Origin: Planococcus rifietoensis
GTDB lineage: Bacteria; Bacillota; Bacilli; Bacillales_A; Planococcaceae
Direction: 5' to 3'
DNA: 64,000 nt
Assembly: GCF_001465795.2 (NCBI RefSeq)
Contig: NZ_CP013659.2
Coordinates: forward strand, 1,134,501-1,198,500
Within the stretch, counting starts at the first letter, position 1, and each line of letters begins with the position of its first letter. Made by a program: the position numbers and the translations under genes. Shown piece after piece: positions 1 through 64,000 of the stretch. The notes below the pieces were generated by a model that saw only the letters and a program-made list of their open reading frames with translations, did not search any database and was not told where the DNA came from.

Positions 1-1638
1 CTTTACCTCATCTATCAATATTACCCTCCGCCTTCCATGGAACTGGCCGATGTTCTAGCCTATCTGGCCTTTTTCGTGCTGGCTTGCTTGTTCCCGATGA
101 ACATCAGCGGCGTGCCCACCTATCTCGTACAATGGCTAACGGTAGCTGTATTTTTGAAATACGGATTGTTTGTCGAAGTCATCCTGTCCCAGATTACGAT
201 GATCATCGTCATTTTAAGGCTTCGAACTTCTGAAGGCATATCGGTGCGCATCCCGTTCAACTCAATGATGTTCTTTGCCGTTTCAGCGATTGCGGGTTTG
301 ACATTCCTGTTTGCAGGCGGTGAGATTGGTTCTTTAAATCTCGGAGATGTGATCGTGTTCGGTTTATTGTTCCAGACCGTCTCTTTTGTCGCCAATCAAT
401 TGATTCTCTACGGATATGCAAGAATCCTTGGCGAGCATAAAGACTTTTTCTCGCTCGATACCATCTGGGATTTCACCATTACGTTTTTGGTGTTTCCGTT
501 CTCGATTGCCCTTTATATGTCAGAAGCCTATTTTGGCTTGGCGGCTCTATTATTGCTCGGCATCCCGTTCTTTACGATGACTGCGATTATTCACATGTAC
601 ACCAATTCTGAAAAGGTGAACAACGATTTGAAAAAAGCGGGCGTGATCGGCCACCAACTAGCGGCCCGTTTATCAACAGACGAAGTGCTCGATCAATTTG
701 TCATTCAAGTTGCCAATTTATTTAAAGTGGATTTTGCGTATGTCATTGATTTCCGCGATGGGCAGCTGCTGATGTTGAGGAAGTTCGAAGAAAGCCAATT
801 GCAGCCGCTTGACAAGAAGCCGATTGAATACGACGAAGGAATTGCAGGACAAGCGATTGTAAAAGACAGTTCATACATGTTCAGCAGCAAAGCACAGTGG
901 AAAAACATGCCCACGGAATACATTCATGCGGATTCAGAGAGCCTCATGGCCATGCCCATTTCACGAAACAATAAAATCGAAGGTGTTTTAGTTCTCACTG
1001 CCCGCAGGAAGCATGCATTTCTTCCCCATCAGCTGCAAATTCTCGATATTTTAAGCACGTATTTTGCCGTATCCTTGGAAAAAGCGGTCCTCGTCCAAAA
1101 AGCGATTGCCAAGAGCGAACGCTGCGGGCTGACGAAATTGTATAATTACCGCTACTTGGACGAAGCGATCGGCAAATGCATGGAACAAGTGAATAGCAAA
1201 GAGCTTGATCATCTGTCCGTAGTGATGATGGACATCGATTACTTCAAAGCGATCAACGACAAATACGGCCACCAAAGTGGCAACGAAATCCTTATTGCGC
1301 TGGCCAATCTATTGACGAAAATGGTCGGCAATGAAGGAACCGTCGCCCGCTACGGAGGCGAAGAGTTTGTCATCTTGCTGCCGGGCTACAGCAAGGAAGT
1401 GTCCATGCTGTTCGCTGAGAATATCCGCAAAGAAATAGAAAAGCACGAATTTACCATCCACAGTGACCTAGACGACAAACGCGGTACGGTGGGCATCAAA
1501 ATCACCATGAGCATCGGCGTCTCTTCAGCACCAGAAGACAGCGATGACGCCATGGCCATGATCCGCAACGCAGACCGGGCGTTGTATATTGGGGCGAAGC
1601 AAGCAGGGCGCAATAAAGTCGCTGCCTACACAAAATAA
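1..1638 (+). CDS. Membrane GAF-GGDEF diguanylate cyclase (5' end cut by window edge)
   Basis: Probably makes cyclic di-GMP from two GTP. The reading frame is open to base 1, and in-frame residues precede the ATG at 37, so the true start is probably outside the window. Residues below count from ATG 37. An N-terminal block of hydrophobic membrane segments (to about residue 185) is followed by a GAF-like sensor region (about 205-345) and a GGDEF domain (about 370-533). The catalytic loop reads GGEEF at residues 440-444, an active-type variant. No RxxD inhibitory site is present just upstream, where NEG stands instead, so product inhibition is unlikely. It ends at a strong terminator, 220 bases before the type IV pilus genes, which suggests but does not prove that its product acts on them. 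Confidence 0.88.
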   Translation, partial: LYLIYQYYPPPSMELADVLAYLAFFVLACLFPMNISGVPTYLVQWLTVAVFLKYGLFVEVILSQITMIIVILRLRTSEGISVRIPFNSMMFFAVSAIAGLTFLFAGGEIGSLNLGDVIVFGLLFQTVSFVANQLILYGYARILGEHKDFFSLDTIWDFTITFLVFPFSIALYMSEAYFGLAALLLLGIPFFTMTAIIHMYTNSEKVNNDLKKAGVIGHQLAARLSTDEVLDQFVIQVANLFKVDFAYVIDFRDGQLLMLRKFEESQLQPLDKKPIEYDEGIAGQAIVKDSSYMFSSKAQWKNMPTEYIHADSESLMAMPISRNNKIEGVLVLTARRKHAFLPHQLQILDILSTYFAVSLEKAVLVQKAIAKSERCGLTKLYNYRYLDEAIGKCMEQVNSKELDHLSVVMMDIDYFKAINDKYGHQSGNEILIALANLLTKMVGNEGTVARYGGEEFVILLPGYSKEVSMLFAENIRKEIEKHEFTIHSDLDDKRGTVGIKITMSIGVSSAPEDSDDAMAMIRNADRALYIGAKQAGRNKVAAYTK

Positions 1639-1676
1639 GACTACAGAACGGCTTTTGCCGATTCTGTAGTCTTTTT
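1637..1676 (+). terminator. Rho-independent terminator after the diguanylate cyclase
   Basis: A long hairpin (arms beginning AAGACTACAGA, tttt loop) is followed by a T run. It overlaps the stop codon and separates the cyclase transcript from the pilus operon. Confidence 0.85.
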
Positions 1677-1744
1677 CTCTCAGGAAAGATGGGAATAAAA
1701 GCTAAAGTTTTATTAAAAAGTATAGATTATCCTGTAAAAATACC

Positions 1745-1773
1745 GTGTCAAATACAAGTAAACATGCAATAAT
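1745..1773 (+). promoter_or_regulatory. Candidate promoter of the pilus operon
   Basis: GTGTCA and AATAAT boxes lie 17 bases apart in the AT-rich gap before the first prepilin gene. Both are imperfect matches to the sigma-A consensus, so this is a weak call. The rest of the 1677-1860 gap is AT-rich and shows no gene. Confidence 0.3.
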
Positions 1774-1860
1774 ATAGGCGTAGCTTGATTTAGATAGAAA
1801 GGCTTCACTAAAAGGAAATTACTTACATTAATTAATGATAAATTAGGGGGAATACTGGAA

Positions 1861-2379
1861 ATGAATCAGCTGAAATCGCAACTAGGCTTAACCCTTGTCG
1901 AAGTGTTGGCGGCACTTGTCATCCTCGGCATCGTCTTCGTCGGCATCATGACAGTATTTCCCCAAATGACCCTCTTCAACAATAAGACCGAAGCGAAACT
2001 CGACACGATGAACTTGGCCAGGCAGGAGATGGCTGAAATCACCAATGCGGACTGGCTGGGGGATCGCAGCGAAATAGATCCTGTCATTTACGAGAAGTTC
2101 ATCGATAAATATGAAGATACGATGACAAGCTTAAGCTATACAAAAATTTCTGAGCAAAACGGCTATGCACGATTTGAAAAGCAGGATGGCTATCGGTATG
2201 AGGTCGAGCTTGCACTCGACTGTACACCGTTTTTGACGGAAACAGAAACTAGTCTCCTTAAATGCGATGATCCAACACTTGCCCAGTTGCATAAAATGCA
2301 TTTAAAGATTTACGAAGACGGGCAAGTCAGTAGTGAAACGTATGGTTATCTCCAGTACCGCGTGGAGGAGCAAAATTGA
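1861..2379 (+). CDS. Type IV minor prepilin (PilV-like)
   Basis: A 172-residue prepilin. The short basic leader ends at Gly9, followed by LTLVEVLAALVIL: the class III signal cut by prepilin peptidase, with Glu at mature position 5. The hydrophobic helix is followed by a soluble domain with two cysteines (CTPFLTETETSLLKCD) that may form a disulphide. An SD sequence (AGGGGGAA) precedes the ATG. It is the first gene of the pilus cluster and the next gene overlaps its stop, implying translational coupling. Its likely role is a minor pilin in pilus initiation; the specific minor pilin type cannot be told from sequence alone. Confidence 0.85.
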   Translation: MNQLKSQLGLTLVEVLAALVILGIVFVGIMTVFPQMTLFNNKTEAKLDTMNLARQEMAEITNADWLGDRSEIDPVIYEKFIDKYEDTMTSLSYTKISEQNGYARFEKQDGYRYEVELALDCTPFLTETETSLLKCDDPTLAQLHKMHLKIYEDGQVSSETYGYLQYRVEEQN

Positions 2380-2837
2380 TGAAGGGCCTCGATGAAAAAG
2401 GCATAAGCCTCGTTGAAGTGCTCGCGGCACTGCTCCTTGTATCCATCATTGCGACTGCGGCATGGACGGCTCTGTCAATTGGCATGAAGCACACCACTGC
2501 AGAAACGAGCAAAACCGAAATCCAACAAGACGCTAATATCATTATCACGAAACTATCGGCTGCACATCGTCAAAATGAAGCGTATTCGCTTAAGTTTGAA
2601 GGTGGCCAATTAATGTTGAAAATTCCTGATGCTACTGGAGCGGGTGTTTTTGAGCGAGTGCTCGACAAAGAATATGACTATACAGGCACCATCATAGCCG
2701 GGAATGCAGATTTAACTGCCGAAACCTTAATCGAACCAAAGAAAAATCATGCAAATATCCAATTGAATTTAACAAAAAACGGCCGAAACTTAAGCATCCA
2801 GACGACCTTGACACGCATCCGCACGGACCGGCCATAG
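2379..2837 (+). CDS. Type IV minor prepilin
   Basis: A 152-residue prepilin whose leader ends at Gly, followed by ISLVEVLAALLLV: a peptidase cleavage motif with Glu5. ATG 2379 is preferred because GGAGGAG lies 8 bases upstream; a TTG at 2376 is an alternative. The start overlaps the stop of the previous prepilin, so the two are co-translated. The soluble domain is small and has no recognisable subfamily signature. Together with its neighbours it probably forms the priming minor pilin complex. Confidence 0.82.
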   Translation: MKGLDEKGISLVEVLAALLLVSIIATAAWTALSIGMKHTTAETSKTEIQQDANIIITKLSAAHRQNEAYSLKFEGGQLMLKIPDATGAGVFERVLDKEYDYTGTIIAGNADLTAETLIEPKKNHANIQLNLTKNGRNLSIQTTLTRIRTDRP

Positions 2838-2847
2838 GAGGCGCAAT

Positions 2848-4356
2848 ATGAAAAAGCTGAATAACGAAAAAGGCTATGCGCTTGTCATCGTCCTGCTCAT
2901 TATCGTCTTGTTTATGGGGCTGGCAGCAACCTTCATGGCGGGGTCATTGAATCACGCCAAACAAGAGAAAGTTGTGGATACAGGAAATCAAGCGGTAGCG
3001 GCTGCGGAAATGGGCACCATCTATTACAGTTCAGATTTCGAGCGTGAATTGAAATTGTTAAAAGAAGAAATGCAGCAGGAAACTCAACTCAAATTAAATG
3101 AGCTCATTGCCTGCATCGAATTGCCATTGGGTGCAACTTGCGATAGCGAATTGGAACGCACTGCATGGGAAGAAAAAATTGATAGAGAAATGAAAGAGTT
3201 ATACGTCCAAAAAATTCTCGAAAAAAGCAATGAGTTGGATGCGTTGAAATTAGCTGGCGAAGAAAATCCATTTGATGGTGAACAAGTAAAATATCACGTC
3301 AAATCAGCAACCGCCAAGAAAATGAATGCGGCACAAAATGATGTGGAAGATTTGCTTGTCATCGACAAAGAAGTGAAATGGGTAGAGATTGTCTTAAATG
3401 TTGAAGGAAAAGCAATCGACAACCAAAAAGAACTAAACGCGATTTTTCAAGTAGAAATTCCAGATAGTTTTCTAGACAGTACAGAAACACGAAAGATCAA
3501 CACCATAGTCATCACTGAAGATGAAGATTTGACTTACGATAAAGTCTTTTCACTGACACCGCCTACAATCTCTTGTGCAGACTTAGTGACTGCCGTTAAA
3601 AACAAGACAGCGGAAGCGCCTTATGAATGTAAAGCAAAGGCCGATGAAACATTAAAAGAGTTTCTAGCATCACTTGATGATGATATGGATCCGAAAGATT
3701 TCCGTGTTTTTACAGATGATTATGCGGATTTCGTTTGCGAGAACAGCTGCAACAACACTGACTTTCAAGGTATCAATATTGTCGTGAACGAAAATGATGC
3801 AGGGGCACCTAATAATATGAATAATCTAGTCAATGCCAATTTATTCATTTCGGGCAAGCTCTCAATCGGAAATAACATTATAAACCTTGGCAAGAACGGA
3901 GAAAAACAGACAATTGTTGTAAAAGAGCTGGATGTCGACGTAAACCTGAAAAATATGTACAACACAAATTTCCTCGTACTGGGTTATCAAGACAAAACGA
4001 GAAAAGCGCAAATAGATTGGAAAAACCATATTGAAGTCTCGAATCACTCCAACTTTTGCATAGATATTGACCGAATTGATCCGGATGATTTGTCGCGTTT
4101 GGAGAGGGAGATCGCGTTCTCGGACAGCGGCCATTTGATCTACTATACGGAAGTGGCAGAGAAGAATTTTGTTTTAAGGGATAAACACGGAACGATCAAC
4201 CAAGAGCTGACCAGTATCTATGTAACGAGAGCCAGCGATTATTCAACGTTTTTGGAAAACTGCGGCATCTCAATGAAAGAAAGCAAGATTGTCCCGATCG
4301 ATGTCTCGGTTCCAGAACCGATCGGATCTGGTTTCGGTTTAGAAGTTGAATATTAA
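2848..4356 (+). CDS. Large Glu5-less prepilin (PilX/GspK-like), putative pilus tip protein
   Basis: A 502-residue protein with a prepilin-type leader (ends at Gly9) and a helix starting YALVIVLLIIVL. Mature position 5 is Ile instead of the near-invariant Glu. In other systems, large minor pilins lacking Glu5 (GspK, PilX families) cap the filament, so a tip position is inferred. The ectodomain is long, with a charged helical first half and a beta-rich second half. It contains several cysteine pairs (for example CIELPLGATC and CENSC), unusual for a Bacillales protein and suggesting disulphides. The gene is clearly more AT-rich than the ATPase genes downstream. An SD (AGGAGG) precedes the ATG. 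Adhesion is a possible role but is not shown. Confidence 0.72.
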   Translation: MKKLNNEKGYALVIVLLIIVLFMGLAATFMAGSLNHAKQEKVVDTGNQAVAAAEMGTIYYSSDFERELKLLKEEMQQETQLKLNELIACIELPLGATCDSELERTAWEEKIDREMKELYVQKILEKSNELDALKLAGEENPFDGEQVKYHVKSATAKKMNAAQNDVEDLLVIDKEVKWVEIVLNVEGKAIDNQKELNAIFQVEIPDSFLDSTETRKINTIVITEDEDLTYDKVFSLTPPTISCADLVTAVKNKTAEAPYECKAKADETLKEFLASLDDDMDPKDFRVFTDDYADFVCENSCNNTDFQGINIVVNENDAGAPNNMNNLVNANLFISGKLSIGNNIINLGKNGEKQTIVVKELDVDVNLKNMYNTNFLVLGYQDKTRKAQIDWKNHIEVSNHSNFCIDIDRIDPDDLSRLEREIAFSDSGHLIYYTEVAEKNFVLRDKHGTINQELTSIYVTRASDYSTFLENCGISMKESKIVPIDVSVPEPIGSGFGLEVEY

Positions 4357-4389
4357 TAAAGAAATGCGCAAGGGGTAGGGGGAATAAGG

Positions 4390-4803
4390 GTGGTTAAATT
4401 ATTGATATGGGTCATAATTGCTGCGGCAGTTATGGCAGGAGTGGTCTTTTTAAAAAAAATAGAGAATAAGAAAAAGACCTATATTATTGCAGTCGGCAGC
4501 CTTTTAGCGGCAGCTGTGGCGCTATGGATGCAAGGAAGTTTCGCTTGGCACATGAGCCTGCTCGCGATTCTCGGGCTGTCGCTCGTCACAGCATTGCTCT
4601 TCATGAAAATAGAAGAACGCGAACAACAGGAGAAAGTGAAGCTGAAAGAGGAGCGATTGAAACGCAAAAAACAGTCCGTTGCAATCCCACAAGAACCGAA
4701 AGCAATCAGAGAAGAGCCTGTAAAGAAACAGGAAGCCACCATAGAGAAATCCGAGAAGGTATTTGGCATGGAGTCCATCGGCCCGGTCGGAAAGGGGAAT
4801 TAA
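4390..4803 (+). CDS. Small membrane protein of unknown function in the pilus operon
   Basis: 137 residues with a GTG start preceded by a run of G-rich SD sequence. The N-terminus shows two or three hydrophobic segments (LLIWVIIAAAVMAGVVFL and following). They are followed by a strongly charged Lys/Glu-rich tail of about 60 residues that should lie in the cytoplasm. No family is recognised. It sits between the large prepilin and the VanW-like gene on the same strand with short gaps, so an accessory pilus role is inferred from position only. Confidence 0.6.
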   Translation: MVKLLIWVIIAAAVMAGVVFLKKIENKKKTYIIAVGSLLAAAVALWMQGSFAWHMSLLAILGLSLVTALLFMKIEEREQQEKVKLKEERLKRKKQSVAIPQEPKAIREEPVKKQEATIEKSEKVFGMESIGPVGKGN

Positions 4804-4804
4804 G

Positions 4805-6274
4805 ATGGACAATAAGCAATTCGGAAAAGTGTTCGGCGGCGTATTCGGAGCCGCCCTTCTGGTGTTTGGCACAGCCAATGCCGGTGCGTATGCGGTCGAT
4901 GAATGGGTGTTCCCATCGGCTGAATACGGTGATTATACATATATCGGCACGACCGATGTCTCGAATATGGCGGTCACGGATGCCAAAAATTTGTTCTTGA
5001 GCCAGGCTTCCGCAGTTCGTGAATCATCGGAACTGCACGTCACGTATTTGGATGCGACAGCGAAATATCCATTGAAAGATGTTGAGATTTCATTGGATGA
5101 AACTTTGGAAAGAGCACAGAGCGGCGCACAGAACGACTTTGTGTTCGATTTATCTGAATCAACGACGCGTTCGTTCTTGAAAAAGCAATTTACCGATGTC
5201 CCATTTACAGAAGCGGATATCGCGAATATCCATCAGCAACTTGAGACTGCGCTTGAAGGCGGCCAGTCCGTGACACGTGTCGACATCAGCAGCGACTCGC
5301 TCGAAATGCAGCCGGAAGAAGTAGCACAATCGAGTTTCTCCCATAGTATCAGCAGCATCGGCGCAGACGAATTGATCGAAGCGCTCGATGGTACAGTGAT
5401 CGGCCCGAATGAGTCGTTCGCATTTTTGCCGATGCTGGAAGAATTGACTTTGCTGGAAGCGACAGATGGCGAACTGACAGAAATCACTTCGGCCATTTAC
5501 GGGGCCGTGTTGCGGACGAATTTCTTCATTGAACAGCGCAGCATCGGTGAACAAGTGCCCGAAAACGTGCCGGCTGGTGAAGAAGCAGCGATCAACCGTA
5601 CATTGGGCGTTGATTTTGCATTTTCCAATCCAAATGCAAGTTCATTCACTTTGAACGTCTATTTGGAAAGCGATGTACTGACGGCATCCATCCACGGACA
5701 GCCGTTCGTCCACACGTATTACATTTCCGCTGCAAATGATAAAGAAGTCGAGCCGCGGCTCATCAAGCAATACAGCGCGTTCGTTTCAAGCGGTAAAAAA
5801 GTGCGCGAAGAAGGCCGGGATGGTAAACGCATTGAAGTGGTGAGAAGCATCTTAGAAGGGGATAAAGAAGTGCGCGTCGAACCCGTGTCGAGCGATTTCT
5901 ATCCGCCGGTCCACCGCGTCGAAGTGTATCCGCTCACTGTACCTGAAGCGCCAGCGACCGATGCGGACGGGGAACCGGTTCCACAGCCTGGAGATGAAGG
6001 CTTTGTCGATGAAAATGATAATGGCATCCACGACCCAGCAGAACAAAGTGCTGAAGACGGCACAGTTGCCGGTGATGAGGGCGGAACAGGCACTGGACCT
6101 GATGAATCGATAGAAGGATCCAGTGAAGCAGGTAGCGATTCAACTGAGGATTCCGGAACCGATAAAGATAGTGAAAATGAAGATGAAAACGAAAACGATG
6201 AAAACGATGAAAACGATCCACCGGCAGATGAAGATCCGGTTTATGACAAAGCAGGAAAACCAGTCGACGAGTAA
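4805..6274 (+). CDS. VanW-like surface protein with acidic tail and calcium-loop motif
   Basis: 489 residues. ATG 4805 is chosen because AAAGGGGA precedes it and the hydrophobic signal segment starts close to this Met. The middle resembles VanW-family proteins: a GPNESFAF block, a degenerate counterpart of the usual CQVSSTLY block, then a beta-rich domain with KKVREEGRDGKRIEVVR. The tail is highly acidic (Asp/Glu/Asn repeats). It also holds DENDNGIHDPAE at residues 402-413, which looks like a DxNxDG calcium loop as in SdrD B-type repeats. The protein is likely extracellular and membrane-anchored. VanW function is unknown in general; there is no reason to call it a resistance gene. Confidence 0.68.
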   Translation: MDNKQFGKVFGGVFGAALLVFGTANAGAYAVDEWVFPSAEYGDYTYIGTTDVSNMAVTDAKNLFLSQASAVRESSELHVTYLDATAKYPLKDVEISLDETLERAQSGAQNDFVFDLSESTTRSFLKKQFTDVPFTEADIANIHQQLETALEGGQSVTRVDISSDSLEMQPEEVAQSSFSHSISSIGADELIEALDGTVIGPNESFAFLPMLEELTLLEATDGELTEITSAIYGAVLRTNFFIEQRSIGEQVPENVPAGEEAAINRTLGVDFAFSNPNASSFTLNVYLESDVLTASIHGQPFVHTYYISAANDKEVEPRLIKQYSAFVSSGKKVREEGRDGKRIEVVRSILEGDKEVRVEPVSSDFYPPVHRVEVYPLTVPEAPATDADGEPVPQPGDEGFVDENDNGIHDPAEQSAEDGTVAGDEGGTGTGPDESIEGSSEAGSDSTEDSGTDKDSENEDENENDENDENDPPADEDPVYDKAGKPVDE

Positions 6275-6296
6275 CGACAGGGCAAGGGGGATTTGA

Positions 6297-7955
6297 ATGG
6301 TAATTAAACGGAAACGCATTGGCGACATTCTTGTCGAGCAAGGCTTATTGACACAGGAAGAACTGCAAGGAGCGCTCGATTCGAAACAGAACGACCAGAA
6401 ACTCGGAGACGCGTTATTGTCACGCGGGCTCATCACTGAGCAGCAATTGATCGAAACGCTCGAAGTGCAACTCGGCATCCCGCATGTCTCGCTGTTCCGC
6501 TATCCTTTCGACCCGCTGTTGTTCAATGTCGTGCCGAAAGATTTCGCAAAGCGCAAATTGCTTGTGCCATTGAAGACAGAAGGCGACCGCTTGTTCATCG
6601 CGATGACCGACCCGACGGATTTCATCGCGATTGATGATTTGCGATTGTCGACAGGCTTTCAAATCGAACCGACGATCGCCTCAAAAGAAGACATCATGAA
6701 AACGATCGCCAAGTATTACGAAGAAGAATCGTACGATGAATTGCTTGAAGAAATGCCGGATGTCAAAGAAGACAAGACCGACGAGTTGACTGATTTGGAT
6801 GCGCCGATCGTACGCCTCGTCAATCAATTGCTGTCGAATGCGGTGGCAATGAAAGCGTCTGATGTTCATTTGGATCCGCATGAAGCCAAACTATTGGTGC
6901 GTTACCGGATTGACGGCACGCTTCGGACCGAGCGGATTTTGCCAAAATCGATGCAGCAGATGGTGACGGCACGCATTAAAATTCTTGCCAATCTCGACAT
7001 TACCGAAAACCGCATTCCGCAAGATGGGCGTATCAAGACGACCGTCGACTTCCGGGCAATCGATTTGCGCGTATCGTCTTTGCCGACGGTATTCGGCGAG
7101 AAAATCGTTATGCGGATTTTGGATTTGAGCCAGAACTTGACCGATATTTCGAAGCTTGGCTTCAACGAAACGAATATGGCACGCTTTATGCGCGAAATCG
7201 ACAAGCCGAACGGCATCGTTTTGATTTCCGGCCCGACCGGCTCCGGGAAATCATCTACTTTATACGCAGCGCTCAATAAATTGAATTCTGAAGAAGTGAA
7301 TATCATTACCGTCGAAGATCCGGTGGAATATCAATTGGAAGGCATCAACCAGATCCAAGTGAACGCCAATGTCGGCTTGAGTTTTGCAGCGGGGTTGCGG
7401 TCGATTTTGCGCCAGGATCCCGACATCGTGATGGTCGGGGAAATCCGCGACAAAGAAACAGCGGACATTTCCATCCGCGCTTCGCTCACAGGGCATTTAG
7501 TGTTAAGCACGATCCACACGAACGACTCGATCGCATCGATCACACGTCTCATGGACATGGGGATTGAACCGTTTCTTGTCACCGCTTCACTGAATGCGGT
7601 CATCGCGCAGCGTTTGATCCGCCGCGTGTGCAGAGATTGCCGTGACATTCAGCCGGCCACCGTGCGCGAGAAAGAGATTTTCGCGAGAAGGGGCTTGTCG
7701 ATCGACACCATTTCCCGTGGTGCCGGATGCCCGCAATGCAATATGAGCGGCTATAAAGGGCGCATGGCGATCCACGAGGTGCTCGTTGTCGACGATGCCA
7801 TTAAAGATGTCATTAACAGAGGTGGCACAGCTGCTGAGATCCGCAAAATCGCTGTCGCCAATGAAACGATTTTTTTGATTGATGACGGCTTATTAAAAGT
7901 AAAGGAGGGCATGACGACGACGGAAGAAGTGCTCCGCGTTGCCATGAGTGACTAA
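6297..7955 (+). CDS. pilB: Type IV pilus extension ATPase PilB
   Basis: A 552-residue GspE/PilB-family ATPase that powers pilin polymerisation from the cytoplasm. The N-terminus carries two tandem MshEN-like motifs (R7-K30 and K35-Q58), the type that binds c-di-GMP in MshE. The first motif has Lys where Gln is expected, and the linker is one residue short. The Walker A motif GPTGSGKS lies near residues 312-319, followed by the acidic Asp box and Walker B (PDIVMVGEIRD), a His box, and a C-terminal CxxC...CxxC zinc site (CRDC and CPQC). AAGGGGG precedes the ATG. It is followed directly by pilT and pilC. Confidence 0.95.
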   Translation: MVIKRKRIGDILVEQGLLTQEELQGALDSKQNDQKLGDALLSRGLITEQQLIETLEVQLGIPHVSLFRYPFDPLLFNVVPKDFAKRKLLVPLKTEGDRLFIAMTDPTDFIAIDDLRLSTGFQIEPTIASKEDIMKTIAKYYEEESYDELLEEMPDVKEDKTDELTDLDAPIVRLVNQLLSNAVAMKASDVHLDPHEAKLLVRYRIDGTLRTERILPKSMQQMVTARIKILANLDITENRIPQDGRIKTTVDFRAIDLRVSSLPTVFGEKIVMRILDLSQNLTDISKLGFNETNMARFMREIDKPNGIVLISGPTGSGKSSTLYAALNKLNSEEVNIITVEDPVEYQLEGINQIQVNANVGLSFAAGLRSILRQDPDIVMVGEIRDKETADISIRASLTGHLVLSTIHTNDSIASITRLMDMGIEPFLVTASLNAVIAQRLIRRVCRDCRDIQPATVREKEIFARRGLSIDTISRGAGCPQCNMSGYKGRMAIHEVLVVDDAIKDVINRGGTAAEIRKIAVANETIFLIDDGLLKVKEGMTTTEEVLRVAMSD

Positions 7956-7956
7956 T

Positions 7957-9009
7957 ATGAATGAAACCGCTATTGATTTTATCGATAAAGTATTGACCGC
8001 AGCGCGGGAACTTGATGTTTCCGATATCCATATGACGACCGGCATCCCGCCCGTCTTTCGCATGCACGGCTCACTCAAGCGCTACGGGGAAGAGCGGCTG
8101 TTACCGGACGATACCGAAGCGATCGCGAAAGCATTGATGCCGGAAAGTTTATGGGAGACGTTCCTGCAAAAAGGCGAGATGGACTATTCCTACGCGATTC
8201 CCGGAGTGTCCCGCTTCCGTGTCAATTCGTTCCACCAGCGCGGCTCCATTTCACACGCGTTCCGGACAATCCCGACAGTTATACCGTCAATCGACGATTT
8301 GAAAATGCCGGATACTTTGAAAAAATTAGCCGATACGCATCAAGGCTTGATCCTCGTCACCGGCCCGACCGGTTCCGGGAAATCGACAACTTTGGCTGCG
8401 ATGATTCGCCATATGAATGAAAATATGTCGAAACATATCATCACGCTCGAAGACCCAATCGAGTATATGCATAAGCACGGCTCATCGGTCATCGACCAAC
8501 GTGAAGTCGGCTTTGATACGAAATCATTCGCCAACGGTTTGCGCGCCGCACTCCGTCAAGACCCGGACGTCATCTTGGTCGGCGAGATGCGTGACCTTGA
8601 GACGATCACGACCGCGATCACTGCGGCTGAAACTGGCCACTTGGTCATGGGCACGCTTCATACATCAAGCGCCGCGTCTACCGTCGAACGGATTATCGAT
8701 GTGTTCCCGCCCGAGCAGCATGCACAAATCCGCACGCAGCTTGGCGGCATCTTGAAAGCGGTTATCTCACAGCGCCTGCTTCCAACAGCGGACGGCAAAG
8801 GGCGCGTCGCTGCGACTGAGATCATGATCCACAACACGGCGATCGCCAACTTGATCCGTACCGAAAAAGTCCACCAAATCCCGAACGTCATCTTGACGAA
8901 CCGCGCGGCAGGCATGCATCTCATGCAGACATCCGTCCAGGAGCTATTGAATAAAGGCCGCATCACGAAACAGATCGCGGCGCCTTATTTGATCGGAGGC
9001 GAAGAGTAA
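7957..9009 (+). CDS. pilT: Type IV pilus retraction ATPase PilT
   Basis: About 350 residues, the usual PilT length. It has an N-terminal PAS-like PilT domain (SDIHMTTGIPP), Walker A GPTGSGKS, Walker B (PDVILVGEMRD) and the C-terminal AIANLIRTEK block, which corresponds to the PilT AIRNLIRE retraction motif. Retraction ATPases drive twitching motility and pilus disassembly, so this system is probably dynamic and not a fixed pseudopilus. The start is uncertain: GTG 7948 overlaps the pilB stop and ATG 7957 lies just after it, with no strong SD for either. Translation is probably coupled to pilB. Confidence 0.93.
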   Translation: MNETAIDFIDKVLTAARELDVSDIHMTTGIPPVFRMHGSLKRYGEERLLPDDTEAIAKALMPESLWETFLQKGEMDYSYAIPGVSRFRVNSFHQRGSISHAFRTIPTVIPSIDDLKMPDTLKKLADTHQGLILVTGPTGSGKSTTLAAMIRHMNENMSKHIITLEDPIEYMHKHGSSVIDQREVGFDTKSFANGLRAALRQDPDVILVGEMRDLETITTAITAAETGHLVMGTLHTSSAASTVERIIDVFPPEQHAQIRTQLGGILKAVISQRLLPTADGKGRVAATEIMIHNTAIANLIRTEKVHQIPNVILTNRAAGMHLMQTSVQELLNKGRITKQIAAPYLIGGEE

Positions 9010-10221
9010 GTGGCGCGCTTTAAATACGAAGGCCGTGACCGGAAGAAAATCCGCGCCGGCTACGTCACATCCGGAAATCGCCATGAAGCGGTTCAAAAAT
9101 TGCGCGAAGAAGGAATCCGTGTTATTGATATTCGCGAAGTGCCGGTCGGCGCCTTGCAAAAAGACATTTCGTTCGGCAGTCCGGTCAAACGCGACCAGTT
9201 CATCATGTTTTTGCGTCAGTTCTCGACGTTGATGCGCGCCGGTGTCACCATCGTCGATTCGGTGAAAATTTTGTCCCAGCAAGTCGAATCCAAGCAGCTG
9301 CGCAAGACGCTCGCTGAAATCGATGAAGAACTGAGAAAGGGAAATTCCTTATCCGATTCGCTCGCCAAGTACCCGAAAATCTTCGAACCGCTCACTGTTA
9401 ACTTGGTGCGCGCTGGGGAACTGTCCGGGAATATCGACGACTCGCTCGACCGTCTCGCGACGCATTACGACAAAGCGTACCAGACGAGGCAAAAAGTCAT
9501 CTCGGCTATGAGCTATCCGGTCGTCGTCGGCATTCTTGCGATCGGCGTCGTCATATTCTTGTTATCGACGATTGTCCCGATGTTCGTCGATATGTTCCAA
9601 GGCTTTGGCGGCGATTTGCCGATTGTGACGCAAATCGTCATGGGGGCGAGTCGATTCACGGTTCAGTATTGGTATTTGCTTGTGCTGTTCGCGTTGATTT
9701 TTGCCGGGACAATCTGGCTTATGAAACGCAGTGAGCAAGGGCGCATGATACTCGATACGCTCGTGTTGAAAATCCCAATCTTCGGGAAGCTTCTGCAAAA
9801 ATCTGCACTCGCCAGGCTTACCCGCACGCTCAGTTCGCTGTTCACCAGTTCGGTGCCGATCTTGCAGGCCATGACAATGACCGAAAAGGTCGTCGGCAAT
9901 GCGGTCATGTCGAAAGTGCTGTTAGCGTCGCGTGATTCACTCGAACGCGGTGGATCTCTGACTGCGCCGATGAAACAGCACTGGGCATTTCCACCGCTCA
10001 TTCCGCATATGATCGCAATCGGTGAACAGACCGGATCGCTCGATCATATGCTTGCTAAAGTAGCGGAATTTTACGAGAAAGAGGTGGAAGCCGAAACCGA
10101 CAGACTTAAAGCCTTAATTGAACCTTTAATGATTGTCGTGCTTGCAGCTCTCGTCGGGACTATCGTCTTAGCTATTATGATGCCGATGTTTGAGATGTTT
10201 AATAATGTGGATAATTTGTAG
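9010..10221 (+). CDS. pilC: Type IV pilus platform protein PilC
   Basis: A 403-residue inner-membrane platform protein of the GspF/PilC family that couples ATPase rotation to pilin insertion. It shows the duplicated GspF domain: a first cytoplasmic helical part (FLRQFSTLMRAGVTIVDSVK), a transmembrane pair around VVVGILAIGVVIFLL and LLVLFALIFAGTIWL, the second repeat (LARLTRTLSSLFTSSVPIL), and a C-terminal transmembrane helix. The GTG start follows the pilT stop immediately, so it is in the same transcript. Confidence 0.94.
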   Translation: MARFKYEGRDRKKIRAGYVTSGNRHEAVQKLREEGIRVIDIREVPVGALQKDISFGSPVKRDQFIMFLRQFSTLMRAGVTIVDSVKILSQQVESKQLRKTLAEIDEELRKGNSLSDSLAKYPKIFEPLTVNLVRAGELSGNIDDSLDRLATHYDKAYQTRQKVISAMSYPVVVGILAIGVVIFLLSTIVPMFVDMFQGFGGDLPIVTQIVMGASRFTVQYWYLLVLFALIFAGTIWLMKRSEQGRMILDTLVLKIPIFGKLLQKSALARLTRTLSSLFTSSVPILQAMTMTEKVVGNAVMSKVLLASRDSLERGGSLTAPMKQHWAFPPLIPHMIAIGEQTGSLDHMLAKVAEFYEKEVEAETDRLKALIEPLMIVVLAALVGTIVLAIMMPMFEMFNNVDNL

Positions 10222-10274
10222 GTAATTTAGCAATATTAACAAGAAAAAATTTCTAAAAAAATATTAAAAAGATA

Positions 10275-10302
10275 TTGTTTAATCTGCGACCATTGATATA
10301 AT
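10275..10302 (+). promoter_or_regulatory. Promoter of the major pilin gene
   Basis: TTGTTT and a perfect TATAAT are separated by 16 bases, 55 bases before the pilin ATG, in the only sizeable gap inside the pilus cluster. An independent strong promoter here would allow the major pilin to be expressed above the assembly genes. A short GTAC...GTAC inverted repeat follows in the 5' untranslated region. Confidence 0.6.
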
Positions 10303-10356
10303 TAAGCTGTACTGAAAGTGGTACTTACTTAACAAAATAATAAGGGGGAAAAGAGA

Positions 10357-10812
10357 ATGAAAAAATTCTTGCAAAAGAAATTAAAAGATCAAAAAGGGAT
10401 GACGCTGATCGAGCTTTTGGCGGTTATTGTTATCATCGCGATCATCGCGGCAATTGCTATTCCGGCGATTAGTAACCTGATTCAGAACTCACGTGAGGAT
10501 GCACTTGTAGCTGATGCACAAAATGTATTGTCTGCTGCAAATTTGTATTTCGCTGAAAACAGTGATGAACCAACGGCAGAACTTGCAGCCGCAAGTGAGG
10601 ATGGGACTGTAGCTGCTAGTGATGATCTCGACGGTTATTTGGAAAGTTACGGGAATATAACCTCGTTTACGGTAACAAAAGAAAATACTGATGGTAACAC
10701 TGTAATTGAGTTTGAAGGTACAGCTGGCAGTGAAACATACACAGTCGATGCTAAAACTAAAGCTCAATTAGATGCGGGTAGAGAAGCATTAGGAACTCCA
10801 AATTCGAATTAA
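10357..10812 (+). CDS. Type IV major pilin (PilA-like)
   Basis: A 151-residue prepilin with a 14-residue leader rich in Lys, then Gly followed by MTLIELLAVIVIIAIIAAIA. This is the canonical peptidase site with Glu5 and a long hydrophobic alpha-1 helix. The C-terminal half is short, acidic and lacks cysteines, as in many Gram-positive pilins. A strong SD (AAGGGGGAAAAG) and a dedicated promoter suggest high expression, which supports the major-subunit assignment. The gene is AT-rich compared with pilB/T/C and pilM. Confidence 0.88.
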   Translation: MKKFLQKKLKDQKGMTLIELLAVIVIIAIIAAIAIPAISNLIQNSREDALVADAQNVLSAANLYFAENSDEPTAELAAASEDGTVAASDDLDGYLESYGNITSFTVTKENTDGNTVIEFEGTAGSETYTVDAKTKAQLDAGREALGTPNSN

Positions 10813-10852
10813 TTATATTAGAAAAAGTTAAGATTTAAAGGAGCTGATCAAA

Positions 10853-11788
10853 ATGGCTTTACCGTTTTTCCAGAAAAAAGCGCGCGTAGCGACGATTACG
10901 ATAGAAGAAGATGCAATCCGCTATGTTGAGCTGAAGTCTGCGGAACCGGTTTCCTTGATCCAGGCGGAAGAATTATTTCTTCCAAAAGGCATCATGGACA
11001 GCGGCAAAATCGTAGATCCAGAAGCGCTCGCTGTGGAACTCGGTAAGGCGGTCGATCAGTGGGGTCTCTCCAAAAAGTCAGTCCGATTCCTCGCCCCTGA
11101 CGAATTTGTTATCATCCGCAAAGTCCCTTACCCCGAAGAAGTCGAAGCCGACGAATTAAAAGGGCATTTCTTTATCGAAATCGGATCCACTTTGTATTTG
11201 CCTTTTGAAGACCCGGTATTCGATGTGGTGCCATACCACTTGGATTCCGACGAACCGGAAGCGATTATCATCGCCTCAAAAGAATCGGTTATCAAAGATT
11301 ACGAAGATCTATTCGACGGTGCCAAACTAAAACCTCTTGTCGCTGATATTACGCCGCTTGCGCTTTACCGCTTGGCGTATCTCGAACACGATTTCCTGGA
11401 AGACGAACACATCATGCTCATCGATATGCAAGGCAAGAAAATGACAGTATCGATTTTCCATGAACATTTCCCGATGTTTATGCGGCCGGTCGATCTCACT
11501 GTGCTCGTTGCAGACCCGGAAGATCCGTCGCAATTGCTTGAGGCTGTCGAAGAAGAAGCTGAAAAGCTCGGCAATTTCTACCGTTACAATATGAACGAAG
11601 GCGAACAGGGCATCACGAAAGTCATCTGCAACGGAGAGTTCGGCGATTGGCATGCATTTTGCGGCCGTTTGTCCGACCGGTTCCTGATAGACGTCGAGCC
11701 GCTCGTCAAAGACGGCATCGAAGCGGACGGCAAAATGGTGCCACCGCGCTTTAACCGGGCAATCGGCCTGGCGTTGAAAGAGGTGTAG
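10853..11788 (+). CDS. pilM: Pilus assembly actin-like protein PilM
   Basis: 311 residues, similar to PilM/actin-fold ATPases that sit on the cytoplasmic face and bind the PilN N-terminus. The actin-like nucleotide-binding core is visible at IMLIDMQGKKMTVSIF. AAAGGAGC precedes the ATG. It lies just upstream of pilN, which retains the short conserved INLLP peptide that PilM binds in other systems, so the PilM-PilN contact should be intact. Confidence 0.86.
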   Translation: MALPFFQKKARVATITIEEDAIRYVELKSAEPVSLIQAEELFLPKGIMDSGKIVDPEALAVELGKAVDQWGLSKKSVRFLAPDEFVIIRKVPYPEEVEADELKGHFFIEIGSTLYLPFEDPVFDVVPYHLDSDEPEAIIIASKESVIKDYEDLFDGAKLKPLVADITPLALYRLAYLEHDFLEDEHIMLIDMQGKKMTVSIFHEHFPMFMRPVDLTVLVADPEDPSQLLEAVEEEAEKLGNFYRYNMNEGEQGITKVICNGEFGDWHAFCGRLSDRFLIDVEPLVKDGIEADGKMVPPRFNRAIGLALKEV

Positions 11789-11790
11789 GC

Positions 11791-12540
11791 ATGTTAGTCG
11801 ATATTAATTTACTCCCACAAAAAGAACGCGACCGGCCAGCTGTTTTAATCGCGGCGGTCGCGATTTTATTATTGGCGATCATCATCTGGGCAGTTTTTGC
11901 CATGATGTCAAGAGCCGAAGCGAATGAACAACAGGCTTTGCAAGTCCAGGCGCAGGGCGTCATGGCTGAACAGGCACAAATCCGCAGTGAACTCGAAGCG
12001 CGCCAAGGCATGAACGAAGAACAGCAATTGCAGGCGACGGTCGAATGGGCCGAAAGCTATCAATTCGATACGATTCCGCTATTGGAAGAACTGGTCTCCT
12101 TGCTTCCGGCACGCGGCTTTTTCCAAACTTTCTCCTACACAGGGCTAGACCAAGCGCAGCTCGTGGTCCAGTTCGACTCATCCCGTGAATCAGCTTATTA
12201 TTTGGCTCAGCTGAAAGCGTCCGAACTTCTGTCGTCCGCGACACTCGATAATGTCGCGACGGAAATTTTGGAAGAACAGACAGAAGGCGAAGAAAGTGAA
12301 GAAAATGAAGCTGTAACGAATGCGCCGCGTTATTTGGCAACTTATACATTATTGTTCCAAGACGAACGCATCCCGGTTGAAGGCGGCGAAGAAGCAGAAG
12401 GGGAAGTTGTGGAAGAAACAGCTGAAACCGAAACAACTGCCGAAGAACCAGCGGAGACAACAGAAACGGAAGACACGGATGTCGAAGTGGATGTTGAAGT
12501 CGACGCGGACGATGCAGAAGCAGGGGGTGAAGCCGCATGA
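11791..12540 (+). CDS. pilN: Pilus alignment protein PilN with long acidic tail
   Basis: 249 residues. The cytoplasmic N-terminus DINLLPQKERDR is the PilM-binding motif. A transmembrane helix (VLIAAVAILLLAIIIWAVF), coiled coil and a ferredoxin-like extracellular domain follow. The last 70 or so residues are an acidic low-complexity tail made of Glu, Thr, Ala and DVEVDVEVDADD-type repeats, which is not part of the standard PilN fold. It begins 2 bases after pilM and overlaps pilO by an ATGA junction. Confidence 0.85.
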   Translation: MLVDINLLPQKERDRPAVLIAAVAILLLAIIIWAVFAMMSRAEANEQQALQVQAQGVMAEQAQIRSELEARQGMNEEQQLQATVEWAESYQFDTIPLLEELVSLLPARGFFQTFSYTGLDQAQLVVQFDSSRESAYYLAQLKASELLSSATLDNVATEILEEQTEGEESEENEAVTNAPRYLATYTLLFQDERIPVEGGEEAEGEVVEETAETETTAEEPAETTETEDTDVEVDVEVDADDAEAGGEAA

Positions 12541-13292
12541 GCAGTATGACAAAAAGCCAAAAAGAAAAAGCGCTCATCGCACTTGCTGTTTTATTCCTGT
12601 TAGCTCTCGGATTGTATTCTTACTTCTTGATGTATGTACCGGCGAAAGAAGCGCGCGAACAAGCCCAGCAAACGCTGCGTTCTGAACGCGACGTTTTGAT
12701 GGCGTTGCAGACGCAAGTAAAGGAATTACCGGAAGGCGAGACTGTCAGTGCACTTGAACTGCAGAAGAAAGTGTCGATCGATCCGCTGTCTGAGTTGATG
12801 GTGTTACAGATTGAAGAAGCAGAGCTCATCTCCGGAACACGCGTCGAAGCGATTCAGCTCGCAGAAGCGGATGTCGCACTCCCGGTTCCAGTCGAAGGAC
12901 TCGAGAATTTAAAAGAAGTGGAAACAACTGTCGCGTTTACGGCAGAAAATTATAACGAAATTACCGACTTTATTTCTGAAATCGAGGAAATGGAACGCAT
13001 TCTGGTCATTGAGTCGATCAATTTTGGCGCCAATCCCGAAGTGCGGGAAGTGGTTGAAGAAACCGAACGCTTGCAAGTAACGCTGTCGTTTGCGGCGTAT
13101 TATCGCCCAGACCTCATTGCTTTGGAAGACACTGTGCCGAAAATCGATGCACCGGCGCCTGCCGATAAGCAAGACCCGCTGCCGGCGAACGATGGCACAG
13201 AATACGCCGATGACGACGAAGAAGAAACAGATCCCGACGTGGATGTCGACGTCGACGTCACGGTCGAAGAAAGTGCATCGGAGGAAGAGTAA
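12537..13292 (+). CDS. pilO: Pilus alignment protein PilO with acidic tail
   Basis: 251 residues. A short cytoplasmic segment is followed by one transmembrane helix (ALIALAVLFLLALGLYSYF), a coiled coil and a PilO-type periplasmic-like domain that would pair with PilN. As in PilN, the C-terminus is acidic (DDDEEETDPDVDVDVDVTVEE). No pilP or secretin pilQ follows, as expected for a bacterium without an outer membrane. The start overlaps the pilN stop. Confidence 0.8.
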   Translation: MSSMTKSQKEKALIALAVLFLLALGLYSYFLMYVPAKEAREQAQQTLRSERDVLMALQTQVKELPEGETVSALELQKKVSIDPLSELMVLQIEEAELISGTRVEAIQLAEADVALPVPVEGLENLKEVETTVAFTAENYNEITDFISEIEEMERILVIESINFGANPEVREVVEETERLQVTLSFAAYYRPDLIALEDTVPKIDAPAPADKQDPLPANDGTEYADDDEEETDPDVDVDVDVTVEESASEEE

Positions 13293-13323
13293 AGGAAATC
13301 ATTGCGATTTCCTTTTCTTCTTT
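13292..13323 (+). terminator. Terminator after pilO
   Basis: AAGGAAATC pairs with GATTTCCTT around a 5-base loop, followed by a pyrimidine tract rich in T. It would separate the pilus operon from the peptidase gene. Confidence 0.65.
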
Positions 13324-13410
13324 TATCAGGCAATGCTTCGTTTATAGGTTCGCTATAATTACAAACCATCCTGAATTACAAAATGAAATTTACTCTATAT
13401 AGCAAAACTG

Positions 13411-13446
13411 CTGAGACTCCCGCGGGAAAGCGAAGTAGCTTTGCGG
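13411..13446 (+). repeat. Fragment resembling a dispersed Bacillales intergenic repeat
   Basis: The GC-rich string GAGACTCCCGCGGGAAAGCG stands out from its AT-rich surroundings. It resembles a family of intergenic repeats I remember from Bacillus-type genomes; this cannot be confirmed without a genome search. No gene is visible between 13293 and 13514. Confidence 0.4.
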
Positions 13447-13514
13447 AACATTAAAAGCTGGAAATTTAAATTGTACTGATGGCTAACAAATTCTACTAGT
13501 AAAAGAGGGACCTT

Positions 13515-14270
13515 ATGATTGCTGTATATTCCGTTTTTGCTTCTGTCTTCGGGTTAGTGTTCGGCTCGTTCTATAATGTCGTCGGCTTGCGTGTACCGAA
13601 AAATGAATCGATCGCCTATCCGCCGTCACATTGCACGACCTGCGACCGGCGCTTGACGGCGCTTGATCTCGTGCCAGTGTTTTCTTATTTGTTGCTGCGC
13701 GGCAAATGCCGGAAATGCGGTTCAAGCATCCATTGGGTTTATCCTTTAATGGAGGCGATCACCGCTGTGTTGTTCACAGCCGTCTTCTTAAAATTCGGCT
13801 TTACGCCAGAACTCATCGTTGGTTTATTGTTCGTGTCGATGCTTGTCATTATTACCGTATCTGACATCGCCTATATGCTCATCCCCGATAAAGTACTATT
13901 GCCGTTCGCGGCGGTGCTACTCGTGTTGCGCTTTATCATTCCGCTCGATCCGTGGTGGGATTCATTGCTTGGCGCGGCAGTCGGATTTTCAGTGTTGTTG
14001 TTGATTGCGACAATATCAAAAGGCGGCATGGGCGGGGGCGATATCAAACTGTTTTTCGTCATCGGGCTCGTGCTCGGAACGGCCGGGGCTTTGCTGACCT
14101 TATTCTTCGCCTCGTTCATCGGTGCGGTCGCCGGCATCATTTTGCTGAGAGTGAGAAAGCAAGGTAGAAAAACACCGATTCCGTTCGGCCCGTCAATTGC
14201 TCTATCTGCTGTACTCGTCTATTTATGGGGAGAGCAATTCATCGGCTGGTATATCAATTTATTTATGTAG
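13515..14270 (+). CDS. pilD: Type IV prepilin peptidase (PilD/ComC)
   Basis: A 251-residue polytopic aspartyl protease that cleaves and N-methylates prepilins. It shows the N-terminal GSFYNVV region, the four-cysteine zinc motif of the methylase part (C40, C43, C65, C68), and both catalytic aspartates: Asp117 in SDIAYMLIPD and Asp176 in GMGGGDIK. B. subtilis has comC near this position, upstream of maf, so this gene probably corresponds to comC with the pilus cluster on its left. AAGAGGGACC serves as SD. It would process all four prepilins of the locus and possibly competence pilins encoded elsewhere. Confidence 0.94.
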   Translation: MIAVYSVFASVFGLVFGSFYNVVGLRVPKNESIAYPPSHCTTCDRRLTALDLVPVFSYLLLRGKCRKCGSSIHWVYPLMEAITAVLFTAVFLKFGFTPELIVGLLFVSMLVIITVSDIAYMLIPDKVLLPFAAVLLVLRFIIPLDPWWDSLLGAAVGFSVLLLIATISKGGMGGGDIKLFFVIGLVLGTAGALLTLFFASFIGAVAGIILLRVRKQGRKTPIPFGPSIALSAVLVYLWGEQFIGWYINLFM

Positions 14271-14374
14271 ATTATAACTTTATTATGTAAACTTTAAGTT
14301 AATCAAAAGAAATGAGAGTAGAGCAAGCTTTTCCAAAAGGTGTACTAGAGAATATCACTCTAAACTTATAAAAA

Positions 14375-14410
14375 AACGACAGCGCCGAAAATCGGTGCTG
14401 TCGTTTTTTC
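14375..14410. terminator. Bidirectional terminator between pilD and the AbgT gene
   Basis: A symmetrical hairpin (AACGACAGC...GCTGTCGTT) is flanked by A and T runs on both sides, placed between convergent genes. Confidence 0.85.
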
Positions 14411-14413
14411 TTA

Positions 14414-15940
14414 TTATCCGTTATAGCGGATCGGTGAAGCTGGTCCAAGATCAAGACCGAACAACATCCAAACGATCAACATCAATGTCCAGAAAATCAT
14501 GAAGAAAATCGAGTATGGGAACATGACCGAAATCAAAGTACCGATGCCCATTTTCTTGTCGTATTTCTGTGCGAATGCAATGACGATTGCGAAATACGTC
14601 ATAAGCGGCGTGATGATGTTCGTTGATGAATCGGCAATGCGGTAAGCCATTTGAGTCAATTCTGGTGAATAGCCAAGCTGCATCATGATCGGCACGAAGA
14701 CCGGTGCAAGCATTGCCCATTTCGCAGAAGCGGAGCCGATAAACAGATTGATGATCCCGACGACGATGACGAAGCCGATGATCAACGGTATGCCCGTCAA
14801 ACTCATGGATTCCAGTGCTTGTGCACCGTAGACACCGAGCACCATGCCCATATTCGATTCAGCAAAGTAAGCGACGAATTGTCCGGCAGTGAATGCCAGG
14901 ACGATGAAGACGCCCATTGATGCCATCGTATCAGACATTTGCGCAGCGACGTCTTTGTCGCTCTTGATGTTCTTCGTTGCGATGCCATAAGCAAGCCCTG
15001 GCAAGAAGAACAGGATGGTAATGATTGGAACGAGTGAGCTCATGAACGGAGATTGCACGATGCCGCCATCTTCTCCGCGCAATACGCCGTTTTCCGGAAC
15101 GATGAGAAGAGCTGTCAGGATGACGCCGACTAGTGTCGTGATTCCAGCCCATAGCAAGCCTTTTTTCTCAAGCGATGTCAAGCTCGTCATTTCTTCGCGG
15201 AACTCGCCTTTGTATTCGCCAAGGCGTGGTTCGACGACTTTTTCCGTCACCACAGCGCCGACGATTGTCAACAAGAACACGGAAACGATGATGAAGTAAT
15301 AGTTCATCGCGATGTTCATGCCTTCAGCATAGCCCGGGTCGATGATCGAAGCGGCTGCGATGGTCAATTCCCCAAGCATCGCGTCCGTTGCCGATAATAG
15401 CAAGTTGGCTGAGAATCCGGCAGAAACACCGGCAAACGCTGCGGCAAGGCCGGCAAGCGGATGGCGCCCGAGTGCGATAAAGATCACCGCGCCGAGTGGA
15501 GGCAAGACGACATATCCAGCATCCGATGCGACACTCGACATGATACCGGCAAAAACCAGTCCGCCAGTGATGAGGAATTTCGGAATCGACAAGACGAATC
15601 CGCGCAATACTGCGGAGATGAGGCCTGTGCGTTCCGCAACCCCAATACCGAGCATCGTCACGAGCACGACGCCGAGCGGAGCGAAGCCGATAAAGTTATC
15701 GACCATGCTCGCGAAGATGTATTGAATGCCTTCTGCGTTCAATAAGTTCTTCACTTCCACGATTTCGCCTTCTTGGCCTGGGTGTTCGACAGAGATGCCG
15801 AGATTCGCCAGCAAAGCGGAAACCGCGAGGACGATGATTGCGAGAACCGCAAACAAAGTCACCGGATGCGGCAGTTTATTACCGATCGTTTCGATGCGGT
15901 CGAGGGATTTTTGGAACAATCCTCGTTTTTGTTTTTTCAA
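14414..15940 (-). CDS. AbgT-family transporter
   Basis: About 508 residues with some 12 hydrophobic segments, matching the AbgT family (p-aminobenzoyl-glutamate transporter or sulfonamide efflux). Family-type blocks include SSVASDAGYVVLPPLGA and NLFIGSASAKWAMLAPVFVPIM. The best SD on this strand (GGAAGGGAG) lies 9 bases before a TTG at 15940, giving a product that starts KKQKRGLFQKSL after the initiator. Upstream ATGs at 15985 and 15964 lie before that SD and are less likely. It is a single gene with its own terminator. Substrate cannot be read from sequence; some relatives export folate-pathway drugs instead of importing substrate. Confidence 0.86.
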   Translation of the reverse strand: MKKQKRGLFQKSLDRIETIGNKLPHPVTLFAVLAIIVLAVSALLANLGISVEHPGQEGEIVEVKNLLNAEGIQYIFASMVDNFIGFAPLGVVLVTMLGIGVAERTGLISAVLRGFVLSIPKFLITGGLVFAGIMSSVASDAGYVVLPPLGAVIFIALGRHPLAGLAAAFAGVSAGFSANLLLSATDAMLGELTIAAASIIDPGYAEGMNIAMNYYFIIVSVFLLTIVGAVVTEKVVEPRLGEYKGEFREEMTSLTSLEKKGLLWAGITTLVGVILTALLIVPENGVLRGEDGGIVQSPFMSSLVPIITILFFLPGLAYGIATKNIKSDKDVAAQMSDTMASMGVFIVLAFTAGQFVAYFAESNMGMVLGVYGAQALESMSLTGIPLIIGFVIVVGIINLFIGSASAKWAMLAPVFVPIMMQLGYSPELTQMAYRIADSSTNIITPLMTYFAIVIAFAQKYDKKMGIGTLISVMFPYSIFFMIFWTLMLIVWMLFGLDLGPASPIRYNG

Positions 15941-16029
15941 AATAGACAAACTCCCTTCCAACATAAATATGAAAACGACTATCAAATTATTTTGTAATAG
16001 TAATTTTCAAAAAATTAAAGACTTCACCC

Positions 16030-16058
16030 ATTATAAAACCTAGAGAAACATAAGAAAA
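16030..16058 (-). promoter_or_regulatory. Candidate promoter of the AbgT gene
   Basis: On the minus strand a perfect TATAAT (plus coordinates 16030-16035) lies about 90 bases upstream of the chosen TTG start. The -35 box (TTTTCT) is poor. Confidence 0.35.
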
Positions 16059-16196
16059 GCAATTTAAGGAAGTGCCAATTGCGCTAATTTTGGATAATGT
16101 TTGACAAGTCTTGAGAATGTACTTAGGACGCGGGATAGAGAAGTGTGCAATAACATTAACAAAAAAATAAAAAATTTGAAATGTCCTCGTATTATG

Positions 16197-16210
16197 TGAA
16201 AGCGCTATCT
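16197..16210. promoter_or_regulatory. Candidate cre site (CcpA operator)
   Basis: TGAAAGCGCTATCT fits the catabolite-response consensus TGNAANCGNWNNCW at every fixed position. It lies in the divergent gap between the AbgT gene and maf, which otherwise holds no gene. Which of the two it might control is unclear, and a single match can occur by chance. Confidence 0.4.
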
Positions 16211-16317
16211 TAAAAAACGATATTTATAAGCTCGTTTAGGATGGAATTCAGTATTTCACCATTTTGCCACGGCTTTTTGATAATGGTATGATGTCTCGAA
16301 AAAGGAGGTTTCTTTCC

Positions 16318-16929
16318 ATGAAATTCACATCAAAACATCCACTGATTTTGGCCTCGCAATCGCCGCGCCGCCAAGAGCTGCTCGGCCTGCTTGGAATTCC
16401 GTTCGACATCGTGCCGAGCGAAATCCCGGAACCCGATCCGCAAGATTTCCAGTCAGCGGTCGACTATGTCCGCGCATGCGCTGTCCAAAAAGCGAAAGAT
16501 ATCGCAGCGAACCACCCCGAAGCGCTCGTCATCGGCTCGGATACCGTCGTCGTATTGGACGGGGAGATTTTATTGAAGCCCAAAGACAAACAACAAGCAT
16601 CCGCGTATTTGCACAAGTTGTCTGGGGCGACTCACGAAGTCATCACCGCCGTCTGCGTACGCCAAGGCGATGAGGAAGCAACGTTTCACGAACAAGTACG
16701 GGTACGTTTTTACGAATTGCCTGCGTCATGGATCGATGCCTATACCGACACAGAGGACCCTTACGACAAGGCAGGGGCGTACGGCATCCAAACGGTGTCG
16801 GGCTTGTTTGTGGAAAAAATCGAAGGCGATTACAACGCAGTCGTCGGCTTGCCTATCGCGAAGCTGCTCCAGCACTTGACGCAGGCAGGCTACGTAAAAG
16901 TCGAAGGAGCGCATGATTATGCCAAATGA
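16318..16929 (+). CDS. maf: Maf nucleoside triphosphate pyrophosphatase
   Basis: A 203-residue Maf protein that hydrolyses dTTP/UTP-type or modified nucleotides and is linked to septum inhibition in Bacillus. The signature SQSPRRQELL lies at the N-terminus, with GSDTVVVL and the DPYDKAGAYGIQ block further on. ATG 16318 is set by AAAGGAGG 9 bases upstream; the frame is open further upstream but without an SD. It is followed by radC with an 11-base overlap, then mreBCD-minCD, the standard Bacillus order. Confidence 0.92.
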   Translation: MKFTSKHPLILASQSPRRQELLGLLGIPFDIVPSEIPEPDPQDFQSAVDYVRACAVQKAKDIAANHPEALVIGSDTVVVLDGEILLKPKDKQQASAYLHKLSGATHEVITAVCVRQGDEEATFHEQVRVRFYELPASWIDAYTDTEDPYDKAGAYGIQTVSGLFVEKIEGDYNAVVGLPIAKLLQHLTQAGYVKVEGAHDYAK

Positions 16930-17611
16930 CCAAGCGATGATGATCCGCGATGTCCATATTGCCGACCGGCCGCGCGAACGGCTCATTAAACAAGGAGCGG
17001 TGAGCTTATCCAATCAAGAGCTCATCGCGATCCTGTTGCGGACCGGCACACGCGAGGAATCGGTTTTGCATCTCGCGAACCGTGTCCTCAAGCAATTCGA
17101 ACATCTCCACGAACTGAAGCATGCCGCCATTGAAGAAATGACGGCAATCAACGGCATCGGCGAAGCGAAAGCCGTCCAGCTGCTCGCTGCTATCGAACTG
17201 GGTCGCAGGCTCGCTTCCAAGCAAACCGATGAACGCTTCACGATCCGTTCCCCGAAAGACGCCGCCACTTATTTGATGGATGACATGACCTCGCTCAAGC
17301 AAGAGCATTTCGTCTGTTTATTCCTCAACATCAAAAACCAAGTGATGCACCGCCAAACCATCTTTGTCGGAAGCCTCAATGCCTCCATCGTCCATCCCCG
17401 CGAAATTTTCCGCGAAGCCGTCAGACGCTCGACCGCCTCCATCGTCTGTGCACACAACCATCCTTCTGGCAATCCCGCACCGTCACCTGAAGACATCGAT
17501 GTCACCAAGCGTCTCATGGAAGCCGGCTCGATCATCGGCATCGAACTGCTCGACCACATCATCATCGGCGATCATCAATTCACTTCATTAAAAGAAAAGG
17601 GGTTCATGTAG
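16919..17611 (+). CDS. radC: RadC/YsxA-family JAB-domain protein
   Basis: About 230 residues. The N-terminal helix-hairpin-helix part (LRTGTREESVLH, AINGIGEAKAVQ) is followed by the JAB/MPN metal-binding motif HNHPSGNPAPSPEDID with Glu further upstream. ATG 16919 is favoured over 16913 because AAGGAG then sits at a proper distance. It overlaps the maf end. The RadC name is historical: a DNA-repair role has been doubted in other bacteria, and the biochemical function remains open. Confidence 0.88.
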   Translation: MPNDQAMMIRDVHIADRPRERLIKQGAVSLSNQELIAILLRTGTREESVLHLANRVLKQFEHLHELKHAAIEEMTAINGIGEAKAVQLLAAIELGRRLASKQTDERFTIRSPKDAATYLMDDMTSLKQEHFVCLFLNIKNQVMHRQTIFVGSLNASIVHPREIFREAVRRSTASIVCAHNHPSGNPAPSPEDIDVTKRLMEAGSIIGIELLDHIIIGDHQFTSLKEKGFM

Positions 17612-17705
17612 CACTGTATATTTTTTTCCGGATGTTCTATAATGGGTGGTATTGCGCAAAGCTGTTGCCGGTACCCCCGGTTTACATAAGAAAGGACCGA
17701 TTCAT

Positions 17706-18734
17706 GTGTTTGGATTTGCTTCAAAAGATATCGGCATCGACCTCGGAACGGCGAATACGCTCGTCTATTTAAAAGGGCGCGGCATCGTGCTCCGGGAACC
17801 ATCGATTGTCATCAAGAACACCCGCACGAACGAAATCGTCGCTGTCGGCAAACGCGCGCGCGATATGATGGGCAGAACGCCTGCCAATATCGTCGCATTG
17901 CGGCCGATGCGCGATGGCGTCATCTCCGACTACGACACGACGCTCGCGATGATCAAGCATTGCATCAGTGAGGCGACCGGCAAAGCGCCTGGCAAATGGC
18001 GCGGCGGCAAAGTGATGATTTGCGTGCCATACGGCGTCACTTCAATTGAACAGCGCGCCGTTATGGATGCTGCGCGTGCAGTCGGGGCAGCGGAAGCTTA
18101 TACGATCGAAGAGCCCTTCGCTGCAGCAATTGGCGCAGGGCTTCCGGTATGGGAACCTGTCGGCAGCATGGTCGTCGATATAGGAGGCGGAACGGCGGAA
18201 GTCGCCATCATCTCGCTCGGCGGCATCGTATCGAGTGAATCGATCCGCGTCGGCGGGGACGAGATGGACGAGGCGATCAAGCATTACGTCCGCAAGCGCT
18301 ATAATGTCGTCATCGGTGAACGAACGGCTGAAAACCTGAAAATGGGCATCGGCACCGCCGCTGTCTTGAATGAGGAAGAGGCCGAGCTGGATATGGAAAT
18401 CCGCGGCCGCGACCTCGTGACCGGCTTCCCGAAAACCTTGACGATTACCGCAAAAGAAATGGAACAAGCCTTGAAAGAACCCGTCACGCGCATCGTCGAA
18501 GGCCTAGGCACCACGCTTGAGAAGACGCCGCCTGAACTGGCGTCTGATATCATGGACCGCGGCATCGTCTTGACGGGCGGCGGGGCGTTGTTGAAGAACC
18601 TCGACAAAGTGATTGCGGATGCGGTCGGCATGCCGGTGTTTACGGCGGACCATCCGCTTGATTGTGTCGCGCTCGGAACCGGGCGCGCACTTGAAGACTT
18701 CGACCGTTACCGCACGGCGATCGAAAGACGCTAA
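17706..18734 (+). CDS. mreB: Rod-shape actin homologue MreB
   Basis: 342 residues from GTG 17706, where AAGAAAGGA lies 8 bases upstream and the product starts [20 protein letters not shown] after the initiator. Actin-fold phosphate loops are visible at DLGTANT and [12 protein letters not shown], and the adenosine motif at [12 protein letters not shown]. MreB forms membrane-bound filaments that organise the elongasome with MreC and MreD, encoded next. The presence of the whole mreBCD set suggests a rod-shaped or formerly rod-shaped ancestor, although many planococci are cocci. Confidence 0.96.
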
Positions 18735-18780
18735 GTTTTACTGCTCTACACGAGCCAATCAATAAGGAGGATGGCCTCAT

Positions 18781-19668
18781 ATGCCACAATTTTTATCGAA
18801 TAAGCGGCTTATCCTGTTGTTGATCGGCGTCATCCTGCTCGTCGCCTTGATTTCCTTGACGCTCCGGGACCGTGGCCAAGTGTCGCTGCCCGAACAGATT
18901 GTCAAGGAAGCGGTAGGCGCCGGGCAATCGGTATTTTCACGGCCCGCACATTTTGTGACCGGTGTTTTTGATAATATCGACTCGCTGATCAATACATTTG
19001 AAGAAAACCGCCTGCTGAAAGCGCGCCTTGAGGAATTTGCGGGCGTGCAGGCAGAAGTGACCGACCTTCGTTCCGAAAACGAGGAACTGAAAGAACTCGT
19101 CGGCAAAGAAGAAGATTTACGTGAATACAACCCAATCCAGGCAGTCGTCATTGCCCGCAACCCGGATCAATGGGAAGAGAAAATCATCTTAAACCGCGGC
19201 ACCAATCATGGCGTCAAAGAAAACATGGCCGTCATGACCGCTGGTGGCTTGATCGGCAAAGTAACGATCGTCACACCGACCACGTCGACCGTAGAACTGG
19301 TGACGACGCAAAACCCGAACTACCGCGTATCGGCGATGGTGCTCGGCGAGGATGACGTGTTCGGTTTGATCGAGGGCTATGACGCTGAGCGCCGCGAGCT
19401 GCTGCTCAAGCGCATCGATTTCTCGGTTGACTTGAAAGAAGGCGACAAAGTCGTCTCAAGCGGGCTTGGCGGCATTTTCCCGAAAGGCATTGTCATCGGG
19501 GAAATTACGGAAGTGACGATTGATGAATTCGGCTTGACGAAACTGGCATATGTCAAACCGGCAGCTGACTTCTCGATGCTCAATCACGTCGTTATCGCAG
19601 ACCGCCTCGCGCCGGAAGTGGACGGCGAAGACAACGGAATGACAGAAGAAGAGGAAGAGGAATCATGA
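18781..19668 (+). CDS. mreC: Rod-shape protein MreC
   Basis: 295 residues. One N-terminal transmembrane helix (LILLLIGVILLVALISLTL) is followed by a coiled coil (LEEFAGVQAEVTDLRSENEEL) and the two-beta-barrel extracellular domain (NRGTNHGVKENMAV, KEGDKVVSSGLGGIFPKG). The tail is acidic (TEEEEEES). The SD AAGGAGG lies 8 bases before the ATG. It overlaps mreD by 4 bases. Confidence 0.94.
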   Translation: MPQFLSNKRLILLLIGVILLVALISLTLRDRGQVSLPEQIVKEAVGAGQSVFSRPAHFVTGVFDNIDSLINTFEENRLLKARLEEFAGVQAEVTDLRSENEELKELVGKEEDLREYNPIQAVVIARNPDQWEEKIILNRGTNHGVKENMAVMTAGGLIGKVTIVTPTTSTVELVTTQNPNYRVSAMVLGEDDVFGLIEGYDAERRELLLKRIDFSVDLKEGDKVVSSGLGGIFPKGIVIGEITEVTIDEFGLTKLAYVKPAADFSMLNHVVIADRLAPEVDGEDNGMTEEEEEES

Positions 19669-20195
19669 TCCGCTTCCTCGTTCCCATCGTCTGCCTCGTG
19701 CTGTTTTTCGTCGAACCGATCTTCGGGTTGTTTTCGCCCTTGTCGATTGGCGGATCGCTGTATTACGTCGTCCCGCGTTTCCTCATTTTATTCCTGATCT
19801 TTTTGACCGTTTTCTATGAACTGCGCCATGCGTTGTTTTACGGTTTGTTCTTCGGCCTCTTGTATGATGTCTTTTACATTGATATTATTGGATTATATTC
19901 TTTTCTGTATCCGGCCGTCTGCCTGATCGCCGCGTACTTTTTCAAAAAGATTCCACAAAATCTGCTGTCAGCGACGCTGCTGGCACTCGGTCTTCTGCTC
20001 GCAATGGAAGTGGCACTTTACTTGTTCTTCCAATTGATCGGCTTGACCGATGCGCCAGCCGGGACGTTCCTGACATCCAGACTGTGGCCGACCTTAATCG
20101 CCAACGCCCTGTACTTAGGATTGCTTGGCTGGGTGTTCAGGTCGATGATGGTCACGCAAGATCCACAGCGTGGCACTAAGTTCGGGTTATATTAA
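19665..20195 (+). CDS. mreD: Rod-shape protein MreD
   Basis: A 176-residue, very hydrophobic membrane protein with about five or six transmembrane segments and the family-type block LYDVFYIDIIGLYSFLYP. It is translationally coupled to mreC (overlapping start) and its last base is shared with the minC start, so mreBCD and minCD form one transcription unit. Confidence 0.9.
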   Translation: MIRFLVPIVCLVLFFVEPIFGLFSPLSIGGSLYYVVPRFLILFLIFLTVFYELRHALFYGLFFGLLYDVFYIDIIGLYSFLYPAVCLIAAYFFKKIPQNLLSATLLALGLLLAMEVALYLFFQLIGLTDAPAGTFLTSRLWPTLIANALYLGLLGWVFRSMMVTQDPQRGTKFGLY

Positions 20196-20884
20196 TGAAA
20201 GCGCAGGTGACAGGTTTTTTGAAAAATATCGTGAATATCAAAGGAACGAACAAAGGGCTTCTCATCCAGCTCAATGATATGGCCTCCTATACGGAAATCC
20301 TCGATGAGCTGAAGAAGAAAGTATCCGACCCTGCGCTCGAAGGGGACGCGGAAGTACAGGTCCAATTGGCGAATCGCCATTACAGCAAAGCCCAGTTGGA
20401 AGAAATCAAGAAAGTCATCCATGACAATTCGAAGATGAAAGTGATCGGCACGAAATGCGATGTCGTCACCGTCGAAGAATGCAACCGGATGATCGCTGAG
20501 CGCCAGTCGGAAACTTACGTTGGCATCGTCCGTTCCGGGCAAGTCATCAAAGCTAAAGGCGACCTCGTCGTCATCGGCGACGTCAACCAGAACGGCCGCA
20601 TCGAAGCGGGCGGCAACGTCTATGTGCTCGGGCGCCTTAAAGGTTTTGCCCATGCAGGAGCTAGCGGCAATAAGGAAGCAGTCATTGCCGCATCGTGGCT
20701 TGAAGCAACGCACCTGAAGATTGCCGATGAACTCGAGACGATGACCGATGAACTCGACAGCTTGTCGGAGCAGCCTGAAATGGAATGCGCATATTTACAT
20801 ACCAGCGGCAAAATCATCATCGACCGTTTGCAGGAACTGAGATTCCTGCGGCCGCAAATTTCTACGTTTAAAGGAGGAAGCTAG
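20195..20884 (+). CDS. minC: Septum-site inhibitor MinC
   Basis: 229 residues. The N-terminal domain that blocks FtsZ is followed by the C-terminal beta-helix domain with repeated short turns (GQVIKAKGDLVVIGDVNQNG, GGNVYVLGRLKGFAHAG) that binds MinD. It lies directly upstream of minD with one base between. No minE is expected in Bacillales; division-site placement would go through DivIVA and MinJ-type proteins, which are not in this window. Confidence 0.93.
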   Translation: MKAQVTGFLKNIVNIKGTNKGLLIQLNDMASYTEILDELKKKVSDPALEGDAEVQVQLANRHYSKAQLEEIKKVIHDNSKMKVIGTKCDVVTVEECNRMIAERQSETYVGIVRSGQVIKAKGDLVVIGDVNQNGRIEAGGNVYVLGRLKGFAHAGASGNKEAVIAASWLEATHLKIADELETMTDELDSLSEQPEMECAYLHTSGKIIIDRLQELRFLRPQISTFKGGS

Positions 20885-20885
20885 T

Positions 20886-21689
20886 GTGGGAGAAGCTATC
20901 GTAATTACATCAGGCAAAGGAGGCGTCGGCAAAACGACGTCTACTGCGAACCTCGGCACTGCATTGGCTCTTCAAGGCAAAAAAGTGTGCTTGATCGATA
21001 CCGATATCGGGCTTCGCAACCTCGATGTTATTTTAGGCCTCGAGAACCGCATCATCTACGATTTGATCGATGTGCTCGAAGGCCGTTGCAAAATCCATCA
21101 GGCGCTTGTGAAAGACAAGCGTTTTGAAGACAAATTATTCTTGCTTCCGGCGGCACAGACGGCCGACAAGAACGACGTCAACCCGGAGCAGATGAAAGAA
21201 TTGATCGAAGGGATGAAAGCGGACTACGACTTCATCATCATCGATTGCCCGGCCGGCATCGAACAAGGCTACAAAAATGCCGTTGCCGGCGCTGACCGCG
21301 CGATTGTCATCACGACTCCGGAAATCTCCGCAGTGCGCGATGCTGACCGCATCATCGGTTTGCTGGAGTTGGAAGAAAACCTGGAAGCGCCGAAACTCAT
21401 CATCAACCGCATCCGCCCGCATTTGATGGAAGCGGGTGACGCACTCGATGTCAACGAGATCACGACGCATTTGTCGATCGATTTGCTCGGCATCGTGCCG
21501 GATGACGAACGCGTCATTTCGAGCTCGAACAAAGGCGAACCGGTCGTCATGGACCCATCGAACCCTGCAGCACTCGGCTACCGCAACATTGCGCGCCGCC
21601 TGCTAGGTGAATCGGTTCCGCTCATGACCATGGACAAGCCAAAACCCGGCATGTTCGGCAAACTGAAATCCATTTTCTCAAGCAAATAA
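20886..21689 (+). CDS. minD: Septum-site ATPase MinD
   Basis: 267 residues, GTG start after AAAGGAGGAAG. The deviant Walker A motif SGKGGVGKTT lies at the N-terminus, with LIDTDIGLRNLDVILG (switch I) and DFIIIDCPAGIE (Walker B). The C-terminus ends in an amphipathic stretch (MFGKLKSIFSSK) that fits the MinD membrane-targeting helix. In B. subtilis spoIVFA and spoIVFB follow minD; here a terminator and a long gene-free region follow. Confidence 0.95.
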   Translation: MGEAIVITSGKGGVGKTTSTANLGTALALQGKKVCLIDTDIGLRNLDVILGLENRIIYDLIDVLEGRCKIHQALVKDKRFEDKLFLLPAAQTADKNDVNPEQMKELIEGMKADYDFIIIDCPAGIEQGYKNAVAGADRAIVITTPEISAVRDADRIIGLLELEENLEAPKLIINRIRPHLMEAGDALDVNEITTHLSIDLLGIVPDDERVISSSNKGEPVVMDPSNPAALGYRNIARRLLGESVPLMTMDKPKPGMFGKLKSIFSSK

Positions 21690-21702
21690 TATTCAATAGT
21701 AG

Positions 21703-21732
21703 AAACGCCACTGCATTTGCGGTGGCGTTTTT
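21703..21732 (+). terminator. Terminator of the mreBCD-minCD operon
   Basis: AAACGCCAC pairs with GTGGCGTTT, followed by a T run, 14 bases after the minD stop. Confidence 0.85.
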
Positions 21733-21847
21733 GTGTTGAAAGATTTTTCTGAATGAAATGTAGGAGGAGGGACAAGGGGATACAAGACATTCTGCTGATA
21801 TGATATTACATTACGAATTCAAAAGAATAATAAAAATGAGTGTAATG

Positions 21848-21976
21848 GAGATTGCGCTTCAAGGGGCACGCTTGCCGAGGGGCGGGTGTTGAGCCAATGT
21901 GCCACAAAGAGCGCGGCACATTTGTCTCGCCAGCCCGCGCGGTCCCTCAGGCGTCGGCCCCTTTCCGCTTCATCTC
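21848..21976. repeat. 129-bp element with imperfect terminal inverted repeats
   Basis: The ends (starting GAGATTGCGC and finishing TTCATCTC) are inverted repeats matching at 14 of 20 positions. The inside is GC-rich and contains a hairpin, ATGTGCC/GGCACAT, at about 21896-21920. The surroundings are AT-rich. This is the layout of a small dispersed repeat or MITE-like element. No coding frame is convincing on either strand. Confidence 0.5.
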
Positions 21977-22048
21977 TACATTTAAAGTGGAAATTATTTT
22001 CATTTGTCACTGACATTAGCTTCGATAATTTGTTTCGGCGCTTGAAGG

Positions 22049-22215
22049 GGAAGTGATTCCCCCACTAGCCGGCAACTAACTATAGAAACAGATCTGCTTA
22101 AGCAAGCAAGAACCAATGAAATCTTTAAGCAGACCAGCGCCCAGGGTGAGCCGATGCCGTAAGACAGGTGTTCTTCCTGGCTTATGGCAAGAGGCCAACC
22201 CAAAGCAGGGAGGCG
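22049..22215 (+). ncRNA. Tandem structured element, copy A (167 nt, unknown RNA)
   Basis: The first of two direct repeats of equal length. It can fold as a 5' hairpin GGGGAA/TTCCCC (22047-22062 region) and a TCTGCTTAA/TTAAGCAGA hairpin. These are followed by one long nested stem: CGCC 22138-22141 with GGCG 22212-22215, GGGT 22144-22147 with ACCC 22198-22201, GCC with GGC, GCCGTAAG 22156-22163 with CTTATGGC 22181-22188, and CAGG 22165-22168 with CCTG 22176-22179. A G-U pair in the long stem would be an A-C mismatch on the opposite strand, which favours the plus strand. No known Rfam family is recognised and no poly-T terminator follows. Confidence 0.5.
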
Positions 22216-22292
22216 ATACTCCAAAATGAAATAAACTCGAACACGTGGAACCTCTCCACATATTTCATTCTTCAACTCACACAAACCGATAG

Positions 22293-22459
22293 GGAAGCGA
22301 TTTCCCCACTAGCCGGCAACTAACTATAGAAGCAAATCTGCTTCAGCAAGCAAGAACCAATGAAATCTCTAAGCCGACCAGCGCCCAGGGTGAGCCGATG
22401 CCGTAAGACAAGCGTTCTTCTTGGCTTATGGCAAGAGGCCAACCCCAAGCAGGGAGGCG
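22293..22459 (+). ncRNA. Tandem structured element, copy B (167 nt, unknown RNA)
   Basis: The second copy, 244 bases downstream of copy A, with about 11 substitutions and no indels over 167 bases. The same nested stem is preserved. At the inner helix the pair G22167-C22177 of copy A becomes A22411-T22421, a compensatory change that keeps base pairing. The 77-base spacer after copy A and the matching stretch after copy B are much less alike, and a short third partial start (GAAGCGAT) appears near 22536. The next genes are rplU-prp-rpmA, but a separate promoter and leader lie between. Confidence 0.5.
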
Positions 22460-22610
22460 CCCTTCCATAATGACGAAGATATGAAAACAAGCAACATTAC
22501 CACACACTTCATTCAATAATTCACAAGCCAGTAAAGAAGCGATATTTCATTACTTTAACCACAATCCCAAAAATGAAAAGCACACATCACCAACTCTTTT
22601 CAGTTCTCTG

Positions 22611-22640
22611 TTGACGCGGGTCTCTCCCGCATGATATTAT
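22611..22640 (+). promoter_or_regulatory. Promoter of rplU-prp-rpmA
   Basis: TTGACG and TATTAT are separated by 18 bases. The spacer itself contains a perfect GCGGG-tctct-CCCGC inverted repeat (22616-22630) that could be an operator. The start of transcription would fall just before the L21 leader. Confidence 0.75.
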
Positions 22641-22647
22641 TCTAATG

Positions 22648-22748
22648 TTATGTTTGTAGCGCACCCGTGCTACAACCGCTCGAACCAGGTCTTAAAGCAT
22701 CGCGAGATCACCTGGATAGGCGAGTCTTAGTCTAAGAGGAGGTGCAAG
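22648..22748 (+). promoter_or_regulatory. L21 ribosomal protein leader
   Basis: The 5' untranslated region has the L21-leader layout known upstream of rplU in Bacillales. It has a first hairpin TTGTAGC 22654-22660 with GCTACAA 22669-22675, then CGCTCGAACCAGGT, a GCGAGATCACCTGGATAGGCG block and the AGTCTTAG...CTAAGAGGAGG end that carries the SD. The family is thought to mediate autoregulation by L21. Confidence 0.85.
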
Positions 22749-22751
22749 GAT

Positions 22752-23060
22752 ATGTACGCAATTATTGAAACTGGTGGAAAACAAATCAAAGTGGAAGCTG
22801 GCCAAGAGATCTACGTTGAGAAAGTGAACGCAGAAGCTGGTGACACGGTAACATTTGACAGAGTTCTATTTGTAGGTGGAGACGATACTAAAGTGGGTGT
22901 TCCTTTCGTAGAAGGAGCAACTGTTACAGCGAAAGTTGAAAAACAGGGCCGCGGCAAGAAAATCACTGTCTTCAAATACAAAGCGAAAAAGAACTACCAC
23001 AAAAAACAAGGTCATCGTCAGCCATTCACGAAATTGACTGTTGATGCAATCAACCTGTAA
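22752..23060 (+). CDS. rplU: 50S ribosomal protein L21
   Basis: 102 residues, standard for bacterial L21 ([18 protein letters not shown] at the N-terminus, [12 protein letters not shown] near the end). AAGAGGAGGTGC gives a strong SD. It is first in the rplU-prp-rpmA operon and probably autoregulated through the leader. Confidence 0.97.
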
Positions 23061-23062
23061 AA

Positions 23063-23392
23063 ATGATCCGGGTGACTATTCATCAAACCGACAGCTATAT
23101 TAAAGGCTTTGAAATGTCGGGGCATGCGGATTTTGCCGAACACGGCAAGGATCTGGTATGTGCCGGTGCTTCAGCTGTTTCCTTCGGGGCAGTGAACGCC
23201 ATTATGGAGCTGACGGGAATTGAGCCGGACATCGAACAGGCAGATAGCGGTTTTTTGAAAATCGACTTTCCGGAGAACATGGATAAAAAGACGGATGAGC
23301 AGGTTCAACTGCTTGTACGCGCTATGGTCATTTCTCTGGAAACGATTGAACATGAATATGCAGACTTTATAAAAATAACCTTCACAGCTTAG
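23063..23392 (+). CDS. prp: Ribosomal-processing cysteine protease Prp (YsxB)
   Basis: A 109-residue protease that removes the N-terminal extension of L27 in Firmicutes. The catalytic His is in SGHADFAEHGKD and the catalytic Cys in LVCAGASAVSFGAVNA, about 11 residues later, as in the family. It starts 2 bases after rplU and is followed by rpmA, whose product carries the matching cleavage site. Confidence 0.93.
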   Translation: MIRVTIHQTDSYIKGFEMSGHADFAEHGKDLVCAGASAVSFGAVNAIMELTGIEPDIEQADSGFLKIDFPENMDKKTDEQVQLLVRAMVISLETIEHEYADFIKITFTA

Positions 23393-23695
<303 letters not shown>

Positions 23696-23704
23696 TAAAA
23701 AACG

Positions 23705-23731
23705 AAAAGGGCTGCTTTCGCAGTCCTTTTT
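23705..23731 (+). terminator. Terminator of the rplU operon
   Basis: AAAAGGGCTGC...GCAGTCCTTTTT hairpin with T run, 10 bases after rpmA. Confidence 0.8.
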
Positions 23732-23824
23732 CTTTTGAAACAAGGTAATAGCCAAAACCCGCGCCGGGAAATCCGGCCGGAAACTTGGTATACTGGTTAA
23801 AAGTGCGTGAAAAGGAAGTGCATT

Positions 23825-24337
23825 ATGGACGACAGGCTAACGGTGGCACAATCGCTTCGGCATGCGCGCCATGATTTTTTGAATGAGCTGCAGATGATCA
23901 AATTGAATCTGGATTTGGGGCGCACAGACAGAGCCCAGGCGCTCATTCGTACGTATGCCGAAGCGGCTATGCACCAAAGCCGGCTGTCGGCTCTCTCTAT
24001 GCCTGAAACGGAAGAGTGGCTATTGACGGCTGGCTGGCGTTTTCCGGAATTGCGCCTAGTGATGTCCTGCGAAGCCAAGCGGGCGCCGCGCGAATTGGAT
24101 GCGGTGCTCTGCAGCTGGCTCGAGGCATTTGCGGAAAATGCAAAAGAAGCGTTTTCCGATGCTTGGCCATATCCGGTAGAGCTGCACATAATGGAAGCGG
24201 ACGGCCGGTTTTCACTGGAACTGTCAGGACCAGGCGACTGGTCGTCATTGATTTTGGATTCATCGCAATTAGCAATTGGTAAAGCGTGCGGATCGGATCG
24301 CTCGAAAGTTGAGATCCACGCACAGATGGAGGGATAA
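23825..24337 (+). CDS. spo0B: Spo0B-like phosphotransferase
   Basis: 170 residues from ATG 23825 (AAAGGAAGTG upstream). The N-terminal four-helix hairpin has the H-box [15 protein letters not shown], with His16 matching the phosphorylated His of B. subtilis Spo0B (RHDWMN). The C-terminal half is a degenerate ATPase-like domain. It lies between rpmA and obg exactly as in Bacillus. In sporulating bacteria Spo0B passes phosphate from Spo0F to Spo0A. Other sporulation genes expected in this region are missing, so the present role is uncertain. Confidence 0.8.
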
Positions 24338-24338
24338 T

Positions 24339-25628
24339 ATGTTTGTCGATCACGTAAAAGTATATGTAAAAGGTGGCGACGGCGGGGATGGCATGGTAGC
24401 ATTCCGCCGCGAAAAATATGTACCGAACGGCGGGCCAGCCGGAGGCGACGGAGGGAAAGGCGCTGATATCGTCTTCCAAGTCGATGAAGGCTTGCGCACG
24501 CTGATGGATTTCCGGTTCAAACGGATCTTTAAAGCTGAGCGCGGGACGCACGGCATGAGCAAAAACCAGCACGGCGCCAAAGCGCATGACACGATCATCA
24601 AAGTTCCACCGGGCACTGTCGTCAAAGACGCAGAAACTGGCGAAACGATTGCCGATTTGGTCGAAGAGGGCCAATCCGCTGTCATCGCACGCGGTGGGCG
24701 CGGCGGACGCGGCAACTCCCGTTTTGCGACGCCTCAAAACCCGGCTCCCGAACTTTCGGAAAAAGGCGAACCGGGCTTAGAGCGCAACGTCGTCTTGGAA
24801 TTGAAAGTATTGGCGGATGTCGGCCTGGTTGGCTTCCCGAGTGTCGGGAAATCGACGTTATTGTCGGTCGTTACTGCGGCTAAACCGAAAATCGGCGCGT
24901 ATCATTTCACGACGATCGTCCCGAATCTCGGAATGGTCCAAACAGAAGACCAGCGCAGCTTCGTCATGGCGGATTTGCCAGGATTGATCGAAGGCGCACA
25001 CGAAGGAATCGGCCTAGGCCATCAATTTCTGCGCCATATCGAACGGACACGCGTCATTGTCCACATCATCGATATGTCGGGTATGGAAGGCCGCGATCCT
25101 TATGAGGATTACGTGACCATCAACGAAGAATTGAAGCAATATAATATGCGCTTGACTGAACGCCCGCAACTGATTGTGGCGAACAAGATGGACATGCCGG
25201 ATGCGGAAGAAAACTTGGAAGAGTTCCGCAAAAAATTGCCGGAAGACGCAAAAGTGTTCCCGATTTCCGCATTGTCGCGAAAAGGTTTGAACAACCTGAT
25301 GTTTGCAGTAGCCGACTTGCTCGAAGTGACGCCTGAATTCCCGATGGAAGACGAGGCAGATCCGGATGCAGCGGATACGGTTCTTTACAAGCACGAATTG
25401 CAAGGCGACGGATTCGATATCTCACGCGACCCGGACGGTGCTTTTGTCCTTTCCGGCTATGCAATCGAGCGGATGTTCAAGATGACCGACTTCTCTCGTG
25501 AAGATTCGATTCGCCGATTCGCCCGCCAAATGCGCGGCATGGGCATTGATGATGCTCTTCGCGAGCGCGGGGCAGAAAACGGCGACACGGTCCGTTTGCT
25601 TGAATTTGAGTTCGAATTCACCGACTGA
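24339..25628 (+). CDS. obg: GTPase Obg
   Basis: 429 residues from ATG 24339 (GGAGGG upstream), the B. subtilis length. It has the glycine-rich Obg fold ([20 protein letters not shown]), the G domain with [19 protein letters not shown] and NKMD, and the C-terminal OCT domain. It is a ribosome-assembly GTPase linked to stress and stringent response. It starts right after the spo0B stop. Confidence 0.96.
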
Positions 25629-25644
25629 TGCGGAGGGTACTTGA

Positions 25645-26097
25645 ATGAAGGATATTTCGGAACAACGCTATTACCTGGTGCGGGAAGATGTACTGACGGA
25701 AGCGATGGTCAAGACGCTGGAAGTGAAAAAATTGCTTCAGCGCGACCGCATGTCCATTCTGGATGCGGTCGCACAGACTGGATTGTCGCGCTCGGCATTC
25801 TATAAATACCGTGACGCGGTTTTTCCGTTTCATTCCATCGTCAAAGAGCGGATCTTGACGGTTTTCCTGCAATTGGAAGATCGTTCTGGCACGCTTGCGA
25901 CTTTGCTTCAATCCGTTGCGGAAATGGGCTGCAATATTTTGACCATTCACCAGACCATTCCGATCCAAGGACGTGCGAACGTCACCTTGTCACTGGATGT
26001 GACGGCGATGGACGTCGACTTGGACATGTTCTTGCAGCAATTGAAAAAACTCGACTTTGTTGAGTCGGCCGATGTGGTATCAAGCGGTTCGTCATAA
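25645..26097 (+). CDS. pheB: ACT-domain protein PheB
   Basis: 150 residues. The N-terminal part ([20 protein letters not shown], with a helix-turn-helix-like [19 protein letters not shown]) is followed by an ACT domain ([21 protein letters not shown]). It is found upstream of pheA in Bacillales and presumed to sense an aromatic amino acid. The order obg-pheB-pheA matches B. subtilis. Confidence 0.88.
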
Positions 26098-26116
26098 ATG
26101 TAGGGGGAATGAGTCC

Positions 26117-26977
26117 ATGACTAGAGAGAAAAAGAGAATTTCGTTTTTAGGTCCGGAAGCGTCGTTTACGCATTTGGCCACTTCTAAAGTATTTCCAACA
26201 GAACAGCTGATGCCGTATACGACCATTCCCGAATGCATTGAAGCGGTCGCGGATGGCACGGTCGATTATGCAGTCGTGCCGCTCGAGAACGCGCTCGAGG
26301 GATCGGTTCCGCTGACGGTGGATTATTTGTTCCACGAAGCGGAGCTTTATGTGACAGCGGAAGTGCTGTCGCCGATTGAGCAGCATTTGCTGGTCCATCC
26401 GGAAAACCGCGGCGCGGAATCATTCGAAGCGATCTATTCGCATCCACACGCTTTGGCGCAATGCCATAAGTTCCTGTACTACACTTACAAGCACACGCCG
26501 CTTGAGCAATACAGCTCGACAGCGGCGGCCGCTAAAATGGTAGCGGAATTGCCGGAGCGTAATATTGCGGCGATCGCTAATGACTACGCAGCGGAAAAAT
26601 ACGGTTTGGACATCGTACAGCGCGACATCCATGATTTTCATTTCAACCACACGCGCTTTTTCGTCCTGTCGAGAAGCAACCATAAATTGACTGACCCGGG
26701 CCACGAAGCGCAGATTAAGACGACTTTGATGATCACGCCGCCAAAAGACGACCGGTCTGGTGTTTTGCACCAGGTGCTGTCGGTATTCGCGTGGCGCCAA
26801 TTGAACTTGTCGAAGATCGAATCGCGTCCTTTGAAGACAGGGCTCGGCAATTATTTCTTTATCGCCGATGTACTGGAAGACGAGAATGCGGCGATGATGC
26901 GCGGTGCGTTCGAAGAGCTCACAGCTCTCGGCTGCGGTGTTAAAACGCTCGGTTCCTACTATACGTACAATTCATAA
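26117..26977 (+). CDS. pheA: Prephenate dehydratase
   Basis: 286 residues. ATG 26117 follows AGGGGGAATGAG. The dehydratase domain shows FLGPEASFTHLA and the VPLENALEGSVPLT block; the regulatory ACT domain carries the phenylalanine-binding ESRP motif (KIESRPLKTGLGNY). It converts prephenate to phenylpyruvate in phenylalanine synthesis. It is monofunctional, with no chorismate mutase part. Confidence 0.95.
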   Translation: MTREKKRISFLGPEASFTHLATSKVFPTEQLMPYTTIPECIEAVADGTVDYAVVPLENALEGSVPLTVDYLFHEAELYVTAEVLSPIEQHLLVHPENRGAESFEAIYSHPHALAQCHKFLYYTYKHTPLEQYSSTAAAAKMVAELPERNIAAIANDYAAEKYGLDIVQRDIHDFHFNHTRFFVLSRSNHKLTDPGHEAQIKTTLMITPPKDDRSGVLHQVLSVFAWRQLNLSKIESRPLKTGLGNYFFIADVLEDENAAMMRGAFEELTALGCGVKTLGSYYTYNS

Positions 26978-26985
26978 CAAGCACG

Positions 26986-27025
26986 AAAAAATCCCCGGAC
27001 GCCTCATTGGCATTCGGGGATTTTT
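26986..27025. terminator. Bidirectional terminator between pheA and niaR
   Basis: AAAAATCCCCG and CGGGGATTTTT arms around an 18-base loop lie between convergent genes. Confidence 0.8.
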
Positions 27026-27026
27026 C

Positions 27027-27560
27027 TTATTCCGCTTCTTCGAGCAGATAGCCGTGCTGTTTCATCGCGTCAACTGCTTTCGCAAGCGTTTCAGGAAGAT
27101 CGGCCGTGATGGTGTGGATATGCGTGCCTTCGGTCAGTTCGAGCAAGTAACTCGCACCGGTATCGCGTATGCGCTGCATGAACAAATCGACATCAAGCGG
27201 CGTCGAGACGTGGATCCCAGCCGTCAGTTCACCATAAACAGGGTGTTCGATCGAGACATCCTTGACCGTGACGCCACAGTCAACGAGCAGCCGCAATTCC
27301 GCTTCCGTGTCTTCCGGTTTATGATTGCAGGCGATGCGCCGGCTCACTTGTTTATTGCCGCTCGGGTCCAAGTACAGGTAGCCTTGGCTCGTCGCGATGA
27401 TCGGTTCGCCTTTCGCCTTCAATAAGGTCATGTCGCCGACGACTACTTGGCGTGACACTTGTGCGAGTTTTGCCAGTTCGCTGCCGGTCATCGGCCGACC
27501 CGCTTGCTTCAGCTCATCCAATAATACATTGCGGCGTTCTTCACCGTATAACTTTTTCAT
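27027..27560 (-). CDS. niaR: NiaR-type niacin-responsive repressor
   Basis: 177 residues. The start at 27560 follows GGAGGG on the minus strand. An N-terminal winged helix (GSELAKLAQVSRQVVVGDM) is followed by the 3H domain with conserved histidines (CNHK, SIEHPVYGE, GIHVST, GTHIHT) that binds metal and nicotinic acid. NiaR represses NAD-synthesis genes. In B. subtilis it lies beside nadB-nadC-nadA and nifS; here no nad gene is adjacent, so its targets must be elsewhere. Confidence 0.88.
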   Translation of the reverse strand: MKKLYGEERRNVLLDELKQAGRPMTGSELAKLAQVSRQVVVGDMTLLKAKGEPIIATSQGYLYLDPSGNKQVSRRIACNHKPEDTEAELRLLVDCGVTVKDVSIEHPVYGELTAGIHVSTPLDVDLFMQRIRDTGASYLLELTEGTHIHTITADLPETLAKAVDAMKQHGYLLEEAE

Positions 27561-27602
27561 GAAAACCCTCCGTTGCTCCATATTGCTATACTTTATTTTA
27601 AC

Positions 27603-27764
27603 ATAAAGAGAAACTTCAATCAGCGGGGAGCTCTTTCATCCCCGCTGATTGTTAGTTGATCCAATCGGACTTTTACGGCCTGTGGGATTTCGCTTGGTAA
27701 AGCGAAAGCCTTACAGACCGTTAAAGCGGGATAAAGAGAAACTTCAATCAGCGGGGAGCTCTTT
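27603..27764. repeat. Paired 34-bp direct repeats bounding a palindromic block
   Basis: An identical 34-base sequence starts at 27603 and again at 27731. The first copy is part of a 12-bp-arm hairpin (AATCAGCGGGGA/TCCCCGCTGATT, 27618-27650). Between the copies, CTTTTACGGCCTGT (27670) and ACAGACCGTTAAAG (27713) form a second imperfect palindrome. This fills the niaR-ruvA divergent gap, which contains no gene. Confidence 0.6.
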
Positions 27765-27824
27765 TAGCGCTTCACAATGTCTAGCCGAACCGGATAGCTT
27801 TCTTCGTAGGAGCGGGCGGAATAT

Positions 27825-27832
27825 GGTATAAT
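27825..27832 (+). promoter_or_regulatory. Extended -10 promoter of the ruvA operon
   Basis: TATGGTATAAT gives an extended -10 (TGn followed by TATAAT) 30 bases before the ruvA ATG; no good -35 box is present. Confidence 0.55.
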
Positions 27833-27862
27833 CAATAGGTTGAAAATGAAAGGGCGAGTGCA

Positions 27863-28459
27863 ATGTACGATTACATAAAAGGCCAAGTCACGCGTGTGAC
27901 GCCTGAATATTTAGTAGTGGAACAGCAGGGAGTCGGCTGGCAGATTTTTGCGCCGAACCCGTATTCATTCGGATCCGATGAACTGCAGATCTTTGTGCAT
28001 CATCACGTGCGGGAAGACGCACAATTCCTGTTCGGCTTTCCGACGCTTGAGCAGCGGGAATTGTTCCGCAAACTCATCAGCGTTTCGGGCATCGGCCCTA
28101 AAGGCGCGCTTGCGATTTTGGCATCCGGACAGCCGCAATTCGTCATCGAGGCAATCGAGCAAGAAGACGAAAAGTATTTGGTGAAATTCCCTGGCGTCGG
28201 CAAGAAAACCGCCCGCCAGATGATCTTGGATCTTAAAGGCAAGCTGACGGATTTCTTCGGGGAATCCTATGCAGAAGCCGGTCAGCCGGACTTGTTCGGC
28301 GGCGACGAATCAGAGCTGGAAGAAGCGATGCTCGCACTTGGGGCGCTCGGTTACTCCGAACGCGAGATCACGAAAGTGAAGCCACAACTCAAGGGCCTGG
28401 AACTCGACACGGAAGGCTATATGAAAAAAGCGCTTCAATTATTATTGAAACAAACTTAA
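27863..28459 (+). CDS. ruvA: Holliday junction helicase subunit RuvA
   Basis: 198 residues. N-terminal OB fold ([20 protein letters not shown]), two helix-hairpin-helix motifs ([35 protein letters not shown]) and a C-terminal domain that contacts RuvB. It binds four-way junctions as a tetramer. It is first gene of ruvAB-queA-tgt-yajC; bofC, which precedes ruvA in B. subtilis, is absent. Confidence 0.96.
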
Positions 28460-28475
28460 CGAGGAGGCGAACGCC

Positions 28476-29470
28476 ATGGAAGAACGCATTATCGACGGCG
28501 AAATTTCGGAATTCGATGAGCGCTTTGAACAATCGTTACGTCCACAGCGTTTGTCGCAATATATCGGCCAGCAGAAAGTAAAGCACAATCTGGAGATTTT
28601 CATCGAAGCGGCGAAAATGCGCAACGAATCGCTTGACCATGTGCTGCTTTACGGTCCGCCGGGTCTCGGGAAAACGACGCTGGCGACTGTCATCGCCAAT
28701 GAAATGGAAGTCGGCGTGAAGATGACCTCAGGACCTGCGATCGAACGCCCCGGTGATTTGGCGGCGATCGTTTCGTCACTCGAGCCGGGAGATGTATTGT
28801 TCATCGACGAGATCCACCGCTTGAACCGTTCGATCGAAGAAGTGCTTTATCCGGCGATGGAGGATTTCTGCCTTGATATCGTCGTTGGCAAAGGCCCGAC
28901 TGCGCGTTCTGTGCGGCTTGATTTACCGCCGTTCACGTTGATCGGGGCGACGACGCGTGCGGGCGCATTATCAGCACCGCTGCGCGACCGTTTCGGTGTG
29001 TTGTCACGGCTCGAGTATTACGACACGGAAGCCTTGACGGATATCGTCGAACGCAGTGCCGCTTTATTCGAAGCGGACATCGACCCGCATGCCGCCATTG
29101 AAATCGCACGCCGTTCCCGTGGGACCCCGCGTATTGCGAACCGCTTGCTAAAACGCGTGCGCGATTACGCGATGGTGCGCGGCAATGGCTCGATCACCAC
29201 TGAGATGGCCGAGCAAGCTTTGGAGATGCTGCAAGTCGACCCGCTCGGCCTTGACCATATCGACCACAAGCTATTGACCGGCATGATCAGCCGTTTCCGT
29301 GGCGGGCCAGTCGGCGTGGACACGATCGCTGCAAGCATCGGCGAGGAATCGACGACGATCGAAGACGTCTACGAACCGTATCTATTGCAAATCGGCTTTA
29401 TTCAACGGACACCGAGAGGGCGCACGGTGACGCCTCTTGCATACGAACACTTTAAAATGGAGATGCCTGA

Positions 29471-29474
<4 letters not shown>
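28476..29474 (+). CDS. ruvB: Holliday junction branch-migration ATPase RuvB
   Basis: 332 residues. AAA+ core with Walker [11 protein letters not shown], Walker [10 protein letters not shown], sensor 1 and the arginine-finger region ([24 protein letters not shown]), then a winged-helix DNA-binding domain. ACGAGGAGGCG gives a strong SD. It overlaps queA by 4 bases. Confidence 0.97.
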
Positions 29475-31689
<2,215 letters not shown>

Positions 31690-31729
31690 GTTCGAAACGA
31701 TAGAGAACACGAAAGGGGGAAATTGAACA

Positions 31730-31987
31730 ATGGAAACATTAATTGCGTTATCACCTTTACTATTGATGTTCTTGCTGATGTGGCTCTTCATCATCCGCCC
31801 GGCGCAAAAACGCCAAAAAACGACAGCCAACATGCAGTCGGAATTGAAGCGTGGGGACCGCATCGTCACGATCGGCGGCTTGCATGGCCAAGTCGACGCA
31901 GTAGACGATTCAACCATCTACATCACGGTAGCTGACGGCACGCGTATGCAATTCGAGCGCCAAGCAATCGCCCGCATCGTTGAATAA
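31730..31987 (+). CDS. yajC: Preprotein translocase subunit YajC
   Basis: 85 residues. One N-terminal transmembrane helix (SPLLLMFLLMWLFIIRPAQKRQK, with the usual RPxxKR motif after it) and a small soluble domain (RIVTIGGLHGQV). It associates with SecDF and YidC. GAAAGGGGGAA lies upstream. Position after tgt is conserved. Confidence 0.93.
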   Translation: METLIALSPLLLMFLLMWLFIIRPAQKRQKTTANMQSELKRGDRIVTIGGLHGQVDAVDDSTIYITVADGTRMQFERQAIARIVE

Positions 31988-31995
31988 GTAACCGC

Positions 31996-32028
31996 AAAAA
32001 CCGTCTTCCTTTCGGGAGGCGTTTTTTT
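31996..32028 (+). terminator. Terminator after yajC
   Basis: CGTCTTCC/GGGAGGCG stem with two G-U pairs, tttc loop and a seven-T tail. Confidence 0.75.
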
Positions 32029-32170
32029 CGTCCATTGGGAAATCCACTATACTCTAACTGAACAAAGCTATTTATAGCCTTTATAAGAACAATATTATGT
32101 AAAATAAATGAAGCTGTAGATTAAGTAGCCTATTTTGGTTAGTTTCTTATCTAATGTATATACTCAAATT

Positions 32171-32395
32171 AAAGAGCGGAAGGCGGCGACTAATGAATAA
32201 GCGAAAGGCACTTGAGCTTGTTCATTTGCGACGCATCCGCTTTGCGGATGTGGGAGCAGCTGCGTTTTGAACTGAATTCTTAGTGAAAAAGAAGCGGCTG
32301 AGGCCATGCCCTGGCAGCTGGCATCGCGACGTCCTGTCGCGCCAGCTGCATGACCCACATCCTGTGGGCCCGAAAGCGTCCGCCTGGAGCGATTT
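32171..32395. repeat. GC-rich intergenic element with nested hairpins
   Basis: An island of about 225 bp in an AT-rich gap. Hairpins are ATCCGC/GCGGAT near 32235-32250, a strong CAGCTGGC...GCCAGCTG arm with inner GCGAC/GTCGC at 32315-32348, and CCCACA/TGTGGG at 32354-32368. The outer ends share an inverted AGGCGG block, starting GCGGAAGGCGG and finishing CCGCCTGGAGC. It looks like a dispersed Bacillales repeat. No gene is convincing in 31988-32513. Confidence 0.5.
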
Positions 32396-32513
32396 CATTA
32401 ACTTATTTTAACCAAAATAAATTAAACAATTTTCCAAAAATTTTCATACATTTGTTCTAAAATTTCCATCTGAGAGTTACAATGGAAACAGAACTGCAGA
32501 AAGGAGAACCGAC

Positions 32514-32834
32514 ATGATGAGCTATCCGGAAAAGTACGAGCAAGTGCTGCCGGCATTGGAGAGCAAATGCAGCGAATTCACGTATTTGCAATATGAAACA
32601 TTTACCCCGGAAGCATTATGGGATTATTGCCTGAAAAAAGCGTGGAAAAAGAAAAAAATCGAAGACATGCGTTTGCATGAAATGGTGTCGGATATCATGG
32701 ATCTGACAGCTTCCGATTTTGTCGCTTACCATCAGGTGGAAGCCTTTAAAACCGCGAACTTTTTCACGGAAGACAGCATGGAGGACCTGCAGCAGCTTCT
32801 TCGTCCGGCGCGCCAGAAACCGCGTGGGATTTGA
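32514..32834 (+). CDS. comN: Post-transcriptional regulator ComN
   Basis: A 106-residue small acidic and basic mixed protein (KYEQVLPALESKCSEFTYL, LWDYCLKKAWKKKK) that matches the ComN/YrzD family encoded before secDF in Bacillus. In B. subtilis ComN raises comE mRNA levels and interacts with DivIVA. AAGGAG lies 7 bases before ATG 32514. Its target comE is not in this window. spoVB, found nearby in B. subtilis, is missing. Confidence 0.8.
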   Translation: MMSYPEKYEQVLPALESKCSEFTYLQYETFTPEALWDYCLKKAWKKKKIEDMRLHEMVSDIMDLTASDFVAYHQVEAFKTANFFTEDSMEDLQQLLRPARQKPRGI

Positions 32835-32897
32835 CACCTTTTGGCACGTCACCGATAATGTAAGTGCTGTGTTCTATATTGAGGAGGAACTATACAT

Positions 32898-35174
32898 ATG
32901 AAAGCAAGATCTCGCATCATCGCCTTTTTCCTGCTGGTATTCATGCTCATTGGCCTGATTGGCACGACCAGCCTGCCGATCGCCAAAGACATCAATCTCG
33001 GGCTTGATCTGCAGGGCGGATTTGAAGTTCTTTATCAAGTCGAACCGCTCGAAGAAGGACAGGAAATTACAGAAGAAGTCGTCTCTGATACGACAGATGC
33101 GCTGAGAAGCCGCATCGATGTGCTCGGCGTAAGTGAGCCGAGCATCCAAATCGAAAGCGGCAACCGCATACGCGTTCAATTGGCGGGTATTGAAGACCAA
33201 TCGTCTGCCCGTGAGCTGCTTTCAACAGAAGCGAATTTATCGTTCCGCGATGCAGATGATAATGTCATGCTATCGGGGAATGACCTCGCGCAAGGCGGTG
33301 CGACGGCTACTTTCAACCAGGAAGGCCAGCCAATCGTCACACTTGAACTGAACGAACCGGGCAAATTCGCTGAAGTGACGGGCGAAATCGCTCAAAAGCC
33401 GGCACCGGACAATGTCTTGGTCATCTGGCTCGATTTTGAAGAAGGCGTCGATTCCTATCAGGAAGAACGCCTGGAAGCGGATCCGAAATTCGTTTCCGAC
33501 CCGCGTGTATCACAGCGCATCAATTCACCAAGCGTTGAAATCTCCGGTTCCTTTACAGTTGAGGAAACGCAGAATTTGGCCGGTATTTTGAACGCCGGGG
33601 CGCTTCCGGTAAAACTCGAAGAAGTGTATTCGACTTCTGTCGGGGCGCAATTTGGTGAACAGGCGCTTGACCAGACGACTTTCGCTGCTGGAATCGGCAT
33701 CGCGGCAGTTCTCATCTTCATGCTGTTGTTCTACCGTTTCCCAGGCGCGATCGCAGTCGTCACGCTATCCGCTTACGTCTATTTGATCCTTGTGATCTTC
33801 CAGTGGATTGGCGGGGTGCTGACCTTGCCAGGTATCGCAGCTATCATGCTCGGTGTCGGGATGGCAGTCGATGCCAATATCATCACCTATGAGCGCATAC
33901 GCGAAGAATTGCGGACAGGCGAATCCGTTCGGGATGCGTTTCGTACAGGCGCAAGATCTTCATTTTCTGCGATCATCGACGCGAATATCACGACACTTTT
34001 AGCTGCCGCCGTCTTGTTCTATTTCGGCACAAGCTCCGTTAAAGGTTTTGCGACGATGCTGATTATTTCCATTCTTGCCAGCTTCCTGACTGCTGTATGG
34101 GGTTCTCGTCTTCTGCTTGGTTTGTGGGTATGGAGCGGATTCCTGGATGATAAACCGGGATGGTTCGGCTTATCGAAAAACAAGATTCACTCAAAAGAAG
34201 AAAATCTTCACATCACGGATTTGACGACGCCTTACGACCGCTTTGATTTTGCCGGCAACCGCCGCAAATTCTTCGCTGCCTCGCTTGCGCTCATTTTAGC
34301 AGGCATGGTCGTGCTGTCGATTTTCCAATTGAACTTAGGAATCGATTTCTCCAGCGGTACACGCGTCGAAGTCACTTCTGAATCTTCATTGACAAAAGAT
34401 GAAGTGGAGAGCTTCGTGGAAAGTGCAGGCTACCCGTCTGACGACATCGTCATGGCAGGGGAAGGTTCTTCAATCGGCGTCGTTCGATACAGCGAAGAAT
34501 TCAGCCAAACGGAAATTGACGAATTGAAATCTGCGGCAATAGACGAATACGGCATCGAGCCGAACGTCTCGACCGTATCGCCGACTGTCGGCATTGAACT
34601 GGCACAAAATGCCTTGTACGCGCTTGCCATTGCGGCAGTCGGCATTATCATCTATGTGGCATTCCGCTTTGAATGGCGCATGGGTGTGGCCTCGGTCGTC
34701 GCGCTTCTGCACGATGCGTTCTTCATCGTCGCGGCATTCAGTTTACTGCGGCTTGAAGTGGACATTACGTTCATCGCTGCCGTGCTGACGATCATCGGAT
34801 ATTCGATCAACGACACAATCGTAACCTTTGACCGGATCCGCGAGAACATGCGCCGCGTCAAAAAGGTGGAAACGGTGGAGCAATTGGAGAAAATCGTCAA
34901 TACTTCACTGCGCCAGACCTTGACGCGTTCGGTCAATACCGTCATGACGGTATTCCTCGTTGTGCTTGCGCTTCTGATCTTTGGCGCTGCTTCGATCACG
35001 AATTTCTCGATCGCTTTGTTGATCGGCTTGGTCGCAGGGACGTACTCATCGATCTTTATCGCTGCTCAACTATGGCTCGTCATGAAAAAAGGCGAGTTGA
35101 AAAAGAAAGGCCCGATCGATATCGAGAAGAAAGAACAAGAGTCCAAATGGGGCTCTGACGAACCGGTCGTTTAA
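32898..35174 (+). CDS. secDF: Fused protein-export subunits SecDF
   Basis: 758 residues joining SecD and SecF in one chain, as in Bacillus. The SecD half has INLGLDLQGG (D1 motif), a first periplasmic-type domain and GMAVDANIITYERIREE (D5). The SecF half begins near residue 450 with LNLGIDFSSGTRVEV and ends with YSINDTIVTFDRIRENMR. Twelve membrane segments are expected. It uses proton motive force to pull exported proteins from SecYEG. GAGGAGG precedes the ATG. Confidence 0.96.
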   Translation: MKARSRIIAFFLLVFMLIGLIGTTSLPIAKDINLGLDLQGGFEVLYQVEPLEEGQEITEEVVSDTTDALRSRIDVLGVSEPSIQIESGNRIRVQLAGIEDQSSARELLSTEANLSFRDADDNVMLSGNDLAQGGATATFNQEGQPIVTLELNEPGKFAEVTGEIAQKPAPDNVLVIWLDFEEGVDSYQEERLEADPKFVSDPRVSQRINSPSVEISGSFTVEETQNLAGILNAGALPVKLEEVYSTSVGAQFGEQALDQTTFAAGIGIAAVLIFMLLFYRFPGAIAVVTLSAYVYLILVIFQWIGGVLTLPGIAAIMLGVGMAVDANIITYERIREELRTGESVRDAFRTGARSSFSAIIDANITTLLAAAVLFYFGTSSVKGFATMLIISILASFLTAVWGSRLLLGLWVWSGFLDDKPGWFGLSKNKIHSKEENLHITDLTTPYDRFDFAGNRRKFFAASLALILAGMVVLSIFQLNLGIDFSSGTRVEVTSESSLTKDEVESFVESAGYPSDDIVMAGEGSSIGVVRYSEEFSQTEIDELKSAAIDEYGIEPNVSTVSPTVGIELAQNALYALAIAAVGIIIYVAFRFEWRMGVASVVALLHDAFFIVAAFSLLRLEVDITFIAAVLTIIGYSINDTIVTFDRIRENMRRVKKVETVEQLEKIVNTSLRQTLTRSVNTVMTVFLVVLALLIFGAASITNFSIALLIGLVAGTYSSIFIAAQLWLVMKKGELKKKGPIDIEKKEQESKWGSDEPVV

Positions 35175-35187
35175 GTTTAATAGGATA

Positions 35188-35229
35188 AAGGGACAGGGTA
35201 TAGAGTATTGATACCTTGTCCCTTTTTTT
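35188..35229 (+). terminator. Terminator after secDF
   Basis: AAGGGACAGGGTAT pairs with ATACCTTGTCCCTT and is followed by seven T. It overlaps the upstream open frame of the next gene, which argues for that gene's internal start at 35282. Confidence 0.88.
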
Positions 35230-35281
35230 GTGCAAAAAGCGGAAAGGTGTACACAGTTTGAAAAAAGAAGGGATGGTTCAC

Positions 35282-35722
35282 ATGAAATTGCAATGGCTCT
35301 TATTGCTTGGTCTAGTTTTTGCTATCATCATCGCGGTATTTGCAGTATTTAATGTCGATAATGTGCCGGTCAATTATGTGTTCGGCGAATCACAATGGCC
35401 ATTGATCCTGGTCATTCTCGTGTCCGCGTTACTCGGCTTCCTGTTGTCGAGCATTCTCGCCATGACACGCACGTACCAATTGAAGCGCAAAGTGAAAACG
35501 CTCCAGAAAGAAGTGGCAGTCAAGGAATCGCTTATCGCCACGCAGCAGAACGAAATCGCAGAGTACCAACGCGCAGGCGTCACGCCTGATGCAATGGTCG
35601 TCACCGGGGAAGAACGGACGTACGATGCCGACGATTCGCTCCGGTCGCAGCCAAAACGCGACGAGTTCGGCGTCAACGATACAGAAGACCGCCGTCCGGA
35701 CACGCGCCGCGACGGATTGTAA
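35282..35722 (+). CDS. LapA-domain membrane protein (YrvD-like)
   Basis: 146 residues. Two transmembrane helices (LLLGLVFAIIIAVFAVFNVD, LILVILVSALLGFLLSSILAM) form the LapA/DUF1049 fold, followed by a coiled coil (LKRKVKTLQKEVAVKESL) and a polar tail rich in Asp and Arg. ATG 35282 is chosen because AGAAGGGA precedes it and the longer frame runs into the secDF terminator. Position before recJ corresponds to B. subtilis yrvD. Function is unknown. Confidence 0.78.
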   Translation: MKLQWLLLLGLVFAIIIAVFAVFNVDNVPVNYVFGESQWPLILVILVSALLGFLLSSILAMTRTYQLKRKVKTLQKEVAVKESLIATQQNEIAEYQRAGVTPDAMVVTGEERTYDADDSLRSQPKRDEFGVNDTEDRRPDTRRDGL

Positions 35723-35729
35723 AAAAATG

Positions 35730-35759
35730 AACCTTTCGGCGCTTAGCCGAAAGGTTTTT
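35730..35759 (+). terminator. Terminator before recJ
   Basis: AACCTTTCGGC/GCCGAAAGGTT hairpin with a T run. Confidence 0.85.
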
Positions 35760-35777
35760 GTCTGCCCGCTGATGTTG

Positions 35778-35783
35778 TATAAT
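35778..35783 (+). promoter_or_regulatory. Candidate -10 box for recJ
   Basis: A perfect TATAAT lies 25 bases before the recJ ATG, right after the previous terminator; the -35 region is inside that terminator and weak. Confidence 0.4.
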
Positions 35784-35807
35784 GTACGGGTGAGGAAGTG
35801 AGATCCA

Positions 35808-38150
35808 ATGATTGAATCGAAAAAAAGATGGCAATTGACAAGCCCGGATGAACAAGCCGTCCAGAACTTGCAAGAAGCGCTATCCTTGTCGTCTGTGCTG
35901 GCGAAGATCCTTGTCACGCGCGGCATTGACACAGTGGAAAAAGCGCAGGAATTTCTGGATGTCGAATTATCCGGCATACATAATCCGTTTCTGATGAAGG
36001 ATATGGACGTCGCAGTGGCGCGTATCCAACAGGCGATTGAAGCGGAAGAGAAGATTCTCGTCTACGGCGATTACGACGCAGACGGAGTGACGAGCACGAC
36101 GGTCATGATGACGGTTCTGCAGGATTTGGGGGCAGATGTATCCTTCAAGATCCCAAACCGCTTCGACCATGGCTACGGCCCGAATGCAGAGCTGTTCAAG
36201 GAAGCCCATGCAGAAGGCATCAACTTAATTGTCACGGTCGATAACGGCGTGTCAGGAATCGAGCCGGTGCGCTTGGCGAACGAACTCGGGATGGACGTCA
36301 TCATCAGCGACCACCACGACATCGGCGATGAACTCCCCGACGCACTCGCGGTCATTCATCCACGGCATCCGGAAGGCCAGTACCCGTTCGGCGAACTGGC
36401 CGGTGTCGGCGTCGCGTTCAAAATGGCGCAAGCGCTCTACGGAGACATTCCGGACCATTTGACAGAACTTGTTGCGATCGGAACGATTGCCGACTTGGTG
36501 CCATTGCACGGCGAGAACCGCGTGCTCGTCAAAGAAGGCTTGCGCGCCTTGCAGGATTCACCGATGCCCGCGATTGTGGCGCTCGCGGATGTTGCAGGCG
36601 TTAAGCAGCGCGATATCACAGAAGAGACGATCGGCTTCATGTTCGGCCCGCGCATCAATGCGATTGGCCGTCTGCAATCAGCAGACCCGGCTGTGCGGAT
36701 GTTCATGACTGACGATCCATCGGAAGCGAGATCACTTGCGGACGGTTTGGACGTTTTGAATAAAGAACGCCAGGCGATCGTCAAAGCAATCTCCGAGCAA
36801 GCGATCGAGCAAGTGGAAGCGCGCTACGGGGAACAGCTGCCGCACGTCATCGTCGTTTCACAAGAAGGGTGGAATCCCGGTGTTGTCGGCATCGTCGCAT
36901 CGAAATTGACCGAAAAATTCTATCGTCCGTCGATTGTGCTGTCGCTCGACTTGGCAAACGGCAAAGCGAAGGGGTCGGCGCGCAGCATCGAAGGCTTCCA
37001 TCTATACAACGAACTCGCCAAAAACCGCGACATCCTGCCGCATTTCGGCGGCCACCCGATGGCAGCAGGCATGACGCTTGCTGCGGGAGACGTCGATGAG
37101 TTGCGCGAACGTTTGAACGAACAAGCGAAAGCATCATTAACTGCAGAAGATTTGGTGCCGGTCGTGTCGATTGATATTCCCGTAACGCTCGATGAAGTGG
37201 ATACGGATACGATTGAAGGCATGCGCCGCTTAGCGCCGTTTGGCATGGGCTTTGCCAAGCCGAAGTTTTATTTGAATGGCGTGAAAGTGGCGGGCATCCG
37301 CAAAATCGGCGCCAGCCAAGCGCATCTGAAGATGGAGCTGGCACAAAATGGCTCCACCTTGGATGCAGTCGGCTTCGGCATCGGGGAACTCGGCGATGAA
37401 CTGACGCCCGATGTGAAAATCGATGTCATCGGCGACCTGCAGATCAACGAATGGAACGGCCGCAAAAAACCGCAGCTATTGGTAGAGGATATCCGCACGG
37501 ACGAATGGCAGTTATTCGATATCCGCGGAATCCGTCAAGTCAGCCGCTGGTCGAAGCTCATCCCGAAACAAAACCAGGTGTTCGTCGCTTTCCAGAAAGA
37601 GACGGAAGCGGTATTCAGTTCGCTGTTAGAAGGGCCGATCGTTGCTGCACAAGCCCTTGCTGAATCGGATTCTGGGAAAGACCATCTTGTGCTGCTGGAT
37701 CTGCCGGATTCAGAAGAACAATTGTCGGCCGTTCTCAAACAACTGCGTCCAAAGCGTGTCTATGCCCATTTCTATGCGCAGGAATCCCAGTATTTCGAGC
37801 GCATCCCGGACCGCGACCAATTCAAATGGCTGTTCGGTTTCGTCAAGAAGCGCGGCACCTTCGATTTCAAAAAGAACGGCGAAGAGCTCGCCAAACATAA
37901 AGGCTGGAGCCGGGAAACATTATTTTTCATGCTTCAGGTGTTTTTTGAACTCGGTTTTGTTACACTTAACAATGGAATTACCGAGATTGCACAGGCTCCG
38001 GGAAAACGCGATCTTTCAGAAGCGCCGGCTTACAAAAAGCGCGAGCGGCAGATTGCATTGGAACAAAAGCTCTTGTATGCATCCTATCGGGATCTAAAAG
38101 ACTGGTTTGACGCCCAAGTGTCAGCCAAGGAGGAAGAATTATGGATTTAA
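35808..38150 (+). CDS. recJ: Single-strand DNA exonuclease RecJ
   Basis: 780 residues, the long Bacillales form. DHH-domain motifs are [28 protein letters not shown] and HPRHPEG; DHHA1 follows with the [11 protein letters not shown] motif, then an OB domain and a C-terminal extension typical of Firmicutes. It degrades single-stranded DNA 5' to 3' in recombination and repair. It overlaps apt by 10 bases. Confidence 0.95.
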
Positions 38151-38653
38151 AGCAATATATAACCATCGTAGAAGATTGGCCGAAGCCAGGAATCAAATTC
38201 AAGGACATTACATCTTTGATGGACAGCGGCGAAGCCTATAAATACGCAACGGACCAAATCGTCGCATACGCGAAGACGGTCGATGCAGAACTTATCGTCG
38301 GGCCGGAAGCTCGCGGCTTCATCATTGGCTGTCCAGTTGCTTACGCTCTTGGAATCGGCTTTGCGCCAGTCCGCAAAGAAGGCAAATTGCCGCGTGAAGT
38401 GATTCGCGCACAATATGGCCTCGAGTACGGGACAGACGTATTGACGATGCATAAAGACGCCATCAAACCGGGGCAGCGCGTCTTGATCACGGACGATCTT
38501 TTGGCTACCGGCGGAACGATCAACGCAACGATCAACCTGGTCGAACAGCTTGGCGGCGTTGTTGTCGGCTGCGCATTTTTAATCGAATTGACTTATCTGG
38601 ATGGCCGCAAGAACCTCGACGGCTACGATGTCACAACTTTGATGCAATATTAA
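38141..38653 (+). CDS. apt: Adenine phosphoribosyltransferase
   Basis: 170 residues. [10 protein letters not shown] and the PRPP-binding motif [16 protein letters not shown] are present. It salvages adenine to AMP. AAGGAGGAA lies 6 bases before the ATG, within the recJ 3' end. In B. subtilis apt is followed directly by relA; here another gene is inserted. Confidence 0.96.
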
Positions 38654-38654
38654 G

Positions 38655-38692
38655 AAAATCACTTTGCCTTTTTGGGCAAGGTGATTTTTTTT
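38655..38692 (+). terminator. Terminator after apt
   Basis: AATCACTTTGCC/GGGCAAGGTGATT hairpin followed by eight T. Confidence 0.85.
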
Positions 38693-38742
38693 CTGACGGT
38701 AGGGTATGGTAGAGAAAGAAACTAGCGAGAGAGGTGATTTCC

Positions 38743-40296
38743 ATGATCGAATTGGACAGACGGTATGACCCTGTGCAAAACAATGAATTGATCGGGCAGC
38801 TGCTAAACGATGCGACTCCTCTAGAACAAACTACCAGGGAGACCGAAGCGCTGTTCAATGACATCAAGAAAGATCTTCCCCGCGTACGGATCAAACGGCC
38901 AGTCCATTTTTTCGAGAAGCTCTGGTCCATATTTGCCGATGAGTATGAAGTGGCGGATGATAACGGCTATGGCACTATCGTCTTCGGCCAGGACCTATTT
39001 CCGGAATGGAAAGGCAAACTGGACCGTGAATACAAAAAGCTCGATTCGACGATCAACCGGCGCGTCAACATACGCGATTACGGCGCAGTGGGCGATGGCA
39101 TCACCGATTGCACCGAAGCGTTCAAAAAAGCGATCGGCAACGGCCGCGTGGAAGTGACGGTTCCGCCTGGCGTCTACATCGTCAAAGGCATACGCGTTCC
39201 GTCATGGAGCCGGATCGTCGGAGCGGGCAAGACCGCCTCCGTCATCAAGCTGCATCCGAAAGCACCGAAGCGTTCGCGTTTATTGACGAACTCCAATTAC
39301 GTCACCGGCAACCGCAATATCTCGATCGAAAGCTTAAGTCTCGACTGGAACGTGGAACGCCTCGGCCAGACCGAACGCACCAATGCCTGGGGCAATTATT
39401 CGAGTTGCGTTACTTTTGCCGGCGTCACGTACGGCTGGGTGCGGGATGTCGAAGCGATTAATCCCGGACTGCATTGCGTCGACATCACATCGCCGCTTTA
39501 TAATTACGCGGGCGACGGCATGCGCGGGCGGGGCGGCAGCAAATACATCTGGGTGGATAAAGTGAACGGCTTCGGTTTCGGGGACGACGGCTTAACGACC
39601 CATCACAGCGATTATGTTTTTGTCTCGAACTGCCATTTCTCCGATCCGAGCGGAAGAGCGCATAAAAAAGGCTACTCCAATTCCAATGGCATTGAAATCG
39701 ATGACGGCTCGAGGCACGTCTGGCTGTTCAATAATTCGACCTCTCGCTGCTTCGGGGGCATCGAAATCAAAGCGCACGCCAACTCGTCGGCAGCGTCCGG
39801 CGTTTTCATTTCCGGCCATTTGTCGGTCAATGACAACCGCTCATTTAACTTTCGCCATATCGGCCATCACCTGCGGGAAGATCCCGAATCCTTGTCGGCC
39901 TATAATATCAAGGCGCAGCGGCTTGTTTCATTGGCGCCTGTGGAAACGCGGCTTTATAAAGATTCGTCTCCACGCTCGCTGGTCATTTCCGGTTACCGCA
40001 ACGTTGCGATTAACCGCTTCCTGTTCGAAGGGGACCCGCTCTATGATTACAAAGGACGGCCCGCTTCCGCCGTACAATACCGTGCCGAGCACATTTCACT
40101 GTCAAATGGCGTCGTGCGCGGATTCCGCACAGCGGGGTCGGACATCTCGATCATGGGCGGCCAGCAGAGCGCGCGCAACGTCCGCGTCAAAAACATCATG
40201 AGCGTCGACTCATCGAACAAGACCGTCGCAGTGGGCGACGACAGCAAATGGATCATGGTCGACGGCATCCGCAAACAGAAAGCAGACCGCCTGTAG
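38743..40296 (+). CDS. Right-handed beta-helix protein of pectate-lyase/tailspike type
   Basis: 517 residues from ATG 38743 (GAGAGGTGA upstream). The first 110 residues are charged and helical. VNIRDYGAVGDGITDCTEAF then opens a pectate_lyase_3-type beta helix, with the usual VPPGVYIVKGI and a long series of Asn-rich rungs (NSNGIEIDDGSRHVWLFNNST). This N-terminal signature is common in polysaccharide lyases, epimerases and phage tailspikes. No signal peptide or anchor is visible, so secretion by the Sec route is unlikely. It has its own gap before and after, between apt and rel. Catalytic residues cannot be assigned with confidence. Confidence 0.72.
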   Translation: MIELDRRYDPVQNNELIGQLLNDATPLEQTTRETEALFNDIKKDLPRVRIKRPVHFFEKLWSIFADEYEVADDNGYGTIVFGQDLFPEWKGKLDREYKKLDSTINRRVNIRDYGAVGDGITDCTEAFKKAIGNGRVEVTVPPGVYIVKGIRVPSWSRIVGAGKTASVIKLHPKAPKRSRLLTNSNYVTGNRNISIESLSLDWNVERLGQTERTNAWGNYSSCVTFAGVTYGWVRDVEAINPGLHCVDITSPLYNYAGDGMRGRGGSKYIWVDKVNGFGFGDDGLTTHHSDYVFVSNCHFSDPSGRAHKKGYSNSNGIEIDDGSRHVWLFNNSTSRCFGGIEIKAHANSSAASGVFISGHLSVNDNRSFNFRHIGHHLREDPESLSAYNIKAQRLVSLAPVETRLYKDSSPRSLVISGYRNVAINRFLFEGDPLYDYKGRPASAVQYRAEHISLSNGVVRGFRTAGSDISIMGGQQSARNVRVKNIMSVDSSNKTVAVGDDSKWIMVDGIRKQKADRL

Positions 40297-40340
40297 CCCC
40301 TGGGGTATTTCTGGAAGATAGATGAAAACACGCAAAAGCT

Positions 40341-40369
40341 TTACTTTTTAGCGGAAAGTTATCTATAAT
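40341..40369 (+). promoter_or_regulatory. Candidate promoter of rel-dtd
   Basis: TTACTT and a perfect TATAAT are 17 bases apart, 45 bases before the rel ATG. Confidence 0.5.
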
Positions 40370-40413
40370 AAAGAAATACTCTTCTGGAAATAAATAAAGC
40401 AAGGTGGGCAATT

Positions 40414-42606
40414 ATGGCGAAAGATCAAGTGAGAACAGTTGAAGATGTATTCGAAATGGTTGCGTCCTATATGAATGCAGAGCACGTAGAAACGATTAAG
40501 AAGGCGTACCAGCTTGCCTATGAAGCCCATGATGGCCAATTCCGGAAATCCGGCGAACCGTATATTGTGCATCCGGTGCAAGTGGCCGGGATCCTCGCAG
40601 AATTGCAGATGGATCCGGCCACAGTCGCAGCGGGTTTTTTGCATGACGTCGTAGAAGATACAGACGTCAGCCGCGAAGACATCGTCCGCGAATTCGATGA
40701 GGAAGTCGCATTATTGGTCGATGGCGTGACGAAACTGAGCAAGATCAAGTATATGTCGAAAGAAGAACAACAGGCAGAAAACCACCGCAAAATGTTTGTC
40801 GCGATGGCGCAGGATATTCGCGTCATCCTCATCAAATTGGCTGACCGCTTGCATAATTTGAGAACCTTGAAATACCAATCGGTCGAAAAGCAGCGCATCA
40901 AAGCGAATGAGACGCTGGAGATTTTTGCGCCGATTGCACACCGCTTAGGGATCAATACGATCAAATGGGAGCTCGAAGACACGGCTCTCCGTTATTTAAA
41001 TCCCCAGCAATATTACCGCATCGTCAATTTAATGAAGAAAAAACGCACGGAGCGGGAAGATTATTTGAATAACGTCATGGGCGAAATCCGCGTCCAGCTT
41101 GATGAGGTCGGCATTGAAGCCGATCTATTCGGCCGTCCAAAGCATATTTACAGCATTTACAAGAAAATGGCGATGCAAAACAAGCAATTCAATGAAATCT
41201 ATGATTTGCTCGCTGTGCGCATCACTGTCGACAGCATCAAAGACTGTTACGCGGTGCTTGGCATCATCCACTCCACATGGAAGCCGATGCCGGGGCGCTT
41301 CAAGGATTACATCGCCATGCCGAAACAGAATTTATACCAATCGCTCCATACGACGGTCATCGGGCCGCAGGGCGATCCTTTGGAAGTGCAGATCCGCACC
41401 GAAGAAATGCACCGCATCGCCGAATACGGGGTCGCGGCGCACTGGGCTTACAAAGAAGGCAAGACTTCTGACAAGCCGCTCAGCTCCGTGGATTCCCGCC
41501 TGTCGTGGTTCCGCGAAATCCTTGATTTCCAGAACGAATCCGACAATGCAGAAGAATTCATGGAATCGCTGAAGTTCGACTTGTTTTCGGATATGGTCTA
41601 CGTGTTCTCGCCAAAAGGCGACGTTATCGAAATGCCAGACGGCTCTTGCCCGATCGATTTTGCCTACCGCGTCCATAGCGAAATAGGCAATAAGACGATT
41701 GGCGCCAAAGTCAACGGCAAAATGGTGCCGCTTGATCACGAGCTGCATACCGGGGACATCGTCGAAATCTTGACGTCCAAGCAATCGGTCGGCCCGAGCC
41801 GCGATTGGCTGAATATCGCCAAATCGACGCAGGCGAAAAACAAGATCAAGCAATTCTTTAAAAAGCAAGTGCGTGAGGATAATGTCCATAAAGGGCGCGA
41901 CCTCGTTGAAAAAGAGATCAAAGCACAGGAATTCACCCAAAAAGAAGTGCTGACTGCGGAGAACATTAAACGCGTCATCGAGAAATACAATTTCGCCAGT
42001 GAAGATGATATGTATGCGGCTGTCGGGTTCAACGGCATCACCGCCCAGCAAGTCGTCAACCGTTTGGCGGAGCGCCAGCGCAAAAAGCGCGAGCAAGAAG
42101 AAGCCATCGAAAAAATCACCGTGGAAATGAAATCCAACCAGCCGAAAAAACAGACGGAATCCGGCGTCATCGTGCGCGGCATCGACAATATGATGATTCG
42201 TTTATCGAAATGCTGCAACCCGGTGCCGGGCGATGCCATCCTTGGTTTTATCACCAAAGGCCGAGGGGTTTCGGTCCACCGCGCAGATTGCCCGAATATC
42301 CACGCAGATGAATCCGACCGGCTGATCCCGGTCGAATGGGAAAATGCGGGATCGCCTGAAAACAAATCGTATCAAATCGATATCGAAGTGCAGGCATACG
42401 ACCGCACCGGCTTGATCAATGAAGTGATGCACATGGTCAGCGAGACGAAGACGACGATTACCGCCGTCAGCGGACGTGCCGACAAAGACAAGATCGCGAC
42501 GATCAATTTGTCGATCATGATTCCACATATCTCCCACCTGAACCGTGTCGTGGAACGTATCAAGCAAATTCCGGACGTTTATTCGGTTACACGCGTGACG
42601 AACTAA
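40414..42606 (+). CDS. relA: Bifunctional (p)ppGpp synthetase/hydrolase Rel
   Basis: 730 residues, the full-length RSH type. The HD hydrolase domain carries [11 protein letters not shown], so hydrolysis should be active. The synthetase domain has [13 protein letters not shown] and the TGS domain [25 protein letters not shown] conserved-cysteine/zinc-finger region ([11 protein letters not shown]) and a C-terminal ACT domain follow. AAGGTGGGCA is the SD. It controls the stringent response at the ribosome. Confidence 0.96.
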
Positions 42607-42615
42607 GGAGGAGCC

Positions 42616-43068
42616 ATGAAAGTCGTATTGCAGCGTTCAAAAAAAGCGTCCGTCACCGTTGACGGGCAAATTACCGGGGCAATCGATTCCGGCTATGTTT
42701 TATTGGTCGGCATTACCCATAGCGATAGTGAAGCGGATGCAATATACGCCGCCAAGAAAATTGCAGGACTTCGCCTGTTCGAAGACGAAGACGGCAAGAT
42801 GAACCGCTCGATCGAGGAAGCCGGGGGCAGCGTGCTGTCGATTTCCCAGTTCACCTTGTACGGAGACGTGAAAAAAGGGCGGCGCCCGAGCTTTGTCGAA
42901 GCGGCGCGCCCCGAACAAGCGGAACCGTTATGGCTGAAATTCAACGAGGAATTGACAAGCCATGGCCTCCAGGTCGAAACCGGTGTATTCGGCGCAATGA
43001 TGGATGTCCAGCTCGTCAACGACGGGCCGGTTACCATCATCGTCGATTCGGATGGGGCTAAGAAATAA
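42616..43068 (+). CDS. dtd: D-aminoacyl-tRNA deacylase
   Basis: 150 residues. The SQFTLYGD motif and the cross-subunit NDGPVTI motif are both present, forming the chirality-checking active site. It removes D-amino acids and glycine mischarged onto tRNA. AAGGAGGAGCC lies before the ATG, 9 bases after rel. Confidence 0.96.
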
Positions 43069-43072
43069 CGAG

Positions 43073-43106
43073 AAAAGGAGGTAAGCATGCGCTTGCCTCT
43101 TTTTTG
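43073..43106 (+). terminator. Terminator after dtd
   Basis: AGGTAAGC/GCTTGCCT hairpin with a six-T tail. Confidence 0.7.
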
Positions 43107-43170
43107 ATGGATAAAGCGCATGGAAATGGTTCGTTGAAGCTTTTAATTTCTAGTTAAAATCCGCTGTTAA

Positions 43171-43209
43171 CAAAAAATGCCCCGCTTCTCTTTTGAGAAG
43201 CGGGGCATT
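43171..43209 (-). terminator. Terminator of the amidase gene
   Basis: AATGCCCCGCTTCTC/GAGAAGCGGGGCATT, followed on the minus strand by six T, directly after the amidase stop. Confidence 0.88.
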
Positions 43210-43214
43210 CGATT

Positions 43215-44783
43215 TTATTCGCTTAATTCAGAATCGAAATAGCTGATGATGCCATTGTAAAGGCCAAGTGCTGCTTGCTCGCGGAATTGGTCGCTGGAGA
43301 CGATGCGTTCTTCGTTGAAGTTGCTGAGGAAGCCAAGTTCGACGAGCACCGCAGCTTGGCGGTTGTCCCGCAAGACGAGGTAATTGCCTTTTCTCGCGCC
43401 GCGGTCATCGAGCGTCAATTTCCCAGCCAACCCACCGTTGATGTGCTCGGCCAATTTTTGCTGGTATGGATGCTGGTAATACGAAGTGAAGCCGGAAACG
43501 CTGCTGTCTTCCGTAGCATCGTAGTGGATGCTGATGAAGGCATCCGCTGCCACTTGATGGCTTTCGGAAACACGGTGGCGAAGATCGACGTAAACATCTG
43601 ATTGTCTTGTCATGACGACTTCCGCCCCTGCTGAGCGCAGGTGATGGGACAAGATTTCAGCTGTTTTCAAAGTCAGGTCTTTTTCATTCGTTTTCCGGAC
43701 GCCGACCGTGCCGCCATCATTGCCCCCATGGCCCGGGTCCAAGACGATCGTCAAGCCGTTCAATGTGCCGGCTTTTCTGGCCGGTTGTTCTTTTTCGGCC
43801 TCAGCCGGTTCAGCGGACGTTCCTGTGCGCACGACCCAGTCGGCAATATAAGCTTGGCGGCCGTCTTCAAGCGCCACTAAATACCATTGGCCTTCTTTGC
43901 CTTCGACTGATAGCTGCATGCCGGCATCCGCCCGCGTGACCACTTCTGATGAGGTGTTCGCTTGTGCGCGCAGATTCGTGCCATCGGTAAGGACGGTCAC
44001 TTGTTCATCGATAGAGCTCGCTTGTTGTGCCGGCTGGTCGGACAATTCGCCGTAGAAGGCGTAGACCCAGCCGGTTTCACCTTCTGCAAGTTCAAGTTGG
44101 ACCCAATTGCCGTCCATTCCTTTTACGTTGAATACTTGGCCTTCTTTAACGGAGGCCTGGATTTCCGCGTTTAAACTCGGTTCGGCACGGACATTCAGTG
44201 CGTCGACCGCGATGCGGAATGAAGACAATTTTTCAAGAGCTTGAGTCGTTTCTGCCTGTTCTTCGGAAGGCGAGTCTTCCAGTGACGAAACTTGTTGCTC
44301 CGTTAAGCTTATGTACTGTGTCGAGACGAAGCCGCGGACATTGCGGAATTGTACTTCTGTCCATTCGCCGTGGCTCGCGATGACTTGTGCTTGTTCACCG
44401 GCATTCATTTTCGACAGCACTGCGGAAGATAACTCTGCCTGCGCGCGGATGTTCAAGCTGTCGACGGACGATACGGCGGTTTGGGCTGCTGTCTCTTGCG
44501 CTTGTTCTGTGCTCACGAGCCAGGAAGCGACCCAGCCTTCTGTATTGCCGTGGCGGATCTCGATCCAATCGCCGCTGCGTGAAACCTGTTGTGCTTTGTC
44601 GCCTTGTTTCATCGAGCCGATCACTTCATAACTCAAACCCGGCCCGGTCCGGATATTGACCGTTGAGCCGGTCGCGGACACCTCGCCGTTATCTGCGTGG
44701 GCAGAATTCGAAACGGCTAATGGGATTGTGCCAGATAAGGCCAAAATGAAAACCAGCAAGGTGAGTAATAATCGTCGTTGCAT
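43215..44783 (-). CDS. Secreted N-acetylmuramoyl-L-alanine amidase with four SH3 repeats (YrvJ-like)
   Basis: 522 residues. A signal peptide (LLLTLLVFILALSGTIPLAV, likely cut after SAHA) is followed by four bacterial SH3 domains recognised by VNIRTGPG, LNIRAQAE, LNVRAEPS and TNLRAQAN. The C-terminus is an Amidase_3 zinc enzyme with LDPGHGGNDGG (His), a Glu downstream, ISIHYDAT (His) and the catalytic VELGFLSN. It cleaves the amide bond between MurNAc and L-Ala in peptidoglycan; the SH3 domains bind wall. Position between dtd and hisS matches B. subtilis yrvJ. Confidence 0.93.
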   Translation of the reverse strand: MQRRLLLTLLVFILALSGTIPLAVSNSAHADNGEVSATGSTVNIRTGPGLSYEVIGSMKQGDKAQQVSRSGDWIEIRHGNTEGWVASWLVSTEQAQETAAQTAVSSVDSLNIRAQAELSSAVLSKMNAGEQAQVIASHGEWTEVQFRNVRGFVSTQYISLTEQQVSSLEDSPSEEQAETTQALEKLSSFRIAVDALNVRAEPSLNAEIQASVKEGQVFNVKGMDGNWVQLELAEGETGWVYAFYGELSDQPAQQASSIDEQVTVLTDGTNLRAQANTSSEVVTRADAGMQLSVEGKEGQWYLVALEDGRQAYIADWVVRTGTSAEPAEAEKEQPARKAGTLNGLTIVLDPGHGGNDGGTVGVRKTNEKDLTLKTAEILSHHLRSAGAEVVMTRQSDVYVDLRHRVSESHQVAADAFISIHYDATEDSSVSGFTSYYQHPYQQKLAEHINGGLAGKLTLDDRGARKGNYLVLRDNRQAAVLVELGFLSNFNEERIVSSDQFREQAALGLYNGIISYFDSELSE

Positions 44784-44851
44784 AGCGGCCCTCCTAAAAT
44801 AAGTTCATCTCCATCATAATATCAAAAAAATCAGGCAATGTATGCAAAAGC

Positions 44852-44880
44852 TTGACAAGATTTCTTCAGCTGATTAAGAT
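44852..44880 (+). promoter_or_regulatory. Promoter of hisS-aspS
   Basis: A perfect TTGACA and TAAGAT are 17 bases apart, about 20 bases before the T-box leader begins. Confidence 0.7.
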
Positions 44881-44902
44881 TGATTTATTCTACTTATATA
44901 AT

Positions 44903-45170
44903 TTTGCTGAAGACGGAGAAAGTAATTGCTGGCATCGACTGAAAAGAGAGGGAAAGCCCTGGGCTGAAAGCTTTCCTGCAGAGAACTGCAATGAACAACA
45001 CTCCTGAGGTTCTTTACTGAACGGCGCAATGCGCTTATTAGGCTAAGACGGTTCCGGCCGTTATCCGGACAGAGAGGGCGCAGAAACTTGCGTCAACTAG
45101 GGTGGAACCGCGGAAGCTAATTTTTAGCTCTCGTCCCTTGCGCAAGCAAGGGGCGGGGGCTTTTTTGTAT
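44903..45170 (+). promoter_or_regulatory. T-box riboswitch leader of hisS-aspS
   Basis: Stem I is visible: GGAG 44915-44918 pairs with CTCC 45001-45004, and ATTGC pairs with GCAAT above the specifier loop. AGTA (44921) lies on the 5' side and GAAC-AAC-A (44993-45000) on the 3' side. The in-register specifier is therefore AAC (Asn), overlapping CAC (His) by one base. The T-box AGGGTGGAACCGCG is at 45099-45112. A terminator hairpin (CCCTTGC/GCAAGGG core) with a T run ends near 45166. Uncharged tRNA would stabilise the antiterminator. Confidence 0.93.
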
Positions 45171-45188
45171 GGAAAAGGAGAGATGACA

Positions 45189-46472
45189 ATGGGCAATATC
45201 CAAGCACCGCGCGGCACATACGACGTGCTGCCGCAAGAATCTGCCAAATGGCAGGAAATCGAACGGACGATCAATGAATTATGCAACCTGTATCAGTACA
45301 AGGAAATCCGCACGCCGGTTTTCGAACACACAGAATTGTTCCAGCGCGGCGTCGGCGACACGACCGATATCGTCCAAAAGGAAATGTATACATTCCAGGA
45401 CCGTGGAGACCGTTCCTTGACGTTGCGCCCGGAAGGAACCGCATCCGTCGTGCGTTCGTATGTCGAACACAAACTCTTCGGCCAACCTGACCAGCCGGTG
45501 AAACTGTATTATACAGGCCCGATGTTCCGCTATGAACGTCCGCAAGCGGGGCGCATGCGCCAGTTCGTGCAGTTCGGCGTGGAAGCGATCGGCTCAAAAG
45601 ATCCTGCGATCGATGCGGAAGTCATCGCGCTCGCCATGGACGTCTATAAATCGAGCGGGCTGAAAAGTTTGCGGCTCGTTTTAAATTCACTTGGCGATAC
45701 CGAGAGCCGCTTGGCGCATAAGCAAGCGTTGATTGAACATTTCGCACCGTCGATCGATGAATTTTGCGGCGATTGCCAAAATCGCCTGGAGAAGAACCCG
45801 CTGCGCATTCTCGATTGCAAAGTGGACCGAGAGCATCCATTGATGGCGACGGCTCCTTCTCTTGCTGATTATTTGAATGAAGAATCGGCCGCTTATTTCA
45901 CTCAGGTCAAGGATTATTTGGACGAACTCGGCATCAGCTATGTCGTCGATCCGAACCTGGTGAGAGGGCTTGATTATTATAACCACACCGCTTTTGAAAT
46001 CATGAGCGAGGCAGAAGGCTTTGGGGCGATCACGACGCTTGCAGGCGGCGGCCGCTACAACGGGCTAGTCGAAGACCTCGGCGGCCCGGAATCGCCGGGA
46101 ATCGGCTTTGCGATGAGCATCGAACGCTTGCTGCTCGCACTGGAAATGGAAAAAGTGGAAATCGGGCAAGACCAATCGCTTGATGCATACGTCATCGCAA
46201 TGGATGCGGCATCGAAAAAGAAAGCCGTGTCGATTGTCCGCGACTTGCGCGCAAATGGCATCTCGGCGGATATGGATTTCACTGACCGCAAGATGAAAGC
46301 GCAGATGAAATCTGCCGACCGCAAAAAAGCACGTTTTGTCATCGTTATCGGTGAATCGGAGCTCGAGAGCGGCAAAGCGGCCGTCAAAGAAATGGCGACG
46401 CGTGACCAGCAGGAAGTGCCATTCGGCGAATTGGCTGAAAGCATCCAGAAAAAGAAATCATTGGAGGAATAA
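45189..46472 (+). CDS. hisS: Histidyl-tRNA synthetase
   Basis: 427 residues. ATG 45189 has AAGGAG 8 bases upstream; the upstream frame runs through the T-box terminator and cannot be coding. Class II motifs are visible: motif 2 ([20 protein letters not shown]), the His-specific [11 protein letters not shown] and [14 protein letters not shown]. The C-terminal anticodon domain is complete. It is followed by aspS after 2 bases, forming the conserved hisS-aspS operon. Confidence 0.97.
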
Positions 46473-46474
46473 AT

Positions 46475-48259
46475 ATGTCGAGAACACATTATTGTGGAGA
46501 AGTGAACGAAACGGCAATCGGTCAGCGCGTATCATTGAAAGGGTGGGTCCGCAAACGCCGCGACCTCGGCGGATTGATTTTCGTCGATGTGCGCGACCGT
46601 TCAGGAATCGTCCAAGTGGTCTTCAACCCGGAAATTTCGGAAACAGCTTCAAAAATCGGCGAATCATTGCGCAATGAATTCGTCGTCCATATCGACGGGT
46701 TGGTTGTCGAACGGGCGGAAGGCCAAGTGAACGCAGCGATGAAAACCGGTAAAATCGAAGTGCAGGTGGATAATGTGGAAATTATCAATGCCGCGAAAAA
46801 TCCGCCATTTGCGATCGAAGACCAAACGGATGTCAGCGAAGACCTGCGTTTGAAATACCGTTATTTGGACTTGCGCCGTCCCGCGATGTTCGAAACCTTG
46901 AAAATGCGTTCGGACGTTACGAAAACGATCCGCAATTTCCTCGACAGTGAAGGATTCTTGGATGTGGAAACACCGATTTTGACAAAATCCACTCCGGAAG
47001 GCGCACGCGACTATTTGGTGCCAAGCCGCGTCCACGACGGCGAATTCTATGCCTTGCCGCAATCACCGCAATTGTTCAAGCAAATGCTGATGGTTTCAGG
47101 AGTAGACAAATATTATCAAATCGCACGCTGTTTCCGCGATGAAGATTTGCGCGCTGACCGCCAGCCGGAATTCACGCAAATCGATATGGAAATGAGCTTC
47201 CAGACAATGGAAGACATCATTGAATTGAACGAACGCTTGATGATCCAAGTAATGAAGGATGTCAAAGGCATCGACATCGATGCAGGATTCGAGCGCATGG
47301 GCTACCAGGATGCCATGGAACGTTTCGGTTCAGATAAGCCTGATGTCCGCTTTGGCATGGAATTGACCGATGTTTCGGAACTGGTGAAAGACTCCGCATT
47401 TAAAGTCTTTACAGGAGCCGTTGAATCTGGCGGTCAAGTCAAACTGATCAATGCCAAAGGGCAAGCCGCCAACTATTCGCGTAAAGACATCGATGCACTC
47501 GGCGAATTCGCTGCGCGATACGGCGCGAAAGGCTTGGCGTGGCTGAAAGTGGAAGAAGGCGGCGTCAAAGGGCCGATTGCCAAATTCTTCGAAGGCGAGA
47601 TGGCTGACAGCATGATCACAGCAGCTGAAGCGGAAGCAGGAGACTTGCTATTGTTTGTCGCCGACTCGAAAACGGTCGTGGCGGACGCTCTTGGTGCCTT
47701 GCGTATGAAGCTCGGCAAAGACTTGGACTTGATCGACCAATCGGTCTTCAAATTCCTATGGATCACCGACTGGCCGCTGCTTGAATACGACGATAAAGAC
47801 GGCCGTTATTACGCAGCACATCATCCGTTCACGATGCCGTTTGAAGAAGACCTCGACAAACTGTCGACGGAACCGCAAAACGTCCGCGCACAAGCGTATG
47901 ACTTAGTGTTGAATGGCTACGAACTCGGCGGGGGATCGGCGCGTATTTACAAACGCGACATCCAGGAGAAAATGTTTGAAGTACTCGGCTTCTCAAAAGA
48001 AGAAGCGACAGAGCAATTCGGCTTCTTGCTTGAAGCATTCGAGTACGGGACGCCTCCGCACGGCGGCATTGCGTTCGGACTTGACCGTTTGGTGATGCTA
48101 TTGGCAGGGCGCACCAACTTGCGCGACACAATCGCATTTCCAAAGACCGCTTCCGCAAGCGATATGCTGACGGAAGCGCCGAGTCCAGTATCATCGGCCC
48201 AATTGGAAGAATTAAGCCTAGCGGTAACTATTCAGAATAGTGAAAAAGATTCAGAGTAA
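46475..48259 (+). CDS. aspS: Aspartyl-tRNA synthetase
   Basis: 594 residues, bacterial type. OB anticodon domain ([21 protein letters not shown]), class II core ([39 protein letters not shown]), GAD insertion and C-terminal GIAFGLDRL. Residue 31 is Leu (RRDLGG), where the non-discriminating Pseudomonas enzyme has His, so it looks tRNA-Asp specific; this is a single-residue inference. TTGGAGGAA is the SD. It shares the T-box with hisS. Confidence 0.97.
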
Positions 48260-48290
48260 AAGGCTTGAACATCTTTTTCGGGTATGCTAC

Positions 48291-48296
48291 TATACT
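48291..48296 (+). promoter_or_regulatory. -10 box of the 6S RNA gene
   Basis: TATACT lies about 9 bases before the predicted 6S 5' end. A TTGAAC at 48265 is 20 bases upstream, longer than ideal. Confidence 0.45.
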
Positions 48297-48304
48297 TGTA
48301 GAGA

Positions 48305-48485
48305 GAATCCTGATGTGTTCGTTTTTAGCAATTCGATTTTGACCCAACATTTTGTCGTCGGGAGACCTACATATCGCCATGGCTAACATGCCTTAACGGG
48401 AAGTTATAAGTGGTGATGCGGTCACCCACCTGCTATAAGCGGGTTCAAACGATGCGCAACACAAAGGACGGCACGATCGGGATTC
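48305..48485 (+). ncRNA. ssrS: 6S RNA (ssrS/bsrA type)
   Basis: Located between aspS and tcdA, where B. subtilis has 6S-1 RNA. The closing stem is GAATCC 48305-48310 with GGATTC 48480-48485. Recognisable blocks include TCCTGATGTGTT at the 5' end, GGCTAACATGCCTTAACG, GGTGATGCGGTCACCC, GGTTCAAACGATG and CACGATCGGG. 6S RNA mimics an open promoter and binds the sigma-A holoenzyme to modulate growth-phase transcription. A terminator follows. Confidence 0.88.
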
Positions 48486-48503
48486 TTCCTACATAAGCAA
48501 TCC

Positions 48504-48534
48504 AAATCCCTCCGGCATTTGCCGGAGGGATTTT
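48504..48534 (+). terminator. Terminator after 6S RNA
   Basis: AAATCCCTCCGGC/GCCGGAGGGATTTT hairpin with attt loop. Confidence 0.88.
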
Positions 48535-48592
48535 CTATGTGTATAATCCCTAGTATCCCTATTTAATATTGAAACTGAAAGGCAGTGTGAAT

Positions 48593-49354
48593 ATGTTACA
48601 TCAATTCTCAAGAAATGAACTCGCCATCGGCAAAGAAGGGATGGACCTGGTCAAAGGCTCGACGGTCGCCATTCTCGGAGTCGGCGGAGTCGGTTCATTT
48701 GCAGCCGAAGCTTGCGCAAGAAGCGGAGTCGGAAAAATCATCCTCGTCGATAAAGACGATGTCGACATCACCAACATCAACCGCCAATTGGTGGCGAATC
48801 TTTCCACGGTTGGCCAGTCCAAAGTTGAGGTCATGAAAAAGCGCATTCTGGATGTCAACGCGGACTGTGAAGTGGTAACGCTTCATATGTTCTATACAGA
48901 AGAGACCTATGAAGAATTTTTCAGCCACAAACCCGACTATGTTATCGATGCTTCGGATACGCTGATCTATAAAGTGCACCTGATCAAAGAATGCTACAGC
49001 CGCCGCATTCCGATCATCTCGAGCATGGGCGCCGCCAACAAGACGGACCCGACGCGCTTTAAAATTGCGGACATCTCGAAGACCCATACCGATCCGTTGG
49101 CCAAAATGATCCGCAAGAAACTCAAGCAAGCGGGCATCCGCAAAGGCGTACCGGTCATCTTCTCTGACGAAAGCCCGATTGTGGTGCGTGAAGATGTCGT
49201 CGAAACCGTTGGCAAAAAAGACGCAGCGATCCGCAAAGCGCAGATGCCGCCATCTTCCAACGCGTTCACCCCATCGACTGTCGGCTTGATCGCCGCGAGC
49301 TGGGTTGTCAACCAGATCACCAAATCAATCCATATCCAGCGCGTCAATCAATAG
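48593..49354 (+). CDS. tcdA: tRNA threonylcarbamoyladenosine dehydratase TcdA (YrvM)
   Basis: 253 residues from ATG 48593. An E1-like Rossmann domain with GVGGVGSFAAEACARSGV and the ThiF/MoeB-type DDVDITNINRQ. It uses ATP to cyclise t6A37 to ct6A in ANN-decoding tRNAs. It is monocistronic, after the 6S terminator, as in B. subtilis. Confidence 0.92.
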   Translation: MLHQFSRNELAIGKEGMDLVKGSTVAILGVGGVGSFAAEACARSGVGKIILVDKDDVDITNINRQLVANLSTVGQSKVEVMKKRILDVNADCEVVTLHMFYTEETYEEFFSHKPDYVIDASDTLIYKVHLIKECYSRRIPIISSMGAANKTDPTRFKIADISKTHTDPLAKMIRKKLKQAGIRKGVPVIFSDESPIVVREDVVETVGKKDAAIRKAQMPPSSNAFTPSTVGLIAASWVVNQITKSIHIQRVNQ

Positions 49355-49361
49355 ACAATAG

Positions 49362-49401
49362 AAAAAAGGCCGGAGAATGATCACATTCTCCGGCCTTTTT
49401 T
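49362..49401. terminator. Bidirectional terminator between tcdA and rarA
   Basis: AAAAAAGGCCGGAGAAT/ATTCTCCGGCCTTTTTT is a near-perfect palindrome between convergent genes. Confidence 0.9.
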
Positions 49402-49406
49402 GTGTA

Positions 49407-50690
49407 TTATTTTTTGCGGAAGCCTTTCAGCTTTTCGTAGATGCCGGCGAATTTCTTTTCTTCTCCGGCGACGACGGGCTTGTAGAATTCCGCTTTTTTC
49501 AATTCTTTCGGCAAGTAGTCCTGGTCGGCCCAGCCGCCGAACGAGCCGATCGGTGTATCATGGGGATATTTATAGCCGCCATGACCGAGTTCGGCGCTGC
49601 CTGCATAATGGGTATCGCGCAGGTGCGGCGGGATGTCCCCAACCTGGCCTTTATTGATGGCGGCGGTGGCTGCATCGATGGCGCGGTAAGCAGAGTTGGA
49701 TTTTTCCGATAGGCACATCTCCGCGACCGCTTGGGCGAGCGGGATGCGCGCTTCCGGTAACCCGAGCCGGTCCGCTGCCTGGCAAGCCGCGAGCACATGG
49801 CCGCCGACCGCCGGATTGGCAAGTCCGATGTCTTCGTAAGCCATGACGAGCAGGCGTCTCGTCACAGCGGTCAAGTCGCCATTTTCAAGCAAATGGGCGA
49901 GGTAATACATCGCCGCATTGACGTCGCTTCCGCGTACGGATTTCTGCAAAGCTGATAACAGGTTGAAGAAGTGGGAACCTTTTTTGTCACCGAATACGCC
50001 GACGCGTTTGATCATCTGCTCGATGATTCCGTCATCGACGAGGTATTCGCCGTCTTCTTCATCTGACGCGATGACGATCGATTCGAGCATCGTCAAAGCT
50101 TTTCTCGCGTCACCGTTCGTCCCTTCGGCGATGCGGGTGACTTGTTCTTTGGAAATCCGGATTTTTTCGCGGCCGAGCCCGCGCTTTTCATCCGCCAATG
50201 CGCTGTTCAATAGCTCGACAATATCGTCTTGTGTCAGCCGCTTGAGCTGCTTGATTTCGCCGCAGCGTGAGCGGATTGCTGGATTGACGTCGTGGAACGG
50301 ATTTTCGGTCGTCGCGCCGATCAGCACGATCGAGCCGGATTCGACGTGCGGCAATAGCGCATCTTGTTGTAATTTATTAAAGCGGTGGATTTCATCCAAA
50401 AATAGCAATACTTTTCCGGTCATGCGCGCCTCTTGAACGACCGATTCGACATCTTTTTTGCCGGAAGTCGTCGCATTGAGCGCGATGAACGGCAAATCGG
50501 ACGTGCCGGCGATGGCGTGGGCGATAGAAGTCTTGCCGATGCCGGGGTCTCCATATAAGAGCATGGACGGCACGTGGCCGCTTTTGATCATTTTATACAA
50601 TGCAGTGGAGGGGCCGATGACGTCTTTTTGGCCGACGACTTCGTCAATCGTCCGCGGACGCATACGGAACGCGAGTGGTTCATTTTGCAC
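49407..50690 (-). CDS. rarA: Replication-associated recombination protein RarA (MgsA)
   Basis: 427 residues, GTG start 8 bases after AAGGAG. AAA+ clamp-loader-like ATPase: Walker A GDPGIGKTS, Walker B LLFLDEIHRFNK, sensor 1 GATTENPFHD, and a C-terminal MgsA tetramerisation domain (RGSDVNAAMYYLAHLLENG). It acts at stalled forks. It is divergent from cymR. Confidence 0.95.
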   Translation of the reverse strand: MQNEPLAFRMRPRTIDEVVGQKDVIGPSTALYKMIKSGHVPSMLLYGDPGIGKTSIAHAIAGTSDLPFIALNATTSGKKDVESVVQEARMTGKVLLFLDEIHRFNKLQQDALLPHVESGSIVLIGATTENPFHDVNPAIRSRCGEIKQLKRLTQDDIVELLNSALADEKRGLGREKIRISKEQVTRIAEGTNGDARKALTMLESIVIASDEEDGEYLVDDGIIEQMIKRVGVFGDKKGSHFFNLLSALQKSVRGSDVNAAMYYLAHLLENGDLTAVTRRLLVMAYEDIGLANPAVGGHVLAACQAADRLGLPEARIPLAQAVAEMCLSEKSNSAYRAIDAATAAINKGQVGDIPPHLRDTHYAGSAELGHGGYKYPHDTPIGSFGGWADQDYLPKELKKAEFYKPVVAGEEKKFAGIYEKLKGFRKK

Positions 50691-50775
50691 GAGGAAAACT
50701 CCTTCCGTCTATTCATTCCATCAGTATAGCGAATCGTGCGCTGAAAGTCATTGAAAGCCTATGTACAGTAAGATA

Positions 50776-50784
50776 TGCTATACT
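50776..50784 (+). promoter_or_regulatory. Extended -10 promoter of cymR
   Basis: TGCTATACT supplies a TGn plus TATACT extended -10 box 43 bases before the cymR ATG. Confidence 0.6.
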
Positions 50785-50827
50785 TATTTGAAGAATTGAC
50801 GATTAGGTTCCAGAGGAGTAGTTTTAG

Positions 50828-51244
50828 ATGAAAATATCAACGAAAGGCCGTTACGGCTTAACAATTATGATTGCATTAGGAAAACAATATGGGGCAGGCC
50901 CAGTTCCACTGCGCAAGATTGCCGCGGACAATGAATTGTCGGAAGCTTACCTTGAACAGCTCGTGGCACCGCTGCGCAATTCGGGGCTCGTGAAAAGTGT
51001 ACGCGGCGCATACGGCGGCTATATGCTGACACGCCATCCGAAAGAGATTTCAGCAGGAGACGTCATCCGTGTGCTCGAGGGGCCGATCCAGCCGGTCGAA
51101 GGCATCGAAGACGAAAAGCAGCCACAGCGTGAATTATGGGGACGCATACGCGATGCCGTGAAGAACGTCTTGGACACAACGACAATCGAGGATTTGGCAC
51201 AGACAGAAGAAGGCGACACCGAACATTATATGTTCTATATATAA
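50828..51244 (+). CDS. cymR: Rrf2-family regulator CymR
   Basis: 138 residues. Winged helix MKISTKGRYGLTIMIALGKQ with wing RGAYGGYML, characteristic of Rrf2. It lacks the cysteines of IscR and NsrR, in keeping with CymR, the cysteine-metabolism repressor that works with CysK in Bacillus and Staphylococcus. The downstream cysteine desulfurase and mnmA may be in the same transcript. AGAGGAG is the SD. Confidence 0.9.
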   Translation: MKISTKGRYGLTIMIALGKQYGAGPVPLRKIAADNELSEAYLEQLVAPLRNSGLVKSVRGAYGGYMLTRHPKEISAGDVIRVLEGPIQPVEGIEDEKQPQRELWGRIRDAVKNVLDTTTIEDLAQTEEGDTEHYMFYI

Positions 51245-51258
51245 GGAGTTAATCGATC

Positions 51259-52392
51259 ATGAAACAAATCTATTTGGACCATGCGGCGACTTCGCCGATG
51301 CATCCGCAAGCAGCTGAAGTGTTTGCCAAAGCCTTAAGTGAGCATTACGGCAACCCATCAAGCATCCACCAGACCGGCCGCGATGCGCGGCGCGTTTTAG
51401 ACGAAGCGCGGCACACGCTCGCTGTGAGCATCCACGCAGACGATAACGAAATCATCTTCACATCCGGCGGCACGGAGGCGGATAATTTGGCGATCTTCGG
51501 AACAGCCAGCGCTAAGGAAGGCCGCCATATCATCACCACTCAAGCTGAGCATCACGCCGTTCTTCACGCTTGTGAAGAATTGGCCAAACAGGGCTATGAC
51601 GTGACGTATTTGCCGGTGGACGAAACTGGCCGCGTCAAGCCAGAAGACGTGAAACAAGCGCTGCGGGATGATACGATTCTCGTGACGGTCATGCTCGCCA
51701 ATAATGAAATTGGCACGATTCAGCCCATTGCTGAAATCGGAGAGCTGTTGAAAGGGACGAATGTCACTTTCCATACCGATGCGGTACAGGCGTATGGCTT
51801 ATTGCCAATCGATGTGGATGAGTTGAACGTCGACTTGCTTTCGGTCTCTGCCCATAAAGTGAATGGCCCGAAAGGCATCGGATTTTTATACCAGCGCAAA
51901 AACACGGCGCTCAAGCCCTTGATGTATGGCGGCGAGCAGGAGCGCAAACGCCGTGCCGGAACGGAAAACGTGCCGGCCATCCAGGCGTTTGCCAGCGCAG
52001 TGAAAATCGCGCAGGAAACAATGGAAGATAAACGCCAAGCGTTCACGGAATTCAAAGAGATTTTCCGTGCCGAATTCAAGGAAAATGGCATCGACTTTAA
52101 AGAAAACGGCACCGATCAATTGCCGCATATTTTCAATGTCTCCTTGGACGGCATCGACATTGAATCGTTCTTGGTCAATTTGGACCTGTCCGGCATCTCC
52201 GCATCAAGCGGGTCGGCGTGCACGGCCGGTTCGATCGACCCATCGCACGTCCTTGTTGCGATGTACGGGCAAAATGCCGCAGAACTGCGCAATTCGATCC
52301 GTTTCAGTTTTGGCATCGGCTTGACCGCCACGGATATTACACAAGCAGCCGGAAAAACGGCTCAAATCACGAAGCGCCTGGCGCAAAAATAG
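51259..52392 (+). CDS. Cysteine desulfurase (YrvO/IscS-like)
   Basis: 377 residues, class V aminotransferase fold. PLP lysine in SVSAHKVNGPKG, TSGGTEADNLA, and the catalytic Cys in SSGSACTAGS. It provides persulfide sulfur, most likely to MnmA encoded next, as shown for YrvO in B. subtilis. AAGGAG lies before the ATG. Fe-S assembly by SUF would be encoded elsewhere. Confidence 0.92.
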   Translation: MKQIYLDHAATSPMHPQAAEVFAKALSEHYGNPSSIHQTGRDARRVLDEARHTLAVSIHADDNEIIFTSGGTEADNLAIFGTASAKEGRHIITTQAEHHAVLHACEELAKQGYDVTYLPVDETGRVKPEDVKQALRDDTILVTVMLANNEIGTIQPIAEIGELLKGTNVTFHTDAVQAYGLLPIDVDELNVDLLSVSAHKVNGPKGIGFLYQRKNTALKPLMYGGEQERKRRAGTENVPAIQAFASAVKIAQETMEDKRQAFTEFKEIFRAEFKENGIDFKENGTDQLPHIFNVSLDGIDIESFLVNLDLSGISASSGSACTAGSIDPSHVLVAMYGQNAAELRNSIRFSFGIGLTATDITQAAGKTAQITKRLAQK

Positions 52393-52401
52393 AAAAGGTG
52401 A

Positions 52402-53526
<1,125 letters not shown>

Positions 53527-53540
53527 TGGGGGAATCGGCG

Positions 53541-54200
53541 ATGAATTATAACGAAATTGGCATCAAAGCCTTGCAAGAAGGGCGTGCGGAAGAAGCTATC
53601 CAGGCGTTCACGAACGCCATTGAACAACAGCCGGAAGACGCACTGGGCTATATCAACTTCGGGCATGTATTGGCGTCGATGAACGAAATGGAGCGCGCTG
53701 AGCGGTTTTTTCAGAAAGCATTGACGCTCGATGAAACGTCCGCGACCGCTTATTATGGATTGGCGAATTTGTATTTCAACGCAGAACGTTACGAAGAAGC
53801 GCTGAAACTATACGAAAAAGCGGTTCAAAACGGCATTGAAGGATCCGATGCCCATTACATGATCGGCAAATGTTTCGAACGCATCGACCAGCCGAAGCTC
53901 GCCTTGCCTTATTTGCAGCGCGCTGTTGAACTGGACCCGAACGATTTGCAATCGCGGCTCAGCTATGGCATTGCCTTGGCTTCGATGGAATTATTCGACC
54001 TCGCGGAAGAGCAATTTGTTTATGCGCTTGAAATCGATGTGGACAATTCAGATGTCCATTACAACCTGGGCGTTTTGTATGCCGTATCGAGTGACCGTAC
54101 GGAAGATGCCATGTACCATTTACAGCGTGCGTACACATTGGATGATAAAAACGAAATGGCGCGCTACGCCTACGATATGATCAACGAACGATTGAATTAA
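53541..54200 (+). CDS. TPR-repeat protein (YrrB-like)
   Basis: 219 residues from ATG 53541 (TGGGGGAA upstream), all tetratricopeptide repeats: about six units, for example GIKALQEGRAEEAIQAFTNA, AYYGLANLYFNAERYEEALK and AHYMIGKCFERIDQPKLALP. It is presumably a cytoplasmic protein-protein scaffold. The order mnmA-TPR-recD2 matches B. subtilis yrrA-yrrB-yrrC. Partner unknown. Confidence 0.88.
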   Translation: MNYNEIGIKALQEGRAEEAIQAFTNAIEQQPEDALGYINFGHVLASMNEMERAERFFQKALTLDETSATAYYGLANLYFNAERYEEALKLYEKAVQNGIEGSDAHYMIGKCFERIDQPKLALPYLQRAVELDPNDLQSRLSYGIALASMELFDLAEEQFVYALEIDVDNSDVHYNLGVLYAVSSDRTEDAMYHLQRAYTLDDKNEMARYAYDMINERLN

Positions 54201-54226
54201 AGCAATGAAAGAGAGGAGACGGCCGC

Positions 54227-56665
54227 ATGTCCGGACAGATCGATTTATTCCAAAAAGAAAGTGAATTTGTGCTGGGGCGTCCGGTCGTCTCGATTTTTCA
54301 CAATCCCCAAAACCTCTTCTCCATCATCAAAGTGAAAATCCAGCAAACCAACACCCCGTATACCGAAAAGGAAATCATCGTCTCCGGTTATTTCCCGAAG
54401 CTGTCGCTAGAAGAGCAATACAAATTCACCGGCAGCGTCAAGAACCACCCGAAATACGGCGTGCAGTTCCAGGCCGAAACATTTAAGAAAGAAGTCCCTG
54501 AAACGGAACAAGGCGTCGTGCACTACCTGTCGAGTGATTTGTTTAACGGCATCGGTCGTAAAACCGCAGAGACGATTGTCAAGAAACTTGGCAGCGACGC
54601 CATCAAGAAAATCCTGGAAGACCCGGATGCGCTAGATGGCGTTCCACGCCTGTCCGATGAGAAAAAAGACACGATCCGCTCGACATTGCAGATGAACTTA
54701 GGCCTTGAACGCGTGATGATCCAATTGAACGATTGGGGATTCGGCCCGCAAATCGGCATGAGGATCTATCAGGCTTACAGAGAGGAAACAATTGATATCC
54801 TGACGAAAAACCCATTCCAGCTTATCGAGGAAATCGAAGGCATCGGCTTCCACCGGGCGGACGAGCTCGGATCGAAACTCGGCATCACCGGCAGCCACCC
54901 TGACCGCATCAAAGCGGCGATCCTTCATGTCTTGAACCAGGCGTCATTGTCAGAAGGGCATGTGTTCGTCGATGCGAAGAATTTGATTCCGCTTGTTAAG
55001 CAAATGCTTGAAGCGAGCCAGCGCGAAGACATTCCGGTCGACTCGATTTCCAAGGCGGCGATTGAGTTGAATGAAGAAGGCAAAGTGGCGGGGGAAGAGA
55101 CCCGCCTTTATTTGCCGTCGCTGTATTATTCGGAAGTCGGCATTGCGACGAAGCTGGAAACCTTGATTGCCGAGCAAGAGACGCGGGACGGGTTCCCGTC
55201 ATCCGAGATCCGCAAAGCGCTTGGCGAAGCGGAAGAGCGGCTCGGCGTGAATTATGCAGAGACACAAATCGATGCCATCGAGAAAAGCTTGAATTCGAGC
55301 GTCATGATCCTCACCGGCGGCCCGGGAACCGGTAAGACGACCGTCGTCCGGGGATTGGTCGAAGTTTACGCAGAGCTGCATGGCCTGTCGCTCGACCCGA
55401 AAGACTACGCCAAGAAAAAAGAGCCGTTCCCGATCATTTTGGCAGCTCCCACAGGACGTGCGGCAAAACGCTTGAGTGAGTCGACCGATTTGCCGGCGAT
55501 GACGATTCATCGTTTGCTCGGCTTTAACGGGCAGGAACGGGAAGAGGAAACGGAAAAAGACATCGAAGGCAAATTAATCATCATCGATGAAATGTCGATG
55601 GTCGACACGTGGCTTGCCCATCAATTATTAAAAGCGGTCCCTGTCGACGCCCAGCTGATCTTTGTCGGCGACCAGGACCAATTGCCGCCGGTCGGCCCCG
55701 GGCAAGTACTGCGGGACATGCTGGCGTCCGGCCGCATTCCGACGGTCGAGCTGACGGAAATCTACCGCCAAAGCTCTGGCTCGTCGATCATCGAACTCGC
55801 CCACCAAATGAAAGCCGGAAAACTGCCGGATAATATCGAAGCGAAGACATCCGACCGATCGTTCATCCGCGCAGGCGCCGACCAGATTCCGATGGTCGTC
55901 GAAAAAGTAGTCAAAAGCGCATTGTCAAAAGGCCATACCATCAAAGACATCCAAGTGCTCGCGCCGATGTATAAAGGGCCAGCCGGAATCGATGCGTTAA
56001 ATCAGATGATCCAGCAAATGGTCAACCCAAACGATGACGGGTCCCGCAAAGAGCTGGTGTTCGGCGATATCACTTACCGCATCAATGACAAAGTGCTGCA
56101 GCTGGTCAACCAGCCCGAGAGTAATGTCTTCAACGGCGATATGGGCGAAGTGGTCGCCATCATGAAAGCGAAAGAGACGGTGGAAAAGCAGGATCTGCTC
56201 GTCGTGTCGTTCGATGGCATTGAAGTGACCTATCAGCGCAGCGACTTGAACCAGCTGACGCTCGCCTATTGCTGTTCGATCCATAAAGCGCAAGGATCGG
56301 AATTCCCGACGGTCATAATGCCGGTCGTCCGCGGCTATATGAAAATGCTGCGGCGCAACCTGCTCTACACCGGCATCACGAGAAGCCGCGACTTCCTCAT
56401 CCTGTGTGGTGACCCGGGTGTGTTCCGCTACGGGGTCGAGCGTACCGATGATTCGAGCCGCCTGACCACCTTGGCAGACCGGCTGGGCATAGCGGCTGTT
56501 CCGGACGAAGGAGCGGCCTCGGATGCACTAGAAGCATCGACCGAAAAGCCGGAGCCAGAAGCGGAAGCTGCAGGGCCGAAAAGCCTGACGCAGCAAAACG
56601 CCCACCGCATCCATCCGATGATCGGCATGGAAGGCATCACGCCGCGCGACTTTCAAGAAGCGTGA
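54227..56665 (+). CDS. recD2: ATP-dependent helicase RecD2 (YrrC)
   Basis: 812 residues. N-terminal OB and helix-hairpin-helix region (YLSSDLFNGIGRKTAETIVKK, GIGFHRADELGSKLG), then a superfamily 1B helicase core with Walker A GGPGTGKTTVVRGL, IDEMSMVD, GDQDQLPPVG and the motif VI region YTGITRSRD. It is the RecBC-independent RecD type, active in repair and fork progression. Unlike B. subtilis, alaS follows directly with no glnQHMP block between. Confidence 0.95.
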   Translation: MSGQIDLFQKESEFVLGRPVVSIFHNPQNLFSIIKVKIQQTNTPYTEKEIIVSGYFPKLSLEEQYKFTGSVKNHPKYGVQFQAETFKKEVPETEQGVVHYLSSDLFNGIGRKTAETIVKKLGSDAIKKILEDPDALDGVPRLSDEKKDTIRSTLQMNLGLERVMIQLNDWGFGPQIGMRIYQAYREETIDILTKNPFQLIEEIEGIGFHRADELGSKLGITGSHPDRIKAAILHVLNQASLSEGHVFVDAKNLIPLVKQMLEASQREDIPVDSISKAAIELNEEGKVAGEETRLYLPSLYYSEVGIATKLETLIAEQETRDGFPSSEIRKALGEAEERLGVNYAETQIDAIEKSLNSSVMILTGGPGTGKTTVVRGLVEVYAELHGLSLDPKDYAKKKEPFPIILAAPTGRAAKRLSESTDLPAMTIHRLLGFNGQEREEETEKDIEGKLIIIDEMSMVDTWLAHQLLKAVPVDAQLIFVGDQDQLPPVGPGQVLRDMLASGRIPTVELTEIYRQSSGSSIIELAHQMKAGKLPDNIEAKTSDRSFIRAGADQIPMVVEKVVKSALSKGHTIKDIQVLAPMYKGPAGIDALNQMIQQMVNPNDDGSRKELVFGDITYRINDKVLQLVNQPESNVFNGDMGEVVAIMKAKETVEKQDLLVVSFDGIEVTYQRSDLNQLTLAYCCSIHKAQGSEFPTVIMPVVRGYMKMLRRNLLYTGITRSRDFLILCGDPGVFRYGVERTDDSSRLTTLADRLGIAAVPDEGAASDALEASTEKPEPEAEAAGPKSLTQQNAHRIHPMIGMEGITPRDFQEA

Positions 56666-56671
56666 GCGTGC

Positions 56672-56700
56672 TTGACAAGGCCCGCGTGGTTTTCTATAAT
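56672..56700 (+). promoter_or_regulatory. Promoter of alaS
   Basis: Perfect TTGACA and TATAAT boxes with 17-base spacing, immediately before the T-box leader. Confidence 0.88.
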
Positions 56701-56721
56701 TCAATTTATAACAGATAGACA

Positions 56722-56950
56722 ACACCTAGACGGAGACAGTAAAGAGATTCCGGCTGCTTAGAAAAAGGCTCCCCTTGGCTGAAAGGGCCTTCTGCCGCAT
56801 CTTTTGAACGCTACTCCCGAGTGCAGCTAATCACTGCCGTCCCGCCGCGTTAAGGCGCTTGAGAGACACAGGATATTTTTCCTGTGTAACCAGGGTGGTA
56901 CCGCGAATCGAGCCTTCGTCCCTTTTTATTAGGGGATGAAGGCTTTTTAT
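56722..56950 (+). promoter_or_regulatory. T-box riboswitch leader of alaS
   Basis: Stem I has GGAG...AGTA on the 5' side and GAAC-GCT-A then CTCC on the 3' side. The specifier GCT (56810-56812) codes Ala, matching the downstream gene. The T-box AGGGTGGTACCGCG is at 56892-56905, and a terminator hairpin AGCCTTC...GAAGGCT with T run ends near 56948. Confidence 0.95.
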
Positions 56951-56971
56951 TATGCAGAAGGAGGAATTTTG

Positions 56972-59596
56972 ATGAAGAATTTGAAAGCTGAAGAAATCAG
57001 AAAGCTCTATCTCGACTTTTTTAAAGAAAAAAACCACGACGTGGAACCGAGCGCGCCGCTTGTGCCGTTTGAAGACCCGTCTTTATTGTGGATCAACAGC
57101 GGTGTCGCGACTTTGAAGAAATATTTTGACGGGCGCGTCATCCCGGAAAATCCGCGCATCGTCAACGCGCAAAAATCGATCCGCACGAACGATATCGAGA
57201 ACGTCGGCAAGACGGCACGCCATCATACATTCTTCGAAATGCTCGGCAACTTCTCTATCGGTGAATACTTTAAAACAGAAGCGATCCACTGGGCATGGGA
57301 ATTCCTGACGGACGACAAATGGATCGGATTCGATGCCGACAAGTTGTCGGTGACGATCCATCCGGAAGACGAGGAAGCTTATGCCATCTGGCTCAACGAA
57401 GTCGGCGTACCGGCTGAACGCATCATCCGCTTAGAAGGAAACTTCTGGGATATCGGCGAAGGCCCGAGCGGACCGAACTCCGAAATCTTCTACGACCGCG
57501 GCGAGAGCTACGGCAATGACCCTGAAGACCCTGAATTGTACCCGGGTGGGGAGAATGAGCGCTACTTAGAAATCTGGAACTTGGTGTTCTCCCAGTTCAA
57601 CCACAATCCGGACCATACGTACACGCCGCTTCCGAAACAGAACATCGATACGGGAATGGGCTTGGAACGCATGGCTTCGGTCGTGCAAGATGTGCCAACT
57701 AACTACGATACGGACCTATTCGTGCCGATCATTGAGAAGACAGCAGAAATTTCCGGGAAATCCTACGGCGAAAGCCAGGAACAGGACATGGCATTCAAAG
57801 TCATCGCCGACCATGTGCGCACAGTCGCATTTGCCATTGGAGACGGCGCTTTGCCATCAAACGAAGGCCGCGGCTATGTGCTGCGCCGCCTGTTGCGCCG
57901 CGCTGTCCGCTACTCGAAGAAACTCGGCATCGAAAAACCGTTCATGTACCAGCTTGTGCCGGTTGTCGGCGACATCATGCAGAGCTTCTACCCAGAAGTC
58001 AAAGACAAGGAAGATTTCATTGTCCGCGTCATGAAACTCGAAGAAGAACGTTTCCTTGAAACCTTGCATGACGGTTTGGAAATCCTGTCCACGGTTGCCG
58101 AAAAGCAAAAGCAAGCCGGCCATAGCGAAATCCCTGGCGAAGATGTGTTCCGTCTGTATGATACGTACGGATTCCCAGTGGAGTTGACGGAAGAATACGC
58201 AGAAGATGTCGAAATGACTGTCGACCATGCAGGATTTGAGCGTGCGATGAACGAGCAGCGCGAACGTGCAAGAAACGCGCGCCAAAACGTCAATTCCATG
58301 CAGACACAATCCGAGGTGCTCGGCAATATAAAAGAAGAAAGCGAATTTATCGGCTATACGCACACAGTCGCGGACGCTGAAATCGTCGCTATCGTCAAAG
58401 ACGGGGAATTGGTCGACAGCGCACAAGAAGGCGAAGAAGTGCAGCTTGTGCTGGACCGCACGCCATTCTATGCGGAAAGCGGCGGACAGATCGCCGACAA
58501 AGGAATTTTGTCGAATGATTTGGTGTCAGCTTCTGTACTCGATGTGAAAAAAGCGCCGAACGGACAGAACTTGCATAATGTGCGGGTTGATTCCGGCGAA
58601 TTGACGAAAACGGCTGTCAAAGCGAAAGTCGATGCATCCGAGCGCCGCCATACAATCAAGAACCATACGGCGACCCACCTCTTGCACCAGGCATTGAAAG
58701 ATGTACTCGGCACGCACGTCAACCAGGCAGGATCGTACGTCGGTCCAGACCGGCTGCGTTTTGACTTCTCTCACTTCGGGCAAGTGACGAAAGAGGAACT
58801 CTCGACGATCGAGCAGGCAGTCAATGAAAAGATCTGGGAAGGCATCGAAGTCGAATCCGGCTACCACAATCTGCAGGAAGCAAAAGATATGGGCGCGATG
58901 GCTTTGTTCGGTGAAAAATACGGCGATGTCGTCCGTGTCGTTGCGATCAGCGACTACTCGCTTGAGCTATGCGGCGGAATCCACGTGGCGAACACGTCCG
59001 AAATCGGCGTCTTCAAAATCGTCTCAGAAGGAGGCATCGGTGCTGGCGTACGCCGCATCGAAGCATTGACCGGAAAAGGCGCTTATGTGAGCATGAAGCA
59101 AAGCGAGAAGACTTTGGATGAAGCAGCTTCCTTGTTGAAAGCCAACCCGCGCGACCTCGTGCAAAAAGTCGAATCCACGCAAGCCGACATCAAAGCGTTG
59201 CAGCGCGAAAATGAATCACTGCTGCAGAAAATTGCCAATGCACAGTCCGGTGAATTGCTGGAGTCGGCAAGAAAAGTCGGCAATGTGACAGTATTGTCCG
59301 CAAAAGTTCAAGCAAAAGACAATAATCAGCTGCGCCAGATGGTCGATGACCTGAAAGCGAAATTCGAGCAGGCGGTCATCGTTCTCGGTGCGAGCGACGG
59401 AGACAAGGTTATGCTAGCAGCGGGCGTATCGAAAAACATTGCCGGTAAGGATTACCACGCCGGCAATATCGTCAAAGCGGTCGCAGAACAATGCGGTGGC
59501 AAAGGCGGCGGGCGTCCGGACATGGCGATGGCCGGGGCGAAAAATCCAGAGCAATTGGATGCGGCGCTCGAATCGGTCTACACTTTGGTCAAATAG
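56972..59596 (+). CDS. alaS: Alanyl-tRNA synthetase
   Basis: 874 residues from ATG 56972 (AAGGAGGAA upstream; the longer frame overlaps the terminator). Class II core with [19 protein letters not shown], the editing domain with [11 protein letters not shown] zinc ligands and [13 protein letters not shown], and a C-terminal C-Ala domain. Transcription is regulated by the GCT T-box. Confidence 0.97.
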
Positions 59597-59683
59597 GTTT
59601 AACAAATCTGTGCTTTCAGTTATAATGGGATTCAGCAAGAGGAACGAATTGCCAATACACATTCCGAAAGTGAGGTGCTTGTC

Positions 59684-59950
59684 GTGAGCTCATTTGATCG
59701 CACGATGAAATTCGATTCATCCGATGAATCGATGGAGCAGGACGTAAAGCAGGTAATGCTGCAAGTCCATGCTGCTCTAGAGGAAAAAGGCTACAACCCG
59801 ATCAATCAGATCGTCGGGTATCTACTTTCAGGTGATCCGGCTTATATCCCTCGCCACCAGGATGCCCGGAACATGATCCGGAAACTGGAGCGGGATGAAA
59901 TTTTGGAAGAACTGGTGAAGTTCTACATCAAAAAGAATAACGAGGAATAA
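59684..59950 (+). CDS. ireB: IreB-family regulator (YrzL, DUF965)
   Basis: 88 residues from GTG 59684, placed 7 bases after GAGGTG; an upstream GTG at 59675 overlaps that [22 protein letters not shown] and [19 protein letters not shown] are typical of the family. In Enterococcus IreB is phosphorylated by the PASTA kinase IreK and modulates cephalosporin tolerance. The order alaS-ireB-ruvX is conserved. Confidence 0.92.
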
Positions 59951-59952
59951 TT

Positions 59953-60369
59953 ATGCGAACAATGGGATTGGATGTCGGCTCCAAAACGATCGGAGTGGCG
60001 ATCAGCGATGCATTGGGCTGGACGGCACAAGGCATCGAAACCGTCAAAATCGACGAGGCGAACGGCCAGTTCGGGCTTGAACGCCTTGGCGAATTGATCA
60101 AGGAATACAAAGTAACGGAAGCGGTCGTGGGCTACCCGAAGAACATGAACAACTCCATCGGGCCACGGGCAGAAGCTTCCGAAAGATTTGCAGCATTGCT
60201 AAAAGAAGGATATGATATACCGGTAGTGCTTTGGGATGAAAGGCTGACGACGATGGCAGCAGAGAAAATGCTGATTTCTGCCGATGTCAGCCGGAAAAAC
60301 CGCAAAAAAGTAATCGACAAGATGGCCGCAGTGATGATTTTGCAAGGCTATCTTGATTCAAAAAAATGA
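59953..60369 (+). CDS. ruvX: Putative Holliday junction resolvase/16S processing nuclease RuvX (YqgF)
   Basis: 138 residues with an RNase H-like fold: [37 protein letters not shown] and an acidic C-terminal [13 protein letters not shown]. It begins 2 bases after ireB. It is essential in many bacteria, and the pre-16S processing role is better supported than junction resolution. Confidence 0.93.
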
Positions 60370-60382
60370 TGAGGTGACACAA

Positions 60383-60691
60383 ATGGAACATGGTCAAGAG
60401 CATATTACAGTAGTGGACGAGCACGGGAACGAGCAATTATTCGAAGTGTTGTTCACATTTGAATCGGAAGATTTCGGAAAATCATACGTCTTGTACTTCC
60501 CAGTAGGGGCAGATGAGGACGAAGAAGGTGAGATCGAAATCCACGCATCTTCTTTCACTGAAAACCTGGATTCTGATGAGAAAGTTTCCGGCGGCGAACT
60601 TCGCCCGGTAGAAACAGAAGAAGAATGGGACATGATCGAAGAAATGCTCAATACTTTCCTTGAGGAAGAAGAAGAAAACGAAGAGCAATAA
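60383..60691 (+). CDS. DUF1292 protein (YrzB-like)
   Basis: 102 residues from ATG 60383 (GATGAGGTG upstream). Very acidic, with [22 protein letters not shown] at the start and a poly-Glu end. It is conserved next to ruvX in Bacillales, function unknown. Confidence 0.85.
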
Positions 60692-60694
60692 CCA

Positions 60695-60732
60695 TAAGGG
60701 GGACGGAATTGAACCTTGATTCCGTCCCTTTC
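60695..60732 (+). terminator. Terminator after the DUF1292 gene
   Basis: GGGACGGAAT/ATTCCGTCCC hairpin with a T-rich end. Confidence 0.75.
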
Positions 60733-60783
60733 GTTTGAATCGCCTTCTGTTTTGGAGAGATGAATAGCTGAGGGGGAACACCC

Positions 60784-61908
60784 GTGGAAAAGCAGTCAAA
60801 AAAAGATGTCATGTTCGACAGGATGAAGGAAAAGAAAAAAGAAGTGAGAGTCGTTCGGCGCATCGTGCTGATCGTGGCGCTCGTCCTTCTTGTAGTCGTC
60901 GCAGTGGCCGGCTGGCAAGCTTATAGCTATGTCACGGACGCACTCGAACCTGTCGATCCGGATTCCCAGGAAGTCATCGATGTTGAAGTGCCGATCGGTT
61001 CCAACCTGGACAGCATTGCCGCCTTGCTTGAAGAGAACGGCGTCATTAAAGATGCCAGAATCTACAAGTATTACGTCAAGTTCAAAAATGAATCGGAATT
61101 TCAGGCAGGCAGCTATGGCTTGACTCAATCGATGACATTGGACGAAATAACGGAAAGTTTGAAAACTGGAAAAGTTTACCATGAACCGTTGTACACGATC
61201 AACGTTCCTGAGGGCTTGACCTTAGAAGAAATTGCCGAGCGCGTAATTGCGGAAAATACGGAATACACCGCCGAGCAGTTTATGGATCAAGTGCAGGACG
61301 AAGCCTATATCGACGAATTGATGGTCAAATACCCTGATTTGCTGACAGAGGAAATCAAAGGCGAGGACGTCAAATTTGCGCTCGAAGGCTATCTGTTCCC
61401 GGCCACTTATCCGATCTATGAGGAAAATCCTTCGCTTACCGTATTGATCGAGCAAATGCTTGATGCTACGAAAGCGAATATCGAACCGTACCAAAGCGTA
61501 TTGCAGGAAGAGGAGAAATCGCCTCATTGGCTGCTGACTTTCGCTTCGCTATTAGAGGAAGAAGCGACTGCGAAATCAGATCGCCAAACCATCGCAAGCG
61601 TGTTCTACAACCGCATAGATCAAGACATGCCGCTGCAGACAGACCCGACCGTCATTTATGCAATGGGAGAGCATAAGGACCGCTTGTTCAACTCGGATTA
61701 CGAGTTCGAAGATCCTTACAGCACCTATACGAATAAAGGCTTGCCGCCAGGACCGATCGCCGCTGCTGGCGCATCATCCATCGAAGCGGTGCTCGACCCG
61801 AACCAAACGGATTATCTATACTTCCTGGCTGACTCAGAAGGCAATAACTACTTCTCGACCAGCTACGAACAGCATCTAGAATACCGCGATGAACATATCG
61901 GAAATTGA
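60784..61908 (+). CDS. mltG: Endolytic murein transglycosylase MltG
   Basis: 374 residues, GTG start. A cytoplasmic basic N-terminus, one transmembrane helix (IVLIVALVLLVVVAVAGW), a LysM-like part and the YceG catalytic domain with the Glu in LASLLEEEATAKSDR and NRIDQDMPLQTDPTV. It cuts nascent glycan strands and limits their length. Corresponds to B. subtilis yrrL. Confidence 0.94.
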   Translation: MEKQSKKDVMFDRMKEKKKEVRVVRRIVLIVALVLLVVVAVAGWQAYSYVTDALEPVDPDSQEVIDVEVPIGSNLDSIAALLEENGVIKDARIYKYYVKFKNESEFQAGSYGLTQSMTLDEITESLKTGKVYHEPLYTINVPEGLTLEEIAERVIAENTEYTAEQFMDQVQDEAYIDELMVKYPDLLTEEIKGEDVKFALEGYLFPATYPIYEENPSLTVLIEQMLDATKANIEPYQSVLQEEEKSPHWLLTFASLLEEEATAKSDRQTIASVFYNRIDQDMPLQTDPTVIYAMGEHKDRLFNSDYEFEDPYSTYTNKGLPPGPIAAAGASSIEAVLDPNQTDYLYFLADSEGNNYFSTSYEQHLEYRDEHIGN

Positions 61909-61911
61909 TCT

Positions 61912-61946
61912 AAGAAGGAAGGGAGCGTCCGTTTCCCTTCTTCTTT
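61912..61946 (+). terminator. Terminator after mltG
   Basis: AAGAAGG-type arm pairs with CCCTTCTT, with T-rich tail. Confidence 0.6.
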
Positions 61947-61992
61947 TCTGTTCAATTGAAGGATTAGAGCATGAAAGGAGCGGACATCCACA

Positions 61993-62598
61993 ATGCCCGG
62001 TACAACAATAGAAGCTTTATTCGAAACAATGCGCTCTTACGCCGCAGAACATCATGTGCCGATCATGGAAGAGCAGGGCATCGGGGAGCTGTTGGAATTA
62101 TTGCAGCAGCAAAAGCCGCAGCGTTTGCTTGAACTGGGAACGGCTATCGGTTATTCAGCACTTCGGATGGCCGATGACTTGCCTGGCGTCAGCATCGACA
62201 CACTTGAACGGGATGAAGGGCGCCACAGCAAGGCGCTTGGGTTCATCCATGAATCGGGCCTGGAAGGGCGTGTGCAGGCTATTTGTGCCGATGCGCTCGA
62301 ACTGGATATTGCCGAATTGACCCCGTTTTACGATGCCATATTCATCGACGCAGCTAAAGGGCAGTATGAGCGTTTCTTCAATAAATACGAAAGTTTACTG
62401 TCTCCAGGCGGCATCATTTATTGCGATAATATGTCGATGCACGGCATGGCAGAACAGCCGATCAAAGAAGTGCCGAGACGCAAACGCACCATGATCCGCA
62501 ACATCCGCTCGTTCCGTGAAACCATGGACGGGCATCCCGGCTTCGACTGCAAGCTTTTGCCAGTCGGTGACGGGCTTCTCGTCTGCAAGAAAAAATGA
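61993..62598 (+). CDS. trmR: tRNA 5-hydroxyuridine methyltransferase TrmR (YrrM)
   Basis: A 201-residue class I methyltransferase of the O-methyltransferase 3 family. SAM motif LLELGTAIGYSALRMA, metal site region FIDAAKGQYERF and GGIIYCDNM. In B. subtilis it makes mo5U34 from ho5U34. There the hydroxylation genes trhP1-trhP2 follow; here udk follows directly. GAAAGGAG is the SD. Confidence 0.88.
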   Translation: MPGTTIEALFETMRSYAAEHHVPIMEEQGIGELLELLQQQKPQRLLELGTAIGYSALRMADDLPGVSIDTLERDEGRHSKALGFIHESGLEGRVQAICADALELDIAELTPFYDAIFIDAAKGQYERFFNKYESLLSPGGIIYCDNMSMHGMAEQPIKEVPRRKRTMIRNIRSFRETMDGHPGFDCKLLPVGDGLLVCKKK

Positions 62599-62625
62599 AA
62601 ATCGAAACACAAGGAGTTAACGTAT

Positions 62626-63249
62626 ATGTCTAAAAACAGACCGGTCGTCATCGGCATCGCTGGCGGTTCAGGATCAGGCAAGACCAGTGTCACCAATTCC
62701 ATTTACGAAGTCTTCAAAGAACATTCCGTGGTGGTCATCGAGCAGGATTACTATTATAAAGACCAAAGCCACCTCGAGTTTGAAGAGCGCCTCGAGACCA
62801 ATTATGACCATCCGCTCGCTTTCGATACAGATCTATTGATCAAGCATGTCAACGAACTGCTCGAACGGCGTGCGATTGAAAAGCCGATCTATAATTACGC
62901 GTTGCATACCCGTGCAGAAGAAAGTATTGTGATCGACCCGAAAGATGTTATCATTCTTGAAGGCATCCTGGTCTTGGAAGATGAGCGTTTGCGTGAGTTG
63001 ATGGACATTAAGCTATTTGTCGATACCGATGCGGACCTCCGCATCATCCGCCGCTTGATGCGCGACATCAATGAGCGCGGCCGCACGATCGACTCGGTCA
63101 TTGAGCAATATTTGACGGTCGTCCGTCCAATGCACAATCAATTCATCGAGCCGACAAAGCGCTATGCAGACGTCATTATCCCGGAAGGCGGCCAAAACGA
63201 AGTCGCAATTGATCTAATGGTTACAAAAATTAAAACAATTCTTGAATAG
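62626..63249 (+). CDS. udk: Uridine kinase
   Basis: 207 residues. P-loop [29 protein letters not shown] and the [22 protein letters not shown] lid. It phosphorylates uridine and cytidine in salvage. ACAAGGAG precedes the ATG. The udk-greA order is conserved. Confidence 0.95.
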
Positions 63250-63330
63250 ATTGGTAATTTATAATAGAATGATACGAGACTGACGGGTGTTAGCGCATCC
63301 ATAGTCAGCAGTTGAAGGAGTGGGAAGAGT

Positions 63331-63807
63331 ATGGCAAATGATAAACAATTTCCGATGACAGCTGCCGGAAAGCAGAAGTTGGAAGATGAACTGGATTATT
63401 TGAAAACGGTCAAACGCAAAGAAGTGGTGGAACGCATTAAAGTAGCAAGAAGCTTCGGGGACTTGTCCGAGAACTCCGAATATGATTCCGCCAAGGAAGA
63501 CCAAGCCTTTGTCGAAGGGCGCATTTCTACATTGGAATCCATGATCCGCAATGCGGTAATTATAAATGAAGAGGAAGCCGGCAACGATGTCGTGCGCCTC
63601 GGGAAAACAGTTACGTTTATGGAAATTCCAGACGGCGAAGAAGAAGCCTACACAATCGTCGGTTCTGCAGAAGCAGACCCGTTGGAAGGGCGTATTTCGA
63701 ACGACTCGCCAATCGCCAAAAGCATGCTTGGCCGCACTGTTGGCGACCGTGTGAAAGTATTGACGCCAGGCGGGGAAATGGAAGTCAAGATCGTTTCGAT
63801 CAATTGA
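63331..63807 (+). CDS. greA: Transcription elongation factor GreA
   Basis: 158 residues. N-terminal coiled coil with the acidic tip ([16 protein letters not shown]) that rescues backtracked RNA polymerase, and the C-terminal FKBP-like domain ([20 protein letters not shown]). GAAGGAGTGGG is the SD. It ends at a terminator. Confidence 0.97.
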
Positions 63808-63813
63808 TGCACC

Positions 63814-63845
63814 CAGCCATTCCTATGGGAGTGGCTGTTTTTTTG
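63814..63845 (+). terminator. Terminator after greA
   Basis: CAGCCATTCC/GGGAGTGGCTG hairpin followed by seven T. Confidence 0.85.
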
Positions 63846-63927
63846 ATGGATGAAACAAAACTTTAGTTGAAACGTCAAATTTGTCATGGGCTAAATATGA
63901 TAAAATATGTGTAAAGGGGGGCTTTCC

Positions 63928-64000
63928 ATGGCTAACGAAGAAAAATCTTATCCCTCTCGTTTGAATAAGAATAAGAACAATAAAAATCGTTCGAATTCCA
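63928..64000 (+). CDS. Start of a small basic protein, possibly YrrS-like (cut by window edge)
   Basis: The ATG at 63928 has AAAGGGGGG upstream and opens a frame that runs off the end. The 24 visible residues begin MANEEKSYPSRLNKNKNN and are rich in Asn, Lys and Ser. The B. subtilis neighbourhood has yrrS (DUF1510) near greA, with a similar basic N-terminus before a membrane helix. The assignment is only positional. Confidence 0.5.
   Translation, partial: MANEEKSYPSRLNKNKNNKNRSNS

Follow-up and report, generated by a model that had tools for sequence, protein, structure and literature searches.

What is the pair of near-identical sequences that lies in tandem between minC-minD and rplU-prp in Planococcus rifietoensis? 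Our window, a 64,000-nt stretch of its chromosome, carries there two cores of 167 nt each (22049-22215 and 22293-22459), offset by 244 nt and differing by 11 mismatches without a gap. A sequence-only reading had seen in them a candidate unknown structured RNA, with transcription from the plus strand favored, and had offered twin small RNAs, a tandem ligand-binding RNA or a selected dispersed repeat as explanations. Our data favor the last of these. We judge it very probable that the pair belongs to a dispersed repeat whose RNA fold is under selection, and our preferred explanation of 22049-22461, which we consider likely, is a two-unit array of an interspersed repeat in which each unit has an RNA fold under RNA-level selection.

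Direct comparison confirms the length, offset and number of differences of the cores as that reading had given them, together with its two further observations: the 77-nt stretches 3' of each core have diverged (33/77 mismatches, ungapped), and an inner pair, G22167-C22177 in copy 1, is replaced by A22411-T22421 in copy 2, a compensatory change. A separate repeat-finder run reports the pair as two 234-nt copies with 85% identity and a spacing of 244 nt. None of 200 shuffles folds as well as copy 1 (z -4.15), and the fold of copy 2 is weaker (z -2.40, with 2/200 shuffles equally good). The array is enclosed by a terminator-like inverted repeat 3' of minD (21703-21730, our own reading, absent from the terminator-scan list) and a promoter-like site ahead of rplU (22611-22640), so neither neighbor's transcript needs to span it. 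The latter is the sole site from the promoter scan of the region, whose two overlapping matches are no excess over the 1.3 expected by chance (sd 1.2). The claim that the pair lies alone is wrong, since the genome holds 40 such arrays, and this one has a hairpin leader on one side and an apparent decayed start of a third unit on the other (Table 1).

Table 1. Components of the minD-rplU array, in window positions; strand is given where assigned.
Feature	Positions	Strand	Remarks
GC-rich imperfect-palindrome leader, ~70 nt ahead of first unit	21847..21979		minus strand folds with z -4.82
Unit 1 core, sub-family A	22049..22218	+	nhmmer positions 1-170, 171.5 bits
Unit 1 5' GNRA-capped hairpin, GGAA-GUGA-UUCC	22049..22060	+	GNRA in 143/144 distinct copies
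Unit 1 conserved 3' domain, 27-pair interrupted stem	22129..22214	+	alignment A1 columns 11-102
Unit 1 spacer, more variable yet homologous between loci	22219..22292		
Unit 2 core	22293..22461	+	nhmmer positions 1-169, 170.0 bits
Unit 2 conserved 3' domain	22373..22458	+	alignment A1
Probable decayed third-unit start closing the array	22527..22556	+	by eye, without a profile match

Identity per 20-nt window is 0.82-0.85 at unit positions 81-160 against 0.45-0.68 from position 181 on. A CRISPR-like reading of constant spacers was dropped because the spacers are homologous between loci. At the end of some other arrays (L034, L054) the profile does detect a partial unit.

The fold itself is strongly supported and is preserved by compensatory change. 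We compared the 3' domain in two alignments. A1 is a plain sequence alignment of 59 of 67 non-redundant copies (three omitted for insertions or truncation, five by hand without a stated reason), and A2 holds 113 matches, of which 109 are distinct, from further Planococcus species and from outside the genus; being fitted to the model, it leans towards structure. The A2 rows come from 67 of the 72 loci L128-L199, of which four overlapped others and one belonged to the array clade; three of the 113 rows are opposite-strand echoes of the same site and are retained in all A2 counts. Double changes occur at 15 of the 27 pairs in A1, where 94.2% of cells are paired (at most 44.4% in slid controls) and the covariation score is 0.254 versus 0.133 shuffled, with 0/500 shuffles reaching any of five measures. 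In A2 they occur at 24/27 pairs, with a score of 0.438 versus 0.154 and again 0/500. Pairing is weak in the outer stem (84.5% of cells in A1; 74.5% and 71.5% in the outer two parts in A2). The sequence-only reading would have taken a lack of significant covariation among homologues as evidence against a structured RNA; measured against the shuffles, the covariation of the pairs is very strong. The folded shape, rather than the exact letters, is kept in relatives.

Single-stranded parts of the unit are conserved as well. The loop of the 5' hairpin in sub-family A is GCGA in 130, GUGA in 12 and GUAA in one of the 144 distinct copies, the lone non-GNRA loop being ACGA. The unpaired bases that stay conserved between genera are found chiefly in internal loops. 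The apical loop differs from genus to genus in both length and sequence, with some of its bases conserved within the array clade. A K-turn reading of the internal loop was dropped on inspection by eye. By parsimony, Watson-Crick pairs change to G-U more often than to A-C (41 vs 16 in A1, 63 vs 20 in A2, 104 vs 36 in sum). Unpaired columns lean the same way (102 vs 61, 176 vs 128 and 278 vs 189, respectively), which makes the strand signal weaker than the raw counts; the excess over them has a one-sided Fisher P of 0.13 in A1, 0.0017 in A2 and 0.0009 in both together. The plus-strand preference proposed from the two cores thus holds over both alignments together.

The repeat is abundant and dispersed, with ~80 unlinked copies in 40 arrays of 1 to 6 units in the P. 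rifietoensis genome (G000). A genome-wide BLAST search with 22030-22240 as query yields 82 matches at E <=10, fragments counted; a profile search of the fetched regions and the window gives 83 hits including fragments, in 36 clusters, and four extra clusters (8 hits) located beside hairpin leaders bring the total to 40 arrays. Successive unit starts are spaced 244-249 nt in 29/31 cases. Sub-family B, to which we assign L036, L038, L041, L043, L047, L048, L058, L059, L107, L108, L110 and L113 on inspection of the listed positions by eye, has the 3' domain in common with sub-family A; three of its arrays were measured and have a period of 216-219 nt. By a tally made in the same way, a GC-rich hairpin leader stands upstream of 30/40 arrays, including the one in the window. 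The 35 matches of a leader search in the genome amount to 33 leaders, 30 of them array-adjacent and three alone (L109, L111 and L112, without a downstream unit).

These ~80 unlinked copies rule out a locus-specific explanation. What remains of the sequence-only interpretation is the unknown structured RNA on the plus strand; a pair of sRNAs or a tandem ligand-binding RNA peculiar to this one place is unsupported, given that copies adjoin genes in every orientation. That reading had regarded many unlinked copies as evidence against it, and they do count against an RNA particular to the locus, not against a dispersed repeat. When genes are called roughly, as any open frame of at least 110 codons, the raw counts for the 40 arrays are 16 convergent, 14 co-directional sense, 8 co-directional antisense and 2 divergent, and the next downstream gene is on the opposite strand in 24/40. 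This spectrum, which lacks the constant same-direction position 5' of one gene class seen in leaders and riboswitches, argues against a 5' regulatory role. Convergent gaps are also where tolerated parasitic repeats collect. In the 12 minD-rplU regions compared by eye, the leaders differ in type from species to species and no conserved promoter is evident in them.

To follow the family further we built a covariance model, R1, from the 3' domain, and tightened the filters wherever a search covered more than 40 genomes. R1 matches all 46 genomes of the genus, with 2 to at least 88 copies (up to 88 candidates scored per genome), and G009 has 91 copies when 150 candidates are scored. Matches occur in at least 94/261 genomes of the order, in 5/19 genera that all belong to one family (up to 15 candidates scored per genome), and in at least 20/398 genomes of the class, all in the same family (up to 10 scored). 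Because limited candidates were scored, counts near those limits and the absence of a match are lower bounds. Copy number ranges from 1 in several genomes to 146 in one Sporosarcina-type genome (up to 150 candidates scored), and Sporosarcina-type genomes also arrange copies as inverted pairs. Among the matches listed (80 of at least 120), the named hosts are Planococcus, Planomicrobium, Sporosarcina, Filibacter and Paenisporosarcina, and in the genomes sampled the repeat is confined to the family of Planococcus and Sporosarcina. Given this range of copy number and the 167/261 order genomes without a match, few candidates being scored in each, the RNA is not needed in general. Phage cargo was rejected in limited searches (22030-22240 matches none of 50,697 phage records, and a strict exact pattern none of the viral contigs), as was a plasmid element: the sole such record, the 7-kb NZ_CP025126.1 (L076) of Planococcus sp. 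MB-3u-03, holds three units among chromosome-like genes and is probably a piece of chromosome. Records labelled Arthrobacter beigongshangensis REN13 (L282, L289, L303) match the family pattern exactly, and their label or assembly looks doubtful.

Individual arrays hold their places between species and change in unit number. The minD-rplU array is present, with 1-4 units, in 12/12 array-clade genomes fetched, and 18/18 other genus loci fetched have no unit in the ~1.6 kb upstream of rplU. Two more genomes with high-scoring copies, G068 and G069, lay outside this fetch. In many of the array-less species (L089-L106) the minD-rplU gap holds a NERD-like frame, recognized by eye, and short repeats, CCGCACCTCAAA or TTCTATGATCACTC. 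In the related species G021 an array lies at the same place and strand for 30/40, often with a different unit number, which indicates mostly old, fixed loci; two of the 31 G021 loci given (L217, L218) have no matching G000 array. Nine of the ten remaining arrays, all but L037a, were inspected in G021, with flanking blocks mostly 85-92% identical. The counterparts of L051 and L052 hold a unit interrupted in the apical loop, L047 and L048 leave weak remnants, an end remnant of L061 is visible by eye, and the places of L040, L043, L050 and L053 yielded no unit. Among lower-copy genomes of other genera, five (G189, G193, G195, G212, G213) share a place upstream of a VanZ-like gene, and three (G148, G165, G166) share another.

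Comparison of orthologous copies indicates how these arrays change. Copies within an array are closer to each other than to their orthologues in 55/76 cases, which points to exchange within arrays, and 29/76 are at least equally close to a copy at another locus, which indicates that older dispersal or conversion between loci also occurs. Over 28 orthologous loci, 52% of changed pairs are still paired; in 1000 runs of random substitution the figure is 34% and never exceeds 48%. Double changes that preserve pairing number 14, where random substitution gives 1.8 on average and 7 at most. Such paired changes could also travel together by gene conversion from one copy to another, which would mimic selection after fixation. 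The five loci with a single usable copy per side give small counts, with 2 single and 5 double changes kept and 5 broken.

Several other explanations have to be weighed against this evidence. We consider it unlikely that the family is a DNA-level parasitic repeat (MITE, BIME or BOX-like) whose palindrome would serve a transposase as single-stranded DNA, with no RNA function. Such a parasite would account for the many unlinked copies, their very uneven number between species, the surplus of convergent over divergent placements, the companion hairpin at most arrays and the inverted pairs in Sporosarcina-type genomes. It would not account for the G-U excess over unpaired columns (significant in both alignments together, not in A1 alone), the GNRA loops or the pairing kept between orthologous copies; nor did we see by eye a target-site duplication at the places of L050 and L053 in G021, which lacks these two arrays and whose flanks there have diverged. 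The leader hairpin is palindromic. A Y1 transposase is likewise not linked to the copies. The single Y1 match in G000 has no copy within 1.5 kb, no copy lies that close to any of the 10 Y1 matches fetched (6 of 8 genomes), and a Y1 match is absent from G208 (98 copies) and G254 (56 copies).

A selfish element propagated via its folded RNA, whether ribozyme, satellite-like or retro-type, with the fold selected for spread and not for any benefit to the host, would explain tandem arrays of near-constant period, a constrained fold and wide swings in copy number; the arrays held at the same places in related species and the absence of any Rfam ribozyme family above threshold make us doubt this reading more than the DNA parasite. 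Twin trans-acting sRNAs that base-pair with mRNAs are very improbable: an intergenic position, structure and a favored plus strand would suit them, but not so many copies, an apical loop that differs between genera, or conserved unpaired bases that lie mainly in internal loops. We give least credence of all to a cis-acting leader or tandem riboswitch of rplU. The array does sit 5' of rplU, but the promoter-like site and the L21 leader (22664-22737) both lie downstream of it, the 18 other genus loci fetched lack the unit, and copies elsewhere adjoin many other genes; we rejected this function on position and orientation.

For the preferred reading, a dispersed repeat with a selected fold, we propose the following course. 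The plus strand would be transcribed from a promoter of its own or by read-through from a neighbor. The mechanism that we favor, though we think this step by itself less likely than not, is that a host factor would recognize the folded domain through the conserved internal loops with their neighboring G-A mismatches, A-G mismatch and AAAGCG strand. Since the apical loop lacks conservation from genus to genus, we prefer internal-loop recognition to antisense pairing. The repeat would have spread in the past, often jointly with the hairpin leader, and would now occupy mostly fixed loci whose unit number shifts by unequal exchange. A bolder version, which we think improbable, makes the 3' domain a catalytic or protein-organizing RNA and has the arrays, at up to 40 loci, processed into unit-length RNAs of a new multi-copy class. 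If true, it would be a dosage-tunable bacterial counterpart of tandem satellite RNAs, with ~80 units here and up to 146 elsewhere.

The family appears in neither of the two sources on which we base its novelty, Rfam 15 and a limited literature search. Rfam 15 has no family above its gathering threshold at 22049-22461, in line with the sequence-only reading, which recognized no riboswitch, sRNA or T-box family there. The same is true of the units tested at 12 loci in other species and genera. The overlaps that it does report are far below threshold (chrB-a, 15.7 bits with a cut-off of 43.9; MIR7533, 26.7 bits with a cut-off of 230), and the L21 leader is its sole above-threshold match in the minD-rplU gap. 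Elsewhere in the window Rfam finds an ordinary T-box leader (44901-45141) and 6S RNA (48304-48487). Among the papers listed on repeats, RNAs and riboswitches of Planococcus, Planococcaceae and Sporosarcina, none describes such an element in its title or the opening of its abstract.

In kind, the family seems best compared with BOX, bcr or REP repeats. The bcr1-bcr18 repeats are reportedly the subject of a 2011 study by Kristoffersen. In the available part of the bcr account, these are intergenic repeats of the Bacillus cereus group with two predicted functional RNA elements, and 40-51% of copies were found transcribed (PMC3446304). The likeness lies in intergenic repeats of a Bacillales group; the difference, compared by description, is that the same part of that source does not mention fixed-period tandem arrays (PMC3446304). 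BOX of Streptococcus pneumoniae (boxA-boxBn-boxC) is described, in the part of its account at hand, as a modular interspersed repeat with a variable number of internal units, overrepresented between convergent genes, with predicted RNA folds and called currently dormant (PMC3049150). Our family resembles it in part, with a 5' module at three-quarters of arrays, a varying number of units and frequent placement between convergent genes. Compared by description with what that part of the account gives, it differs in a unit of ~247 nt, an RNA domain that covaries across genera and another host group. We found no constant 3' module, as the downstream sides share little and some arrays close with a partial unit.

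REP elements, which occur as BIMEs and with RAYT proteins, are according to the available excerpt palindromes of 20-40 bp at high copy, single, paired or grouped (PMC3733652). The Planococcus unit, at 170-250 nt and with an interrupted 27-pair stem, differs from that description (PMC3733652). Nor does the ~170-nt unit end in a terminal GTAG tag: GGTAGCC occurs in many Sporosarcina-type copies, within the stem, and is absent from the Planococcus rows shown. With no Y1 association, a RAYT-driven REP is unsupported. Bacillaceae-1 (Rfam RF01690) is, by the portion of its source at hand, an RNA of Bacillaceae (PMC2864571). It has 26 matches in G000, none within a unit when the places are matched by eye, and neither the structured unit nor the window's own leader matches it. 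Ten of the 26 lie in hairpin leaders, on the opposite strand, nine beside arrays and one at a lone leader (leaders L032, L037, L038, L045, L048, L054, L108 and L113; lone L112). In this genome RF01690 may therefore be a mobile repeat in its own right.

Repeats scattered through bacterial genomes are commonly regarded as parasitic DNA that folds only incidentally. The present family makes a strong case that its RNA fold has been under selection, in many copies and at places held between species. It makes the question of whether intergenic repeat RNAs act directly testable in named, culturable species, which among the matches listed include Planococcus citreus and P. maritimus.

Two further observations concern the distribution and the integrity of the copies. 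Between 1.316 and 2.133 Mb, G000 has 817 kb without an array (P 0.001 for 40 random loci), a gap that may surround the replication terminus; G009 and G021 have a similar one, though these genomes share loci. Several copies (L036, L043, L044, L050, L055 and L057 in G000; L364, L365 and L219 in G021) carry an insert of ~90-110 nt at nearly the same point in the apical loop. By eye the inserts look alike and contain a hairpin, which would fit a second repeat that targets the apical hairpin of these copies.
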